64,000 nt of DNA, taken from positions 1,116,001-1,180,000 of the forward strand of contig NZ_LT900021.1 of assembly GCF_900198835.1 (NCBI RefSeq). The letters run 5' to 3'. Origin of the DNA: Thermococcus henrietii. GTDB taxonomy: Archaea; Methanobacteriota_B; Thermococci; Thermococcales; Thermococcaceae. Numbering within the stretch: the first letter of the stretch is position 1; each line of letters begins with the position of its first letter. Of this stretch, positions 1-64,000 are shown piece by piece. The translations under genes were made by a program, and so were the position numbers. The notes beneath the pieces were generated by a model. The model was given only the letters and a program-made list of their open reading frames with translations. It made no database searches and was not told where the DNA came from.

Positions 1-303
1 CTCGCGGATTAGCTTGACGGCTTCCTCAATCGTTATCAGCCCTTCGAGCCAAGCGTAGGCGAATATGGCCTCTGCAACGTCGCCCCTCGTGTGTTTGTCG
101 CTCCTCGGCGGGGCGAGCCTTCTTAGACCTGACATCTCAAGGGCTATGCTCAAAGAAGCGTTCGGAACCCTCTCCCCGGTCGGCCTTCCGAGGTACTCGC
201 TCAATGCCAGAGAAAAGACGAAGTTGAGGAGAGAATCGCCGAATTTGGCGAGCCCCTTGTCGGTGAAGTCCTTGGGATAGGGAAAAGAGGCCAAGGGCTT
301 CAC
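1..303 (-). CDS. RNase III-like family protein, C-terminally truncated by the window edge
   Basis: This is the first 101 codons of a minus-strand gene that runs off the left edge. It starts at a GTG whose last bases overlap the rpoL stop (GTGA), so it is the distal gene of the rpoL operon. Translation gives an early [19 protein letters not shown] stretch, which resembles the helical dimerisation and active-site signature of the RNase III fold (FxGDxxL/N). It then shows a [14 protein letters not shown] segment, the position of the second acidic cluster (normally GDxxEA). Archaeal proteins of this type are annotated only as ribonuclease III family; whether they cleave double-stranded RNA is not known to me. 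The family call rests on those two motifs. Confidence 0.75.
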
Positions 304-587
304 CCTTCGAGGGCCTTCTTCCAAGCCTCGAGAAGAACCCTCGCGCGGTCGAATATCTTCTGCGCGGCCTCCTCGAGGGCTTCCTCAGGCTTGACCTTGC
401 CGTCAGTAACGACCTTGAAGCGGGGCTTTCTGGCCATCAGAACGGGGTGCTCGATGGTGTAGCCGGCGAACTTGACGTGCTCGTTCTCGTGGAGCACCTC
501 GTTGAGCAGGTTGGCGAAGGTGTGGTCCTCTCCCTCAAGGTAGAACTCAATGAGGTTCTCCTCGCGCTTTATAACCTCAATCCTCAT
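300..587 (-). CDS. rpoL: DNA-directed RNA polymerase subunit L
   Basis: RpoL (95 aa) pairs with RpoD in the assembly platform of archaeal RNA polymerase, like eukaryotic Rpb11/AC19. The protein begins [20 protein letters not shown] and carries the family hallmark [17 protein letters not shown] followed by a YTIEHPVL strand. I chose the internal ATG at 587 rather than the first ATG at 596 because a GGTGAT ribosome-binding site sits four bases upstream of it, and the known orthologues start there. It overlaps the end of the DUF2067 gene by 11 bases and is followed by the RNase III-like gene in a GTGA overlap, so all are cotranscribed. Confidence 0.96.
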
Positions 588-1206
588 CAGCATCACCCGA
601 TAAAGCTTTCAACAGCTCCTCTAAGGCCTGCTCCTTGTTCTTGACCAGTTCGTATTTAAACTTATCCTCCTTCCATTCCGCCAGGCCGAGCTCAACAAGC
701 TTTTCTATCACCTCGTCGGGCTCAATGTTGAAGGCGACGCTGACGGGGATTACGACCTCTCTAATCTGTCTCGTCGTCTGGAGGGCTATCTCGGATAAGG
801 CCTCGCCGAGCTTTCTCACGAGTTCAACTGCCTCGCCCCAGGGGAGGGAAGTTACGAGCTCGTCCTCCCTCAGCTCTGCCGTTTCGCCGAGGAGCTCAAG
901 GGTTCTCATGATTATCGGCGTTGATACGCTCGTCCCTGCCTCGCGCAGGAGGTCGTCTATCGTGTAGTGGTATAGCCCGCGCCTGTCCGGGTAGAGCTTG
1001 GCCCTTACGCGGTTATGAATCTCGCGTATCTTCCTTATGGCTTCTCTAATGTCGTCCTTCGTTCCCTGGACGTTTATCTTCAGCGAGTCGAGCTTGCCGT
1101 GGACGTAGATGAAAGCGGGTAAGCGGAGCCTCTGGAGCTCCTTCATGAACTCCTCCTTTTCCACGTCGCTCTTGACGTGAATCGTTATTACCTTCTTGGC
1201 CCTCAT
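577..1206 (-). CDS. DUF2067 family protein
   Basis: A 209-residue archaeal protein of unknown function. The N-terminus ([20 protein letters not shown]) starts a small alpha/beta domain; the middle contains [22 protein letters not shown], and the C-terminus is helical and ends in an acidic tail. The start ATG overlaps the stop of csl4 (ATGA), which is a reliable start choice, and the longer upstream extension would lie inside csl4. Position between csl4 (exosome cap) and rpoL suggests a role linked to RNA metabolism or transcription; this is inference from context only. I assign DUF2067 from the overall sequence and the conserved neighbourhood in Thermococcales. Confidence 0.8.
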
Positions 1207-1796
1207 AGAGACACCTTCAGCTTTCTGTAGTAGGGGGAGAGCTTTCTCGTCTCGACGTTTCCACAGCGCGGACAGATTAGCTTGTCCCCGCGCCTGATGA
1301 GGGGCGTTCTGCAACGGGAGCAGAGGGCGTAAACGACGCCGAGGTCCTTTCCACGGGTGGTGAGCTGTATCGGGCTCTTCTCGTTGGCTATAACCTTAGC
1401 CCTGACCACGTCACCAATCTTGAACTCCTTCGTTATGTCCTCAACAAAACCTTCCTTGACCTGCGAGATGTGGATTCCGGCGAGCTTTGAGGTCGCTATC
1501 TCCCTGTCGTTCTCGCGACCCTCTATCTGGAGGAGCTGAACTATAACGGCCTGTGGCTTGACCTCTATGACCCTCGCGAGGACTATGTCCCCGACCTGCG
1601 GAAGGGGCGGGGTGTCGGTCACAGGTTCGACGCTTATCTCCATCTTCTCCGGGTTGATTCTAACCTTGCCCGCTCTGGTTGCGTAGAGTTCGCCGTTCTC
1701 CTCTCTAACCCCCTCGCCGGGCATGAACTCCTCTATGACCCCGAGGTAATCTCCGGGGAGGACGAGGTCACCGTTTTTAACCTTCCTGTCTTCCAT
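1203..1796 (-). CDS. csl4: Exosome RNA-binding cap protein Csl4
   Basis: Csl4 (197 aa) is one of the RNA-binding caps on the archaeal exosome hexameric ring (Rrp41/Rrp42) and recruits DnaG-type partners. Three domains are visible: an N-terminal strand-rich domain (VLPGDYLGVIEEFMPGEGV, residues ~12-65), a central S1 domain beginning VGDIVLARVIEVKPQAVIVQL (~residues 67-140), and a C-terminal zinc ribbon with CSRC and CPRC pairs (~158-178). Length and domain order match the family. It is the first gene of the minus-strand operon csl4-DUF2067-rpoL-RNase III-like; the divergent promoter region with thrS lies just upstream. Confidence 0.95.
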   Translation of the reverse strand: MEDRKVKNGDLVLPGDYLGVIEEFMPGEGVREENGELYATRAGKVRINPEKMEISVEPVTDTPPLPQVGDIVLARVIEVKPQAVIVQLLQIEGRENDREIATSKLAGIHISQVKEGFVEDITKEFKIGDVVRAKVIANEKSPIQLTTRGKDLGVVYALCSRCRTPLIRRGDKLICPRCGNVETRKLSPYYRKLKVSL

Positions 1797-1907
1797 CCCC
1801 TCACCTCCGAAGATTTTCCGACGCCTTCTTTTTAAGCGTTCCCCAACGTTTATAGGCCGAAGGAAAAAGTTTTAGTAATTCGAAACGATGGAAGGGTGGT
1901 GGTAGGA
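1797..1907. promoter_or_regulatory. Divergent promoter region csl4 / thrS
   Basis: About 110 bases separate the two divergent genes. The plus strand has a CGTTTATAGG TATA-like box near 1849-1857 for thrS. The minus strand has the reverse of CTTTTTAAGC near 1826-1836, suited to drive csl4. A GGTGGT ribosome-binding site precedes the thrS start. Confidence 0.55.
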
Positions 1908-3788
1908 ATGAGAATGCTTCTGATACACGCCGACCACCTCGAGTACGAGGTCAGGGATAAAGCCTTGAAGAACCCCGAGCCCATAAGCGACGAGCAGAAG
2001 AAGGGCAGGCTCGACGAGGTGCTGGCGGTTTTCATAAGCGTCGAGAAGGTTGATGAGACCAACCCTGACTACGTCGTCGAAAAGGCCATCGAGGAGATAG
2101 AAGAGGTCGCGAAGCAGGTCAAGGCCGAGAGGATATTCGTTTACCCCTTCGCCCACCTCAGCAGTGAGCTGGCGAAGCCGGGCGTCGCCCTTGAGATACT
2201 CAAGAAGATAGAGGAGAAGCTGAAGGAGAATGGCTATGAGGTCAAGCGCGCTCCCTTCGGCTACTACAAGGCCTTCAAGCTGAGCTGTAAGGGACACCCG
2301 CTGGCCGAGCTCAGCAGGACCATAGTCCCTGAGGAGGGCGTTTCAAAGGAGGAGCGCAACATAGCGCTGGAGAAGGAGGAAAAGGAGCTCGTCAGCTACT
2401 GGTACATCCTCACCCCAGAGGGAGAGCTCATCGAGGTTGACAAGTTCGACTTCACCGGCCACGAGAACCTGAAGAAGTTCGTCAACTACGAGATAGCCAA
2501 GAACAGGATAGCCGACAGGGAACCACCGCACGTCAAGCTCATGCTCGAGCACGAGCTCGTTGACTACGAGCCGGGAAGCGACGGCGGAAACCTCCGCTAC
2601 TACCCGAAGGGACGCCTTATAAAGGGCCTCCTCGAGCAGTACGTCACCGAGAAGGTCGTCGAGTACGGAGCGATGGAAGTGGAAACTCCGATTATGTACG
2701 ACTTCGAGCACCCAGCGTTGGAGAAGTACCTCAACCGCTTCCCCGCGAGGCAGTACATCGTCAAGAGCGGTGACAAGAAGTTCTTCCTCCGCTTCGCGGC
2801 CTGTTTCGGCCAGTTCCTCATCAAGAAGGACGCGATAATCAGCTACCGCAACCTTCCGCTCAGGATGTACGAGCTCACCCGCTACTCCTTCAGGCGCGAG
2901 AAGAGCGGTGAGCTCTCGGGCCTCAGACGCCTCAGGGCCTTCACGATGCCCGATATGCACACCGTGGCAAAGGACCTCAAGCAGGCGATGGACGAGTTCA
3001 AGAAGCAGTACAAGCTCAGCATGGAGGTTCTCAGGGGCGTTGGGCTCACGCCGGAGGACTACGAGGTTGCCATAAGGTTCACCCGTGACTTCTGGGAGGA
3101 GAACAGGGACTTCATCGTCGAGCTGGCGAGGATAATCGGCAAGCCTGTCTTGATAGAGATGTGGGACCAGAGGTTCTTCTACTTCATCCTCAAGTTCGAG
3201 TTCAACTTCGTTGACAACCTCGACAAGGCGGCCGCTCTGAGCACCGTCCAGATTGACGTTGAGAACGCCGAAAGGTTCGGCATAACCTACTACGACGAAG
3301 AAGGCAAGGAGCGCTACCCGCTCATACTCCACTGCTCGCCGAGCGGAGCCATCGAGCGCGTTATGTACGCAATCCTTGAGAAGCAGGCTAAACTGCAGGC
3401 CCAGGGCAAGAAGCCGATGTTCCCACTCTGGCTCAGCCCGATACAGGTTAGAGTGATTCCGGTCAGCGACGACGTCATGGACTACGCGCTCTACGTCGCC
3501 GGCAAGCTCGAAGGCGCGAAGATTCGCGTTGACGTTGACGACACCAACGACAGGCTCAACAAGAAGATAAGGAAGGCCGAGAAGGAGTGGATACCCTACA
3601 TCATCGTCGTCGGCAAGAACGAGAAGGAGCAGAATACCGTGACGGTTAGGAGAAGGGAGGACGGCAAGCAGGTTGAGATGCAGTTGGAAGACCTCATCAG
3701 GGAAATCAGACAGAAGACTGAGGGCTTCCCCTACAAGCCGAGGCCCCTACCGCTTCTCCTCAGCAGAAGGCCCAAGTTCAGGGGCTGA
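1908..3788 (+). CDS. thrS: Threonyl-tRNA synthetase, archaeal type
   Basis: Charges tRNA-Thr with threonine and edits mischarged serine. The 626-residue protein has the archaeal layout: an N-terminal D-aminoacyl-tRNA deacylase-like editing domain ([15 protein letters not shown] to ~residue 145), then a class II catalytic core with motif 2 around [18 protein letters not shown] and motif 3 around [16 protein letters not shown], and an anticodon-binding domain starting near [15 protein letters not shown]. The bacterial/eukaryotic TGS-SAD editing module is absent. I chose the ATG at 1908, the family start, rather than upstream GTG codons. Its last 42 bases overlap the end of the convergent DUF257 gene. 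Confidence 0.97.
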
Positions 3789-4511
3789 AAGCTTTTTCAA
3801 TCGTATTTTTCTCCTTCCACTTTTAACCCTGAGCGAGTACACAGCGGGTTCGAAGTCCGCGTACGGTGCCTTCAGGAAGTAGAGGAGCTCCTTTATGTGG
3901 TCCTCGCGAATCCAGGACTTAGCGAGGAGAACGTAGTCGCTGACGTTTGAAACCCACGCGACGAAGCGCCGTGAGACCATGTCGGCGTTTATGGGTAGCA
4001 ACAGAATCGATTCCGGAAAGCGAACGCTTTTGTCGGCCACCGTCTGGTTTAGAAGCTTCAGCGTCTGGTCCTCCCCGAGCATGAGGGATGCCCCGTCGAG
4101 TGTATATATCAGTCTTAGGACCTTTCCCGAGCGAACCCGCTCGCGAAGGGGACCGCAGTAAATTCTGTCTATTTTTGGGTTTATCGTCTCGGGCTCAACC
4201 CTGTCGAGGTAGAATACGTTGTTGATATTGTCCTCAAGGTGGGTGTAGCGGGAGCCGAAAACGTCTATCACCGCCATGTCCCCCCGTTCGAGGACCTTAA
4301 TCGGATTGAAACCGACGCTCTTACACCTTCTGAAGAAGCTCCGGAGGGGGACGCTGTAATTGGAGACCACCGCGAAGTAGCCGTCTTCAACGGCTCTTCT
4401 GAGAAAAAGGAGGAGAATCTGCCAGGCGGAGGAATAAGCGTCGTAAATAACGGTAACGGTCGAACCCCTCACGTGTTCCGGTGGGAACACTTCCAGCACG
4501 TCAACGTCCAT
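3747..4511 (-). CDS. DUF257 family protein (RecA-like fold, no obvious Walker A)
   Basis: A 254-residue protein of a family largely confined to Thermococcales. The N-terminal part ([17 protein letters not shown]) aligns with where a KaiC/RecA-like P-loop would sit but lacks GxxGxGKT/S, so ATP binding is doubtful. Later strands such as [12 protein letters not shown] and [13 protein letters not shown] resemble core beta strands of that fold. It follows the TIP26 gene with a three-base gap, so the two are cotranscribed. Its 3' end overlaps thrS tail-to-tail by 42 bases. Function is unknown. Confidence 0.65.
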
Positions 4512-4514
4512 CAA

Positions 4515-5189
4515 TCACCCTCCCGGGGGTGCTCCCGAGAAGGCTTCCCTGAGGAATTCTTTGGCTTCCTCGCTGAACTGGTCGAGCTTGACCTCCTTGC
4601 CAAACTTGTCGTAGACCTTGCCGTCCCTGAAGTTGAGCTCGAATATCTCGTAGTGCTCCTCGCTCTTCTCGTGGAGCTTTATTCCGTGGCCCTTCAGGTG
4701 GTTCTCGAGGTTCTCGATGTCCACGTATTTGCCACACTCCTCGCACTTATAGAACTGCCAGAAGATGTAGTCCTGACCCGCTAAAACGTTGGCCTTTATG
4801 TGGTTTATCAACGCACCGCCGAGGTACTCGTAGACGTCCTCTTGAACGAGCTTGCCGTTGTCGTCAACGACCTTGAAGCCGGCCCAGACTATGTGGTCGT
4901 TTATGTCGGCGAGGGTAGCCTTAAGGTAGCGATAGGTAAGCACGAACGTGCCGTTCTTAACGTAGAAAACTCCCTTGTCGGGGATGGCCACGATGTGGAT
5001 TCCCTTAACGTCCTTCCCGGCGAGCGAATCAGCCTCATCCTTGTTCTTGGCCACATCGATGAAGACCTCGACGTTGCTCTTCTTGTGGGTTCCGATTATG
5101 GTGCTTCCCTCTATCCGCCAGTGGTAGTCGTCGAGGTAGCGGACCTGCGTGTACACCTTCTTAACGCCGGGACTCAGTTGACTGTACAT
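4515..5189 (-). CDS. TIP26-like TBP-interacting protein
   Basis: Closely resembles TIP26 of Thermococcus kodakarensis, a protein isolated by binding to TATA-binding protein and able to block TBP-TATA complex formation (established for that orthologue). The 224-residue sequence has an N-terminal alpha/beta nuclease-like domain ([20 protein letters not shown]) and, near residues 150-170, a C2H2-like finger with CEEC followed by two histidines (ENHLKGHG). I chose the ATG at 5189 behind a GGTGGTGAGC ribosome-binding site. It heads an operon with the DUF257 gene. Acidic composition is consistent with contacting basic TBP. A role in global transcription control here is inference. Confidence 0.85.
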
Positions 5190-5249
5190 GCTCACCACCT
5201 GAGAAGGTTCTCGCGGGCCTTAATAAGCTTTAGCGGAAAAGCTTAAAAA

Positions 5250-6044
5250 CTACCGCCCAAAGCGCCTCTGCCTCTTCTGGAACTCGCGGATGATTCTGAG
5301 GAAGTCAATCTTCCTGAACTCCGGGAAGTAGACGTCCACGAAGAAGAGCTCGCTGTAGGCTATCTGGTAGAGGAGGAAGTTGCTTATCCTTACCTCGCCG
5401 CCGGTCCTGATGACTATGTCGGGGTCAGTCATGTTCGGGTAGTACAGGTAGCGCTTTATCAGGTCCTCATCTATTTCCTCGGGCTTTAGTTTTCCTGCTA
5501 AAACATCGCTCACTATATCCTTCACCGCATCGGCGATTTCACTCCTCCCGCCGTAGGCCAGGGCTATGTTGAGGGTGTAGTTGCCGTACTTCCTGGTAAC
5601 CCTCTCGGCTTCTTCTGCCGCCTTCCTGACGTTCTCGGGGAGCATCTCCTTTCGGCCCAGAACGTTCACCCTTATCCCGTACCTGTGAACCCTCTCGTCC
5701 TTCACGAGCTCCTTAAACTTCTCCTCGAAGAGGTTCATGAGGGCGTTTACCTCCTCTTTGGAGCGCTTGAAGTTCTCGGTCGAGAAAGCGTAAACTGTTA
5801 GTGTCCTTATTCCAAGCTCCCTGCACCACTCGAGGATTTCTTCGAGCTTTTTGGAGCCGAAGAAGTGACCGTACCACGGGGGCTTCTCGAGCTTTCGAGC
5901 CCACCGTCGGTTCCCGTCCATTATGATTGCCACGTGCCTCGGAATGTTCCCCGATTTAACCTTCTCCAGGAGATAGCGCTCGTAGAGGTCGTAGGCTGGC
6001 TTGAAAATAATGTGGGGGATGTGGGAGAGGAGCCTGTAAATCAT
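5250..6044 (-). CDS. uppS: Cis-prenyltransferase (polyprenyl diphosphate synthase, UppS/DHDDS family)
   Basis: Adds isopentenyl units in cis to an allylic diphosphate, building the long polyprenyl (dolichol-type) carrier for archaeal N-glycosylation. Family signatures are clear: HVAIIMDGNRRWAR with the catalytic Asp, GSKKLEEILEWCRELGI, TVYAFSTENFKRSKEEV, and the C-terminal DPDIVIRTGGEVRISNFLLYQ segment. An amphipathic N-terminal stretch (IYRLLSHIPHIIFKPAYDLYERYLL) probably lies on the membrane. The start is either GTG at 6053 (GTGA overlap with the upstream gene) or ATG at 6044; the latter fits orthologues. Cotranscribed with the gamma-carbonic-anhydrase-like gene. Confidence 0.93.
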   Translation of the reverse strand: MIYRLLSHIPHIIFKPAYDLYERYLLEKVKSGNIPRHVAIIMDGNRRWARKLEKPPWYGHFFGSKKLEEILEWCRELGIRTLTVYAFSTENFKRSKEEVNALMNLFEEKFKELVKDERVHRYGIRVNVLGRKEMLPENVRKAAEEAERVTRKYGNYTLNIALAYGGRSEIADAVKDIVSDVLAGKLKPEEIDEDLIKRYLYYPNMTDPDIVIRTGGEVRISNFLLYQIAYSELFFVDVYFPEFRKIDFLRIIREFQKRQRRFGR

Positions 6045-6049
6045 GGCCC

Positions 6050-6574
6050 TCACTCAAGCCTCTTCCTTGATTTGAGGTGCTTCTCGGCGAGCTCCATGTA
6101 GATTTCCGCGTTCTTCTTCGTCCACTCGATTTCCTCCTCGGTGAGCTGTCTCACGACCTTGCCCGGGACGCCGAGGACGAGGCTGTAGTCGGGAATCTCC
6201 TTGCCCGGCGGGACGAGAGCCCCGGCGCCGATGACGACGTGCTTCCCTATCTTCGCGCCATCGAGGATTACGGAGCCCATGCCGATGATGACGTAGTCGC
6301 CTATCTCCGCCCCGTGAACGACGGCGTTGTGGCCTATGGTGACGTACTTTCCGATAATCGTTGGCTGGTTGTGGGAGGTGTGTATGCTCACATTGTCCTG
6401 AACGTTTGAGCAACAGCCAATGTAAATCTGCTCGATGTCGCCCCTGAGAACCGCCGAAGGCCAGACGCTCGTCTTCTCCTCCAGAACAACGTCCCCAATG
6501 ACGGAGGCGCTCTCGTCAAGGAAAGCGGTCGGGTGAATCTTCGGCTTCTTTCCGTTGAACTCGTAAATCGCCAT
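6050..6574 (-). CDS. Gamma-carbonic anhydrase-like left-handed beta-helix protein
   Basis: The 174 residues consist of hexapeptide repeats (e.g. VIGDVVLEEKTSVWPSAVLR, IGKYVTIGHNAVVHGAEIGD) that fold as a left-handed beta helix with a C-terminal helix. Histidines in IHTSH, IGHNAVVHG match the three zinc ligands of the gamma class. Thermococcales enzymes of this group (YrdA/PaaY-like) lack the acidic loop of methanogen Cam, so carbonic anhydrase activity is likely but the physiological role is uncertain. It precedes uppS with a GTGA-type overlap. A GGTGATGAA ribosome-binding site supports the start. Confidence 0.88.
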   Translation of the reverse strand: MAIYEFNGKKPKIHPTAFLDESASVIGDVVLEEKTSVWPSAVLRGDIEQIYIGCCSNVQDNVSIHTSHNQPTIIGKYVTIGHNAVVHGAEIGDYVIIGMGSVILDGAKIGKHVVIGAGALVPPGKEIPDYSLVLGVPGKVVRQLTEEEIEWTKKNAEIYMELAEKHLKSRKRLE

Positions 6575-6645
6575 TTTTCATCACCGGGTTATAGTCCCGG
6601 GGAGAACTTATAAAGATAACCGGCCAACTTAACCGGGGAAAGGCC

Positions 6646-7044
6646 ATGAGGTACAGGAGAGGTGCCAGCGCCGAACGGGAGCTGATACGACTCCTTGAAG
6701 GGGCGGGGTTTGCGGTCCTCCGCTCGGCGGGGAGCCACAGGATTGACCTCGTCGCGGGCAACGGAAGGGACTACTTGTGCATCGAGGTCAAGAGCACCCG
6801 CTCAAAGAGGCTCTACATATCATCTGAGGACGTTGAGAAGCTCGTTTCATTTGCCGAGAGCTTCGGCGGGAAGCCGGTCTTGGCCGTCAAGTTCATAAAC
6901 GTGGGCTGGCGCTTCTACTTCCCCGACGAGCTCAGGAAAAGCGGTAAGAACTACCGCGTTGAAGTTAGTGACGCTTTCCACACCCTCGAAGAGCTCGTCG
7001 GGAAGCAGAGAACCCTTGATGGGGTGATTGGCGATGAGGTTTAA
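6646..7044 (+). CDS. hjc: Holliday junction resolvase Hjc
   Basis: Archaeal structure-specific endonuclease that cuts four-way junctions in recombination. The 132-residue protein has the PD-(D/E)xK nuclease pattern: RRGASAERELIRLLEGAGF (Glu), RSAGSHRIDLVAG (Asp) and CIEVKSTRSKR (ExK), in the order and spacing of known Hjc enzymes. It starts with MRYRRG, as in Pyrococcus Hjc. The end overlaps the next gene by 11 bases, so the two are translationally coupled although the neighbour is an exported protein. Confidence 0.95.
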   Translation: MRYRRGASAERELIRLLEGAGFAVLRSAGSHRIDLVAGNGRDYLCIEVKSTRSKRLYISSEDVEKLVSFAESFGGKPVLAVKFINVGWRFYFPDELRKSGKNYRVEVSDAFHTLEELVGKQRTLDGVIGDEV

Positions 7045-8593
7045 ATTGTGCGCCCTCCTGATTGTCATGCTCCTGCTGGTTCACATACCAGCCGTTTCGT
7101 CCGAGGGCTCATCCCTTCTGAGCGTCACGGTTCTCAACGACACCATTCCCGCACTTCCGGGGAGCACCATTGTCGTTCCGTTCTCGATAACCAACCTTGG
7201 AAACGAGACGATAAACAACGTTACCGTTTACGTTACCGGGCCTGCTCAGGGCTTTCAGTACAGTGTTAAGGTGATAAGGACCCCCATCGAGCCCGGAAAG
7301 AGCGTGAACGACACGATAACGGTCAAAGTTCTGAATACGGAACCAGGTCCCTACCTCCTCACCCTTGTCGCGAGGGTGGGGAGTGTCTACGCGAGCTCAA
7401 AGTTCGTTGTTCGCGTTAGGAGCGTTATCGACTACACGCCTTCAATCGTGACGGATAGAAAATACGTGTACGGCCACGGCGTCAACGTAACCCTTAGGGT
7501 GTACTCGACCTCAAACACGGTGATAACGGGAAAAATCGGGTACGTAATCGAGAGGAACGGCGTTCCCCTCGTTAATGAAACGTTGATAACCTTTGTCAGG
7601 CCAGACTCGTTCTGGATAAAAAGGCTTTCCTGGAAGACCCTTCCGGTCGGCAACTACACAGTACTTCTCTGGGCCAACCTCAGTGGGGTCTACAAGTCAG
7701 CAACTGCCTCCTTTGAGGTTTACCAACGAAACCTCCACTACAGGGTCTACTTCTGGGACGGGGCGATACATGTTAGGGTTTACAACTCAACGGGGGGCGT
7801 TCCGGGCATTCCTGTTGAGATAAACGGTCTGAAGTTCACGACGGGTCCTGACGGCACGTTCACGTATGCGGTACCCTCACCCGGGCTCTACAACGTTGTT
7901 CTGAACCTCGACGGCAGGATAGCCGTCGTTCCGGTTACCGTTGAGAAGCTCTCGATAAGCACCGCCCAGAGCGGAAACGTCCTGACCGTTAGGGTGACCG
8001 CCAACAACACCCCAGTCCCCAACGTAACGGTAACCGTTCTCGGTCCTGCTTCAACCGCCTACGGCGTGACAAACGCCAGCGGAGAGGCAGTTTTCAACCT
8101 CACGGACATAGGTTACGGCACCATCGTGGTACGTGCTCAGAGCGACCGTTATCTTCCCAGTGAAACCGTGATTGCGGTTTCAAGGCCATCCCAAACCACG
8201 ACTTCAAATCCAAGCCCAACTCGGACATCATCCACCACGTCAACGCCCTCGAACACAACGTTTCCAGTTCCAACAGAGACATCGAAAGCCACATCAACCA
8301 GCCCGAGTCACGTTGGGATAATCCTAATCCTCGCCGGGCTCATCCTCGCGGGAACCTCCTACCTCGCCTTTGCCGTTCCAGTAATCCACGAGGAGACCCT
8401 CGACCGCTACTACTTCCTCAAGGTTCGTGCGCCGAAACTCCGCCCGCTGAAGAACTACCGCGTTGAGCGGGCAGTTAATGCCGTCGAGGTGCGCGTGACA
8501 AGGGGCAACGCGAAACTCGAGAACGGAAAACTCGTCTGGGAGCTCGACCTTGAGCCGGGTGAGGAGGCCTATCTCCAGGCCGTTCTAGGCTGA
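7034..8593 (+). CDS. Exported membrane-anchored protein with Ig-like/NEW3-type repeats
   Basis: A 519-residue surface protein of unknown function. It has a signal peptide (RFKLCALLIVMLLLVHIPAVSS). An NEW3/CARDB-like domain follows (LPGSTIVVPFSITNLGNET), then further beta-sandwich repeats, including a carboxypeptidase-regulatory-like unit around VPGIPVEINGLKFTTGPDGT. A Ser/Thr/Pro-rich linker (residues ~380-420) probably is glycosylated, and a single C-terminal membrane segment (VGIILILAGLILAGTSYLAF) is followed by ~75 charged cytoplasmic residues. I chose ATG 7034 behind GGGGTGATT. It overlaps hjc, possibly only for compaction. The many NxS/T sites fit N-glycosylation. Confidence 0.75.
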   Translation: MRFKLCALLIVMLLLVHIPAVSSEGSSLLSVTVLNDTIPALPGSTIVVPFSITNLGNETINNVTVYVTGPAQGFQYSVKVIRTPIEPGKSVNDTITVKVLNTEPGPYLLTLVARVGSVYASSKFVVRVRSVIDYTPSIVTDRKYVYGHGVNVTLRVYSTSNTVITGKIGYVIERNGVPLVNETLITFVRPDSFWIKRLSWKTLPVGNYTVLLWANLSGVYKSATASFEVYQRNLHYRVYFWDGAIHVRVYNSTGGVPGIPVEINGLKFTTGPDGTFTYAVPSPGLYNVVLNLDGRIAVVPVTVEKLSISTAQSGNVLTVRVTANNTPVPNVTVTVLGPASTAYGVTNASGEAVFNLTDIGYGTIVVRAQSDRYLPSETVIAVSRPSQTTTSNPSPTRTSSTTSTPSNTTFPVPTETSKATSTSPSHVGIILILAGLILAGTSYLAFAVPVIHEETLDRYYFLKVRAPKLRPLKNYRVERAVNAVEVRVTRGNAKLENGKLVWELDLEPGEEAYLQAVLG

Positions 8594-8669
8594 CCTTTTC
8601 TTTTCCATTAGTAAACCTTATTAAGCCGGCCGAATACATTCAGATGACAGTCTAAAGGAGGCGAAAGCC

Positions 8670-9710
8670 ATGGTGAACCTCGAACTGCTGAAGAAAATCG
8701 TCGAGGCCCCGGGCGTTTCTGGATTCGAGTTCCTGGGAATCAGGGACGTCGTTATAGAGGAGCTCAAGCCCTACGTTGACGAGATTAAGGTTGACAAGCT
8801 CGGAAACGTCATAGCGCACAAGAAGGGAAGCGGTCCAAAGGTCATGATTGCGGCTCACATGGACAAGATAGGCGTCATGGTCAACCACATAGACAAGGAG
8901 GGCTACCTTCACATCGTTCCCGTCGGTGGAGTTGACCCGAGGACGCTCGTTGCCCAGAGGATAAGGTTCTTCACCGAGGAGGGCGAGCGCTACGGAGTCG
9001 TTGGCCACATTCCGCCCCACCTCCAGAAGCCCGAGGACAGAAAGAAGGCCGCTGACTGGGATACGATAGTCGTTGACGTCGGCGCCGACAGCAAGGAGGA
9101 AGCCGAGGAAATGGGCTTCCGCGTTGGAACCGTCGGCGAGTTCGCCCCGGCATTCACCCAGCTCAGCGAGAACAGGATTGCGACTCCGTACCTCGATGAC
9201 AGAGTTTGCCTCTACGCCATGATAGAGGCCGCCAAGGCCCTCGAGAGCCACGAGGCGGACATCTACTTCGTTGCGAGCGTTCAGGAGGAGGTTGGCCTTC
9301 GCGGTGCCAGGGTTGCGAGCTACGCGATTGACCCGGAGATAGGCATAGCGATGGACGTCACCTTCGCCAAGCAGGTCGGCGACAAGGGCAAGATTGTGCC
9401 CAAGCTCGGTGGCGGACCGGTCATGGACGCCGTTGGTCCGAACATCCACCCCAAGGTCCGCGCCTTCGCCGAGGAGGTCGCCAAGAAGTACGACATTCCG
9501 CTCCAGGCCGAGGCCAGCCCGAGGCCGACCGGAACCGACGCCAACATAATGCAGATTAACAGGGAGGGCGTCGCGACAGCTGTGCTGAGCATACCGATAC
9601 GCTACATGCACAGCCAGGTCGAGACCGCGGACATAAGGGACATCGACCTTACCATAAAGCTCGCCAAGCACCTCCTTGAGGAGCTCAGGCCGATGGACCT
9701 CACTCCGTGA
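8670..9710 (+). CDS. M42 family (TET-type) metallo-aminopeptidase
   Basis: Dodecameric tetrahedral aminopeptidases of this family trim peptides released by the proteasome. The 346 residues show the M42 metal and catalytic signatures: [15 protein letters not shown] (His/Asp), [14 protein letters not shown] (bridging Asp), [12 protein letters not shown] (catalytic Glu pair), GIAMDVTF (Asp) and [13 protein letters not shown] (last His). A perfect AAAGGAGG-type ribosome-binding site precedes the ATG. Thermococcales carry several TET paralogues with different side-chain preference; the sequence alone does not tell which one this is. It is monocistronic or first in an operon with amzA downstream. 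Confidence 0.93.
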
Positions 9711-9770
9711 TAGAGTTCCGCGATGGAAAGGTTTATTGGCTTTTCTTCCCTTCTTATACTCGGTGACCCG

Positions 9771-10334
9771 ATGATAGCGGTCGTTTCAATTGGCCCCATC
9801 GAGCGGTCGCTCGTTGAGGGCGTCGTTGACTTCGTAAGGAATTACTACTCACGCTTCGGGATTAGTGTCGAGTTCACGGGCGTGATTCCGGCCGAGCCCT
9901 TCTCGGTTGCCTTCAACGCCAGGAGAAACCAGTACCTCGGGAGAATTTTCCTGCCGACGCTCTCCGCCCTTCGGGAGAAGCTTGGGGCAGTAGCTATTCT
10001 CGGCATCACGGAACTTGACCTCTACGAGGAGGGGCTGAACTTCATATTCGGCCTGGCAAACCCCTCCCTGAGGAGCGCCATCGTCTCGGTTCACAGGCTC
10101 AGAAACGAGTTCTACGGTCTTGAGCCCGACGACACGCTCCTTCTTGAGCGGACCGTCAAGGAGGCTATGCACGAGCTCGGCCACGTTTTCGGTTTGTCCC
10201 ACTGTCCGAACCCGAGGTGCGTTATGCACTTCTCGAATTCCCTCCTCGACACCGACGCCAAGGGGCCCCTCTACTGCCCGAGGTGCGAGGAGAAGCTTGA
10301 GGAAAACCTTAGGAGACTGGGGGTGTTGTCGTGA
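9771..10334 (+). CDS. amzA: Archaemetzincin (archaelysin family metalloprotease)
   Basis: Zinc-dependent metzincin protease. The motif HELGHVFGLSHCPNPRCVMH near residues 140-160 combines the metzincin HExxHxxGxxH zinc site with the archaemetzincin-specific CxxxxCxM and a later CPRC pair, which bind a second zinc. Length (187 aa) matches the family. I chose the ATG at 9771 behind a GGTGA site, because the upstream extension is not conserved-looking. The stop overlaps the CYTH gene start (GTGA). Physiological substrate unknown. Confidence 0.94.
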   Translation: MIAVVSIGPIERSLVEGVVDFVRNYYSRFGISVEFTGVIPAEPFSVAFNARRNQYLGRIFLPTLSALREKLGAVAILGITELDLYEEGLNFIFGLANPSLRSAIVSVHRLRNEFYGLEPDDTLLLERTVKEAMHELGHVFGLSHCPNPRCVMHFSNSLLDTDAKGPLYCPRCEEKLEENLRRLGVLS

Positions 10335-10867
10335 TTGAGGTTGAGGTCAAGGGCTACGCCGACGATAGGGTCTTTGAGCGCGTTAGGGAGAGCTTCCGGC
10401 TCATAAGGAAGGAGTACCATGAGGATACCTACTACCAGCACCCGTGCAGGGACTTTTCGAAGACGGACGAGGCCCTGAGGATTCGCGTGAGGCGCTTCAA
10501 CGGCCACTTCGAGGCCTTCTTGACCTACAAGGGGCCTAAGCTTGACTCTGTCTCGAAGACGAGGGAGGAGATAGAGGTTCCCATCGAGGACCCCGATGCC
10601 CACGCGAGGATTCTTGAGGCTCTCGGCTTCCGCGAGGTTCTGACCGTCGAGAAGGTTCGCGAGAAGTACTACGTCGAGAAGGGCATCACCCTGACCCTCG
10701 ACGAGGTTGAAGGCGTCGGGAAGTTCGTGGAGATTGAGGCTCTGACCGACGACAGGGAGAAGGTCCCCGAACTGGTTGAGAAGCTGAGGGGAATACTCAT
10801 GGAGCTCGGCGTTACCCGCTTCGAGAGGCGTTCCTACCTCGAGCTACTGCTCGGGAAGGGGGGCTGA
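10331..10867 (+). CDS. cyaB: CYTH domain protein (class IV adenylate cyclase / ThTPase-like)
   Basis: CYTH proteins form a beta-tunnel that binds triphosphate substrates with two divalent metals. The hallmark N-terminal EVEVKGY (ExExK) is present at residues 3-9, followed by conserved ALRIRVRR, FLTYKGPK, TREEIEVPIED and GKFVEIEALTDD strands. The protein is annotated by homology to class IV adenylate cyclases, but inorganic triphosphatase activity is equally possible. GTG start overlapping the amzA stop; directly followed by the alpha-solenoid gene. Confidence 0.88.
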   Translation: MIEVEVKGYADDRVFERVRESFRLIRKEYHEDTYYQHPCRDFSKTDEALRIRVRRFNGHFEAFLTYKGPKLDSVSKTREEIEVPIEDPDAHARILEALGFREVLTVEKVREKYYVEKGITLTLDEVEGVGKFVEIEALTDDREKVPELVEKLRGILMELGVTRFERRSYLELLLGKGG

Positions 10868-11716
10868 ATGGGAAAGCTGGACGAACTGTTCGGTGCAATC
10901 AAGGGGAAGCGGCCTGATACGGAAGTGCTCACCGAGATAGAGGACAGACTGCTCGTTGACGACGTTCCCGGGGCTATAGCTCTCCTAGAAGAGCTCGAGA
11001 AGGAGCAGAACGTCGTAATAGCGGTCAGGATGATTCTTCGAAAGATTCTCCGCATGAAGGAGTCCGAGGAAACGGAAGTTCGGCTCGTCCCACTTCTCAA
11101 GCAGCTCGTCCCCTACATCAACGGGGTGAAAAACGAGCGCTACCGTGCGCTTCTCCTCGGTGAGCTGGCGATGGGCTTCTACATCATCGGGGCCGAGCTC
11201 GAGGGGGACTTTGCTCTCAAGGCCTCGATAAACCTTGCCCTTAACCACCCGGACATACTGCGGGACATAATAATGGGTCTGATTGACGCGGGCCTCTTTC
11301 CAAAGGCAGGATACGCCATGAAGTTCGTCAAGGACAAGGAAAAGCTCGACGTTGTTCTCGTTCACCTTGCCGAGGTTCTCTACGAGAGGGGCGAGGCCGA
11401 GAAGGCTTTGGCGGTGATAGGTCACATAACGAGCAACTTCCATCGGGCCGTTGCGTTACTTCACCTGGCCCAGTTTGAGAAGGAGCGGGATAGGGAGAAG
11501 GCCCTTCAGTTCGTTGACTGGGCAATAAAGCTCGCCGAGAGGATAGAAGACCCCGACGCGAGGTTCGAGCTGATGCTCAAGCTCTACGACCTGAGGCACG
11601 AAATAGTGGGTGAGCCGCTCAGCCTCTCCGAGCTACTCGCGAGGGAAACTCCTGAGGAGACAGAGCAGGCGGAAGACCAAGGGCCCTCGACAGGAGGAGG
11701 GAGTGGGGGACCTTAA
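10868..11716 (+). CDS. TPR/alpha-solenoid-like hypothetical protein
   Basis: An all-helical 282-residue protein. Repeated helix pairs such as DVPGAIALLEELEKEQNVV, RGEAEKALAVIGHITSNFH and DREKALQFVDWAIKLAERI look like divergent TPR/HAT units, suggesting a protein-binding scaffold. No catalytic motif is visible. The last ~30 residues are Glu- then Gly/Ser-rich and are encoded opposite the 3' end of the convergent ABC ATPase gene: the two coding regions overlap by 98 bases. It follows the CYTH gene immediately (stop TGA then ATG), so it is in the same operon. The paralogue-like small protein at 37165-37638 has similar helix pairs. Confidence 0.7.
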   Translation: MGKLDELFGAIKGKRPDTEVLTEIEDRLLVDDVPGAIALLEELEKEQNVVIAVRMILRKILRMKESEETEVRLVPLLKQLVPYINGVKNERYRALLLGELAMGFYIIGAELEGDFALKASINLALNHPDILRDIIMGLIDAGLFPKAGYAMKFVKDKEKLDVVLVHLAEVLYERGEAEKALAVIGHITSNFHRAVALLHLAQFEKERDREKALQFVDWAIKLAERIEDPDARFELMLKLYDLRHEIVGEPLSLSELLARETPEETEQAEDQGPSTGGGSGGP

Positions 11717-12448
11717 CCCCTACCTCTATGAGCTCTTCAACCCGTTCTGCAACCTCTCGGGGGTTTCCCTGGAGGATTACTCTCCCACCGTTTAAAACCA
11801 CGAGTCTGTCAGCTTTTCTGAAGAGGAAGCGCGAATCGTGCTCGACCATAACGACCGTTGTTCCTGCCCTGTTGAGCTCCTCAACGACTCTCAAGACTTC
11901 CCGCTTCCCCTTCGGGTCGAGCTGGGACGTCGGCTCATCCAGAACAAGGTGGCTCGGCTTCATCGCTATTACGGACGCTATAGCTAACCTCTGCTTCTCC
12001 CCTCCACTGAGGTTAGGGGGAAACTCGTTTTCGAGGCCCTCGAGACCGACCACCTTAAGGGCCCACTCAACCCGCTCCGCTATCTCCTCCCGTGGAAGGC
12101 CGAGGTTTTCAAGGGCGAAGGCAACCTCATCCTCGACGGTCATGTTGAACAGCTGGCTCTCCGGGTTCTGAAGGACGAGACCAACGAGCGTTGAGAGCTT
12201 TGAAACCGGCGTTTCCGTCGTTTTGAAAGTTTCCCCAGTTTTCTGGTCCCTAACGATGACTTCCCCCGAGAACGCTCCCCTAATCGAGCTGGGTATTATC
12301 CCGTTCAGCGTTAGTGCGAGCGTTGACTTCCCGCTCCCGCTCGGGCCAAGGATTCCTACGAACTCGCCGTCCTCTATTTTTAGGCTCACATCCATTAGGG
12401 CCGGCCTTTTCGAGCGGGGGTATCTGAAGGTAACTTTCCTGACTTCAA

Positions 12449-12452
<4 letters not shown>
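11619..12452 (-). CDS. ECF/cobalt-type ABC transporter ATP-binding protein
   Basis: A 277-residue ATPase of the EcfA/CbiO class that powers vitamin or metal-ion uptake. All motifs are intact: Walker A GPSGSGKST, Q-loop LQNPESQLF (typical of ECF ATPases), signature LSGGEKQR, Walker B HLVLDEPTSQLD and H-loop VEHD. It starts at an ATG overlapping the trkH stop (ATGA), an unusual pairing. No EcfT permease, substrate-binding S component or second ATPase is adjacent, so it is an orphan here. The C-terminus overlaps the convergent solenoid gene by 98 bases, so the end may have been altered by rearrangement. Confidence 0.88.
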
Positions 12453-14905
<2,453 letters not shown>

Positions 14906-15030
14906 GATGCCCCCTATATTCCCAATTCTTTCAAAACCATCGCTCTCCTCGTGCTTCTACCGTTATACCGTATGAGAAAAGGGAGAAAAGGTTAATAACA
15001 TCCATCTCCAAAGTCCATTAGGTGTGGGTT

Positions 15031-15333
15031 ATGGCCATTAGCGTGAAGAACTCCGAGGGGGTTCGGCTCCTCATCGAGGAGGTTGCCAAGGCCGTTGGTG
15101 TTTCTCCCGGAGAGCTCTTAGAGTACTACGAGTGGAAGGCCACATTGGAGAAGCTCAAAAGGGCCACGACAAAAAAGATGACGAATGAAGAGGCAATAAC
15201 GTTTCTGCAATCTCAAATGGGGAAACGGAAAATCAGCGAAGAGAAAGCCGTTGAGCTTTACTACGAGGCCCGGGAGGAGATAAAGAGATGGGAGCAAATA
15301 GAGAGAAGACTAAAACAGTTAGGCCTCGAGTAG
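15031..15333 (+). CDS. Putative antitoxin of a PIN toxin pair
   Basis: A 100-residue, mostly helical, charged protein. The N-terminal part (SEGVRLLIEEVAKAVGVSPGELLEYYEW) could bind DNA; the rest is amphipathic helix (EEAITFLQSQMGKRKISEEK) fit to wrap a toxin. The start ATG at 15031 follows GGTGTGG; a GTG nine bases earlier is less likely. It overlaps the PIN toxin gene by 46 bases, the usual arrangement for type II antitoxin-toxin operons. A TATA-like GGTTAATAAC lies near 14991-15000. Antitoxin identity is inferred from the neighbour. Confidence 0.7.
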   Translation: MAISVKNSEGVRLLIEEVAKAVGVSPGELLEYYEWKATLEKLKRATTKKMTNEEAITFLQSQMGKRKISEEKAVELYYEAREEIKRWEQIERRLKQLGLE

Positions 15334-15803
15334 TGATAGACACTTCGGTTCTGTTCTCAGCCGTCATCTCAACTAAAGGTTATGCTTTTGAAGTCTTAGA
15401 GCTTTTGGCGCGGGGTGGCATAATCAATTGCGTTTCTTCCCAGACCTTGGACGAGTACTACCGCAAACTCACTTCAAGGAAAGCACTCAAGTACATTTCT
15501 CTTGAGGAGGCCATCGGGTACTTAACCCTCGTGGAGAGTTTATCTGAGATGGTAGTCATAAAGCACTCTTTCCAAAACTCGGAGGACGTTCTTGAGAAAG
15601 TTCGAGACCCGGAAGACATTCCTTTCCTCGATGTGGTTTATAACGCTGAAGCCGAGTTTTTGATAACGTACGATAGGAGGCACTTGGTAAAGATTCGAGA
15701 TGAAGATACGAAAAAGTTCAAGCTGAGGGGTCATGAGTTCTACATCTTGACGCCGGATGAGTTTATCCACACCTACCGCAGAAGAAAGTACCTAAAGTCC
15801 TAG
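15288..15803 (+). CDS. PIN domain toxin of a putative toxin-antitoxin pair
   Basis: PIN domains are Mg2+-dependent RNases. Acidic residues occur in the expected places: VVIDTSVLFSAV (first Asp), LDEYYRKLTSR (Glu), and DPEDIPFLDVVYNAEAEFL followed by ITYDRRHL (later Asp residues). This pattern corresponds to the COG1569-type PIN toxins. The ORF starts at ATG 15288 inside the antitoxin gene; a GTG at 15333 overlapping the antitoxin stop is an alternative that would trim 15 residues. Codon use and lower GC than neighbours suggest horizontal acquisition. Target RNA unknown. Confidence 0.82.
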   Translation: MGANREKTKTVRPRVVIDTSVLFSAVISTKGYAFEVLELLARGGIINCVSSQTLDEYYRKLTSRKALKYISLEEAIGYLTLVESLSEMVVIKHSFQNSEDVLEKVRDPEDIPFLDVVYNAEAEFLITYDRRHLVKIRDEDTKKFKLRGHEFYILTPDEFIHTYRRRKYLKS

Positions 15804-15898
15804 ACCTTTTGGTCATTGTGATGGGAACAAACTTTACATGTCCCTACGGAATTTGGAGAAGTGTGGGAAGGGAACCCCCACGGGCTCGGCAGTTTGTT

Positions 15899-15985
15899 TG
15901 GCGCCGGGGCAGGGATTTGAACCCTGGTGGGCGGACGCCCACGGGATCTCGAGTCCCGCGCCTTCCCAGGCTAGGCTACCCCGGC
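15899..15985 (-). tRNA. tRNA-Ser (anticodon CGA), CCA encoded
   Basis: The minus strand folds as a class II tRNA. The acceptor stem GCCGGGG pairs with CCCCGGC and is followed by discriminator G and an encoded CCA. The anticodon stem CGGGA/TCCCG holds loop CTCGAGA (anticodon CGA). A long variable arm TGGGCGTCCGCCCA and a T arm CAGGG-TTCAAAT-CCCTG follow. The long variable arm and discriminator G identify serine (codon UCG). A TATA box (TTTATAAAA on the minus strand, about 16009-16018) sits ~25-30 bases upstream. Confidence 0.96.
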
Positions 15986-16008
15986 GCGGTCTTTGGTTTG
16001 CCAACCGG

Positions 16009-16018
16009 TTTTATAAAT
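16009..16018 (-). promoter_or_regulatory. TATA box for tRNA-Ser
   Basis: The minus strand reads ATTTATAAAA, centred about 28 bases upstream of the tRNA 5' end, the standard archaeal distance. Confidence 0.6.
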
Positions 16019-16121
16019 CTTTCCGCGAAAACTTTATTAACCTAAGTTAACTAAAATGTCGCCGGTTGCAAAGGTTTAAATCCCAGGAGAACCAATATAT
16101 AAATTGCAGGAGGTGGCAGAA

Positions 16122-17297
16122 ATGGTCGGAATTCAGGTGCAGGAGGTAATGACCGACAGGTTCCAGAAGATAGACATCGACGCCCCCCTTTCTGATGCCA
16201 TAGGAATCTTCGAGAAGGAGGACCCCGACCTCATTCTGGTGTTCGATGGAAACCTGTACAAAGGCGTTCTGACCCAGGACTTGATTATTCGCTCCCACCT
16301 CAAGTGGGACCCCACGAAGGCCAAGGTTAGGGACGCTTACAAGCCTGCCCCGGTTATAAAGCCCGACGAGGATTTGAGCAAGGCCGCAAAGCTTATGATG
16401 GAGGTTGACCTCCGCTCCCTCCCGGTGGGGGAGAGCAAGGCTGAAATCATCGGTGTTATAAACGATATAGCCGTCCTTGATAGGGTTTCTGAGACCGAGT
16501 TTGGTAAAAGAAAGGTAGAAGAGTTCATGACCAAGGACGTTATAACCCTCAAGCCCGACGATACCGTCGCCAAGGCCCTTGCAACGATGCGCGACCACGC
16601 GATATCGAGGATTCCAATAGTTAATGAGGAGGGCAAGCTCGAAGGTCTCGTCACGCTCCACGACCTCATAGTGAGGTTCATTAAGCCCCGCTTCAGGGCC
16701 AAGGCAGGAGAACTGGCCGGCGAGAAGATACCGCCCTTCAGCATGCCCCTCCGCGACGTGATGATTAGGGGAGTCATAACGATTCTCCCGGACGCGAAGG
16801 TCAGGGAAGCGGTCGCCACGATGAAGGACAACGACATAGACGGCCTCGTCGTCGTCAACGAGAACAACAAAGTCGTTGGAATACTCACCGTCAAGGACCT
16901 GCTCCTGCCCATCTCGAAGATGACCGAGAAGGAGGCGAGGTTCTACCTCCAGCTCGGCGGTGACGCCTCGATACTCAGCGACTTCACGAGGGAAAGGATA
17001 ATCGAGGACATCAAGCGCTTCGTCGACGGCTACGAAGATTTACTCGGCCAGGAGGGCATAATATACCTCTACATCAGGCGCTTCCCCGAGAAGTTCAGGG
17101 GAGTTCACCTCTACCAGGCCAGGATGAGGGTCGTCACCGACAGGGGCGTCTTCGTTGCCACCGGCGAAACCTGGGGAGCGATACAGGCGGTTCACGACGC
17201 TTTGAGGGCCATCGAGAGACAGCTCCTTCAGAAGGCAGAATTGGAAAAGGACACGCGCTACGCCAAGAGGTTCCTCGAGAAGCTCGGCCTCAGCTGA
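16122..17297 (+). CDS. CBS-domain protein with C-terminal HPF/RaiA-like domain
   Basis: The 391-residue protein has four CBS motifs: residues ~6-62, ~70-125, ~133-190 and ~210-265, for example VEEFMTKDVITLKPDDTVAK and LRDVMIRGVITILPDAKV. These form two Bateman modules that normally bind adenine nucleotides. After ~residue 285 comes a beta-beta-beta-alpha segment (GIIYLYIRRFPE, YQARMRVVTDRGVFVATGE, WGAIQAVHDALRAIERQLLQ). It closely resembles the end of ribosome hibernation factor HPF/RaiA, where the helix ends in AIDxxxDKLERQL. I therefore infer a nucleotide-sensing ribosome-binding protein. The start ATG follows AGGAGGTGG. Eight bases of its 3' end overlap the DUF835 gene. Confidence 0.8.
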   Translation: MVGIQVQEVMTDRFQKIDIDAPLSDAIGIFEKEDPDLILVFDGNLYKGVLTQDLIIRSHLKWDPTKAKVRDAYKPAPVIKPDEDLSKAAKLMMEVDLRSLPVGESKAEIIGVINDIAVLDRVSETEFGKRKVEEFMTKDVITLKPDDTVAKALATMRDHAISRIPIVNEEGKLEGLVTLHDLIVRFIKPRFRAKAGELAGEKIPPFSMPLRDVMIRGVITILPDAKVREAVATMKDNDIDGLVVVNENNKVVGILTVKDLLLPISKMTEKEARFYLQLGGDASILSDFTRERIIEDIKRFVDGYEDLLGQEGIIYLYIRRFPEKFRGVHLYQARMRVVTDRGVFVATGETWGAIQAVHDALRAIERQLLQKAELEKDTRYAKRFLEKLGLS

Positions 17298-18405
17298 GCT
17301 CCTCGAACTCCCTCTCTATTATTCTCTTCTGACGCTCCTCAAGGGCCTCTGGATTTATAACTAGAACCAGTGTTCCTCCATCTGACACTACCCTGTCCTT
17401 AAGGTTCAGAAGGAACTTAACGGCGTTTTCAAAGCCGTTCTCAAGCATCAGGTACTCGAAGGCCTCGACGTATATTGTCTTGTACCCTTGGGCGAGTGCG
17501 CGCGCGATTAAATCAGTAAGGATTTCAATCTTCGTCGGACTTATTGCATAAATCTGGGGTTTCTCCTCCAGCTTGCCCTCCTTCGCGCGCGTGACCCAGA
17601 ACACGAGGGTCTCAGAGTTAAGGGAGCTTTTCAGGGTTCTCAAATCTTCCCTTGTTATAACAACGGTTCCCGGCATTGACCAAAGCTTGCCGAGCTTTCT
17701 AAAAGCCTCCCCTCTGGAGCGGAACAAAAAAACGCCTTTCTGAGGTGGATGTTTCCCTTCGGTTTTAACGGGGGTCACAGGATAGAACACGAACTTGACT
17801 GCACCGACTGCGGCCATCAGACGGAATATTCCGCCAAGAAAGAACCCTATAGGCGCAAACCAGTTTATGAAACGTGTGACCGGGTAGGTAAGGTTGAGGG
17901 TCCCCAAGAGAATTAATCCCCAGGGAAAGAGCGCCTCTGGCGTTCCCCGTGAGATGACGTATTTATCCAGGACCCACCCGAGGTAAACGAGCGACCCTCC
18001 GAGAACAAGAGAAGGAAGGATGGACCTTTCAGTGGGACTCTTAAAGACGTCGGTTGCGAGAAGAAAGAGCCAGATGTACGAGGCAACAGCTAGAATGGAG
18101 ATGTAAACCGTGTGCCTGAAATCGGTCTTCCCGTACTTCAGATGGAACGCCCCCCAGATTATCAGAATTCCAAAGAAGAAGTTTGGAATCTTGGCGGCTA
18201 TAACGTAAGCCTGGGGATTTATGTGGACACCCAAGGGGGCCAGAATGTAATCTTCGATTCCAATTGCGTCTATGAAGAACGCGGTGCTAATCAAAACCCA
18301 CCCCTTATCCCTAGTTTCGTGGGCTTTGTAAGCAACGGCAACGAAAAGTACCCACCTTGAAATAAAGTTGAGGTAGGGTATGAGGTTGCTTCTAGGGATG
18401 CTCAT
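17290..18405 (-). CDS. Polytopic membrane protein with C-terminal DUF835 domain
   Basis: The N-terminal ~215 residues hold about seven membrane segments (e.g. WVLFVAVAYKA, IPNFFFGILIIWGAFHL, ILPSLVLGGSLVYLGWVL). The C-terminal ~140 residues form a soluble alpha/beta DUF835 domain (GVFLFRSRGEAFRKLGKLW, PQIYAISPTKIEILTDL, KTIYVEAFEYLMLENGFE). DUF835 is a RecA-like-fold domain common in Thermococcales and thought to be a signalling module, but no activity is known. The start overlaps the glmU-like stop (ATGA), so it is the distal gene of that operon. Confidence 0.8.
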   Translation of the reverse strand: MSIPRSNLIPYLNFISRWVLFVAVAYKAHETRDKGWVLISTAFFIDAIGIEDYILAPLGVHINPQAYVIAAKIPNFFFGILIIWGAFHLKYGKTDFRHTVYISILAVASYIWLFLLATDVFKSPTERSILPSLVLGGSLVYLGWVLDKYVISRGTPEALFPWGLILLGTLNLTYPVTRFINWFAPIGFFLGGIFRLMAAVGAVKFVFYPVTPVKTEGKHPPQKGVFLFRSRGEAFRKLGKLWSMPGTVVITREDLRTLKSSLNSETLVFWVTRAKEGKLEEKPQIYAISPTKIEILTDLIARALAQGYKTIYVEAFEYLMLENGFENAVKFLLNLKDRVVSDGGTLVLVINPEALEERQKRIIEREFEELS

Positions 18406-19658
18406 TTCTCCATCACCAACTTCTCCTGCCTCACTACCACGAGGCTGTTTGGCGGGACGTTGCGGTCAACGATAACACCTGGCCCTATAAAAGCGTTGCT
18501 CCCAATCTTTCTGCCAGGATAGATGCTGACGTTGATACCAACCTTTACGTTGTGCCCGATTATTGCCCCGAGCTTGTGCCTGCCGCTGTCCTCGAGCTTC
18601 CCCTTGATTTCAACCTTGACGTTGCCCCTGTCGTGCCTCAGGTTTGCCGTTATCGTCCCCGCGCCGAGGTTCGTGTTCTCGCCGATTATCGAGTCGCCGA
18701 CGTAGTTGAGGTGCGGTGCGTTGCTGTTGTCCATTATGATGGAGTTCTTGACTTCAACCGCGTTGCCGATGTGGCAGTTGTCGCCTATGCTCGTGTGGGG
18801 CCTTATGAAGCAGTTCGGCCCTATCCGGGAGTCCCTGCCAATCTTCACCGGCCCGATTATGTAGGCCCCGCTTCTTACCACCGTCCCCTCGCCGATTTCA
18901 ACGGGGGGAACTACCACCGCCCCTTCCTCGACCGTTCCCCTAATCTCGTGCCTGAGCTTGTTCTTGAGCAGGTATTCGTTGAGCTCAAGTAAATTCCACG
19001 GCCTTCCAACGTCGTTCCAGTAGCCATCGTAGGGAACCGCCACAACCTTAAGCCCGGCGTCAATCATGAGGTTAATCGTGTCGGTTATCTCATACTCCCC
19101 GCGCTCGCTCAGGCCGGTCTTCTCTATGAAGTCAAAGACGCTCGAACGGAAGGTGTAGATGCCGAGGTTGGCGTAACCAGCTATTTTACCCGGCTTTTCT
19201 GCTATGCGCGTTACCCTTGAGCCTTCAACCTCGACCTTGCCGAAGTGGCTCAAATCCTTGAAGTGTTTCACAACAAGGGCGACGTCCGCTTTCTCCCTCC
19301 TGAAGGCCGAGACGAGCTCTCTAACCGCTTCCTCCTCGAAGTAGATGTCACCGTTTGCAACTATGAACTCATCCTCGACGCTCTCCCTGGCGCTCTCTAT
19401 GGCCTTTGCCGTTCCCTCCCCCGGCAGCTGTTCCACGTAGGTTATCGGCTTGCCCCCGAACTCGTCCCCGAGGGTCTTCTTTATCCACTCGCTCTTGTAT
19501 CTAACCACAATCACGAACTCGTCAACGAACGGGTACAGGTTCTCGAGGACGTACTCGATTATCGGCCGGTTGGCGACCTTGAGAACCACCTTTGGCCTGT
19601 CGTCCGTGAGAGGGCGGAGCCTTTCACCCTTTCCAGCCGCGAGGATTACACCCTTCAC
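18402..19658 (-). CDS. glmU: Bifunctional sugar-1-phosphate nucleotidylyltransferase/acetyltransferase (GlmU-like)
   Basis: Archaeal GlmU-type enzymes make UDP-GlcNAc (and related NDP-sugars). The N-terminal pyrophosphorylase domain opens with MKGVILAAGKGERLRPLTDD and continues with KVVLKVANRPIIEYVLEN and FIVANGDIYFEEE; the nucleotide Lys and metal Asp are in place. From ~residue 245 there is a left-handed beta helix of hexapeptide repeats (IGEGTVVRSGAYIIGPVKIG) with HLNYVGDSIIGENTNLGAGT, typical of the acetyltransferase domain. Length 418 aa is standard. ATGA overlaps link it to uppP upstream and the DUF835 gene downstream, so the operon couples activated sugars with lipid-carrier recycling. 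Confidence 0.93.
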   Translation of the reverse strand: MKGVILAAGKGERLRPLTDDRPKVVLKVANRPIIEYVLENLYPFVDEFVIVVRYKSEWIKKTLGDEFGGKPITYVEQLPGEGTAKAIESARESVEDEFIVANGDIYFEEEAVRELVSAFRREKADVALVVKHFKDLSHFGKVEVEGSRVTRIAEKPGKIAGYANLGIYTFRSSVFDFIEKTGLSERGEYEITDTINLMIDAGLKVVAVPYDGYWNDVGRPWNLLELNEYLLKNKLRHEIRGTVEEGAVVVPPVEIGEGTVVRSGAYIIGPVKIGRDSRIGPNCFIRPHTSIGDNCHIGNAVEVKNSIIMDNSNAPHLNYVGDSIIGENTNLGAGTITANLRHDRGNVKVEIKGKLEDSGRHKLGAIIGHNVKVGINVSIYPGRKIGSNAFIGPGVIVDRNVPPNSLVVVRQEKLVMEK

Positions 19659-20425
19659 ATTATCACCTCCAGAGTGTAAACGATTATCGCTATCAGCCCG
19701 AAGGCGAGGAGAAACTTTCTATCGTGAGACCCGGCGAGGCGCTCAAGCAGGGAGATGCCGAGCAGGGTAACGAAGAAGGCCGCGAGGAATGCGGAAAACG
19801 GAATCCACACCGGCCCGTCCGGTCTCCACGTCCCCATGAGGAAGAGCCTGAGGACGAAGTACGCCGGGGAAGCCATGAAGCCCCACTGAATGGCCTTTCT
19901 GGCGCTGTGACCCGGCAAAACGAGGCCGAGCGTGACGAGACCGGTCCTGCTGAGGGGACCTAAAAAGGACAGTCCCTGAAGGACCCCGCTCGAGAGGGAG
20001 TCGAGTATGCTCGGCTGTTCCGGCAGTCTCTCGTCTAGACCCCTGAGGAGCGCCAGCTTCGGCCACGAAAGGGCGACGGCGAGCAGGAAAATCCCGACGA
20101 TGAGGTTAATAACACCTGCCTCAAGCTGGGAAACCCTGCAGGCCAGCTTCGAGACCGAGAACCCGAGGAGCACGGTGAAGACGGCCACGAAGAAGAGGTA
20201 CTTGAGCTCGGCCTCGTAGATTCCGCGCATAGCCTGAAGTGAGAGGCGGGAGTAGGTTTCCCGGTACCTGAAGAAGACGGCGAAAGTCACCCCTAGGTAA
20301 GCGGGCACGAGGAAAGCCGAGTAACCAGGAATCAGGGACGACAGGCTCCCCTCCGGACTGAGGGGTAGCACCGAAGCAACCGCAACCAAGACCCCCGAGA
20401 GGAGAGCCTCCACGAGTCCAACCAT
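19655..20425 (-). CDS. uppP: UppP/BacA family polyprenyl-diphosphate phosphatase
   Basis: Integral membrane phosphatase that recycles the polyprenyl carrier of glycan assembly. The 256 residues show about eight membrane segments and two re-entrant signature regions: LPLSPEGSLSSLI (for LPxSSxGHL) and FLGPLSRTGLVTLGLVLPG (for PGxSRSG), with the catalytic Arg retained. The Glu that precedes LPxS in bacterial UppP is replaced here (SVLPLS), a point worth noting for activity. I start at ATG 20425; upstream codons would extend into the MBL promoter. It sits head-to-head with the MBL gene. Confidence 0.85.
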   Translation of the reverse strand: MVGLVEALLSGVLVAVASVLPLSPEGSLSSLIPGYSAFLVPAYLGVTFAVFFRYRETYSRLSLQAMRGIYEAELKYLFFVAVFTVLLGFSVSKLACRVSQLEAGVINLIVGIFLLAVALSWPKLALLRGLDERLPEQPSILDSLSSGVLQGLSFLGPLSRTGLVTLGLVLPGHSARKAIQWGFMASPAYFVLRLFLMGTWRPDGPVWIPFSAFLAAFFVTLLGISLLERLAGSHDRKFLLAFGLIAIIVYTLEVIM

Positions 20426-20480
20426 GGTCACCACACAGCAAGTTTTAAGCCACAAACATAAACTTTTCGCGGTGATGCAT

Positions 20481-21275
20481 ATGAAGGTTACGATAATTTA
20501 CGAAAACCACTCGGGTTTCCGGAAGGGTCTCCTTGGTGGGCACGGCTTCTCGGCCCTCGTGGAGCGCGGAGGCGTTAGGGTGCTCGTCGATACCGGCACG
20601 GACGGGAGGGTCCTCCTCAACAACATGGAAGCTCTGGGAATCGAGCCGGACTCGATAGATTACCTCTTCATAACCCACGGCCACTATGACCACACTGGGG
20701 GCTTGAAGGCGCTTTTGGAGGCACGCTCGAAGCCTCTGAAGGTAATCGCCCACCCCGGAATCTTCCAGAGGAGGATTGCCCTGAAGCCGAGGAGGAGGGA
20801 GATTGGGATTCCCTTCACGCGGGAGGAGCTTGAGGGGCTCGGCGCCGAGTTCGTTCTGAGAGAAGGGCCGTTTGAGTTCGCCGAGGGCTTCATGAGCTCC
20901 GGCGAGATTGAAAGGCTGACTTGGGACAGGGCCGTCGGCTACTTCCCAGATGGAACGAAGGACCCTGTGAAAGACGATATGGCGCTCATCCTCGACCTCG
21001 ACGATTCAACGGCCGTAATCACGGGCTGTGGCCATTCGGGAGTGATTAACATCGTCAGGCACGCCGAGAAGGTCAGCGGAAAGCCAGTGAAGGCCCTAAT
21101 CGGCGGACTGCACCTGATTGGCGCGAAGGAGGAACTGCTTGAAGACGTCCTCAAAAACGTCAAAGCCAGGCTCTACGCGGGCCACTGCACGGGGCTTGAG
21201 AGCTTCGCCTACCTCCGCTGCCGGCTCGGGGAACGGGTCGAACCCCTGCACGTGGGCAAGGTCATCGAGCTTTAG
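20481..21275 (+). CDS. MBL-fold metallohydrolase, COG1237-like
   Basis: Metallo-beta-lactamase-fold enzyme of 264 residues. The metal site is seen in FITHGHYDHTGG (HxHxDH), VITGCGHSG, LIGGLHLIGA and LYAGHCTG. This pattern is that of the MJ0301-like group, named after dihydropterin/beta-ribofuranosyl-aminobenzene phosphate synthase but without firm biochemical proof in Thermococcales. I chose the ATG at 20481 behind GGTGATGCAT. Divergent from uppP. Confidence 0.85.
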   Translation: MKVTIIYENHSGFRKGLLGGHGFSALVERGGVRVLVDTGTDGRVLLNNMEALGIEPDSIDYLFITHGHYDHTGGLKALLEARSKPLKVIAHPGIFQRRIALKPRRREIGIPFTREELEGLGAEFVLREGPFEFAEGFMSSGEIERLTWDRAVGYFPDGTKDPVKDDMALILDLDDSTAVITGCGHSGVINIVRHAEKVSGKPVKALIGGLHLIGAKEELLEDVLKNVKARLYAGHCTGLESFAYLRCRLGERVEPLHVGKVIEL

Positions 21276-21338
21276 CGATATGTTTTTATATTTTCGCACC
21301 ATTTTGGTTTTTAGAACACACCGAAGGAGGGTGGAAAT

Positions 21339-21548
21339 ATGGGACTTGGAGCGATAGTTGACAAACTTAATAGGTACGAAGGCCTCTTCGAAAAACTCGG
21401 CCTTCTCCTTGTCGCGGTGTTCTTCCTGATGGTGATAGCCGGCTTCACCGACTCGTCGCACGTCGGGAAGCTGATGAGCCTCGTGTTGCTGTTCCTCGTT
21501 GCCCTTGCGTCGCTGATTGGGGTAATCATCTACCGCTCGCTCGATTGA
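21339..21548 (+). CDS. Small two-span membrane protein
   Basis: A 69-residue protein with a strong AAGGAGGGTGG ribosome-binding site and a TATA-like TTTTTATATT upstream. Two hydrophobic segments (LGLLLVAVFFLMVIAGF and KLMSLVLLFLVALASLIGVIIY) form a helical hairpin. No family recognised. It lies between the MBL and NOG1 genes with its own promoter. Confidence 0.75.
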   Translation: MGLGAIVDKLNRYEGLFEKLGLLLVAVFFLMVIAGFTDSSHVGKLMSLVLLFLVALASLIGVIIYRSLD

Positions 21549-21606
21549 ATACCTTTTTAAGGCCCCTCCCCAACCTTTTCTCCGCGAGATTGAGGGAGGG
21601 GTGAGA

Positions 21607-22680
21607 ATGAAGAATCCGTTTGAGAAGATGCCGACGGTTCTTACCGCTGACGAGCTCATCGACAAGGCCTTCAGGAGGGCCGAGAGAGCTGCATCTGCCT
21701 ACAACCCGCCCGGCGGGAAGGTCGCGAAGGCGAGGCAGAGGGAAGAGCTCAGAGTTAGAACCGTCTCGAACGTAGTTCGCGACAACCTCAGGAAGATACT
21801 CGACAGAACGCCCGGTGTCTCGACGCTCCCGAGGTTCTATCAGGAGTTAGTTGACACGCTCGTCGACCGCGACCAATTCCACCGCTCGCTGGCCAGGGTG
21901 AACTGGGCGATAAAGACCATCAGGAATCTCGAGCAACGCTACGTGGAGAAGATACGCTACGAGCGCGACCCGAAGGAGATAGCCAAGCTTAGGAGGGCCT
22001 TCTACGGCCGAGTCGCGGACATACTCCACGAGATTGACGACGATTTGCGCTATCTAAATCAGGCCAGAAACGTTCTCAAGGAGTTGCCAGTCGTCGATTT
22101 GGAGCTCCCGACGGTTGTCATAGCAGGCCACCCGAACGTTGGCAAGAGCACACTCTTGAGAGCTCTTACCAACGCGAAGCCAGAGGTGGCGAGTTATCCC
22201 TTCACAACAAAGGGCATAAACGTCGGCCAGTTCGAGGAGCACTACCTCCGCTACCAGGTTATAGACACGCCCGGTTTACTCGACAGACCGCTCAGCGAGA
22301 GGAACGAGGTTGAGAAGCAGGCGATTTTAGCGTTGAAGCACCTCGGAGACGTCATCGTCTACATCTTCGACCCGAGCGAGTACTGTGGGTTCCCAATTGA
22401 GGAGCAGATGCACCTCTTCGAGGAGATACTGAACGAGTTCGGCGAGTTCCCGTTCATAGTCGCAATAAACAAGGTGGACATCGCGGACGAGGAGAAGACA
22501 AAAGCCATCGAGGAGTTCGTTAAGGCGAAGGGGCTTGAGTCCGTTAAGATTTCCGCCCGGACGGGTGAGGGCCTTGAGGAGCTCAAGAAGAGGATAATAG
22601 CGGTCGTCGAGCCGAAGGCGAGGGAGCTGGCGAAGAGGATTATGGAAAAGGAGCTTTCGAAGTTCAGAGAGGGAATTTAA
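21607..22680 (+). CDS. NOG1-family ribosome-biogenesis GTPase
   Basis: Archaeal relative of Nog1, an Obg-class GTPase of large-subunit assembly. The N-terminal ~165 residues are a helical bundle (LRKILDRTPGVSTLPRFYQE). The G domain carries G1 AGHPNVGKST, G3 DTPGLLDRP, G4 INKVDIAD and G5-like ISARTGEG. Length 357 aa is normal for archaea, lacking the long eukaryotic C-terminus. The start ATG at 21607 follows GAGGGAGGGG. Confidence 0.93.
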   Translation: MKNPFEKMPTVLTADELIDKAFRRAERAASAYNPPGGKVAKARQREELRVRTVSNVVRDNLRKILDRTPGVSTLPRFYQELVDTLVDRDQFHRSLARVNWAIKTIRNLEQRYVEKIRYERDPKEIAKLRRAFYGRVADILHEIDDDLRYLNQARNVLKELPVVDLELPTVVIAGHPNVGKSTLLRALTNAKPEVASYPFTTKGINVGQFEEHYLRYQVIDTPGLLDRPLSERNEVEKQAILALKHLGDVIVYIFDPSEYCGFPIEEQMHLFEEILNEFGEFPFIVAINKVDIADEEKTKAIEEFVKAKGLESVKISARTGEGLEELKKRIIAVVEPKARELAKRIMEKELSKFREGI

Positions 22681-22764
22681 TTTTCTGACGATACTCTTCT
22701 TCTATTGTTCTTTGTTCTCTGAAAATCTCCGCCGGACTCTATCAAAGGCAAATTAGAAAAGGGT

Positions 22765-23157
22765 TCAGGCGTTCTCCTCCTTGAGGAGAACCGCGTTGAC
22801 GACTCCGTCCTGGCCGGGCCTGCTGGTGACGACGGCCTTACCAATCTCGGTCTCGATTATCGCTCCCTTGGTGATGATGTTCCTCCTCGCGTACTGCCTG
22901 TTGGCCGGGTTCTCAACGACGTTGAGTATCTTGACCTTCTTGCCCTTTCCACCCTCGAAGACGTTCGCGTAGAGGGCTTCAACGAGGCGAACCTTCCTGT
23001 TACCGCCGTAGGTCCTGATTATTTTCCTCTTCTCCCTCTCCTCGGCGACCCTGGTGTTGGCGGGCTCTCTTCCGAGCTCCCTCTTCCTCTTCTTCCTCGC
23101 GAGGACAATCCTTCCACCTGAGGGCTTCTTGAGTGACCTTCCCTGCCAGATAGCCAT
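22765..23157 (-). CDS. rps8e: 30S ribosomal protein S8e
   Basis: Archaeal/eukaryotic-specific small-subunit protein. The 130-residue sequence starts [20 protein letters not shown], and contains [15 protein letters not shown] and the conserved [18 protein letters not shown]. Basic composition as expected. Monocistronic; its upstream region holds a TATA box and an 8-bp inverted repeat. Confidence 0.97.
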
Positions 23158-23179
23158 TTATCTCACCTCGATTAGCCTG

Positions 23180-23209
23180 ATGAACCCATCGCCACTTTCG
23201 GGGGTTCAT
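23180..23209 (-). promoter_or_regulatory. Inverted repeat upstream of rps8e
   Basis: ATGAACCC and GGGTTCAT form a perfect 8-bp inverted repeat with a 14-base spacer, just downstream of the minus-strand TATA box (GCTTATAAA, centre ~23213). It overlaps the expected transcription start and leader, so it could be an operator or the stem of a leader hairpin. Confidence 0.5.
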
Positions 23210-23274
23210 TTATAAGCTTTTCTTAGGGACAACGCTTTTAAATCCTCCCATCGTTACTAACTCCGGTGGTGTAT

Positions 23275-25757
<2,483 letters not shown>

Positions 25758-25762
25758 TTAAC

Positions 25763-26140
25763 TCAGAGCTCGGCCTCGATGCCGTCTTCCTCGTCCTCCT
25801 CGAGCTCCCGAATCTCGTAGACTTTGAGGGGGACTTTCTTGAGGGCCTTGCCAACAACAGCCTTGGCTATCCTCTCGGCGTGCTCTATCGTCTGGGCGTT
25901 GTAGACCTTGAGCGTTAGATACATGCCGACGAGCCCTACGTTTCCGATTACGAAGGCGCTCTCGAAGTGCGCCCCGCAGACGGGACACTGGGAATAGCCG
26001 AGCTCAACGCGGACGAAGTCAAGCTTCTCCCTGTTGAGTGCTTTCGTTACCTTGCTCACCGCCACGTTTATCGCGTCCTCGCTCGTCTCAACGTCCCTCA
26101 CGATGATAGGCGCCTCGAGAACCACCAGATAGTCTCCCAT
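25763..26140 (-). CDS. DUF555 family protein
   Basis: A 125-residue conserved euryarchaeal protein of unknown function. It starts MGDYLVVLEAPIIVRDVETS and contains a single CPVCGAHFESAF motif that may bind metal with partner residues. The C-terminus is acidic. The start at 26140 follows GGTGAGCGAG; an upstream extension overlaps the DUF357 gene. It is adjacent to the DUF357 gene on the same strand (10-base gap), so they form an operon. Confidence 0.85.
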   Translation of the reverse strand: MGDYLVVLEAPIIVRDVETSEDAINVAVSKVTKALNREKLDFVRVELGYSQCPVCGAHFESAFVIGNVGLVGMYLTLKVYNAQTIEHAERIAKAVVGKALKKVPLKVYEIRELEEDEEDGIEAEL

Positions 26141-26150
26141 CTCGCTCACC

Positions 26151-26438
26151 TCACCCGAATGCGAAAAGCCTGTCGTCTTCACCCTTAAACACGCCAAGCC
26201 TCACGCCGGCATCTATGAAGCCGTGCGCGTAGTTCAGAGCGGCGAAGGCGGTAACGTAGTCGCCCTTCTCGTAGTAGTACCTTGCGTCCTCAAAATAGCT
26301 CTTTGCCATCGTCAGGAAATCCATTGCGACCGCGTGGAGAAGGCTCTTCTCGTGAACGGCTACCTCAAGTCGCTTGAGGGCCTCTTCGGTGATTCTAAAA
26401 TACTTCTGGAGCTTCTCATCGGTTACCTCGCGCTCCAC
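26151..26438 (-). CDS. DUF357 domain protein
   Basis: A 95-residue helical protein. The segment [38 protein letters not shown] is the DUF357 hallmark of antiparallel helices. GTG start. It is upstream of the DUF555 gene in the same operon. Function unknown. Confidence 0.85.
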
Positions 26439-26462
26439 ACCGCTCGCCTCGGTCGTGCTTTG

Positions 26463-27588
26463 AAAGTCCTCTTATAAACCTTACCTCAGAAACTTTGCCT
26501 GCGCAAAGTTTCATCAAAGTTGGTAGCTCCTTCTGAAAGGCTAAATTTCAAGTGATTTCTCTATCAATTGGCCCTTTTGAATTTGAGAACTTCTCAAGTT
26601 GCTTCTTTGTTTTGGTTTAATTGTAAAATTGACGCCCAAAGGGCGTCAGGGAAGGATAAACCCTTTTGTATGGCTTGTTTTAGCAGGTTCTCCTTTTGGA
26701 AAGCACGATTTACGGGCAAAATCTATTCATTTGGACCTTTGGCGAGGAGCTACTAACTTTTGGTGAAGCTTTTGCCCACAGCCTTTGGGAAATGCTGGTT
26801 AAAAGAACGCCCGTCTTACCCAAAGAAGAAAAAATCAGTCATGCACTAACTAAGGGGAACTCGGTGGGGATTTAACTTCAAATCAAGCTCTTCTGATAGT
26901 TTTAACTTACCATCGGCACCCAAAGGGCGCCTTCTTAGAGAGAAACTCTCCCCTAAGAGCACATGAAAGAGAAACCAACTCGCAAATGAACACTTAGAAT
27001 TAGCACAATACATTCCGCCAGCGCTGAAGCTTTTGGAAAAAGCTTCACCAAGGAAACTTTGCCCGGCAAAGTTTCATCAAAGTTTGTGATTCTTTTTGTA
27101 GGGGCTCCGTTGAGAGTGTTTGCGCGTTTAATGGACTCGTGTAAAATGCGAATTCTTAGATTTTGGAAGCTTTCTCACTTGGGTTTGCTTTTTTTCTTGC
27201 GCTCCGAAGGAGCATCTCTTAGAGAAACCCCTCCCTAATGGCTCCTTTGAAAAGAATTCTCTGAGAGTACTGCCATTTAAGAGTGCAAACTCCTTAGAAT
27301 TGCCCCTTAGTGGAATCACGAACCTTGGTCAAACTTCGCGCAGGCGAACAAACTTTGCAAAGCAAAGTTTGACCAAAGGAATGCCCTTCTTACCCATAGC
27401 AAAAAGTCAGTCGTGCACTATCGAGTTGAATAGTTCAACGCGAGTTTAAAATTAAAGGGACTTAGTGAAACAGTTTCAACGTATTTTTGGAGTCCTTCGG
27501 ACGCCGTTTGGAGGGGTGAAACACTCTTGAAAGAGCAAGTCAAAAAGAAACTCTCTCACAATTGCCAAATTTCAAAAAAGCACCTAAC
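26463..27588. repeat. AT-rich gene-free island with degenerate duplicated blocks and inverted repeats
   Basis: This stretch of over 1.1 kb is clearly richer in A+T than its surroundings, and I see no credible gene. It contains three related palindromes of the form AAACTTTGC-n-GCAAAGTTT (26490-26511, 27054-27074, 27350-27370). A duplicated block shares CTTACCCA and TCAGTCRTGCACTA (about 26811-26849 and 27388-27420). Another duplicated block shares TTAGAGA, CTCCCCTAA/CTCCCTAA and TTAGAATT (about 26934-27002 and 27218-27302). Small GC-rich hairpins recur, such as GACGCCC-AAA-GGGCGTC (26631-26647) and GCTCC-GAA-GGAGC (27201-27213). An outer inverted repeat CCTTGGTCAAACTT/AAGTTTGACCAAAGG spans 27323-27379. 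The short ORFs here are fragments, not genes. It looks like an expanded or decayed repeat element. Confidence 0.7.
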
Positions 27589-27700
27589 CTTCCGCCAGCG
27601 CTTGCGGAGCAAGGGCTGTAAGGGGGGCAGTAGGGGCTGTCGCCCCCCTGGGGGTCCCGACGTCATCGCAACCCCATACTCGTCGGGCAAAGGGAGTGGG
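27589..27700. ncRNA. GC-rich hairpin cluster, candidate structured RNA
   Basis: An abrupt GC-rich block follows the AT-rich island. It contains TCCGC/GCGGA (27591-27608), AGGGGGG/CCCCCCT with an inner CAG/CTG pair (27621-27649), and CCCGACG/CGTCGGG with an 18-base loop (27656-27687). In hyperthermophiles such GC islands often mark structured RNAs. Strand and ends cannot be decided; it lies just upstream of the TATA box of the next gene. It has no coding potential that I can support. Confidence 0.4.
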
Positions 27701-27745
27701 GCAAAGGTCTTATAACCTTCACCCCAACCGAGAACGGTGCGAAAT

Positions 27746-28246
27746 ATGGGTGGAACAGTGAGCAAGATAATCCGCTTCCGCGACGAGGAGGAGTTCATAG
27801 AGGATATAGACTTCGCCTTGGAGCGCTTCTCGTATCTGGCGAGCAAGTACGGCCACAACCCGGTTGGCGGAATCGTCCTCTGGGACAGCATAGCGGTTAG
27901 AGACGACGAAGGGATAAAGCTCTTCCGCGTCGGTGAGTTCCCCTACTTTGAGGGGACTCTAAGGCTCGACCTCGAAACGCTCCGCGTCATGGAGCGCTAC
28001 TTTGACGAGCTTGAGAGCAGGTGGGACGAGCTCACCGTTGAGGAGATAAACTACTTCGTTGAGATGCTTAACGAGGCTTTAGGTGAGGAGAGGGTTTACT
28101 ACGACGCCTACTCGCTCGGCCTCGACAGGAACACGGCTTATATAATCCTCGATTTGGTTGCACTCAACTACCTTGAGAGTGTTCTTGACGGGAAGGACAG
28201 GGAAATCTTCGAGGAGGCCGTTGAGGTCCTGCTCAAGTACATCTAA
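27746..28246 (+). CDS. Hypothetical acidic protein
   Basis: A 166-residue soluble, acidic protein with no recognised family. Helices such as DEEEFIEDIDFALERFSYLASKYG and a strand pair GGIVLWDSIAVRDDEGIKLF are visible. The C-terminal half is helical (VEEINYFVEMLNEALGE). The ATG at 27746 follows CGGTG, with a TATA box CTTATAACC at ~27709-27717. It is a real gene by codon usage and promoter, but no function can be given. Confidence 0.7.
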   Translation: MGGTVSKIIRFRDEEEFIEDIDFALERFSYLASKYGHNPVGGIVLWDSIAVRDDEGIKLFRVGEFPYFEGTLRLDLETLRVMERYFDELESRWDELTVEEINYFVEMLNEALGEERVYYDAYSLGLDRNTAYIILDLVALNYLESVLDGKDREIFEEAVEVLLKYI

Positions 28247-28257
28247 ACGGTTAATGA

Positions 28258-28299
28258 ATTGTTTAATCGCAGAATTACATAATCCATTGATTGAACAAT
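28258..28299. promoter_or_regulatory. Inverted repeat before the 83-aa hypothetical gene
   Basis: ATTGTTTAAT (28258-28267) and ATTGAACAAT (28290-28299) are inverted with 9 of 10 positions matching and a 22-base spacer. The site precedes the GGGGGTGAT ribosome-binding site of the next gene, so it is operator-like. No regulator is assigned. Confidence 0.35.
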
Positions 28300-28315
28300 C
28301 GCGGGGGTGATATCG

Positions 28316-28567
28316 ATGCTCTTCAAGAAGAAAGGCATCTTCACTGAGGAAGACGCGCGGAAGGTAATCGAGGAGATGAGCAAACATCCGGAAGAGAAGG
28401 AGCTCATAGTGATGGCCGAAGCTGTTACGGCCGAGGCGAAAAGGCGCCTCTGGGACTACGCGAGGGCAGTAAAGCTGATGGCCGACATGACGGGCGAGGA
28501 GAGGGAGGTTCGCGTTGAAATCCTCGAGGGCTACGTGAGCGAGAAGGTTAAGGGGATTGAGCTTTAG
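28316..28567 (+). CDS. Small hypothetical helical protein
   Basis: 83 residues, charged and helical (FTEEDARKVIEEMSKHPEEK, AVTAEAKRRLWDYARAVKLM). Start ATG 28316 follows GGGGGTGAT. No family recognised. Its last 20 bases overlap the convergent beta-propeller gene. Confidence 0.65.
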   Translation: MLFKKKGIFTEEDARKVIEEMSKHPEEKELIVMAEAVTAEAKRRLWDYARAVKLMADMTGEEREVRVEILEGYVSEKVKGIEL

Positions 28568-29741
28568 GTCCAACGGGAACCTCGTACACGTATCCCCTCC
28601 ATTTTTTGAAGTCGTTAATTGCCAGAATAAGGTTGTCTCCCCAGCACGCCCCCCGAACGTGCGACATATAGTCTGTGGGGGGCCTACCCTCTGCATTGAA
28701 TATCCCGTGGATTTCATCGGCTGTGAGCAGGTAGATGTGGGTTTCCCATGAGGAATCCGAGTACTCAATGACGGTTAACGCCAAACTCTGACCGCACCTG
28801 AAAAACGTCCCGGGCCCCGAAACAAAACCCGGAAAGTGCAAACTCCGAAGGAGGGTCCCGTTGAGGTTGTAAACCTTAACGAAGCTGTTCGCCGTTTCGG
28901 AGACGTAAATCTTCTCCTCCCAGATGGTAACGTCCCACGGACAGCCGGAGGAAGGCCTGTGCCAGACGATTGAGCCGTTTCTAATGAGGTAGATTCCCTT
29001 CTCACAGTCCGCGTAGGCAACGTAGGTCCCGTTAGACGTTTTGAAAACGGCCAGACCTCTGGGCGCGCTCCAGCTGGAGGCATTGGGAACGACAACAGTC
29101 CAGCCGTTTCCTTCGAAGGGAACCTCCATTATACGGGTCGTTCCATGCTCGTCCTCCACCGCCATGTATAGAGCCGAGCCGGTGGTTCGTACAATGACCC
29201 CAAGGGGCGATGAGTTCATCTCAAGATAACGCACGGGACTTCCGTTTGTCGAGAAAACCCAGACTCTGAGGCTTTCACCCCATGTGTAAGCGACCACGTG
29301 CTTGGAGTCTGGGGTGAAGAGAACGCGGGAGTAGGAATCCTCGGACTGATTGAGAGGGACCTTCCACAGGAGTTTTCTTGATGGATTGTATAGCCTCAGG
29401 TTCCTGTCGGTCAGGACTGCAATGTACCTCCCGTTCGGTGCAGCAGAAACCCCTTCGACCGACTCATATACCACGAGAAAGTCAGGAGTTCCGAACTTCA
29501 ACGTCCACAGTCTTTGACCGTCCGCTGAGTAGACGGCCAGAAAACCTGTGGGAGAAGCGTATTTGGGCACTTCAACAACGGTGACGCTCCCGTTCGGAAA
29601 GGCTGAGACGTCCCCCACCGTGTCGTTGAGGCTCAGAAACGGCTTGGATGTGCTGGGAAACAGCTGGGAGTAGGCATCAATCGCGATGAAAACGGCGAAG
29701 GCAACTATCACCACAACGAAGGGGGAGGCCAGCCTCCTCAT
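28548..29741 (-). CDS. Membrane-anchored extracellular beta-propeller protein
   Basis: The 397-residue protein begins with MRRLASPFVVVIVAFAVFIAI, an uncleaved signal anchor. The remainder shows repeated WD/PQQ/YncE-like blades: GFLAVYSADGQRLWTLKFGT, GRYIAVLTDRNLRLYNPSRK, SKHVVAYTWGESLRVWVFST and SFVKVYNLNGTLLRSLHFPG. These suggest a six- to seven-bladed propeller on the cell surface for binding. Start at ATG 29741 follows GAAGGGA. Divergent from queE; its 3' end overlaps the small gene at 28316-28567 by 20 bases. Confidence 0.75.
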   Translation of the reverse strand: MRRLASPFVVVIVAFAVFIAIDAYSQLFPSTSKPFLSLNDTVGDVSAFPNGSVTVVEVPKYASPTGFLAVYSADGQRLWTLKFGTPDFLVVYESVEGVSAAPNGRYIAVLTDRNLRLYNPSRKLLWKVPLNQSEDSYSRVLFTPDSKHVVAYTWGESLRVWVFSTNGSPVRYLEMNSSPLGVIVRTTGSALYMAVEDEHGTTRIMEVPFEGNGWTVVVPNASSWSAPRGLAVFKTSNGTYVAYADCEKGIYLIRNGSIVWHRPSSGCPWDVTIWEEKIYVSETANSFVKVYNLNGTLLRSLHFPGFVSGPGTFFRCGQSLALTVIEYSDSSWETHIYLLTADEIHGIFNAEGRPPTDYMSHVRGACWGDNLILAINDFKKWRGYVYEVPVGPKAQSP

Positions 29742-29829
29742 TTCCAATCCCTTCTCAATGAAGTAGTATAACACTTTTCATTTAAAAGAGTTTCCAAACC
29801 CTTAAAACCCCGTGCGGGTATTTCACCCC

Positions 29830-30591
29830 ATGAAACTCATAATGGCCGAGGTCTTCAACAGCTGGCAGGGCGAAGGGGGGAGCGTTCCGGGAAGCGCCTT
29901 TGGGAGAAGGCAGATTTTCGTCCGCTTCGCCGGCTGCGACCTCCACTGTGCCTGGTGCGACTCAAGGGAGTTCATTGACGCATCTCGCGTTTCGCGGTGG
30001 CGCTACGAGGTTGAACCGTTCACCGGAAGGTTCGAGTACAAGCCGAATCCCGCGGAGCTTGATGAGGTCGTTGAAGCCATTACTCGCCTCGACACTGGGG
30101 ATATACACTCGATAAGCTACACCGGTGGAGAACCCACCCTTCAGGTGAAACCCCTGAAGGCCCTCATGGGGAAGATGAAGGAGCTCGGCTTCGACAACTT
30201 CCTCGAAACCCACGGCGGGCTCCCGGAGCTCATAAGAGAGGTCGCCCCTCTAACCGATTACGCGAGCGTTGACATAAAGGACGAGACCGCTAAAGCGACC
30301 GAGGACTGGCGCTCCCTGGTTCTCCGCGAGGTTGAGAGCATTAGGATTCTGAAGGAAGCAGGAGTCAAAGTTTACGCCAAGCTCGTGGTCACTTCGGAGA
30401 CAAAGGTTGAGAACGTCCGGTGGTACGCCGAGCTTCTGAAGGGCCTTGCTCCCCTTGTAATCCAGCCGAGGGAGCCGATTGATATCAGCCAGGCGAGGCT
30501 GATGGAACTTTACCGCGAAGCTTCACTCATCATGGGGCGGAAGAACGTTGGACTGAGCTTCCAGGTTCACAAGTACCTCAACGTTTTGTGA
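29830..30591 (+). CDS. queE: 7-carboxy-7-deazaguanine synthase, radical SAM
   Basis: Forms the 7-deazaguanine ring from 6-carboxytetrahydropterin, an early step of archaeosine biosynthesis. Signatures: FNSWQGEGGSVPGSAFGRRQ, then FVRFAGCDLHCAWCD with the CxxxCxxC cluster ligands, ISYTGGEPTL and VIQPREPID. Length 253 aa is normal. The first ATG of the conserved protein is at 29830 (MKLIMAEVFN). It is the first gene of a run with the frameshifted membrane protein downstream. Confidence 0.93.
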   Translation: MKLIMAEVFNSWQGEGGSVPGSAFGRRQIFVRFAGCDLHCAWCDSREFIDASRVSRWRYEVEPFTGRFEYKPNPAELDEVVEAITRLDTGDIHSISYTGGEPTLQVKPLKALMGKMKELGFDNFLETHGGLPELIREVAPLTDYASVDIKDETAKATEDWRSLVLREVESIRILKEAGVKVYAKLVVTSETKVENVRWYAELLKGLAPLVIQPREPIDISQARLMELYREASLIMGRKNVGLSFQVHKYLNVL

Positions 30592-30600
30592 GGTGATAGC

Positions 30601-31037
30601 GTGAGAGGAGCCGTTTTAATCGCTCTGTCCTTCACCCTCATTGCAATTTCAACTTATCTTGGGAACTCAAGTGGTACCCCTTCGAAGGGTCTCTTCGTCC
30701 TCTCGCTCCTTCTGCTCTTCGCTGGAGTCCACTTCATCAACCGCTTGGGGAGGGTACGGGCTCAGGGGCTTCACCTCTCGCTCGGCGTCCTCCTGCCGGT
30801 CCTCCTGTTCCTTAACTACCGCAATCTTCTCTATCTGTTTGCCGTCCCGTTCCTTCTCGTCCCGCTCGTCTCAAAGTCTGAGAAGGCCTTTTTGGCGCTA
30901 GTTCCAGCCGGGCTTATACTCGTGTTTTGGCCTTTGGGGAGAGTTCCTTCGTGGCAAAATTCGTGGGTGCGTTTGTGCTGGCGGTTTCGCTAATTCTCGG
31001 CATTTCATCCCTCTACTTCTGGCTTGAGCTGAGGTGA
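30601..31037 (+). pseudogene. Small membrane protein interrupted by a -1 frameshift
   Basis: The reading frame from GTG 30601 encodes three to four membrane segments (ALSFTLIAISTYLG, GLFVLSLLLLFAGVHFI, LGVLLPVLLFLNYRNLLYLF, FLALVPAGLILVFWPLG) and then degenerates and stops at 30993. In the -1 frame the sequence continues as SSFVAKFVGAFVLAVSL, followed by LILGISSLYFWLELR, to a stop at 31035-31037. One extra G in the G4 run at 30936-30939 would join both parts into a plausible five-segment membrane protein. This is either a real frameshift mutation, a slippage site or a sequencing error. No family recognised. Confidence 0.65.
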
Positions 31038-31066
31038 GCTTTTAAGGATGCCCTCCAACTGAAGAA

Positions 31067-31125
31067 CGGCGATGATGATATTGGCCTTTGGGGTAACCGA
31101 TGCCCGGAAAACCCACCTGAGCCGT
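31067..31125 (+). ncRNA. C/D box guide sRNA (predicted)
   Basis: The C box ATGATGA (31072-31078) and D box CTGA (31117-31120) are enclosed by a 5-bp terminal stem ACGGC/GCCGT. A weak internal C'-like CCGATGC lies at 31098-31103. A promoter-like CTTTTAAGG lies about 25 bases upstream of the 5' end. The 59-base size fits archaeal 2'-O-methylation guides. The guide next to D is GGAAAACCCAC, so a target with GTGGGTTTTCC is expected, with methylation opposite the fifth base before D. Confidence 0.65.
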
Positions 31126-31185
31126 CCGTCAAATTTTTAAATCCCCTCTTTTAGTTACCTTCGGAAAGATTAAGGGGGTGAGACC

Positions 31186-32511
31186 TTGCCGGCGGTCATA
31201 GAGGAGGTCGCCAAGGTTTCATTCGAGAGGGTTGGAATGCACTCCCACATAAAGGGCCTCGGCCTCGATGAGAACGGAAGGGCCAAGTTCATCGCCGACG
31301 GCATGGTCGGTCAGGTTAAGGCGAGGGAAGCGGCCGGAATAGCGGTCGAGCTCATAAAGCGCGGGAAGCTCGCCGGCAAGGGAATCCTCCTCGTCGGCCC
31401 GACCGGGAGCGGTAAAACGGCGATAGCGATGGGCATAGCGAGGGAGCTCGGCGAGGACGTTCCCTTCGTCCAGATAGCGGGAAGCGAGATTTATTCCGCT
31501 GAAGTCAACAAGACGGAGTTCTTAAAGCAGGCAATGAGGCGGGCGATAGGCGTTAGAATCAGCGAGGAGAGGAAGGTCTACGAGGGCGAGGTCAAGAAGA
31601 TTGAGATAAGGCGCACGAGGCACCCGTTCAACCCCTACGCCGAGATTCCGGAGAGCGTTATCATAACCCTCCGCACGAGGGACGACGAGAAGACGATAAG
31701 GGCCGGCCGGGAGATAGCCTACCAGCTCATGGAGCTCGGCGTTGAGGAAGGCGACGTCATACAGATTGACGCCGAAACGGGCAAGGTCTCGAAGGTCGGA
31801 ACGACGAAGGAGGAAGAGGGGCTCTTCTTCAAGCGCAAGGTCAGCCTTCCGAGCGGGCCCGTGCTCAAGATAAAGGAGTTCACCTACACCGTCACGCTCC
31901 ACGACCTTGACGTTGCCAACGCCCGCGGAAACATCTTCGGCCTGCTCTTCAGCACAGGGGCGGAGATAAGCGACGACGTCAGGAGGCGCGTTGACGAGAC
32001 GGTTAAGGGCTGGATTGAGGAGGGAAGGGCGACGCTCGTTCCGGGGGTGCTCTTCATAGACGAGGTTCACATGCTCGACATCGAGGCCTTCTCGTTCCTT
32101 GCGAGGGCCATGGAGAGCGAGCTCGCGCCGATTCTCATCCTGGCCACCAACAGGGGAAGGACGAAGATAAGGGGCACCGACATCGAGGCCCCGCACGGAA
32201 TTCCGGTTGACATGCTCGACAGACTGCTGATAATCAACACCGAGCCCTACAGGAAGGAGGAAATCAGGGAGATAGTCAAGATTCGCGCGAGGGAGGAGAA
32301 GATTGAGGTGAGCGAGGGGGCCATAGAGTACCTCGCGGAGCTCGGCGAGAAGACCAGCCTGCGCTACGCGGTTCAGCTCCTCGCCCCGGCGAGCGTCCTT
32401 GCCAAGGGCGGAAGGGTCGAGAGGGAGCACGTTGAAAAGGCGAAGGAGTACTTCGCCGACCTCAGGAGGAGCATCGAGTTCGTCGAGAAGCTCGAGGGAA
32501 TGCTGAGCTGA
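31186..32511 (+). CDS. Archaeal RuvB-like AAA+ ATPase (TIP49/RuvBL family)
   Basis: Relative of eukaryotic RuvBL1/2 (TIP49), which form hexamers in chromatin remodelling and R2TP assembly. The 441 residues contain Walker A VGPTGSGKTA, an OB-fold insertion (~residues 125-230, KVYEGEVKKIEIRRTRHPF), Walker B VLFIDEVHMLD, sensor 1 ATNR and the C-terminal lid with TSLRYAVQLL. Start codon is TTG at 31186 behind GGGGGTGAG. Archaeal role is not established. It is monocistronic. Confidence 0.93.
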   Translation: MPAVIEEVAKVSFERVGMHSHIKGLGLDENGRAKFIADGMVGQVKAREAAGIAVELIKRGKLAGKGILLVGPTGSGKTAIAMGIARELGEDVPFVQIAGSEIYSAEVNKTEFLKQAMRRAIGVRISEERKVYEGEVKKIEIRRTRHPFNPYAEIPESVIITLRTRDDEKTIRAGREIAYQLMELGVEEGDVIQIDAETGKVSKVGTTKEEEGLFFKRKVSLPSGPVLKIKEFTYTVTLHDLDVANARGNIFGLLFSTGAEISDDVRRRVDETVKGWIEEGRATLVPGVLFIDEVHMLDIEAFSFLARAMESELAPILILATNRGRTKIRGTDIEAPHGIPVDMLDRLLIINTEPYRKEEIREIVKIRAREEKIEVSEGAIEYLAELGEKTSLRYAVQLLAPASVLAKGGRVEREHVEKAKEYFADLRRSIEFVEKLEGMLS

Positions 32512-32581
32512 TTTTCTCCTTTCTTTGGTTTCCTCAAGTGACACTTTTAAGCTTTAATTCTTTAACACTTATGGTGGGAGT

Positions 32582-33262
32582 ATGGACAAAGCAAACGCCC
32601 TCGTTCTTGTCCTGATTCTCCTCGGGGCCCTCGTTAGCGGGTGCATCTCGACCCCGGGAATAACCCAAACTCAGACCTACAGTGCCGGAAACGTCTCAAC
32701 CTCTCCCTCCAGAACTCAAACCGGCGGAAGCTCGTCCTTCACGAGCGCCGTTGGGAGCGCGGGGATAAACGGGACCTTCTCCGGCTGGCTGACGGCTCCG
32801 ATGGCATACTTCGACGAGATTGAGCGCTTTCTGAACTCGACCAACGTCACCCTCTACGCGTTCACAGCTGAAGTTGAGGGAAACATGAACGCGAGCATAA
32901 CGGTTTACATCCTAAAGCTCGTTCCAGCGTTCGTTCCGAAGGACGTCAACGTAAGCATCAACGGGCGGGAAATCAAAGGGGCTACGTGCGTTGCCTACTC
33001 TGACCCCCTTCCGGTTTCAATCTCAAGAAAAGAAGGAAACGGGCTCGTCGGAACGACGGCTTATCTAAAGGTTCACCCCTCGGGAAACGTTACCCTCACG
33101 GCGAGGGTCAGCGTTGATGAGCTGAACAACGTCACCGAAAGGACCCTGCTCCGGGCAGGAGAGATGAAGTTCGTGGTCAGGGTCGTCAAACCCAATGACT
33201 ATGTCTTCACGGTTCTCTGCAACGGCACGAACGTCTCTTCAGGCAGACTGACGTTGGGGTGA
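32582..33262 (+). CDS. Predicted lipoprotein of unknown function
   Basis: A 226-residue secreted protein. The signal peptide ends in a lipobox-like LVSGC (residue ~21 Cys), followed by a Ser/Thr-rich linker and a beta-rich domain rich in NxS/T sites (e.g. LNSTNVTLYAF). No enzyme motifs. It is followed four bases later by another frameshifted membrane gene. TATA-like CTTTTAAGC lies upstream. Confidence 0.75.
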   Translation: MDKANALVLVLILLGALVSGCISTPGITQTQTYSAGNVSTSPSRTQTGGSSSFTSAVGSAGINGTFSGWLTAPMAYFDEIERFLNSTNVTLYAFTAEVEGNMNASITVYILKLVPAFVPKDVNVSINGREIKGATCVAYSDPLPVSISRKEGNGLVGTTAYLKVHPSGNVTLTARVSVDELNNVTERTLLRAGEMKFVVRVVKPNDYVFTVLCNGTNVSSGRLTLG

Positions 33263-33266
33263 GGGT

Positions 33267-33553
33267 ATGAGAAGGGTTCTCTACGCCCTCCCATTTCTCC
33301 TCATCGGCCTCGGAGTTCTTATGGTGGAACTAACGGTTTACAGGCTACTCGTCGTCGGGTTGAACTGGCTGACGTTCCTCATCGAATACAGGTGCGGGGG
33401 AGAAGGCAGGGGAGGAGAGCTCGTCGCCATCGGCATCGCAACTTCCCTCGCGTTGTCCCTGTGTCACCGGCGATTTCAAATGTACTGGCGGTCTTCACTC
33501 TCCTCCTCGTCCTCGGCGGAAACTACATGAAAGCGCTCTGCGTCAGCCAATGA
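33267..33553 (+). pseudogene. Small membrane protein interrupted by a -1 frameshift
   Basis: From ATG 33267 the protein has membrane segments YALPFLLIGLGVLMVELTVY and GGELVAIGIATSLALS, then shifts into a Ser/Arg-rich tail. The -1 frame continues VSPAISNVLAVFTLLLVLGG to a TGA at 33551-33553. The switch lies near the CCC at 33457-33459; one added C restores a third membrane segment. As with the gene at 30601, this may be a genuine decay event or a base-calling error. Cotranscribed with the lipoprotein gene. Confidence 0.6.
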
Positions 33554-33619
33554 CCCTTGTCACTGTCCATTCACAAAAGGTATTTATTCGAAAGTGGATA
33601 TGCTTAATCAGTGGTGAAA

Positions 33620-33892
33620 ATGAGCGAGGTCATAGTTTCGAAGAGAGACATACTCCTTCATGAGAAGCTCAGGATACTCTCTGAGATTGCTCCAATAAAG
33701 GAGAAACTCCGGCTGTTTGAAGAGAAATACGGAATGACGCTCGAGGAGTTTGAGCGGAGGTTGAAGAGCTCGGAGGAGTCCTTTGAGGAGTGGGACGACT
33801 ACATCGAGTGGAAGGCATACATGAAGAAACTAAAGGAGCTCGAAAGCAGACTAAAGGAGATTGAAAATGCTCAGAGAATTAGAGTTGCTTGA
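33620..33892 (+). CDS. Putative antitoxin, coiled-coil protein (TumA-like)
   Basis: A 90-residue, strongly charged helical protein (EKLRILSEIAPIKEKLRLFE, WKAYMKKLKELESRLKEIEN) with coiled-coil propensity. It overlaps the downstream DUF6516/TumE-like gene by 26 bases, typical of antitoxin-toxin operons. Start ATG 33620 follows GTGGTGAAA. A TATA-like GTATTTATTC lies around 33580. Assignment as antitoxin rests on the neighbour. Confidence 0.65.
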   Translation: MSEVIVSKRDILLHEKLRILSEIAPIKEKLRLFEEKYGMTLEEFERRLKSSEESFEEWDDYIEWKAYMKKLKELESRLKEIENAQRIRVA

Positions 33893-34214
33893 GGGTAGCC
33901 CGGTCGTCAGGGAGTACGAGGTTCTCGATTACAAGGAAGGTAGGGATTTCTATTTCCTGAAAATCAAAGCGGAATTAACGGACGGAAGCGCTCTTTACAT
34001 CAGAGAGTTCGTTTCCGAGAACGAGTACAGCTATTCTTTTCAGTGGCAGAAAAACGGAAATCTGCTAATTCGCTGGGATAACGCACCGCATCACAGGCAC
34101 CTTGAGACCTTCCCACATCATAAGCACGTCGGGTCCAAGGACAACGTTCAGCCCTCGAATGAGGTGTCACTTGAAGACGTCCTAAAAACCATTGAGGAAA
34201 AATTGAAAGCATAG
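33867..34214 (+). CDS. DUF6516/TumE-like toxin candidate
   Basis: A 115-residue protein with the family pattern YIREFVSENEYSYSFQWQ followed by LLIRWDNAPHHRHLETFPHH. The latter includes the histidine-rich WDNAPHHxH signature of DUF6516 (TumE). Members occur with small antitoxins. The catalytic role of the His cluster is not proven to me. Lower GC than neighbours suggests horizontal transfer. Convergent with the PIN nuclease gene (27-base gap). Confidence 0.75.
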   Translation: MLRELELLEGSPVVREYEVLDYKEGRDFYFLKIKAELTDGSALYIREFVSENEYSYSFQWQKNGNLLIRWDNAPHHRHLETFPHHKHVGSKDNVQPSNEVSLEDVLKTIEEKLKA

Positions 34215-34241
34215 CCGAATTGGGCCAACTATTCACGCGGT

Positions 34242-35240
34242 TCACCCCATAATCTTCACCAGCTCCCTGCTCAGCTTGAGGTGAAACATAAACTCGTTGT
34301 AAACCCTGTCCTCCCGCTCGAAGACGAGCTTGAGCTCGTCAAGGTTCGCCTTGCCCCCGAACTCGCCGAAGACGAGGATTCCGTTGAGCTCTATCACACC
34401 GAAGACGGCCGATAGGTTAAAGAGGAGTGTCCTGAGCTGATAAGCCGAAACCTCGTGTTTTCCGAGTTCCTCCCTCGGATATTTGAAGAGGAAGTACTCG
34501 AGCCCCTCCATCTCCGCCACGTCGGTTATCGCTATGTCCGCCGTCAGGAAGACGAGCAGGGTGGGCGTCATTCTGTCGTACCTCTTGAGGGACTTGACGA
34601 TAATCTCGTCGTTGTTGTGGGCCGGCTCGCTCACGCTCTCGGTGATGATTATCCTCGGCTTCAGCCTCTCGAACTCCTTGAGGGCTATGTAAGCCGCTTT
34701 CCGGCTCCTCTTCGTCCGCCTGTTGCTGAACTCCCTCAGGAGGTGGGCGTTGAGAACCTCGCGTGAAATCTCCTCAAGCTGTTTGTGCCTGTACTTGTAG
34801 TTCATCGCGTCCTCGATTTCCTTCTTGACGCCCTCTGCGACGACTATTTGATAACCCTCGAGCGGTCTGTAGGAGGAGATGAAGCGGTGGTAGAAGAGGT
34901 TCGTATCGGGCGCGAATGCAACGCCTTTCTTCAGCCTCTCGTAGAGCTCCAGCGTCCTTTCAAACTCGTCGAGGTTGTCGTAGCGGAGGATTCCGGCGGA
35001 GATGAAGCACTCGTAGAAGTCGCTCCACGTCGGCAGTTCTGAGGAGAGCCTCGGCGGAACGCGGGCGTTGAAGGTCTTCTTGTCCGCCAGGACTTCAAGG
35101 TTATAACCCCTCTCGCTCGGCTCTGCCCGGAGGAGCGGAAGGCCGTAGAGCGGGTAGCTCACCCGTAGCTCGCCCCTCTCGGCGAGGACGTTCATGAGGA
35201 CCTGCAGTTCTGGCTTCACTATGACCTCAGCGGGCTTCAT
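34242..35240 (-). CDS. PIN-domain nuclease of a CARF operon
   Basis: A 332-residue protein. An N-terminal beta-rich domain of ~105 residues precedes a PIN domain with all four acidic positions: APDTNLF (D112), KKEIED (E141/E143), NNDEIIVKS (D211) and TADIAITD (D235/D240). About 80 residues follow (SAYQLRTLLFNLSAVFGVIE). The PIN fold predicts Mg2+-dependent RNase activity. The gene overlaps the upstream CARF gene by 14 bases, so they are coupled. I chose ATG 35240, seven bases after GGGGG, over ATG 35246. Together with the CARF protein it could form a cyclic-nucleotide-gated RNase; this is inference. Confidence 0.8.
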   Translation of the reverse strand: MKPAEVIVKPELQVLMNVLAERGELRVSYPLYGLPLLRAEPSERGYNLEVLADKKTFNARVPPRLSSELPTWSDFYECFISAGILRYDNLDEFERTLELYERLKKGVAFAPDTNLFYHRFISSYRPLEGYQIVVAEGVKKEIEDAMNYKYRHKQLEEISREVLNAHLLREFSNRRTKRSRKAAYIALKEFERLKPRIIITESVSEPAHNNDEIIVKSLKRYDRMTPTLLVFLTADIAITDVAEMEGLEYFLFKYPREELGKHEVSAYQLRTLLFNLSAVFGVIELNGILVFGEFGGKANLDELKLVFEREDRVYNEFMFHLKLSRELVKIMG

Positions 35241-35724
35241 CTCCATCCCCCAGGAAGTTCTTGATGGGTTGCATGTGGGTTGGAATCATCATATAGGGCC
35301 TGTCCGGAAAGTCCATGTCGAGCAGGCCCATGTAAACTATGAACGACACCGGGAACTCCCGAATCTGGACTATCGCCGCCGCGACTAAGGCTTTCCTGCC
35401 GGAGGTTATGTCGAGGCCTATCCTGTAACCCTCACTTTCGAGCTTCGAGAAGAGCTCCTTGAACTTCCTGTCGGCTTCGAAGAAGCCGTAGTCCTTGATT
35501 ACAACGGTCTCAATCCTTGGCCTGAGGTTGTAGGCTTTGGATATGGCCTCTATGGCCCTCACCACCTTCGGAAGGAGGTTCCTGTAGCGCTCCTCAGTGA
35601 ATACGTAGACCCGCCGGATTTCCCGCTTTCCCTTGCCCTCCTTCAGGATTTTGTAGTAGGTGTTCACGACCGCCCAGGGCGAGCGGCCGAGCAGGGTAAC
35701 GTACGCTATGGGTGCCATGTTCAT
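35227..35724 (-). CDS. Stand-alone CARF-like domain protein
   Basis: A 165-residue Rossmann-type protein. The two CARF hallmarks are present: TLLGRSPWAVVNTYYKI after the first strand, and GLDITSGRKALVAAAIVQ, corresponding to the (D)xTgGxK motif that contacts cyclic oligoadenylate. The Ser and Lys positions also match those needed in CARF ring nucleases, so it may bind, degrade or both. There is no fused effector; the effector candidate is the overlapping PIN gene. The start overlaps the DUF2284 stop. No cas genes lie in the window. Confidence 0.78.
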   Translation of the reverse strand: MNMAPIAYVTLLGRSPWAVVNTYYKILKEGKGKREIRRVYVFTEERYRNLLPKVVRAIEAISKAYNLRPRIETVVIKDYGFFEADRKFKELFSKLESEGYRIGLDITSGRKALVAAAIVQIREFPVSFIVYMGLLDMDFPDRPYMMIPTHMQPIKNFLGDGDEAR

Positions 35725-36185
35725 CACTCCACCAGTATCATTCCGTAAAGGGCGCTCTCTGAAAAGTCTATTTGAACCAGCGAGCTGATTTCAATCCCGA
35801 TGGCGTCGAGGCTCGGCCGGACTTTCGTTGGAAGCCTGCAGGGCTCACCGCGCTCGAAGGGACAGTCCGGGCAGAGGTTGCAGTTTCCCGGGAAGAGGGC
35901 CATCGCGTAGAGCTTTCCCTCCTTAAAGAGCTCCCCCTCGCGCTTGAGCAGGTATAGGATTGCCTCCCGTTTCTCCTCCTCGAAGCGCTTCATGTCCACC
36001 TCGAACTTTATGAGAATGGCCCTGCTGAAGTGGCTCACCCACTCCTTTGCCTCCCTCCAGTCGGGGACGTGGGGAGGACAGCTCGGCCTCTTCCCGTACA
36101 TCGGGCAGGTTCGACACTTCCAGACCGGCCTTGGCGAGACGACGATTTTCCCGGCCGGTATCTCCTTCTCCCAGAGCACGCGCAT
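35724..36185 (-). CDS. DUF2284 metal-binding protein
   Basis: A 153-residue Cys-rich protein. CRTCPMYGKRPSCPPHVPDW near residues 24-43 and CNLCPDCPFERGEPC near 105-120 match DUF2284, a predicted metal or Fe-S binding family. It is the first gene of the DUF2284-CARF-PIN operon. The TATA-like TTAAATA lies ~22 bases before the ATG, so the transcript is probably leaderless. A redox or metal-linked role beside CARF/PIN is unexplained. Confidence 0.85.
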   Translation of the reverse strand: MRVLWEKEIPAGKIVVSPRPVWKCRTCPMYGKRPSCPPHVPDWREAKEWVSHFSRAILIKFEVDMKRFEEEKREAILYLLKREGELFKEGKLYAMALFPGNCNLCPDCPFERGEPCRLPTKVRPSLDAIGIEISSLVQIDFSESALYGMILVE

Positions 36186-36256
36186 GGTATGTTAAACGTC
36201 GGCGGAGTATTTAACGTTGGCGCAATCCTTTTACGGATGAAGACGTAGGTTCCTAC
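36186..36256. promoter_or_regulatory. Divergent promoter with imperfect direct repeat (DUF2284 / PEBP)
   Basis: TTAAACGTCGGCG and TTTAACGTTGGCG form an imperfect direct repeat (about 36193-36221, period ~16) over the DUF2284 promoter. This may be an operator for the CARF/PIN operon. Confidence 0.4.
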
Positions 36257-36808
36257 ATGCGGGGATGGGTGCCTTTGCTAATAATCGCGCTTCTAATCGG
36301 GTCGGGCTGTATAAGCGGGGGAGGTGAGAAAACGACCGCACCGAAAACCCTTGAGGTTGGTTCCGTCTTCCACAACGGGAGCTACATTCCCGTTAAGTTC
36401 ACCTGCGACGGCGAGGACATAAACCCGCCAATATTCATAGGGAACATAAGCGAGAAGGCGAAGAGCCTCGTCATCATAGTTGACGACCCCGATGCTCCCG
36501 CGGGAACCTTCACTCACTGGATTGCCTGGAACATTCCGCCGGTGGGCGAGATTCCCGAGGCGGTTCCGAAGGTCGGCGAGGTTGAGAAGCCGATTCCGAT
36601 GGTTCAGGGAAGGAACGACTTCGGGAGGATAGGCTACGGTGGCCCCTGCCCGCCGAGGGGGAGCGTTCATCACTACCACTTCAAGGTCTATGCCCTCGAC
36701 ACGACGCTGAATCTTCCGCCGGGGGCCACGAGAAAAGAACTGGAAAAGGCCATGGAAGGCCACGTTATCCAGTGGGGAGAGCTCGTTGGGCTCTACAGGC
36801 GGAGTTAG
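36257..36808 (+). CDS. YbhB/YbcL-type PEBP family lipoprotein
   Basis: 183 residues. The signal peptide ends in GSGC (lipobox-like Cys) and is followed by a phosphatidylethanolamine-binding-protein fold: FTCDGEDINPPIFI, VIIVDDPDAPAGTFTHWIAWNIPP and GYGGPCPPRGSVHHYHFKVYALD. These are the DPDxP and GxxGPCPP/H pocket motifs of the family. Ligand unknown. Its 3' end overlaps the SemiSWEET gene by four bases. Confidence 0.9.
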   Translation: MRGWVPLLIIALLIGSGCISGGGEKTTAPKTLEVGSVFHNGSYIPVKFTCDGEDINPPIFIGNISEKAKSLVIIVDDPDAPAGTFTHWIAWNIPPVGEIPEAVPKVGEVEKPIPMVQGRNDFGRIGYGGPCPPRGSVHHYHFKVYALDTTLNLPPGATRKELEKAMEGHVIQWGELVGLYRRS

Positions 36809-37065
36809 GCGCTTTTCTTTTCCGTCAACTTCACCACGAGGTTTATCGCACTCTGCAACGCCGCGAGGAAGTTCAGGGCGAAGAATATCCAGTCCCCGAT
36901 TATGTAGGAGTATATCGTCAGCAGGGTCGAGGCGGTCACGTAGATTATTATGAACTGCATGTTCAGGGGACACTTTCTCGTCCTTATGGTCTCCAGGGTC
37001 TGAGGAACCCAAGCGCTCACGAGGAGCAACATTCCGAGCAGTCCGATTATCTCTCCGCCGTTCAT
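36805..37065 (-). CDS. SemiSWEET/PQ-loop family transporter
   Basis: An 86-residue three-span membrane protein. The segment LLLVSAWVPQTLETIRTRKC carries the PQ-loop motif, followed by MQFIIIYVTASTLLTIYSYI and WIFFALNFLAALQSAINLVV. SemiSWEETs dimerise to move sugars. Start ATG follows GGGTGAG. Substrate unknown. Confidence 0.85.
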   Translation of the reverse strand: MNGGEIIGLLGMLLLVSAWVPQTLETIRTRKCPLNMQFIIIYVTASTLLTIYSYIIGDWIFFALNFLAALQSAINLVVKLTEKKSA

Positions 37066-37118
37066 GGTCTCACCCGGGATAAAAACGGGCTCCCCTAAAA
37101 AAGGGTTGTGGTGGGATT

Positions 37119-37136
37119 TCTGTCAAAAACGACAGA
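37119..37136. terminator. Short hairpin between SemiSWEET and the HAT-like gene
   Basis: TCTGTC and GACAGA pair around an AAAAAC loop, followed by an A/T-rich stretch. Role (terminator or operator) cannot be decided. Confidence 0.3.
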
Positions 37137-37164
37137 TAAAACGGCTGGTTTTAACTTCCTCGCG

Positions 37165-37638
37165 CTAAAGCTCGCTCGCGAGCATTGAGGTTGCCCACGT
37201 TTTGACGTCCTCGTCAAGAATGTCCTCTATGAGCTTCATCGCTCTATCGAGTTCACCCTTCCTCGCGAGCCTGAGCGCGACCTCCGCCTGCACCTTCGAC
37301 CTGTTGGCGAGGTCGGTTATATGCTCCGCTATGTAGAGGGCGTCGTCGAACTTCCCCATCTCAAGGAACTCAAAGGCCAGCCCCATCAGGTTCTTCGTCG
37401 GGTTCTTTGTTGATAGTGCCGTCTCTATCGCCCCCTCAAGGGCATCCCTGTAGTCCTCTCCCTCCTTCGCCATCTCCACGACTACTCCGTTGACGGCCTT
37501 GGAACGGACGCTCCCGTCAGGTATTCCCCCGGCGAGCTTCATGGCCTCGTCGAATTTCCCTGCCTTCACGAGCTTCATGACTGCATCGTAAAGGGCCCGC
37601 GAGCGGTACCATGCCTGCATGAAAACCCCCATACTCAT
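37165..37638 (-). CDS. HAT/TPR-like helical repeat protein
   Basis: 157 residues of repeated helix pairs (LVKAGKFDEAMKLAGGIPDG, FLEMGKFDDALYIAEHITDL, LARKGELDRAMKLIEDILDE), about three TPR-like units. It resembles the C-terminal part of the solenoid protein at 10868-11716. A TATA-like CTTAAATC ~25 bases upstream suggests a leaderless start at 37638; the ATG at 37620, preceded by GGGGG, is an alternative. Scaffold function is inferred. Confidence 0.7.
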   Translation of the reverse strand: MSMGVFMQAWYRSRALYDAVMKLVKAGKFDEAMKLAGGIPDGSVRSKAVNGVVVEMAKEGEDYRDALEGAIETALSTKNPTKNLMGLAFEFLEMGKFDDALYIAEHITDLANRSKVQAEVALRLARKGELDRAMKLIEDILDEDVKTWATSMLASEL

Positions 37639-37713
37639 AGGGATAACTCCGATTTAAGGCTTCCGGCGTGAAACTTTATAACGTCCCAGCAGACATTAAT
37701 TCCAGGTGGTACG

Positions 37714-38343
37714 ATGAAAAAAGCGGGGCTTGTAATCATGGTCCTCCTGCTGGTCGGCTTTGCCGCCGGCTGTATCGGAAGCAACGGCACGGGTTCAACG
37801 ACCTCAAGCGGTTCCCCTCAGAAAACCACTACATCGACTCCCTCAAAGCCTGCCTACGTTGACGTCAACGGCACGAGGATTTACTTTGACGCCATTCACT
37901 TCTATATGTACGGCATGAAGACCTGTCCCCATTGCCGGCACATGCACGAGTGGATTCCCAAAGTCTACGGCAAGGATGCGCTCACCTACTACGAGCTCGT
38001 TAACAACCAGACCAACATGAAGCTCTTTGGGGAGCTCGCACAGCTCACCGGCATAACCGGCGTCCCGGCAATAGCGATTACCTACAACGGAACCCTCTAC
38101 GCTGTGATAGACGGCGAGTACAACGTTACGGCTACTCCGCAGATTCTGGCGGCGGCCATAAACAACGACGGCGTTCTGTTCTTCAACGGAAAGACCTACC
38201 TGTTCCCGTACAAGAACCCCAAGGCGAAGCTCGTCATAGACGCTCTCTACAAGATATTCGTGAAGCACGAGTCCGTTGATGTTCAGAAGATACTCGACGA
38301 GCTGAAGACCAACTCAACCTCCACCGGAAACTCGACCGGCTGA
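37714..38343 (+). CDS. Thioredoxin-fold lipoprotein with CPHC active site
   Basis: 209 residues. Signal peptide with a lipobox-like AAGC, a Ser/Thr linker, then a thioredoxin-like domain with KTCPHCRHMHEWIP and the cis-Pro in ITGVPAIAI. It is probably an extracellular thiol-disulfide protein. The CcdA-like gene follows 61 bases later, so a membrane electron-relay pair is likely. The spacer carries a tandem CCTTTCGTTTT repeat. Confidence 0.88.
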   Translation: MKKAGLVIMVLLLVGFAAGCIGSNGTGSTTSSGSPQKTTTSTPSKPAYVDVNGTRIYFDAIHFYMYGMKTCPHCRHMHEWIPKVYGKDALTYYELVNNQTNMKLFGELAQLTGITGVPAIAITYNGTLYAVIDGEYNVTATPQILAAAINNDGVLFFNGKTYLFPYKNPKAKLVIDALYKIFVKHESVDVQKILDELKTNSTSTGNSTG

Positions 38344-38349
38344 CCTTTC

Positions 38350-38375
38350 GTTTTCAACCTTTCGTTTTGGAAAGG
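38350..38375 (+). repeat. Tandem CCTTTCGTTTT repeat in the thioredoxin-CcdA spacer
   Basis: CCTTTCGTTTT occurs twice with a 14-base period between the two redox genes, and the second copy can pair with GAAAGG that follows. It may be a processing site, terminator or internal promoter element. Confidence 0.4.
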
Positions 38376-38404
38376 GTGAAAAGTCCTTTTGAGTAGTCTC
38401 CATC

Positions 38405-39136
38405 ATGAAGAGCGAAATCAAGGCCCTCGCGATAATCCTGCTGGCTTCTTTTGGGTTAAGCGCCCTTGTTCTCTACCTCCTGGGCATTCCGGGCTTTATC
38501 CCCAAGTTCTACGCCCTGGCGATGAGCGACTCGATAAACCCCTGCACCTTCGTGATTTACACCATGCTCCTCATCGCGATATCCGTGAGGGAAGTGTCGC
38601 GGAGGAGGCTTTACATAATCGGTTCGGCCTTTATTCTGGCCGTTTACTTCTCGTACTACCTATTTGGCCTTGGCCTGCTCTTCCTCGGTCACTACATCCC
38701 CCTCTGGGCGGCTGGAGTTTTCGCGATAGGCTTCGGAGTCTACACAATAGTTACGGGGATAATGGAGCGCTCGAGGATAGGCGACAAGGGAAAGATAAGG
38801 AAGAAGATATTCAGCGCCGACGCGACCTTCGCCGGTTCGTTTGCCCTTGGGGTGGTGGTCTCAACGACGCTCCTGCCCTGTTCCGCCGGCAGTTACCTCG
38901 TCTACACAACGATAATAGCGCACGGAAATCGGGCCCTTGCGTTGCTCCTGCTGGCCCTCTACAACGTCATCTTCGTGCTCCCCCTCGTCGTGATACTCCT
39001 CGCCATGGGAGGCGTGAGCGAGAGCAAGCGCTTCTCACAGGCGATGGTTAGGCACAGCATGGAGCTCTCCGTCATCGCGGGAATTCTGCTCATCGCGATA
39101 GGCGTTTGGGTGTTACTGACCGGTGGAGGCACGTAA
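38405..39136 (+). CDS. ccdA: CcdA/DsbD-like transmembrane electron carrier
   Basis: 243 residues with about six membrane segments. The conserved cysteines lie in SDSINPCTFVIYTM and TTLLPCSAGSYLVYT, the NPC and PCS motifs of CcdA proteins that pass reducing equivalents across the membrane. The partner is most likely the upstream thioredoxin lipoprotein. TATA-like sequence is unclear, so it may share the upstream transcript. Confidence 0.9.
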   Translation: MKSEIKALAIILLASFGLSALVLYLLGIPGFIPKFYALAMSDSINPCTFVIYTMLLIAISVREVSRRRLYIIGSAFILAVYFSYYLFGLGLLFLGHYIPLWAAGVFAIGFGVYTIVTGIMERSRIGDKGKIRKKIFSADATFAGSFALGVVVSTTLLPCSAGSYLVYTTIIAHGNRALALLLLALYNVIFVLPLVVILLAMGGVSESKRFSQAMVRHSMELSVIAGILLIAIGVWVLLTGGGT

Positions 39137-39145
39137 TTTTGTTCT

Positions 39146-39532
39146 TTAGCCGAACAGCTCTATGCAGACCCTGCACTCGGCTGGGTTCACCTCGGGGTCT
39201 ATTTTGGCGTGGAAGGAGCAGACATAGCCCCTACCGAGCATCTTGAGAGCTACCCCGATGAGCCTCATGTGGATGTCGTACTCGCTCGGCCGGAATTCAA
39301 CTATCTCGTCCGCAAGGTTCTTGAGGTCCTCGTCAATCTCCCTGAACTTTGAAACGTCTATGAGTGCACCTCTGTCCATGTTGAGGTAGCGCGAAACCGC
39401 CGACTGGGTGACGTGGAGGAGCTCCGCTATCTCGGTCTGCTTCAGCCCCTTCTCCCGGAGGTGCTCCACGAGGCGTCTTCTGAGGGAGGGGTAAACGTAG
39501 CGGGATGCAACCTCAAAGGCGCTGACCTTCAT
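39146..39532 (-). CDS. HTH transcriptional regulator with C-terminal Cys cluster
   Basis: 128 residues. An N-terminal helix-turn-helix (KQTEIAELLHVTQSAVSRYL) is followed by a helical linker and a C-terminal CSFHAKIDPEVNPAECRVC, whose three cysteines could hold an Fe-S cluster or zinc. The start is ATG 39532. It is divergent to hcp, and the palindromes at 39669 and 41142 are candidate operators. A redox or NO sensor role is inferred from its neighbours. Confidence 0.78.
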   Translation of the reverse strand: MKVSAFEVASRYVYPSLRRRLVEHLREKGLKQTEIAELLHVTQSAVSRYLNMDRGALIDVSKFREIDEDLKNLADEIVEFRPSEYDIHMRLIGVALKMLGRGYVCSFHAKIDPEVNPAECRVCIELFG

Positions 39533-39668
39533 ATGCAAAACATGACCCGCGGAATACTTAAGGCTTTTGGTATTTTTGAAAACTTAGTCGGCCTATCCTT
39601 GTTGATTTGTAAACCGGGAGCTGGCCTTGTTCTGGATAAAAAATTTAAATCACTTACCATAACATTCA

Positions 39669-39684
39669 TATGACAAGTGTCATA
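39669..39684. promoter_or_regulatory. Palindromic operator before hcp
   Basis: TATGACAAGTGTCATA is a 16-bp perfect palindrome with core ATGACA-NN-TGTCAT. It lies about 30 bases downstream of a TATA-like AAATTTAAAT (39641-39650), over the expected start site, a position fit for repression. Confidence 0.65.
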
Positions 39685-39700
39685 ATAAGGAGGTGGAAAG

Positions 39701-41074
39701 ATGGCCGTGAAGGTTCCGAGCAGTGGAAAGGAAGCTGGCGTTCTGATGAGGTGCGACCAGTGTTCGATGAGCCTGCCGGGAGGATGTACCTTCAGAGGAA
39801 TCTGCGGCAAGGACCCCGACCTGAACTCCCTTCAGGAGGCCCTCATCTACGGAATGAAGGGAACGGCAGCCTACTATTACCACGCCTACGAGCTCGGCTA
39901 CAATGACGACGAGATCGGCTTCTTCCTGGCTAAAGGCCTCTACTCGACTCTCACCAACGTGAACTTCGACAAGAACCGCTTCCTCGAGCTCATCCTCGAG
40001 AACGGCCGTATTCACCTCAAGGCTATGGAGCTCCTAGATAAGGCCTACACCGAGACCTACGGAAAGCCCGAGCCGGTCAAGGTTCCGACCGGAACCGACG
40101 AGGGGCACGGAATTCTCGTCACCGGCCACACCTACAGGGCGCTCTACGAACTCCTTAAGCAGATTAGGGAGATGGGCCTCGAGGACCGGATTAGGGTCTA
40201 CACCCACTCCGAGATGCTCCCGGCCCATTCCTACCCGGAGTTCAGGAAGTTCAAGTCCCTCTACGGCAACTGGGGCGGTTCGTGGGTCTACCAGAGGAAG
40301 GAGTTCACCGAGTTCCCCGGGGCAATCCTTGGAACCAGCAACTGCGTCCAGCAACCACCGAAGAGCTACGCCGACAGGATGTTCACCACCGACATAGCGG
40401 GCCTTGAGGGCGTTCCCCACCTTGAGAACGACTACGAGCCCCTCATCAAGCGCGCGCTCGAGACGCCGAAGATGGAAAAGAGGGACGACGGCTACATCGT
40501 CACCGGTTTCCACCACACCAACGTGCTCCCGCTCATGGACAAGCTTATTGAGCTGATAAACGAGGGCAAGATAAGGCACGTCTTCGTCATAGGTGGCTGT
40601 GACGTCCCCAACCCGAAGATGAGCTACTACGAGAAGCTCACCGCGATGGTGCCCGAAGATGCCATAATCCTCTCGGCCGCGTGTGGTAAGTTCCGCTACA
40701 ACAGGCGCGACTACGGCGAAATCGAGGGAATACCGCGCTTCATGGACTTCGGCCAGTGCAACAACGTCTACTCGATAATCCAGATTGCCGGGGCGCTCGC
40801 GAAGGAGCTGGACGTCGGCCTCAACGAGCTCCCGGTCAGCATAGTCCTCAGCTGGATGGAGCAGAAGGCCATCGGAATCCTCTACAGCCTGCTCTACCTC
40901 GGAATCAAGGGCATCTACATCGGACCCAAGGCTCCTGAGTTCTTCACGCCGAACGTCTTCGAGACCCTCAGGAAGAAGTTCGACCTCAGGCTCATAAGCG
41001 AGCCCGAGGAGGACTTAAAGAGGATGCTCAACTCCACCACTGCTGTGAGCGAGGACTCGCCTCTGCTCGACTGA
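39701..41074 (+). CDS. hcp: Hybrid cluster protein (hydroxylamine/NO reductase)
   Basis: Hcp proteins reduce NO or hydroxylamine and also deal with oxidative stress. The 457 residues open with a Cys-rich cluster motif (RCDQCSMSLPGGC, RGICGKDP). They continue with GHTYRALYELL, LGTSNCVQQPPKSY, IGGCDVPNPKMSYYEKL, LSAACGKFRYN and FGQCNNVYSI, which supply the hybrid-cluster ligands. The size suggests a short (class III) form. Ribosome-binding site AGGAGGTGG. Monocistronic; followed by a related operator-linked gene. Confidence 0.93.
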   Translation: MAVKVPSSGKEAGVLMRCDQCSMSLPGGCTFRGICGKDPDLNSLQEALIYGMKGTAAYYYHAYELGYNDDEIGFFLAKGLYSTLTNVNFDKNRFLELILENGRIHLKAMELLDKAYTETYGKPEPVKVPTGTDEGHGILVTGHTYRALYELLKQIREMGLEDRIRVYTHSEMLPAHSYPEFRKFKSLYGNWGGSWVYQRKEFTEFPGAILGTSNCVQQPPKSYADRMFTTDIAGLEGVPHLENDYEPLIKRALETPKMEKRDDGYIVTGFHHTNVLPLMDKLIELINEGKIRHVFVIGGCDVPNPKMSYYEKLTAMVPEDAIILSAACGKFRYNRRDYGEIEGIPRFMDFGQCNNVYSIIQIAGALAKELDVGLNELPVSIVLSWMEQKAIGILYSLLYLGIKGIYIGPKAPEFFTPNVFETLRKKFDLRLISEPEEDLKRMLNSTTAVSEDSPLLD

Positions 41075-41141
41075 TTTCATGTCTCCCCTTTCTTGTGTTC
41101 TTTCATACACATTTCTGCCCAGAAAGACTTAAATATGTCCC

Positions 41142-41159
41142 TCATGACATTTGTCATGA
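41142..41159. promoter_or_regulatory. Palindromic operator before the DUF438 gene
   Basis: TCATGACATTTGTCATGA is an 18-bp perfect palindrome sharing the ATGACA-NN-TGTCAT core with the hcp site. It begins a few bases after the TATA-like CTTAAATAT (41128-41136) and overlaps the expected start. Confidence 0.65.
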
Positions 41160-41169
41160 AGGTGGTATT

Positions 41170-42510
41170 ATGACCGAATTGCTCTCAAACCGCGAGCAGA
41201 AGAAAGAAGCCCTGAAGGCCCTTCTCCTCAGGATTCATAACGGTGAGGACGTTAATTCACTTAAGGAGGAATTCCGGGCAGTTCTAAGCTCGATATCTCC
41301 CCTTGAAATTCCAATCATCGAGCAGGAGCTCGTGAAGGAAGGCGTTTCCGCTAAGGACATCGCCAAAATGTGCGACCTTCACGTCGAGCTCTTCAGGGAG
41401 GCCGTGAAGGGAACGGACGAGGTTGAGGAGAAGGAACTTCCCGAGGGACATCCCCTCTGGGTTCGCTACATGGAGAACAGGGAAATCCTCAAGGACGCGG
41501 AGATGCTGAACCTCTACGCGAGAACCCTCGCAACGACAAGAGATGAGCGCATGAGGGAGGAAATCCTCGGAGTTCTGGAGGAGATAGTTGGAAACCTCCG
41601 GAAGGTCGGCTTCACCCACTACAACCGCGACGAGATGCTGACGTTTCCCTATATTGAGAGGAGGGGTTTGACGGCCATAGCAACCGTCCTCTGGACAAAA
41701 CACGACGAGATAAGGTTCATGCTAAAGCACCTTTACGGACTTCTGGCAAGGAGGGAGGAGATGCCCTGGGAGGAGTTCGTTGAGCGCTTCAAGGCGAAAG
41801 CCGGCGAGGCATCCTTTGCGCTGAGTGATATGGTCTTCAGGGAGAACAACATCTACTATCCAACCCTCAAGGCCCTCCTCAGCGACGGCGAGTGGAAGGC
41901 AGTAAGAATGCAGGACGACGAGATTGGCTACTACAAGGTGAACCCGCCTGAATGGGACCCCGGGGAGGACGTTAAACCGCTCCAGCCCTGGCAAATCAAC
42001 CCGGAGCTGAGCGCTGAGGAACTGCTAAGCCTTCCACGGGAGGTTCAGCAGGCCCTTAAAGGCCAGCCCCTGGAGTTTGATAAAGGCCAGCTGAGGCGCG
42101 AGGGGGACATCGACCTCGGCACCGGTTTCGTGAGCGTCGAGGAGCTTAAGGCTATATTCGAGGCCCTTCCCGTTGACGTTACCTTCATAGACAGGGACGA
42201 CCGCGTTCGGTTCTTCTCCCCGGGCGAGAGGATATTTACGAGGACACCATCGATTCTCGGACGGCCGGTCCAGCTCTGCCACCCTCCGAAGAGCGTTCAC
42301 ATCGTTAACAAAATCCTGAGGGCCTTCAAGGAGGGCAGAAAAAGGGAGGCAACGTTCTGGCTCAGGCTCGGCCCGAAGTACGTCTACATCAAGTACGTGC
42401 CCCTCTTTGACAGGAACGGGAACTACCTGGGAACCCTTGAGATTACGATGGACATCGGAGAGTATAAGAGGATAGAGGGCGAGAAGAGACTGCTCGACTG
42501 GAGGGATTAG
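41170..42510 (+). CDS. DUF438-hemerythrin-PAS protein
   Basis: 446 residues in three parts. The N-terminal DUF438 region is LLLRIHNGEDVNSLKEEFRA. A hemerythrin-like four-helix bundle follows, with metal-ligand candidates in EGHPLWVRYMENREI, FTHYNRDEMLTFPYIERRG and WTKHDEIRFMLKH. A C-terminal PAS domain (~residues 325-435) contains DVTFIDRDDRVRFFSPGERI. Such proteins are thought to sense O2 or NO. The operator shared with hcp supports a joint stress response. Start ATG 41170 follows GGTGGT. The 3' end overlaps the Lrp gene by four bases. Confidence 0.88.
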   Translation: MTELLSNREQKKEALKALLLRIHNGEDVNSLKEEFRAVLSSISPLEIPIIEQELVKEGVSAKDIAKMCDLHVELFREAVKGTDEVEEKELPEGHPLWVRYMENREILKDAEMLNLYARTLATTRDERMREEILGVLEEIVGNLRKVGFTHYNRDEMLTFPYIERRGLTAIATVLWTKHDEIRFMLKHLYGLLARREEMPWEEFVERFKAKAGEASFALSDMVFRENNIYYPTLKALLSDGEWKAVRMQDDEIGYYKVNPPEWDPGEDVKPLQPWQINPELSAEELLSLPREVQQALKGQPLEFDKGQLRREGDIDLGTGFVSVEELKAIFEALPVDVTFIDRDDRVRFFSPGERIFTRTPSILGRPVQLCHPPKSVHIVNKILRAFKEGRKREATFWLRLGPKYVYIKYVPLFDRNGNYLGTLEITMDIGEYKRIEGEKRLLDWRD

Positions 42511-42968
42511 AACACCCTCGCGTAGCCCCACTTCTTCACGCTCGTGAGGATGGAGGTTTCCGTGCTCTTTATTCCATCTATTGAGCCAAGCTTCTCTACA
42601 AGGAAGTCTTCAAGCTCGTGGAGGTCCTTCACCGTCACCTGCATCAGTATGTCGTGGGCTCCGGTCGCTATGCCCAGGACGTCCACCTCGGGAAGCTCCT
42701 TAAGCTTTTCAACGGCTTCCTTTATCTTGCTCGGCTCAACGTCCACCGCTATAAAGGCCACTATTGAGTAGCCGGCCTTGAAGGGGTTTATCAGCGCCGC
42801 GAACTTCCTTATAACGCCCCTCTCAACAAGCTTTTTAACCCTGAGCCTGACCGTCGATTCCGGCACCTTAAGCCTTCTCGCTATCTCCGAGTAGCTGGCC
42901 CTCCCGTCCTCCTGTAGGATATGAAGTATCGCCCTGTCCAACTCATCAAGTCGTTCAATTTCCGCCAT
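42507..42968 (-). CDS. Lrp/AsnC family transcriptional regulator
   Basis: 153 residues: N-terminal winged helix (LDELDRAILHILQEDGRASY, SEIARRLKVPESTVRLRVKK) and a C-terminal RAM/ACT-like ligand domain (VDVEPSKIKEAVEKLKELPE, GAHDILMQVTVKDLHELEDF). Divergent from the class III aminotransferase gene across ~115 bases with inverted repeats, so it likely regulates itself and that gene in response to an amino acid. Confidence 0.92.
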   Translation of the reverse strand: MAEIERLDELDRAILHILQEDGRASYSEIARRLKVPESTVRLRVKKLVERGVIRKFAALINPFKAGYSIVAFIAVDVEPSKIKEAVEKLKELPEVDVLGIATGAHDILMQVTVKDLHELEDFLVEKLGSIDGIKSTETSILTSVKKWGYARVF

Positions 42969-43020
42969 TTTGGGCCACCAATTTTAGGTTTTTATGATAT
43001 TATTTTTAAAGTTTTCTACT

Positions 43021-43057
43021 AATTTCGCAAAAATTAACCGAAATTCCTATTAATTTC
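43021..43057. promoter_or_regulatory. Candidate Lrp operator
   Basis: AATTTCG (43021-43027) and CGAAATT (43039-43045) form an inverted repeat, and AATTTC recurs at 43052-43057 in the divergent Lrp/aminotransferase region. Spacing suits an Lrp dimer array. Confidence 0.45.
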
Positions 43058-43083
43058 AAACGCATATGGTTAACGGTGGTTCC

Positions 43084-44424
43084 ATGTTGCTGCCCCCAAA
43101 AGATGAAGTTATCCAAGGCTATTCGCGCTACATCTCCCGGGCCTCCCACGTAACATACTGGCCGGTCGTGCCATACAAGGCCCAAAACGCCCTCGTCTGG
43201 GACGTTGAGGGGAGGGAGTACATAGACTTCCTGAGCGATGCGGCCGTTCAGAACGTCGGGCATAACAACCCGAGGGTCGTTGAGGCCGTCAAAAAGACCG
43301 CCGAGAGGTTGCTTCACTTCACCTTCATCTACGGCTTTCCAGTAGAGCCTTACCTGCTCGCTCGGAGGCTCAGCGAGCTTGCCCCGGTTGAGAACGCGAA
43401 GGTTGCCTTTGGTCTCAGCGGGAGCGATGCGAATGATGGCGCGATAAAGTTCGCGAGGGCTTACACTGGCAGGAGGGTTGTAATCGGCTACCTTCGGAGC
43501 TACTATGGGTCCACTTACGGGGCCATGAGCGTTACCGGTCTTGACTTCGAGGTCCGCTCAAAGGTCGGCCAGCTAAGTGACGTTCACTTCATCCCTTACC
43601 CCAACTGCTACCGCTGTCCCTTTGGGAAGGAGCCCGGGAAGTGCCGCATGGAGTGCCTCGAGTACCTCAAGGAGAAGTTCGAGGGGGAGGTGCACGCTGA
43701 GGGGGTAGCTGTCCTCTTAGCCGAGCCGATACAGGGCGACGCAGGGATGGTGGTCCCTCCTGAGGGCTACTTCAGGAAGCTCAAAAGGCTCCTCGATGAA
43801 CACGGTATTCTCCTCGGTGTTGACGAGGTTCAGAGTGGTCTCGGGAGGACAGGCAGGTGGTTCGCCATCGAGCACTTCGGCGTTGAGCCCGACATAATTA
43901 CCCTTGCGAAGCCCCTTGGCGGCGGGCTTCCGATAAGCGCCGTGATTGGAAGGGATGAGATAATGGACTCAATTCCGCCCCTGGGACATGCGTTCACCCT
44001 CTGCGGGAACCCGGTCGCCAGCGCCGCCGCTCTGGCGGTAATCGAGGAAATCGAGGAGCGGAACCTCTTACAGAGGGCCGAAAGACTGGGGAAGAAAGCC
44101 AAGGACAGACTGGAGAGAATGAGGAAGAGACACGAGCTCATCGGTGACGTCCGCGGGCTTGGATTGATGCTCGGCGTTGACCTCGTTAAGGACAGGGAAA
44201 CCAAAGAGAGGGCCTACGACGAGGCCAAGAAGGTCGTCTGGCGGGCCTACGAGCTGGGCCTAATCGTCGCCTTTCTCCAGGGCAACGTGCTGAGGATTCA
44301 GCCCCCGCTGACGATAGAGGAGGAACTTCTTGAGGAAGGCCTTGACAGGCTTGAAGAAGCAATCGAGGACGTGGAGGATGGCAGGGTTTCGGATGAAGTC
44401 CTGGAAAAGGTGCAGGGATGGTAA
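43084..44424 (+). CDS. Class III PLP aminotransferase or amino-acid racemase
   Basis: 446 residues, fold type I. Substrate/PLP motifs: [51 protein letters not shown] and the Schiff-base Lys in [17 protein letters not shown] Cys-rich insertion [17 protein letters not shown] is typical of Thermococcales members. Several relatives in Pyrococcus are broad amino-acid racemases or omega-aminotransferases, so exact activity is open. Start ATG 43084 follows GGTGGTTCC. Confidence 0.85.
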
Positions 44425-44435
44425 AAGAAAGAAAG

Positions 44436-45137
44436 TCACTCCTTCTTCTCAGCCTTTTCAGCCTTCTCTTCCTTCTTCTCAGCCGGCTTTGATTCCTTCT
44501 TCTCGGCAGGTTTGGCAGTCTCTTTCTTTGCAGTGGCCTTGGCGGTGGGCTTGGCTGGAGTGGGCTTCTTGGGCGGCCTTATACCGTAGCCGAGTATCTT
44601 GAACTCGAAGACCTCGCCATCGCGGAGGTGGTAGCGGTAGGTCCCATCGCCGAGCTTCTCAATCTTGACAACCGGGAAGCGGTAGTCACCGTACATCTCG
44701 TTGAGCTCCCTGACCTTGTCGGGATGAATGGGAACCCAGTTGAAGAGCTCGAGGTCCTCCTCACTGCCGCCGGTTGAAAGGTAGTACGCCTCCGTGAAGC
44801 CGAGGGCTCCAGTTGGGCAGACGTCCACACAGAACTGACAGAACGTACAGCGGCCGTAGTCCACCTTCGGGTGGGGCCTCTTCTCCATCTTGCCGTCCAC
44901 TTCAAGCCATGTCATCTCTATAGCCCTCGCTGGGCATATCTGGCCGCAGAAGTTACAGCCAACGCACTTCTTCCAGTCAAGCGTGTGGAAGCCCCTGTAC
45001 TTCGGTGCTGGCTCTATCCTCTCCTCCGGTATCTTTATCGTGACGGGTTTTTTGAAGAGGTATTTAAGGCCAAGCCAGGGCTTGACGAATGACTTCTTAA
45101 TCTTGACCTTCTCCTCACCAACGACTCTCGCGGGCAT
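44436..45137 (-). CDS. mbxN: Mbs/Mbx complex subunit N (NuoI-like ferredoxin)
   Basis: 233 residues. Two 4Fe-4S ferredoxin motifs (CVGCNFCGQICP and CTFCQFCVDVCP) pass electrons from ferredoxin to the catalytic subunits. From ~residue 180 the protein is a Lys/Ala/Pro/Glu-rich low-complexity tail of ~50 residues, an extension not needed for the fold. Last gene of the operon. Start at ATG 45137 behind GGTGAT. Confidence 0.93.
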   Translation of the reverse strand: MPARVVGEEKVKIKKSFVKPWLGLKYLFKKPVTIKIPEERIEPAPKYRGFHTLDWKKCVGCNFCGQICPARAIEMTWLEVDGKMEKRPHPKVDYGRCTFCQFCVDVCPTGALGFTEAYYLSTGGSEEDLELFNWVPIHPDKVRELNEMYGDYRFPVVKIEKLGDGTYRYHLRDGEVFEFKILGYGIRPPKKPTPAKPTAKATAKKETAKPAEKKESKPAEKKEEKAEKAEKKE

Positions 45138-45142
45138 CGTCA

Positions 45143-46327
45143 TCACCTGTCTATGTCCGGCGGGCAGTTGTCAAGGGTCTTCAATATGACCGGCACGTCC
45201 GCCAAGCGAGCTCCCTTTAGAAGCTCCTCGAGCACTGTAACTCCGTGGCTCTGGCTCGGACCGCGGAAGTGGACGCGGTAGGGTTTGTGGGTACCGTTGC
45301 TCACCATATAGACACCGAAGTCACCCTTTGTGCTCTCGACGTGGGCGTAAGCGTCTCCCGCTGGGACCTTGAAGCGCGGCAGGTTCTTGAGTTTGGGGTC
45401 CTGCACCATGTAGGGCCCGCTCGGCGGTCCCATGTCCAGGAGCTGTTCTAGTATGTAGAGGTCCTGCTCCAGCTCGTACCTCCTGACAAGAACGCGCGCG
45501 AGGCTGTCGCCCTCTTTCAGGACCGGAACCTCGAAGTCGAGTTCGGGGTAGAGGTAATATGGGTCGTCCTTTCTGACGTCGTAGGGAACCCCGACAGCCC
45601 TGAGGTTAGGACCTGTGACCGCGTGTTTGAGTGCGAACTTCTTGTCCATAACGCCCACTCCCTCTGTCCTCTCGAACATAATATAGTTGTCAAAGAGTAT
45701 CTCGTCGAAGTCCTTGAGTTTGGACTTGATGTACTCGACGGTGTCGCGGAGCTGGCGAAGCCACTTGTCGCCGGGTATGTCCCTCCTGACGCCTCCGGGA
45801 ACGGTATAGATGTGGTAGACCCTTCCGCCGGTGAGCTCCTCGAACAGGCGCATGAATCTCTCACGGTAAGCCGCGGCCCACTGGCCGGCGGTGTAAAGGC
45901 CTATCTCGTTTCCAAATCCCATTATCCAGAACAGCCACGAGGTAACCCTTGCCATCTCGAGAACGGTTGTCCTAATCCATATCGCCCTCTCCGGAACCTC
46001 CCAGCCCATTATTTCGTCAACGGCCATTGAGTAAATGTTCTCGGGGACGTCGCTCTCAGGGACGCAGATACGGAGAATTAGAGCTATGTTCGTGAAGTAG
46101 GGCCTCTGCTCGGCGAGCTTCTCGAAGCCCCGGTGGAGAAAGCCGGGGTTGACTATGGCCTTCTCTACCCTGTTGCCGTCCATCTTGAGGATTATGCTGA
46201 AGTTCTCGGTGGCCATATGCTGTGGCCCGAAGAACAGCTCGTAGGTGTCCTTGTCAATGGGATGAAGGTACATGTCGTGGGCCTTCGCTTCTTCCCTAAG
46301 CTCGCGCGGAACCTCCAAATTCGCCAT
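45143..46327 (-). CDS. mbxL: Mbs/Mbx complex subunit L (NuoD-like), no NiFe site
   Basis: 394 residues, homologous to the large subunit of NiFe hydrogenases. The two hydrogenase CxxC motifs are degraded: the first is C88VPE (RICVPESDVPEN) and the second is C388PPD near the C-terminus (LDNCPPDIDR), leaving no NiFe ligand set. This is the trait that marks the membrane-bound sulfane-sulfur reductase (Mbs/Mbx) rather than Mbh. Start ATG 46327 follows GGTGATGC. Adjacent to K and N. Confidence 0.94.
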   Translation of the reverse strand: MANLEVPRELREEAKAHDMYLHPIDKDTYELFFGPQHMATENFSIILKMDGNRVEKAIVNPGFLHRGFEKLAEQRPYFTNIALILRICVPESDVPENIYSMAVDEIMGWEVPERAIWIRTTVLEMARVTSWLFWIMGFGNEIGLYTAGQWAAAYRERFMRLFEELTGGRVYHIYTVPGGVRRDIPGDKWLRQLRDTVEYIKSKLKDFDEILFDNYIMFERTEGVGVMDKKFALKHAVTGPNLRAVGVPYDVRKDDPYYLYPELDFEVPVLKEGDSLARVLVRRYELEQDLYILEQLLDMGPPSGPYMVQDPKLKNLPRFKVPAGDAYAHVESTKGDFGVYMVSNGTHKPYRVHFRGPSQSHGVTVLEELLKGARLADVPVILKTLDNCPPDIDR

Positions 46328-46337
46328 GAGCATCACC

Positions 46338-46937
46338 TCATATCACGTAGTTCGTCTTACTCTCATCGTACCTGTCGAAGTCCTCGCCGTATATCTGCTT
46401 AACGTAGCTCAGCGTGTTGAAGTCCTTCCTGAGCGGGTGCTTCTCGTATTCGCGCGGCTCGAGGATGAATGGACCGAGCCTGGGGTTGCCCTTGAAGATT
46501 ATGCCGAAGAACTCGTGTGCCTCCCTCTCGTAGGTCTCTGCCACGGACCAGATGTCCATCACGGTTGGCATCTCGGCGTTCTCCCTTGGAACCCTCGTCT
46601 TCACGAAGGCGTGAACGCCCTCACTGACACTCCAGAGCTGGTAGACGAGCTCAAATTCATTCTCTTTGAGCCAGTCAACCACGCTTATCTGCATGAGCAT
46701 CTCAAACCGCTCACTGGCGAGCTCAAGGAATTCGTGGATTCTCTCGGCCGGGACCTTGAATTCAACCCTCCTCTCGCGCCTGACGCTTCCTTCGGCGTAG
46801 GGGGCCTTTTCAAGGAGTTCTTTGACGAGCCTGCCCTCTTTGGTGTTGGGGAGCTCTGGCTTCTCCTCCGTGGGGACCCCCTGGGTGTTTGCTTTCTCCT
46901 CCGCCTTGTTCTCAACCTTGTTCTCGGTCACAGCCAT
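46338..46937 (-). CDS. mbxK: Mbs/Mbx complex subunit K (NuoC-like)
   Basis: 199 residues. The core carries the 30-kDa NuoC signature region (SVAETYEREAHEFFGIIFKG and LEPREYEKHPLRKDF). A charged N-terminal tail of ~35 residues (MAVTENKVENKAEEK) precedes it. Start ATG 46937 lies inside the end of mbxJ (10-base overlap), behind GAGGTGG. Confidence 0.92.
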   Translation of the reverse strand: MAVTENKVENKAEEKANTQGVPTEEKPELPNTKEGRLVKELLEKAPYAEGSVRRERRVEFKVPAERIHEFLELASERFEMLMQISVVDWLKENEFELVYQLWSVSEGVHAFVKTRVPRENAEMPTVMDIWSVAETYEREAHEFFGIIFKGNPRLGPFILEPREYEKHPLRKDFNTLSYVKQIYGEDFDRYDESKTNYVI

Positions 46938-47506
46938 GCCAACCACCTCTTCGCGTCCTTCTCACGCCATCCTTCTCCAAAGAGCTCGTCCTGGTTCTTC
47001 TTATACCACTCGTAGTTCTCCCTATACCTCTTCCAACCATCCGCCGTTCCGTCCTCGATTTTCCTCATGATGTCCATGATTCCCTGCATGACGGCTTCGG
47101 CCCTCGGCATGCAGCCGGCTATCGCCACGTCGATTGGGATGTATTTGTCTAGCTGTTTGACAACGTTGTAGGAGTCCCAGTAAACACCGCCGTTGATGGG
47201 GCATGAGCCGTGGGCGAGGATGTACTTGGGGTCCGGCATCATCTCGTACGTTATGATGATTCTCTTGAGGGTCTTTGGCGTGACGTAGCCGGTGATAAGG
47301 AAGAGGTCGCCCATCCTTGGTGCAGGGTTGGGCATTATACCGTATCGCTCGAAGTCGTAGCGTGCGTTTGCCAGCGGAGGCATCTCTATACCACCGCATC
47401 CCGTACAGAAGGCCACTATCCAGAGGCTCTTCTTTCTCGCCCACCTGAAGAGGGGCTCAAAGACCTTGAACTCCTTGAGTTCATAGCTTATGAAGTCGTT
47501 TTCCAT
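46928..47506 (-). CDS. mbxJ: Mbs/Mbx complex subunit J (NuoB-like)
   Basis: 192 residues. The proximal Fe-S cluster ligands are in FCTGCGGIEMPP, AHGSCPINGG and IAGCMPRAEAV, the NuoB pattern. It passes electrons to the active site in L. Start follows GGTGGTGAGG. Located between M and K. Confidence 0.95.
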   Translation of the reverse strand: MENDFISYELKEFKVFEPLFRWARKKSLWIVAFCTGCGGIEMPPLANARYDFERYGIMPNPAPRMGDLFLITGYVTPKTLKRIIITYEMMPDPKYILAHGSCPINGGVYWDSYNVVKQLDKYIPIDVAIAGCMPRAEAVMQGIMDIMRKIEDGTADGWKRYRENYEWYKKNQDELFGEGWREKDAKRWLAWL

Positions 47507-47509
47507 ACC

Positions 47510-48409
47510 TCACCACCCCATCGTGAGGATTACGGCTATTATTCCCAGTATGGTCGGCCACTTCCAGAAGAACTTCGCGGCTTGGTCGATTGTAAAGCGT
47601 GGGTAGATGCTGGCGACGAATATCGCTATGAAGAGCACGACCAGCTGTTTTACCAGGAGCACCAAGAGGTTGCTTGCCCCTCCCAGGAAGAGCACCGCGA
47701 AGAACGCGGTCTCGGCGAACAGCTGAACCGCGTGCTGGGTGAAGAGTATAGCCGCGTGCTTGCCGCCGTACTCGAGCATGACACCCATTGAGATTTCTGC
47801 AGGCGCGGTCATGATATCGAAGGGCTCCAGTCCGAGCATTGCCTGGAAGACTATGTCGAAGACTATGAACGCCAGGAACAGTGCCGGGACCGTTATGCTC
47901 CATCCGTGGACCTGCTGGAGTGCGACGATGTTGCTCAGCTTAAAGGTCCCCCAGTGCTGGACGAGCGCTATTATTGCCAGACCATAGGGGAGCTGCATGG
48001 CAACCATTGTGAGCAGACCACGCTGAACACCGACCGCCGAGTAAGGGTTTCCCGAGCTCATGACACCGAGCATTATACCAAGCATTGGCACTTCAAGGAG
48101 GTAAGCAACGACGATTAAGTCAGCGTTTGAGCTGAAGAGCTGGAAGTTGGCAATGGGGATAAAGAGCAGGGCCACTATGCTGGCCCCCAGTGCGAACACG
48201 GGTCCAAAGTCGTAGATGAAGCCGTGGCTCACGCTCTCTTTCTTGCCGAGCAGTTTGAGTGTGTCTATAATTGGCTGGTATATCGGCGGCCCAACGCGCC
48301 GCTGGATTCTCGCTATGGCCTTCCTTTCGATGCCCATGAATATGAAGCCCATGAAGGTCGCGTAGATTAGTATGCCAATCGCCTCGAGGGCTAACTTCCA
48401 GTCAAACAT
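47510..48409 (-). CDS. mbxM: Mbs/Mbx complex subunit M (NuoH-like)
   Basis: 299 residues, eight membrane segments. The conserved ERKAIARIQRRVGPP loop and EVPMLGIMLG/FDIMTAPAEISMG acidic helices form the quinone-site-equivalent channel linking the soluble module to ion pumping. Start ATG directly follows the upstream stop. Confidence 0.95.
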   Translation of the reverse strand: MFDWKLALEAIGILIYATFMGFIFMGIERKAIARIQRRVGPPIYQPIIDTLKLLGKKESVSHGFIYDFGPVFALGASIVALLFIPIANFQLFSSNADLIVVAYLLEVPMLGIMLGVMSSGNPYSAVGVQRGLLTMVAMQLPYGLAIIALVQHWGTFKLSNIVALQQVHGWSITVPALFLAFIVFDIVFQAMLGLEPFDIMTAPAEISMGVMLEYGGKHAAILFTQHAVQLFAETAFFAVLFLGGASNLLVLLVKQLVVLFIAIFVASIYPRFTIDQAAKFFWKWPTILGIIAVILTMGW

Positions 48410-50257
48410 TCACAACACCCCCCACAGCGCTAAGATTAGGAGTATTATCGCCAGATACCAGGAGTAGCTCTGGACGTTTCCGTTGTAAAAGCCTTCCCTT
48501 AGGAAGTCCGCGAAGTCCTCAAACATCCCCGCGAGGCGCTCGTAGAACCTGTCCCAGCTGTACTTGAGCCAGAACTCAAGGGCTTCCGCAAGGGGCCTGT
48601 AGAAGTTTCTCCTTATGCTGAGGTTGTAGTCCTCGGTGACGGGGTTACCGGACTGGTACGTGTTGGTGATGGGTATCCTCCTCGCCTTTGCCCCGTAGAT
48701 GTAAATCAGCCCCGCGACGGCGATGCCGAATATCAGGAGCACGGTGACGAGGAGGGCGTTGTAAGTTCCCGTCGGGGTCACGAGCTTGTAGTAGGTTCCA
48801 CCGACTACCGTCTGACCGAAGAGCTTGTTGAGGTACTTGGTGACGAGTCCGGGGGCGATACCGAAGACGAGGTTCGGAATCGCGAGTATGAACATGCCTA
48901 TGAGGAGCGGAAGCGGGGCCTCCTTGACGTCCTCAAGGTCGCTGGGTCTCTGGCCAAACCACACCGCGTAGAGGAACCTAACAACGTAGGCGAAGGCGAG
49001 ACCGCTTCCCAGGAATATCGCTCCCGCAACGAGTGGCATGTGAGCGCTTATCGCCGCTTCGTAGATGAGCCACTTGCTCGCAAAGCCCGCGAAGGGCGGG
49101 ATTCCTGAGAGGCTCATCACGGCTATGAGAGCCATAGCAAAGGTTACCGGCATCTTCTCCGCCAGACCGCCGAAGTCCTTGAACTCAGTCTTGCCGGTTC
49201 TAAGTATGAGCGCCGCGACGACGAGCCAGAACAGGCCCTTGAAGACCGCGTGGCTGAGAACGTGGAAAAGTGCTCCGGTTATTCCAAGTCCCGTTCCAAC
49301 ACCGAGGCCGAGGAGTATGTAGCCGACCTGTCCAACGGAGGAGTAGGCGAAGAGCTTTCTTATGTCCTCCTGAAGGACTGCCAGGAAACTCGCAACGACG
49401 ACCGTTATTGCACCAATCCAAGCTATAATGTAGGAGAACATCATGTGGCCGTGCCACGTGCCGAGGGCGGCGTAGAGCTTGGCTCCCATCAGGATGTAGA
49501 GGAGCAGGAATCCGTAGGCTCCGGCCTTGCTTAAAGCCCCGCTGAAGAAGGTCGTGTAACTCTGGTCAACCTCGCTGTAAGCTCCCGGTGCCCAGACGTG
49601 GAGTGGGAAGGCACCGGCCTTGACGCCGAAGGCCGTTATGAAGAGCAGGAACACGAGGGCCGTGAGGCTCTTGCTCATGCTTCCGACCATGGCGTCCATG
49701 TAGAGGGCCTGCCTGATTGATGCAAAGTCGAGGGCACCTGTTTTCGCATAGATGATGCCTATCGCAATGAGCATCGCGTAGGCGCCGATGACACTGAGAA
49801 CGAAGTACTTGAGGGACTCGTGCTTGTTCCTCCTGAGGACCATCATGAAGCTGGCGAACGTCATGAGCTCCCAGAACAAGAAGAAGCCCACAAAGTCCCC
49901 ACTGAGGAAGACGCCCAGCACTCCAGTATAGCTCATGAGCGCGAAGAGCCACTCGTAGGAGTTTCTTGAGGTGCTGGCCATTCCAAAGGCCATAGCGACT
50001 CCGACGAGGGAAGCTATTACCGCGAAGTACCAGTTAATCGTGTTCAGCTGGAAGAGGAGCTTAAAACCTCCTACGCTCAGGGAGTACTCCACGTGGGGGT
50101 TGCTGCCCGTTATCGTTGAGTAATACTGGATGAGTATCCCCAGCGGAATCGCGGCGCCGATTATCCCGATGGCCTCGCGTATTCCCCTAACGTCTATAAT
50201 CCACGCTATGAAGCCCGCGAGGAGGGGCGCGAAGAGCATTATCATGAGCTCGTTCAT
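48410..50257 (-). CDS. mbxH': Mbs/Mbx antiporter-like subunit H' (NuoL/MrpA-D type)
   Basis: 615 residues with about 15 membrane segments. It has the discontinuous-helix core: LFFWELMTFASFMMV, VKAGAFPLHVWAPGAYS, LSKAGAYGFLLLYI and VSHAVFKGLFWLVV. It is longer than H, with a C-terminal extension from ~residue 520 (ARRIPITNTYQSGNPV, LKYSWDRFYERLAGMFEDFA) that may form a lateral arm. Overlaps mbxH (ATGA). Confidence 0.93.
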   Translation of the reverse strand: MNELMIMLFAPLLAGFIAWIIDVRGIREAIGIIGAAIPLGILIQYYSTITGSNPHVEYSLSVGGFKLLFQLNTINWYFAVIASLVGVAMAFGMASTSRNSYEWLFALMSYTGVLGVFLSGDFVGFFLFWELMTFASFMMVLRRNKHESLKYFVLSVIGAYAMLIAIGIIYAKTGALDFASIRQALYMDAMVGSMSKSLTALVFLLFITAFGVKAGAFPLHVWAPGAYSEVDQSYTTFFSGALSKAGAYGFLLLYILMGAKLYAALGTWHGHMMFSYIIAWIGAITVVVASFLAVLQEDIRKLFAYSSVGQVGYILLGLGVGTGLGITGALFHVLSHAVFKGLFWLVVAALILRTGKTEFKDFGGLAEKMPVTFAMALIAVMSLSGIPPFAGFASKWLIYEAAISAHMPLVAGAIFLGSGLAFAYVVRFLYAVWFGQRPSDLEDVKEAPLPLLIGMFILAIPNLVFGIAPGLVTKYLNKLFGQTVVGGTYYKLVTPTGTYNALLVTVLLIFGIAVAGLIYIYGAKARRIPITNTYQSGNPVTEDYNLSIRRNFYRPLAEALEFWLKYSWDRFYERLAGMFEDFADFLREGFYNGNVQSYSWYLAIILLILALWGVL

Positions 50258-51750
50258 GCTCCCACCCCCGTGAGCGGCATGAGTGGAACGTTCTTAACGT
50301 ACTGGGCCACGTTGAAGATGTCGCTTCCTGCCTTCTGGGAGATGCTCCAGAGGTAGTTCGGGTAGATTCCTATTGCTATCACGAGTATCACCAGGGCAAT
50401 TACTATGGCCACGAGCGGGGCGCTCTCCGAAATTCTCTCACCCTCCCCCTCGAACCAGATGGTGTGAATCAGCCTGAAGTAATAGACCGCCTCCACGACG
50501 CTGGCGCCGAGGACAAGGAAAGCAGCCCATGTGTAGCCCGCCTGAAGCGTTGCGAGGATTATCCTGAGCTTGCTCCAGAATATGTTGAACAGCGGTATTC
50601 CAACGGCGGCAAAGGCACCGACCGTTATTCCGAAGGCGGTAACAGGCATCTTCTTGCCGAGCCCGCGGAAGTTCTCAATCTCTGCTCCTCCGAGCTGTAT
50701 CGCGACGTAGCCGACGCCGAGGAACAGGAGGACCTTCACTATCGCGTGGTTGACCATCTGGAAGACTCCGGCGTCAACGCCCGCCTGGGTTCCCAGGGCA
50801 AAGGCGAGGGCTATAAGCCCAACTTGGCTGATTGACGAATACGCTATCATCCTCTTGACGTTCCTCTGCCTCAGGGCTGAGAACTCCGCCACGACGACGG
50901 TGAGGGTCGCCATGACCACGAGGAGCTTAAGGACGTTGTGCCAGGTTCCGACCGAGCTCATGAGGTATAGGAGCCTTGCCATCGCGTAGAGGCCGGCCTT
51001 GACGACGAAGGCCGAGAACATGGTCGTTACTGGGTGCGGTGCCGCCTGGTACGCATCGGGTGCCCAGGCGTTGAGCGGGAAGAGCTCGGCTTCGACGGCG
51101 AGGCCGAAGACTATGAGCGCCAGTCCGACCTGGGCAACCGTCGGGTTGATGTGGCCGACGAGCTGAGCTATCTGGGCCATGTTGAGCGTCCCTGTGGCGC
51201 CGTAGATTAGCGCGACGCCAATGAGGAAGAAGCTTGAACCGATTCCTCCAAGAATCATGTACTTGAGCGAAGCCTCCGCCGCCTCACCCGTCTTGTTGTA
51301 AGCCGTCAGCGCGTAGGCCGTTATGGCGGTTATTTCCATGAAGACGAAGAGGTTGAAGATGTCGCCGGTCGCTATCATTCCCGTCGCTCCGAGCATCAGC
51401 AGGAGGAACAGCATGGCGTACTTGTCTATTGGCTCAACGTCCACCGCTTTGAAGTTGAATACCGCCATGAGGAAGCTCGCCACAGCCACTATGAGCACGA
51501 AAAGTGCCGCGAAGTAGCCTATGTAAAGGTTAATGCCAACGGGCGGCTTCCATGCACCTGCCATGACGATTATCGGCTTTCCCGTGGAGTAAACCTGCTG
51601 GAAGACCCACGCCGCGATTCCGGTCTGTATCGCGGTGATTATCAGCACGTAGGTCTTTATCGCCTTCTTTCCAAATCCCTTAATCAGGGGAACGAAGAAG
51701 GCACCGAGGAGCGGTAACGCTATGAGGAGTGAAGCGTACTGCCCGTTCAT
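50254..51750 (-). CDS. mbxH: Mbs/Mbx antiporter-like subunit H (MrpD/NuoM type)
   Basis: 498 residues, about 14 membrane segments. Core motifs include FVFMEITAITAYALTAYN, AVEAELFPLNAWAPDAYQ, VVKAGLYAMARLLYLMS and VNHAIVKVLLFLGVGYVAI. Proton/sodium pumping by this subunit couples to sulfur reduction. ATGA overlaps on both sides show tight coupling. Confidence 0.94.
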   Translation of the reverse strand: MNGQYASLLIALPLLGAFFVPLIKGFGKKAIKTYVLIITAIQTGIAAWVFQQVYSTGKPIIVMAGAWKPPVGINLYIGYFAALFVLIVAVASFLMAVFNFKAVDVEPIDKYAMLFLLLMLGATGMIATGDIFNLFVFMEITAITAYALTAYNKTGEAAEASLKYMILGGIGSSFFLIGVALIYGATGTLNMAQIAQLVGHINPTVAQVGLALIVFGLAVEAELFPLNAWAPDAYQAAPHPVTTMFSAFVVKAGLYAMARLLYLMSSVGTWHNVLKLLVVMATLTVVVAEFSALRQRNVKRMIAYSSISQVGLIALAFALGTQAGVDAGVFQMVNHAIVKVLLFLGVGYVAIQLGGAEIENFRGLGKKMPVTAFGITVGAFAAVGIPLFNIFWSKLRIILATLQAGYTWAAFLVLGASVVEAVYYFRLIHTIWFEGEGERISESAPLVAIVIALVILVIAIGIYPNYLWSISQKAGSDIFNVAQYVKNVPLMPLTGVGA

Positions 51751-52103
51751 CCTCTCAACCTCCTTATCTCCTCAACGTTAAGGGTCCCGTAACGCTTGTA
51801 GAGGACTATAACCGCGCTGAGAGCCATGGCGGTGGTGGCAACACCTATGACTATCGCCGTCAGAACGAGAGCCTGCGGAATCGGGTCCACGGCCTGATTC
51901 GGCCCTATCCCCTCGCTCAGAATCGGCGCGCTCCTTCCTGAGATGTACCCTATGCTTATAAGGAGCAGGTTGACGCCTGTTTCCATGATGCTGAGCCCTA
52001 TGAGCATTTTGAGAATGTTCTTCTTGACGAGCACCGCGTAGAGGCCTATGAGCACGAGAGCAATCGAGGCGAAGTAGAAGGCGCTTATGTGTGGTAGGCT
52101 CAT
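51747..52103 (-). CDS. mbxG: Mbs/Mbx subunit G (MrpC/NuoK-like)
   Basis: 118 residues with three membrane segments (FASIALVLIGLYAVLV, MLIGLSIMETGVNLLLIS, ALVLTAIVIGVATTAMALS). The conserved Glu in helix 2 (IMETGVN) is present. Start ATG overlaps the upstream stop. Confidence 0.92.
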   Translation of the reverse strand: MSLPHISAFYFASIALVLIGLYAVLVKKNILKMLIGLSIMETGVNLLLISIGYISGRSAPILSEGIGPNQAVDPIPQALVLTAIVIGVATTAMALSAVIVLYKRYGTLNVEEIRRLRG

Positions 52104-52816
52104 TCGCTCACCTCCTCCTTGAGCATGTTGTCGATGATTCCGCTCAGCTCGGTGCCGACTTTGATTCCGATGATTGTGTAAATCACCGGTATGAAGCCGC
52201 CGCTGAAGAGTCTGCCGATGTTGTTGTGTCCCCAGCCCCAGGTCTGCCATATCCAGTCAAAGAGGAAGTAACCGCCTATCGCGAGGCCGATGAGACCAAC
52301 GATGACGTAGCCCATTCCAACGAGTCCCTCTGTCTTCTCAAAGGCCCTGTGTGGAATCTCGTAGACGGTAAAGGCCATGTACATGAGCAGGAACGCTGTT
52401 GCTATAGTCGCTCCTCCCGGGAAACCTCCACCCGGGGTCAGGTGTCCGTGGATGAAGATGTACGCACCGAAGAGCATCACGAAAGGTGCGAGAAGCCTGG
52501 TTCCGGTTGTGAGGACTATTGAACCTTCCGTCTTTGCGGTCCTCTTTCTCCTCTTGCCCCACAGGAGGGCGGCGACACCTGTTGATGCTATGAACAACAC
52601 GGTGACCTCACCGAGCGTATCGAAGCCACGGTAATTCACGACTATGGCGGTAACCGCGTTGACCGCCCCAGTTTGCTGCTTGACGTGGTCGAGGTAGTAT
52701 TGGCCGACGAGCATCTTATCCTGACCGAACGGAACACCGGCCAGTCCCTGGGCGAGCCAATAACCTATGATTAGGAGGGTTATTATTGCGAGGCCCCTCT
52801 TTAGAACGCTCACCAT
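52100..52816 (-). CDS. mbxF: Mbs/Mbx MrpB-like subunit (E/F region)
   Basis: 238 residues. The N-terminal part (LKRGLAIITLLIIGYWLAQG) corresponds to the region encoded as a separate E subunit in Mbh. From ~residue 100 is the MrpB domain with FVMLFGAYIFIHGHLTPGGGFPGG. Start ATG 52816 follows GGGTGGTGG and overlaps mbxD. Confidence 0.9.
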   Translation of the reverse strand: MVSVLKRGLAIITLLIIGYWLAQGLAGVPFGQDKMLVGQYYLDHVKQQTGAVNAVTAIVVNYRGFDTLGEVTVLFIASTGVAALLWGKRRKRTAKTEGSIVLTTGTRLLAPFVMLFGAYIFIHGHLTPGGGFPGGATIATAFLLMYMAFTVYEIPHRAFEKTEGLVGMGYVIVGLIGLAIGGYFLFDWIWQTWGWGHNNIGRLFSGGFIPVIYTIIGIKVGTELSGIIDNMLKEEVSE

Positions 52817-53094
52817 CTTATCCACCACCCTGGCCTCTCCTCTTCCTCGGTTTCATACCTCTGAGTTCTCTTAATGGCGAATATGAAGACCGCACCGCTC
52901 AGAGCGGCACCTATGGCGGCCTCGGTCATCGCCACATCGGGTGCCTGGAGTATGAAGAACAGTATCGAGGCGAACAAACTTACCGCCGCCATTCCAACGG
53001 CCGCCGCCAGGAGGTCACGCCACTCAACGGCGAGTATCGCCGAGAGTATCATAACTGCGATGATTATGTAGTCTATGCACGTTATGCAGTTCAT
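52810..53094 (-). CDS. mbxD: Mbs/Mbx subunit D (MrpA C-terminal/DUF4040-like)
   Basis: 94 residues, three membrane segments. The hallmark APDVAMTEAAIGAALSG is present. Starts MNCITCIDY. ATGA overlap with mbxC. Confidence 0.9.
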   Translation of the reverse strand: MNCITCIDYIIIAVMILSAILAVEWRDLLAAAVGMAAVSLFASILFFILQAPDVAMTEAAIGAALSGAVFIFAIKRTQRYETEEEERPGWWIRW

Positions 53095-53498
53095 GCGCTC
53101 ACCCCCTCTGCTTCGGGTGTTTCCTCTTCAGAGGTTTTATTCGCCTCTGTTTTGCCCGCAAGGTGCTCTGCGTACTTGTCCACGACGCTTCCGTGCCAGA
53201 GAGGTATTCCGCGCTTGTAGGCGGCCCTTATGAGGGCGTGGGCGCTTATTGGGTTGGTGAGCAACAGGAATCCCGCGACCGCTATCGTCTGCACTATCCA
53301 CGCCAAAGAATGGCCCTTCCCAACCGCCCAGATTCCGGTTCCGACGATGACACCAAGGGAACCCAACGTCGCGCTCTTAGTTGAGGTCTGCATCCTGTTG
53401 TAAACGTCCGGCATTCTTATCAGGCCGAGCGCCGACAGGAAGTAGAAGAACGTTCCTATGAGAACTAAGATTTCACCGATTGCCGCGAGCACGCTCAT
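53091..53498 (-). CDS. mbxC: Mbs/Mbx subunit C (MrpG-like)
   Basis: 135 residues. GLIRMPDVYNRMQTSTKSATLG is the MrpG signature; three membrane segments. A hydrophilic Glu/Thr-rich tail of ~30 residues ends the protein. Confidence 0.92.
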   Translation of the reverse strand: MSVLAAIGEILVLIGTFFYFLSALGLIRMPDVYNRMQTSTKSATLGSLGVIVGTGIWAVGKGHSLAWIVQTIAVAGFLLLTNPISAHALIRAAYKRGIPLWHGSVVDKYAEHLAGKTEANKTSEEETPEAEGVSA

Positions 53499-53749
53499 AG
53501 GCCTCCCTCCAGGTAGCGGGCGAACGCTATGACACCACCGAAAGCGAGGACCGCGTAGACCAGAGCAACGCTGATGTAAATCATCCTGCCGTAGTAGAGC
53601 GCGAAGAGAACCATCAGCCCCGTGGTTATGGTCGTCATGATATCTACTGCGACGAGCCTGTCAACGGTCGTTGGCCCTCTGAAAACTCTGTACATACTCA
53701 GGAGAGTTGCTATCGCAATCAGGGCGAGATAAATGTTAATCCCTATCAT
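53495..53749 (-). CDS. mbxB: Mbs/Mbx subunit B (MrpF-like)
   Basis: 84 residues, three membrane segments. FRGPTTVDRLVAVDIMTTIT is the MrpF hallmark. ATGA overlaps both neighbours. Confidence 0.93.
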   Translation of the reverse strand: MIGINIYLALIAIATLLSMYRVFRGPTTVDRLVAVDIMTTITTGLMVLFALYYGRMIYISVALVYAVLAFGGVIAFARYLEGGL

Positions 53750-54279
53750 TCGAATATCACCCTCAAGAACTTTTCAAAAGGCTTTGTTATAGCTTCAGAT
53801 GCATGTTCAACGTGTTCTGATTCCTCTTTGGCTCTGAGAACCTCGTCCGGAACCCAAATCCAGTGGATGAAGTACTCGTCCCCGTCAACGTCGAGCGTTA
53901 TGGTTCCGGGTGTGAGGGTTATGGAGTTCGCGAGGGCAAGTTTGCCCGTGTCGCTGTTGAGAACGGTTTTGCACTTGACGATTCCCGGTCTTATCGGCCT
54001 CGCTGGATGGAGGACCCTGTAGGCCACGTCCAGGTTGGCCATTATCATTGCCCACAGGAAGTAGGGTATGTAAGCTATCGCGTAGGCGACCCTTTTGGGA
54101 TGAAGGTTTCTAAGGCCTGCTTTTGTAAAGACATCGTACGTGAGTGCGGCAACTACAAGCGACATTATAGCCCCCATGGCGAGCTCCTGCGGGTCAAGAC
54201 TGGCGGTAAAGAACAACCATACAACGAACAGCACAATAAACGTGTAAGCGAACTTGCTGGCAGGACTTGCTTCTTCCAT
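53746..54279 (-). CDS. mbxA: Mbs/Mbx subunit A (MrpE-like)
   Basis: 177 residues. N-terminal membrane segments (FIVLFVVWLFFTASLDPQEL) and the conserved MrpE region (LANSITLTPGTITLDVDGDE) are present. First gene of the 13-gene operon; start ATG 54279 behind GGAGGGTTGAG, downstream of the SurR-type site. Confidence 0.93.
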   Translation of the reverse strand: MEEASPASKFAYTFIVLFVVWLFFTASLDPQELAMGAIMSLVVAALTYDVFTKAGLRNLHPKRVAYAIAYIPYFLWAMIMANLDVAYRVLHPARPIRPGIVKCKTVLNSDTGKLALANSITLTPGTITLDVDGDEYFIHWIWVPDEVLRAKEESEHVEHASEAITKPFEKFLRVIFE

Positions 54280-54326
54280 ACTCAACCCTCCGGAGGTTGG
54301 TGCACTCTTGGGAGTGACTATCGAAG

Positions 54327-54349
54327 GTTGCCAACCATAACTTATAAAC
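54327..54349 (-). promoter_or_regulatory. Mbs/Mbx promoter with SurR-type site
   Basis: GTTGCCAAC (54327-54335) matches the SurR core GTTN3AAC; the extended GTTN3AACN5GTT is met except for one base (CTT at the end). The minus-strand TATA box GTTTATAAG lies at 54341-54349, so the site sits between TATA and the start, the position for repression. In Pyrococcus, SurR controls the orthologous operon in response to sulfur. Confidence 0.65.
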
Positions 54350-54505
54350 CTTACCTGAGAATAAGAAAGGTTTAGAACTTTTGGTTAAAATAGGGGTCTC
54401 TAATTTGTCCCATAGTCCAAAAAAGCGTCCACGAGCGTTCGTTCTTTGAGAGGGAGTAACAAAAATCTTTGTAGAATATGTGGGTATAAGGGGTAAAAAA
54501 TTCGG

Positions 54506-55006
54506 TCAGTAGATGGATATCCTCTTGACGCCTTCGAGCTTTGAGAGCTCGTTGATGAGGTCGCCGGGTATGGGCTTCTCGGTTATGATGGTCAGCGTTG
54601 CCTCGGGGTAGAGCTCCGGGTCCTCCGCAACGACCTGAACTATGTTGATGTCGCGCTCCGCTATCTTCTGCGCAATCTTGGCGAGGATTCCTATTGCCCT
54701 TGGTTCCGGCTCAATCTCGATGACTCCGTATCCAACGTGCCTGCCAACGTACTTCATGTGGACCGTCGGCTCCAGGTTGGTGTACACTTCTTTGAGCTCC
54801 GGAACCTTGAGTATCATCGCCACCGTTTCCTTGACGACACGCCTGTCAACGTCGAGAGCCTTGGCTATCTTGGTGTAAGGCACCTCGATGTCCCCCGCCT
54901 TTATCTTCATGTCGTCCGAGACCTTGAGGCCGTACTTGAGAAGCGTTTTTGCGATTTGCTTTCTGACGGGATACTCGTCAAAGTAATGCTCAATCTTCCC
55001 CCACAT
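54506..55006 (-). CDS. HTH-ACT domain regulator (predicted)
   Basis: 166 residues. The N-terminal part (KQIAKTLLKYGLKVSDDMKI, YTKIAKALDVDRRVVKETVA) forms a winged-helix-like DNA-binding domain. The C-terminal ACT domain (IGILAKIAQKIAERDINIVQ) would bind an amino acid. Likely an amino-acid-responsive regulator; target unknown. Conserved in Thermococcales. Confidence 0.85.
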   Translation of the reverse strand: MWGKIEHYFDEYPVRKQIAKTLLKYGLKVSDDMKIKAGDIEVPYTKIAKALDVDRRVVKETVAMILKVPELKEVYTNLEPTVHMKYVGRHVGYGVIEIEPEPRAIGILAKIAQKIAERDINIVQVVAEDPELYPEATLTIITEKPIPGDLINELSKLEGVKRISIY

Positions 55007-55163
55007 AGGCTACCCCCCAGTTCAGTTCACCAGTAGACTCTTTAATCCAATAGTATTAAAATGTTTCCATGCCCGCATGCCTTCACTGGGGGAATTTAAA
55101 AGTCTTCCGGACGGATGTTTTGTCCATCAACGGGTTTTTAAACGCACCGTTAAACTCACGACC

Positions 55164-56423
55164 ATGATAGAGCTACGCCTTCCCCACGTGACGTTTGAGG
55201 ATTTGGGGGACACAATCCGACTAATCTGGCGCGAGACCCTTTATGCGGACTTTCCAAAGCGAGAGCTTGAGCGGGCTATCAGGAGGAAGTACCGCGTCTC
55301 GCCTCAAATCACGGCCCGAAACGGCGCGCTGATAATAGACACCGACTACGAGAAGGTTGAAGGCTTCATAGCCCTTTACATCCAGAACAACCTCGGGGCG
55401 CTCCTCAGGAACCGCTACACGAAGAGGAAGGTTATCTACATCCACGAGGGGCTTGACGTTCCGCTCCTCGGCTACAACGCCTTCGGTTTGATAGATAGGG
55501 GAACGAACCTCATCCAGATAAGGGGCGTTAGCGGGTGTAACCTCAGTTGCATCTTCTGCTCAGTTGACGAGGGGCCATATTCGAGGACGAGAAAGCTCGA
55601 CTACGTCGTTGATATCGACTATTTGATGAAGTGGTTCGACGAGGTTGCGAGGATAAAGGGGAAGGGTTTGGAGGCACACCTCGACGGTCAGGGTGAACCG
55701 CTCATCTATCCCTTCAGAGTGGAACTCGTTCAGGCGTTGCGGGAGCACCCGAACGTTTCGGTAATCTCGATGCAGAGCAACGGGACGCTCTTGACTGACA
55801 AGCTCGTTGAGGAGTTGGCGGAGGCCGGCCTCGACAGGGTGAACCTCTCAATACACTCCCTCGACCCGGACAAGGCGAAGATGCTCATGGGAATGAAGAG
55901 CTACGACCTTGAGCACGTTCTGGAGATGGCGGAGGCCCTTGTGAACGCGGGAATAGACGTCCTCATTGCCCCGGTCATAATCTTCGGAATCAACGACGAC
56001 GAGGCGGAAGCATTCATAGAGTTCGCGAGGAAAATCGGTGCAGGAAAGCGCTGGCCGGCCCTCGGCTTCCAGAACTACATTCCCTACAAGTTCGGCAGGA
56101 ACCCGGTCATAGCCAAGACCGTTCCCTTCAAGGAGTTCTACGCCTGGCTGAGGAGGCTTGAGGAGAAAACCGGGATGAGGCCCCTCGTCCTGAAGCCGGG
56201 CCACTTCGGTATGGAGAAGCGCGAGTTTATACCGCTTGCCTTCCGGCCCGGGGAGGTCGTAAAGGCCGAAGTTGTTCTTCCCGGCAGGATTGAGGGTGAA
56301 ATGCTCGCGAAGGCCAGAAACCGGCTCATCGAGGTCGTTGGAACGAAGGCGGAAGTCGGGGACAGAATCAAGGTGAGAATCGTGAGGACGAGGCACGGCA
56401 TCTACATCGGAACTGGGGTTTGA
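55164..56423 (+). CDS. Radical SAM protein with C-terminal TRAM-like domain
   Basis: 419 residues. An N-terminal ~115 residues precede the radical SAM core with GCNLSCIFCSVDEGP (Cys125, 129, 132), DGQGEPLIYP and VSMQSNGTLL-like strands. The C-terminus (FRPGEVVKAEVVLPGRIEGE ... GDRIKVRIVRTRHGIYIG) resembles a TRAM RNA-binding fold. RNA or tRNA modification is therefore plausible, but I cannot name the reaction. Start ATG 55164; a TATA-like GTTTTTAAAC lies at ~55132-55141. Confidence 0.82.
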   Translation: MIELRLPHVTFEDLGDTIRLIWRETLYADFPKRELERAIRRKYRVSPQITARNGALIIDTDYEKVEGFIALYIQNNLGALLRNRYTKRKVIYIHEGLDVPLLGYNAFGLIDRGTNLIQIRGVSGCNLSCIFCSVDEGPYSRTRKLDYVVDIDYLMKWFDEVARIKGKGLEAHLDGQGEPLIYPFRVELVQALREHPNVSVISMQSNGTLLTDKLVEELAEAGLDRVNLSIHSLDPDKAKMLMGMKSYDLEHVLEMAEALVNAGIDVLIAPVIIFGINDDEAEAFIEFARKIGAGKRWPALGFQNYIPYKFGRNPVIAKTVPFKEFYAWLRRLEEKTGMRPLVLKPGHFGMEKREFIPLAFRPGEVVKAEVVLPGRIEGEMLAKARNRLIEVVGTKAEVGDRIKVRIVRTRHGIYIGTGV

Positions 56424-56467
56424 GAAACTTTTTAAAGTAATTCCTCGAACATCTTTAGGTGGACTTA

Positions 56468-57130
56468 ATGAAACGCGTCGTTTTAGTGTTGGGCATCGCA
56501 GTGCTGATTGTTCTTTCCATCGTTGGGATTGCCGTTGCCAGCGAGTCCTATGTCATTTCTGACTACAGCGGGGCTTCTATGAATGGGAGAACTACAATCG
56601 TCGACAGCAACTCCAACTGGACCTCCGCTCCAAAGGACCCCAACGTCGTCTACATAGCCGTCTGGGCACCGAAGCCTTACCAGGTGTACATCGAGGATGC
56701 CCTCGTCAAGGTCGTAAGGGAGCGCGGACTCAAGCCGGTGTTGGTTGGTAACGTAACAATGTACGACCTTCGAGGCAGGTTTGTCATGTTCTACAGCCCG
56801 ATGGTTGGCCACGGGGGTAGCGTTCTCTACAGAATGGTCTCGCTCTCGGGAATCCTCTACTACTCCTACGCCGGCGACGCTAAGTCCGCCGTCGATACCA
56901 TCAACCACGGCCTTGAGTTCTCAGAAAGCGCAATCTCGAAATCCTCCGAGAAGTTCTGTCAGGCCAGCATGAACAGGCTGATGAAGCTTAAGGTGGCAAA
57001 CCAGACCTGTGGCGTTGCCTACTGGTGGAACCTGAGGGCAAAGGTCGGAAAGCTCAGCAGGGCAAACCCCTACGAGATGATTGCCAACGAGATAGCCTCA
57101 CAGCTTGACCAGTTCCTCACGAGCTCTTAA
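56468..57130 (+). CDS. Secreted hypothetical protein
   Basis: 220 residues with N-terminal signal/anchor (VVLVLGIAVLIVLSIVGIAV). The body has alpha/beta elements (DPNVVYIAVWAPKPYQVYIE) and two cysteines near FCQASMNR and NQTCGVAYW that could form a disulfide. No family recognised. Followed by an AT-rich spacer. Confidence 0.7.
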   Translation: MKRVVLVLGIAVLIVLSIVGIAVASESYVISDYSGASMNGRTTIVDSNSNWTSAPKDPNVVYIAVWAPKPYQVYIEDALVKVVRERGLKPVLVGNVTMYDLRGRFVMFYSPMVGHGGSVLYRMVSLSGILYYSYAGDAKSAVDTINHGLEFSESAISKSSEKFCQASMNRLMKLKVANQTCGVAYWWNLRAKVGKLSRANPYEMIANEIASQLDQFLTSS

Positions 57131-57319
57131 TTCTTTTTTGCATGATGGCGTTCAACATTGTAAATTTTTTGAATTGAGCCCAAAAAGCTATGATAAACTT
57201 AGTCTAAGTTTGTATTGTAAACATTATCACCCATGATGTACCACTAATATTGCAGAAAATTCAATGTGAATTGTAAATTTTTTAAGGAGAACCGAGAACT
57301 CAATATTGGAGGTGGGAAT
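57131..57319 (+). promoter_or_regulatory. AT-rich spacer with palindrome and direct repeat
   Basis: The spacer has AAACTTAGTCTAAGTTT (57195-57211, a 17-base perfect palindrome) and two copies of ATTGTAAATTTTTT (57157-57170 and 57270-57283). The second copy overlaps the probable TATA box of the next gene. A TTCTTTTTT run after 57130 may terminate the preceding gene. Confidence 0.5.
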
Positions 57320-57835
57320 GTGAAGAAAGTTGTTTGGATAATAGCGTTTGTATTAATTCTTGGGTGGGTCTACGGTGGATTGATGTCAACAATCTCCTCC
57401 TTTACCTCGACGGTGTCTAAGAACCTAAACTCTCCGGATAGTGTAAAGGTGCAGAGAATAGTATCCAACAGTACCAATGATGTGCTCTATAAGCCGCCCG
57501 TCCTAGAGGGGAACAGTACGAATAGGATAGGGCTCCAAAATGGTGTTTACAACTTGAGCGCTCTCAACGGTTCCACCACAAAGGAACTGCTGGACCCAAC
57601 GAAGTGGTACGTTGGTAACAGCTCTCTCAGCATGGACTACGCTACCAAAGTTTACAACGATACCATGAAAGTTGTTCAAAATGCAACCAAAGAGTCACAA
57701 TCAATATTGGAAAGATTCCTAGGCATATTCAGAACCTTTGGCTCGGACAAAGGTGGGATATCCCACATGATTGAGGAGACCTTGGAAAAGGCCAAGAACC
57801 TTACTAAATCCCTTGGCCGAATGGTAAGTGGATGA
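57320..57835 (+). CDS. Secreted hypothetical protein, low GC
   Basis: 171 residues, GTG start behind GGAGGTGGG. Signal anchor VVWIIAFVLILGWVYGG, then an Asn/Ser/Thr-rich region with many NxS/T sites and a C-terminal amphipathic helix (MIEETLEKAKNLTKSLG). Codon use is more AT-rich than neighbours, suggesting later acquisition. No family recognised. Confidence 0.7.
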   Translation: MKKVVWIIAFVLILGWVYGGLMSTISSFTSTVSKNLNSPDSVKVQRIVSNSTNDVLYKPPVLEGNSTNRIGLQNGVYNLSALNGSTTKELLDPTKWYVGNSSLSMDYATKVYNDTMKVVQNATKESQSILERFLGIFRTFGSDKGGISHMIEETLEKAKNLTKSLGRMVSG

Positions 57836-57840
57836 ATGTC

Positions 57841-58974
57841 TTAGATGAACCTTGAGCTCCGCACCCTCAGCTCTCCCCTTTCGTAAAGTTCCAAGAGGAT
57901 TTCCGCTATCCTCTCGCCGGCCTTTCCGTCGCCGAAGGGGTTCGGGGCGTTCGCCATCCTCTCGTAGAACTCCCTGTCTTTCATCAACTGGCCAAGATAG
58001 TTAAGGGCGCGGTCCTTTTCGAGGCCGACGAGCACGTTTCCGCCGGCCTCAACAGTCTCCGGCCTCTCGGTGTTGTAGCGAAGCGTGAGACACGGCACGC
58101 CGAGGATTATGGCCTCCTCCTGTATTCCTCCCGAGTCCGTCATTATCGCGAAGGCGTTCTTCTCAAGCCTGAGGAAGTCGAGGTAGCCGAGGGGTTTCGT
58201 GACGGTCAGGTTCTCAATCGCCTCTACTCGTCCAAGGAGTCCAAACTCCCTCAGCCGGTTCCTCGTGCGCGGGTGCATCGGGTATATGGCTCTCATCGGC
58301 AGGCTTTCGAGGATTTGGACGAGCCTCTCAAGGTTCTCCCTGCTGTCGGTGTTCTCCGCGCGGTGGGCCGTTATGAGGACGTATTCCTTTGGTTTAAGGT
58401 TAAACTTCTCAAGGACGTCGCTCTTCTTCTCAGCCACCTCGGCGTTCTGTAAAACTGCATCAACAATCGTGTTGCCAACGACGTAGACGTTCTCGGTTAT
58501 CCCCTCGCGTTCGAGGTTTTTCCTCGCCTCCTCCGTTGGGGGAAAGAGAACCTCGCTCGCGTGGTCTGCGATAATCCTGTTTATCTCCTCCGGCATCGTC
58601 CTGTCGAAGCTCCTCAAGCCGGCCTCGACGTGGGCCACCGGGATTTTGAGCTTGACGCTGGCCAAGGCTCCTGCCAGAACCGTGTTGGTATCACCCTGAA
58701 CGAGCGTCACGTCCGGCTTCTCGTCTATCAAAACCCTCTCTATTTTTATCATCGCCTTTCCGGTCTGCTCTGCCTGGGTTCCGGAGCCGACTTCGAGGTG
58801 GTAGTCTATCGGCGGAAGCTCAAGCTCCTCAAGGAAGACACTGCTCATCTCATAGTCGTAGTGCTGGCCCGTATGGATTAGAAGGGGTTCAACACCCCTC
58901 TCAAGGAACGCCCTTATGACCGGCGCGAGCTTTATTATCTCCGGCCTCGTTCCAAAGACGAAAGCGGGCTTCAA
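57841..58974 (-). CDS. wecB: UDP-N-acetylglucosamine 2-epimerase
   Basis: Converts UDP-GlcNAc to UDP-ManNAc. 377 residues with FGTRPEIIKLAPVI, HTGQHYDYEMS, GDTNTVLAGAL, HVEAGLRSFDRTMPEEINR and MTDSGGIQEEA, all family signatures. TTG start overlapping the wecC stop. With WecC it supplies ManNAcA for glycans. Confidence 0.96.
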   Translation of the reverse strand: MKPAFVFGTRPEIIKLAPVIRAFLERGVEPLLIHTGQHYDYEMSSVFLEELELPPIDYHLEVGSGTQAEQTGKAMIKIERVLIDEKPDVTLVQGDTNTVLAGALASVKLKIPVAHVEAGLRSFDRTMPEEINRIIADHASEVLFPPTEEARKNLEREGITENVYVVGNTIVDAVLQNAEVAEKKSDVLEKFNLKPKEYVLITAHRAENTDSRENLERLVQILESLPMRAIYPMHPRTRNRLREFGLLGRVEAIENLTVTKPLGYLDFLRLEKNAFAIMTDSGGIQEEAIILGVPCLTLRYNTERPETVEAGGNVLVGLEKDRALNYLGQLMKDREFYERMANAPNPFGDGKAGERIAEILLELYERGELRVRSSRFI

Positions 58975-60242
58975 AACTCACCCCTCCCGATGCCCTTGAA
59001 GAGGAAGCCCCTCGGCGGGTTCTCGACCACGTGTCTGCCGTCTATGAGAATTCTCGTCCGCATGAGCTTCCCAAGGCTTTCCCAGTCGAGGGACTTGAAC
59101 GCCGTGTGGTCGGTCGCTATGACAACCGCGTCCGCGTTCTCAACGGCCTCCTCGACGCTCCCGCTTGTGCCCGGGACGAAGGGGTCGTAGGTTTTAACGG
59201 CCTTCACGTCCCCCTCTATCTCTTCGATGAAAGCCAGCGCCGGCGAATTCCTCGTGTCGTCGCTGTCGCCCTTGTATGCCAGTCCGAGAACTGCTATGGT
59301 AGCATCCTCCGGCGGAACGTTCAGCTCCTTAAGCGCCGAGAAGAGCAAATCCTTCGTGAAGAGGGGCATGGAGTCGTTTATCTCCCTCGCGAGCTTTATG
59401 AGCCCGAAGTCTTCTTTGGCCGGCCAGAGGAGGAGGTGCGGGTCCTTCGGGAGGCAGTGGCCGCCGACCCCTATTCCGGGTGTGTGGATTCTAACGCGCG
59501 GGTGCGTGTTGGCGAGCTCTATTGCCTCGAAGACGTCTATCCCGTACTGGTGAGCGAGAAAGGCGAACTCGTTCGCCAAAGCTATGTTCACGTCCCTGAA
59601 GGTGTTCTCCATCAGCTTGACAACCTCGCTGACGGTCGAGTTCGTCTTGAACGTCTGCCCCTTGACGAAGGAGCGGTAGAGCCTTTCGGCCATCTCGGCG
59701 CTCTCGGGCGTTATCCCGCCGAAGATGCGGGAGTTGTAGACGAGCTCCTTGAAAATCCTGCCAGGCATTACCCTCTCCGGCGCGTGGACCATGTAGAAGT
59801 CCTTTCCCGCCTTGAAGCCCGTCAGCTCCTCGATGAGCTCTGCCATCTTAACCGTCGTGAGGGGCGGAACGGTGCTCTCTATGACCACCAGCGAGCCCCT
59901 TTTCATGGCCTTTGCAACGGTTTTAACGGCGCTCTCAAGGTAGCTTAGGTCCGGCGTTTTGTCCTCCCTCAGGGGGGTTTGAACGCAGATTATGTACGCA
60001 TCCTTCCCCCGTATCTCCCCCGGGTCTGAGGTTGCCCTGAGGTTGCCTCTTTCAACGGCCTTTTTGAGCAGCTCGTCTATCTCGGGCTCGACGATATGGG
60101 CTTTCCCTGAGTTTATCTTCTCGACTACTTCTTCTCTTATTTCATAACCGGTGACCTTGAAACCGGCGTTCGCGAACATTATCGCCGTTGGGAGGCCTAT
60201 GTAGCCGAGGCCTATGACCGCTATCTCCCTTATCCCGTCCAT
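58971..60242 (-). CDS. wecC: UDP-N-acetyl-D-mannosamine dehydrogenase
   Basis: Oxidises UDP-ManNAc to UDP-ManNAcA using NAD. 423 residues: IAVIGLGYIGLPTAIMFANA (Rossmann), ESTVPPLTT, KLMENTFRDVNIALANEF, GIGVGGHCLPKDPHLL (catalytic Cys) and LGLAYKGDSDDTRNSPA. I chose ATG 60242 after GGTGGAAG; the upstream reading frame extension is not credible. First gene of the wecC-wecB operon. Confidence 0.95.
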   Translation of the reverse strand: MDGIREIAVIGLGYIGLPTAIMFANAGFKVTGYEIREEVVEKINSGKAHIVEPEIDELLKKAVERGNLRATSDPGEIRGKDAYIICVQTPLREDKTPDLSYLESAVKTVAKAMKRGSLVVIESTVPPLTTVKMAELIEELTGFKAGKDFYMVHAPERVMPGRIFKELVYNSRIFGGITPESAEMAERLYRSFVKGQTFKTNSTVSEVVKLMENTFRDVNIALANEFAFLAHQYGIDVFEAIELANTHPRVRIHTPGIGVGGHCLPKDPHLLLWPAKEDFGLIKLAREINDSMPLFTKDLLFSALKELNVPPEDATIAVLGLAYKGDSDDTRNSPALAFIEEIEGDVKAVKTYDPFVPGTSGSVEEAVENADAVVIATDHTAFKSLDWESLGKLMRTRILIDGRHVVENPPRGFLFKGIGRGEF

Positions 60243-60535
60243 CACTTCCACCGGAGCGGGTTGGAACGGCCGGATAAAAGCCTTTTTGAGGTAACGATTT
60301 TGAAAGCGTTGGAATCGTTTTGGGGTGTCCCCACTTTGTCCTACTATACTGAACATCCCTGTTCATGAAACCTGCTTTCGGTGACCCTGTGAGAACCCCG
60401 GTTACGGAAGGAAAGCGTTAGAAAGCGTTTTTCATTGAAAGGGGCCATCTGAAACGTCCGTAAAAACGCTTCTGCAACCGTTTTTTGGAAAGCCTTATAT
60501 TGGACAAAGCCGTTCACTCATCGGCGGGTGGTAGA
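60243..60535. promoter_or_regulatory. Regulatory spacer between wecC and the DUF354 gene with GAAAGCGTT repeats
   Basis: The 290-base divergent spacer has no gene. GAAAGCGTT occurs at 60302, 60411 and 60421, and the inverse AAACGCTT at 60464-60471. A perfect TGAACA-TCCC-TGTTCA palindrome lies at 60350-60365. A TATA-like CTTATATT at ~60494-60501 serves the DUF354 gene. The array suggests an operator for a shared regulator. Confidence 0.5.
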
Positions 60536-61636
60536 ATGAAGGTGTGGATTGACATCACGAACGCGCCTCACGTTCACTTTTTCAAGGGCCTCATCAGGGA
60601 ACTGGAGAAGACTGGCCACGAGGTTCTAATCACGACGAGGGAGTTCGACGGTCTTACCGGAATCCTCGACATGTTCGGTTTCGACTACTACGTGGTCGGA
60701 AAGCACGGGGGTTCCACCCTTGAGGGCAAGCTCATCGCGAGCGCCGAGAGGGTTTACAAGCTCAGCCGGCTGATAATCGAGGAGAAGCCTGATTTGGCGG
60801 TTTACAAGCACTCAGTCGAGGCACCGCGCGTTGCCTTCGGCCTCGGGATTCCGAGTATAGGCTTCGTTGATAACGAGACCGCTGTGGCTCAAAACAAGCT
60901 CATACTGCCCTTCACGAAGCTCCTCCTCTTCCCGAAGGCGATAGACGCCTACGAGCTCCTCAAGTGCGGTGCCGACCCCAACGGCATGAAGCCCGTAAAC
61001 GGCTTCTCGGAACTGGCGCATCTCTACGGCTTCAGGCCCGACAGAAAGGTCCTCAGGGAGCTCGGGCTGAAGAGGAACGGCTACATAGTGATGCGCACCG
61101 AGCCGGTCAAGGCCAACTACTTCAACGGGCCAGAGAGGAGCGTCCTCGAGGATGTTATTCCCCTCCTGCCGGAGATGCCCATCGTGCTCTTCCCGAGGAC
61201 GGAGGAACAGAGGAAAAGGTTTGAGCGCTTTGACAACGTGATAATGCCCGAAACGCCGGTCGACAGCCTCAGCCTCCTCTACTACGCGAGGCTCATGATA
61301 GGTGCCGGCGGAACCATGAACAGGGAAGCCATAGCCCTCGGAACGCCGACGATATCAACTTACCCCGGAAAACTGCTCGCGGTAACGAGGTGGCTTGTCG
61401 AGCTCGGCGTTAAGTTCCACTCAACCGACCCGGCGGAGGTTGCCGAGGTCGCTGAGCGCATGATAGAAGCCAACGGGAGTTACAGGAACTACATAAGAAG
61501 CGTTGTCGCAGGCCTTGAAAACCCGATGGACGCAATACTGAGGGAAATAGAAACCTACGAGGAGAGCGGGACCTTCGAGGTCTCAGAGGCCGGCAACCTT
61601 GGGGGTTACGTACGCCTCGATGAAGGCCGCAATTAG
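60536..61636 (+). CDS. DUF354 family glycosyltransferase-like protein
   Basis: 366 residues with a GT-B-like two-Rossmann layout: MKVWIDITNAPHVHFFKGLI, then IGAGGTMNREAIALGTPTIS, the nucleotide-sugar-binding GGTMxxEAA pattern also found in 2-epimerases. Probably makes or transfers a UDP-sugar in the surface-glycan pathway next to wecBC; activity unproven. Start ATG 60536 behind GGGTGGTAG. Its last 54 bases overlap the convergent SpoIIM-like gene. Confidence 0.82.
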   Translation: MKVWIDITNAPHVHFFKGLIRELEKTGHEVLITTREFDGLTGILDMFGFDYYVVGKHGGSTLEGKLIASAERVYKLSRLIIEEKPDLAVYKHSVEAPRVAFGLGIPSIGFVDNETAVAQNKLILPFTKLLLFPKAIDAYELLKCGADPNGMKPVNGFSELAHLYGFRPDRKVLRELGLKRNGYIVMRTEPVKANYFNGPERSVLEDVIPLLPEMPIVLFPRTEEQRKRFERFDNVIMPETPVDSLSLLYYARLMIGAGGTMNREAIALGTPTISTYPGKLLAVTRWLVELGVKFHSTDPAEVAEVAERMIEANGSYRNYIRSVVAGLENPMDAILREIETYEESGTFEVSEAGNLGGYVRLDEGRN

Positions 61637-62137
61637 GAGCATCCCAACCGTCACCGCGTAGAGCCGTAGGGCCCTCTTCATACCTTCTTTGAATCCCCTT
61701 GCGGGTTCCTTCGCCTCACGAATACTTCTGTACCAGACTATCCCCGCGGTTCCCGCGAGGACAAAAGCCGGAATCTCGACTATGCCATGGGGGACGAGCC
61801 CGAGTATGACTTTGGTTGCCGGCGTCCCCACCTCAACAAGGAAGCCTGCCACGATTCCAACAACCAGACCGTTGAAGAGTATCATCACCCAGGGCCCGAG
61901 TCCGAAGAAGAGCCCTGAGACGAGAACGAAGAGCGAAACTCCCGCGTTGTGCGTGAAAATCATCAGGAAGTTATCAAATGGGTTATCCGGCAGCCCCCCT
62001 ATCTCCTTGGCGAGCTTCATCACGTACTCACCGGCTCGTTCGGGCTGAAGGTAAGCGTAAGCCACGCCGAGAAATGTCCCAGCGAAGAACGTTGCCAGGA
62101 GAAGTAAAAAGGTTCGTTTGACCCGCACTACCGTCAC
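61583..62137 (-). CDS. SpoIIM-like (DUF95) membrane protein
   Basis: 184 residues with five or so membrane segments (FLLLLATFFAGTFLGVAYAY, IFTHNAGVSLFVLVSGLFFG, LFNGLVVGIVAGFLVE, LVPHGIVEIPAFVLAGTAG). NPFDNFLMIFTHN and the PHGIVEIPA motif are the DUF95/stage II sporulation M signature. Function in archaea unknown. GTG start overlaps the LplB-like stop. Confidence 0.88.
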   Translation of the reverse strand: MTVVRVKRTFLLLLATFFAGTFLGVAYAYLQPERAGEYVMKLAKEIGGLPDNPFDNFLMIFTHNAGVSLFVLVSGLFFGLGPWVMILFNGLVVGIVAGFLVEVGTPATKVILGLVPHGIVEIPAFVLAGTAGIVWYRSIREAKEPARGFKEGMKRALRLYAVTVGMLLIAAFIEAYVTPKVAGL

Positions 62138-62412
62138 CCTTCGAGGGCCTTCTTGAGGGCGATTTTGAAGTCCGCAACGTTGACGTAGGGCATCTCCACG
62201 TCGAGGCGCATCGCGAAGAACTCGTCAATCAGGTGCTCGAGCTCGTCAAGGCGGTGTCCTTCAAGCTTCTTCTCGAGCTCGTGGACGGTCTCCTCCGGGT
62301 GAACAAAGAAGTCCCCCGTAATCTTGACGTGCTCAGCAACACCGTTCTCCTCGTCGAACTCAATCCTTATGAGGCCCTTCTTGGCCTTGTGCTCACCGAC
62401 GTGGTGCTTCAT
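62134..62412 (-). CDS. Lipoate-protein ligase C-terminal-domain protein (LplB-like)
   Basis: 92 residues. GLIRIEFDEENGVAEHVKIT followed by GDFFVHPEETVHELEKKLEG match the small C-terminal domain of lipoate-protein ligase A, encoded separately in some archaea. The catalytic subunit is not in this window. Start ATG 62412 (six bases after GGGG) is preferred to ATG 62418. Divergent from argS. Confidence 0.78.
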   Translation of the reverse strand: MKHHVGEHKAKKGLIRIEFDEENGVAEHVKITGDFFVHPEETVHELEKKLEGHRLDELEHLIDEFFAMRLDVEMPYVNVADFKIALKKALEG

Positions 62413-62457
62413 ACCCATCCCCGTTGTAAACTCGCGGGAGAACTTTTTAAAGGTTAG

Positions 62458-64000
<1,543 letters not shown>

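Follow-up and report, generated by a model that had tools for sequence, protein, structure and literature searches.

In a 64,000-nucleotide stretch of the Thermococcus henrietii genome (hereafter the window), the gene hibA at positions 16122..17297 of the + strand (391 aa, ATG start, stop codon included) almost certainly encodes the orthologue of HibA of Pyrococcus abyssi (Pab0961, UniProt Q9UYR4), a ribosome hibernation factor. This assignment was made because the product aligns from end to end, without a gap and at 85% identity, with a protein seen by cryo-EM. A PDB sequence search matched it over its full length to 9SR9 chain H (E 3.5e-219, residues 1-390, ungapped), with 332 of 390 residues identical. 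The P. abyssi protein (392 aa; PDB 9SR9, 9SRA-9SRF, 9T7H) has the same architecture, PTC loop, and C-terminal domain (C-domain), and the differences lie only in the sequence. An earlier note, made from the letters of this DNA alone, had guessed a ribosome hibernation factor and had left open whether the protein is an orthologue of a known ribosome-silencing CBS protein; the match to HibA bears out the guess and settles the orthology.

HibA grips idle ribosomes in archaeal cells under stress and protects them. Structures accompanied the publication of the family in April 2026, with P. abyssi HibA as its founding member (Madru et al., Nat Commun 2026, PMC13324472), and T. henrietii hibA is thus a further copy of a published factor. 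In that study, P. abyssi HibA was seen on 70S ribosomes by cryo-EM in three ribosome-bound conformations, and it inhibited translation in a manner requiring the C-domain. The orthologue was abundant on idle 70S ribosomes, with iBAQ values like those of ribosomal proteins, and its deletion in T. barophilus led to a longer lag and ca. 60% lower 70S in stationary phase. From this orthology we infer that the T. henrietii protein likewise binds 70S/30S and acts as a translation inhibitor. With this gene, an archaeal hibernation factor described only recently has a clear orthologue in a genus with working genetics, and a real, recently published protein family proved recoverable from sequence alone by a reader without tools. 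Database names for the family mislead searches: HibA in 9SR9 chain H carries the molecule name 'Dehydrogenase', evidently an inherited annotation error, and according to an earlier paper HibA was misannotated as IMP dehydrogenase.

Domain architecture and fold

The N-terminal CBS module (residues 1-269; 16122..16928, + strand; limits from PMC13324472) contains four CBS stretches (Pfam PF00571, E 4.9e-45), in agreement with the CBS tandem of two Bateman modules read earlier from the sequence. It is 83.3% identical to that of P. abyssi HibA, in which the CBS module binds the large subunit and the 'PTC loop' fills the peptidyl-transferase centre (PMC13324472). This loop, RFRAKAGELAGEKIPPFS, is present at residues 190-207 (16689..16742, + strand), and 15 of its 18 residues are identical to those of P. 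abyssi. The C-domain (residues 270-391; 16929..17294, + strand) is better conserved than the CBS module, with 89.3% identity to P. abyssi HibA; in the P. abyssi orthologue it occupies the mRNA/tRNA channel of 30S (PMC13324472). The two archaeal-specific insertions named along with the PTC loop in that paper are also present, and SIL and KFRGVHL occupy positions identical to those in P. abyssi HibA.

To the C-domain we assigned the HPF/RaiA fold using an AF2 model. The domain was modelled without templates, so the fold check is independent; the model had a pLDDT of 91.2 and the expected order of elements. In a Foldseek search of the PDB, the best 30 matches to the model were all HPF/RaiA/pY (best E 2.7e-6; TM-score up to 0.82 by target length), and the first unrelated entry ranked 31. 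According to the model, the fold is specifically that of HPF/RaiA. The HPF/RaiA-like C-terminal domain seen in the earlier note is therefore real, and so is the resemblance to the second half of HPF/RaiA that it described, except that the similarity is not limited to that half: the Foldseek match spans the whole HPF domain. Folding of the whole protein as a single sequence gave a pLDDT of only 34.6, and the model was discarded; the order of its C-terminal elements was E-H-E-E-E-H.

Sequence comparison linked the C-domain to bacterial HPF weakly and below significance. A Pfam scan of the protein gave zero HPF matches even at E 10, and neither Pfam nor NCBIfam held a model naming the C-domain or the full protein. 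The bacterial HPF/RaiA family PF02482 had zero matches in the protein or the whole genome, with the control positive in 11 of 14 genomes. When a C-domain profile including distant archaeal members was used for hmmsearch, E. coli RaiA/YfiA ranked directly below two fusion proteins of the archaeal type, with an E of 0.18 that is not significant, in an alignment covering the stretch named in the earlier note. One-to-one hhalign of the C-domain against E. coli HPF gave a probability of 26% and E 7e-4. A PDB search showed that the E. coli HPF sequence used in these comparisons is identical to PDB 2RQL. Since this direct similarity is sub-significant, the HPF assignment is based on the structural match and the solved orthologue.

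Among known factors, HPF/RaiA of bacteria and chloroplasts (protein Y, YfiA) has the C-domain fold in common with T. henrietii HibA but is without the CBS module, is 8-21% identical to the T. henrietii C-domain in structural alignments, and is without the two insertions of the archaeal domain (PMC13324472). Dri of Pyrobaculum calidifontis likewise uses CBS modules as a ribosome hibernation factor; however, it consists of two CBS modules without an HPF domain and is treated as a separate fusion (PMC13324472), whereas the T. henrietii protein has one four-CBS module followed by the HPF domain. aRDF (PF0560) of Pyrococcus furiosus, in the sister genus, is also an archaeal ribosome-inactivating factor, but it dimerises 30S subunits and is said to be restricted to Pyrococcus, and the word CBS is absent from the paper describing it (PMC11724365). 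A 406-aa CBS protein (PDB 9L96/9L98/9L9C/9L9V) combines a full-length CBS module with the same C-terminal domain as HibA (phmmer E 1.3e-37 for the full length and E 2e-9 for the C-domain alone), although it is divergent, with 29% C-domain identity. In PDB 9I5V, the match of chain 14 ('RaiA', 401 aa) to E. coli HPF was limited to residues 312-400, and this chain is possibly a further long fusion protein ending in an HPF domain.

Gene context, promoter and probable Phr site

The reading frame opens at ATG 16122 and closes with the stop codon at 17295-17297. ATG 16122 is likely the start of hibA because a Shine-Dalgarno-like GGAGGTGG (16109..16116, + strand), conserved in the genus alignment, lies just upstream and because the equivalent start is common to all 30 genus orthologues extracted. 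TTG 16104, which would add 6 aa, is disfavoured on the same two grounds. The neighbours of hibA are ordinary: an M24 peptidase gene (14009-14905, +), a small gene followed by a PIN-domain gene (15022-15803, +), and tRNA-Ser(CGA) (15899-15985, on the strand opposite to hibA) on one side, and on the other a convergent DUF835 gene (17290-18405, -), beyond which lie a sugar nucleotidyltransferase gene and a BacA-type phosphatase gene. The stops of hibA and the DUF835 gene overlap by 8 bases (17290-17297).

Upstream of hibA, we found a 24-bp operator-like palindrome, TTTATTAACCTAAGTTAACTAAAA (16033..16056, + strand), which is strongly conserved in all 30 Thermococcus hibA promoters aligned (T. henrietii included). 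It is followed by a BRE/TATA-like element, GCAAAGGTTTAAAT (16068..16081, + strand), also conserved in the genus alignment and a candidate core promoter as judged from its sequence. In the same genome, the hsp20 promoter carries a site of equal length (G000:C1:1951703-1951726) that agrees at most positions. The pattern TTTANTAACNNNNGNTAACNAAAA had only two perfect matches in the genome, at hibA and hsp20; because it was written from these two sites, it was bound to match them perfectly. Allowing up to three mismatches gave 16 places in the genome versus 2 for the reversed control. One site with two mismatches precedes a gene (L111) whose start sequence we read by eye as that of the proteasome-assembly chaperone PbaA, a reported target of the heat-shock repressor Phr (PMC10746257). 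The meaningful evidence for an operator at the sequence level is this rarity, the conservation, and the PbaA match.

Taken from its pattern, 16033-16056 is a probable Phr site. Control of hibA by Phr in Thermococcales has been stated by Madru et al. (PMC13324472), and an operator common to hibA and hsp20 fits this published control; the detail of the palindrome is what the present analysis adds to the published picture of HibA. The hsp20 site holds TTTA, TGGTAA, and AAAA, and the hibA site holds TTTA and AAAA with a variant centre. These three motifs are what we take to be the elements of the published Phr site. The genes hibA and hsp20, together with those preceded by weaker copies, form a candidate Phr regulon of this genome. 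With this shared operator, whether ribosome storage is part of the archaeal heat-shock regulon becomes simple to test. Weaker copies of the palindrome also lie ahead of two further genes, identified by eye as prefoldin alpha (L113) and as a DUF1931-type histone-fold protein (L119). Within one mismatch of the first hibA-type pattern there was a single additional place, G000:C1:1700314-1700336 (L079), which lies between divergent genes read by eye as a MinD-like ATPase and a ferritin-like/rubrerythrin-like protein.

Proposed function, alternative readings and distribution

By orthology with P. abyssi and T. barophilus, the C-domain would plug the mRNA/tRNA channel of 30S while the CBS module would take the vacant 50S sites; translation would stop, and 70S particles would stay assembled and protected until growth resumes. 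Phr probably represses hibA in unstressed cells, given the promoter operator in common with hsp20. By analogy with P. abyssi, the CBS3/CBS4 interface probably binds one adenine nucleotide, with AMP preferred: the P. abyssi CBS module bound AMP (shown by ITC), ADP, and ATP with Kd values of 12, 65, and 113 µM, respectively (PMC13324472). The earlier note had proposed that the fusion ties ribosome inactivation to adenine nucleotide levels. Nucleotide binding holds for the P. abyssi module, but added AMP or ATP caused no clear change in the ribosome binding of P. abyssi HibA (PMC13324472), so control of hibernation by adenine nucleotides is a plausible hypothesis rather than a demonstrated property. 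The feature and its outline in that note are confirmed and its interpretation is partly supported; of the two results that it named as contrary to its guess, lack of HPF similarity and lack of ribosome association, neither was found, as the fold matches and the P. abyssi orthologue sits on 70S.

Orthologues were pulled down with the replication and recombination proteins GINS23 and RadB before the HPF domain was recognised (PMC3820547), and among them TK1186 of T. kodakarensis, reported with GINS23, is very probably the orthologue of T. henrietii hibA. These associations make a second role of HibA besides hibernation possible. Yet it is very unlikely that the protein is mainly a replication-fork regulator, linked to GINS/CMG and RadB, with ribosome binding secondary: the pull-down study recognised the CBS domains but not the HPF domain, Foldseek places the C-domain specifically in the HPF fold, and the abundance of the orthologue on idle 70S and the loss of 70S pools on deletion described above (PMC13324472) argue for the ribosome. 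Moreover, the HibA authors raised the possibility that replication partners sequester HibA (PMC13324472). A reading that joins both activities, in which the AMP-sensing CBS module of Phr-controlled HibA would decide between replication/recombination partners and release to the ribosome, seems improbable to us; if true, a single protein would connect replication and ribosome storage with energy charge and the response to heat shock.

Still more remote, to the point of being scarcely credible, is an ordinary CBS metabolic regulator, IMPDH-like or related to the transcription regulator HhpR, whose C-terminal tail is something else. The best partial NCBIfam matches were indeed CBS proteins such as PrdR, IMPDH, and HhpR, but these matches fell far under the curated cut-offs and covered the CBS repeats only. 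The C-domain folds as HPF and diverges less from P. abyssi than the CBS half does (89% vs 83% identity), and its model, the Foldseek result, and the cryo-EM structures of the orthologue contradict such a regulator. HibA as a hibernation factor is therefore the reading that we retain.

The genome is a complete chromosome of 2.16 Mb with a single full-length copy of hibA; the next best match in it (E 9.6e-14) covered the CBS region only. Each of the 74 near-complete Thermococcaceae genomes searched contained hibA, and distant full-length relatives with 32-35% identity occurred in a different family within the class. In a second archaeal phylum (centre G059), a single-sequence search at E 1e-30 gave no match, a result without a positive control and thus uninformative on absence. 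The same genome encodes SBDS, and aSBDS is the factor that accompanies HibA on idle ribosomes (PMC13324472).
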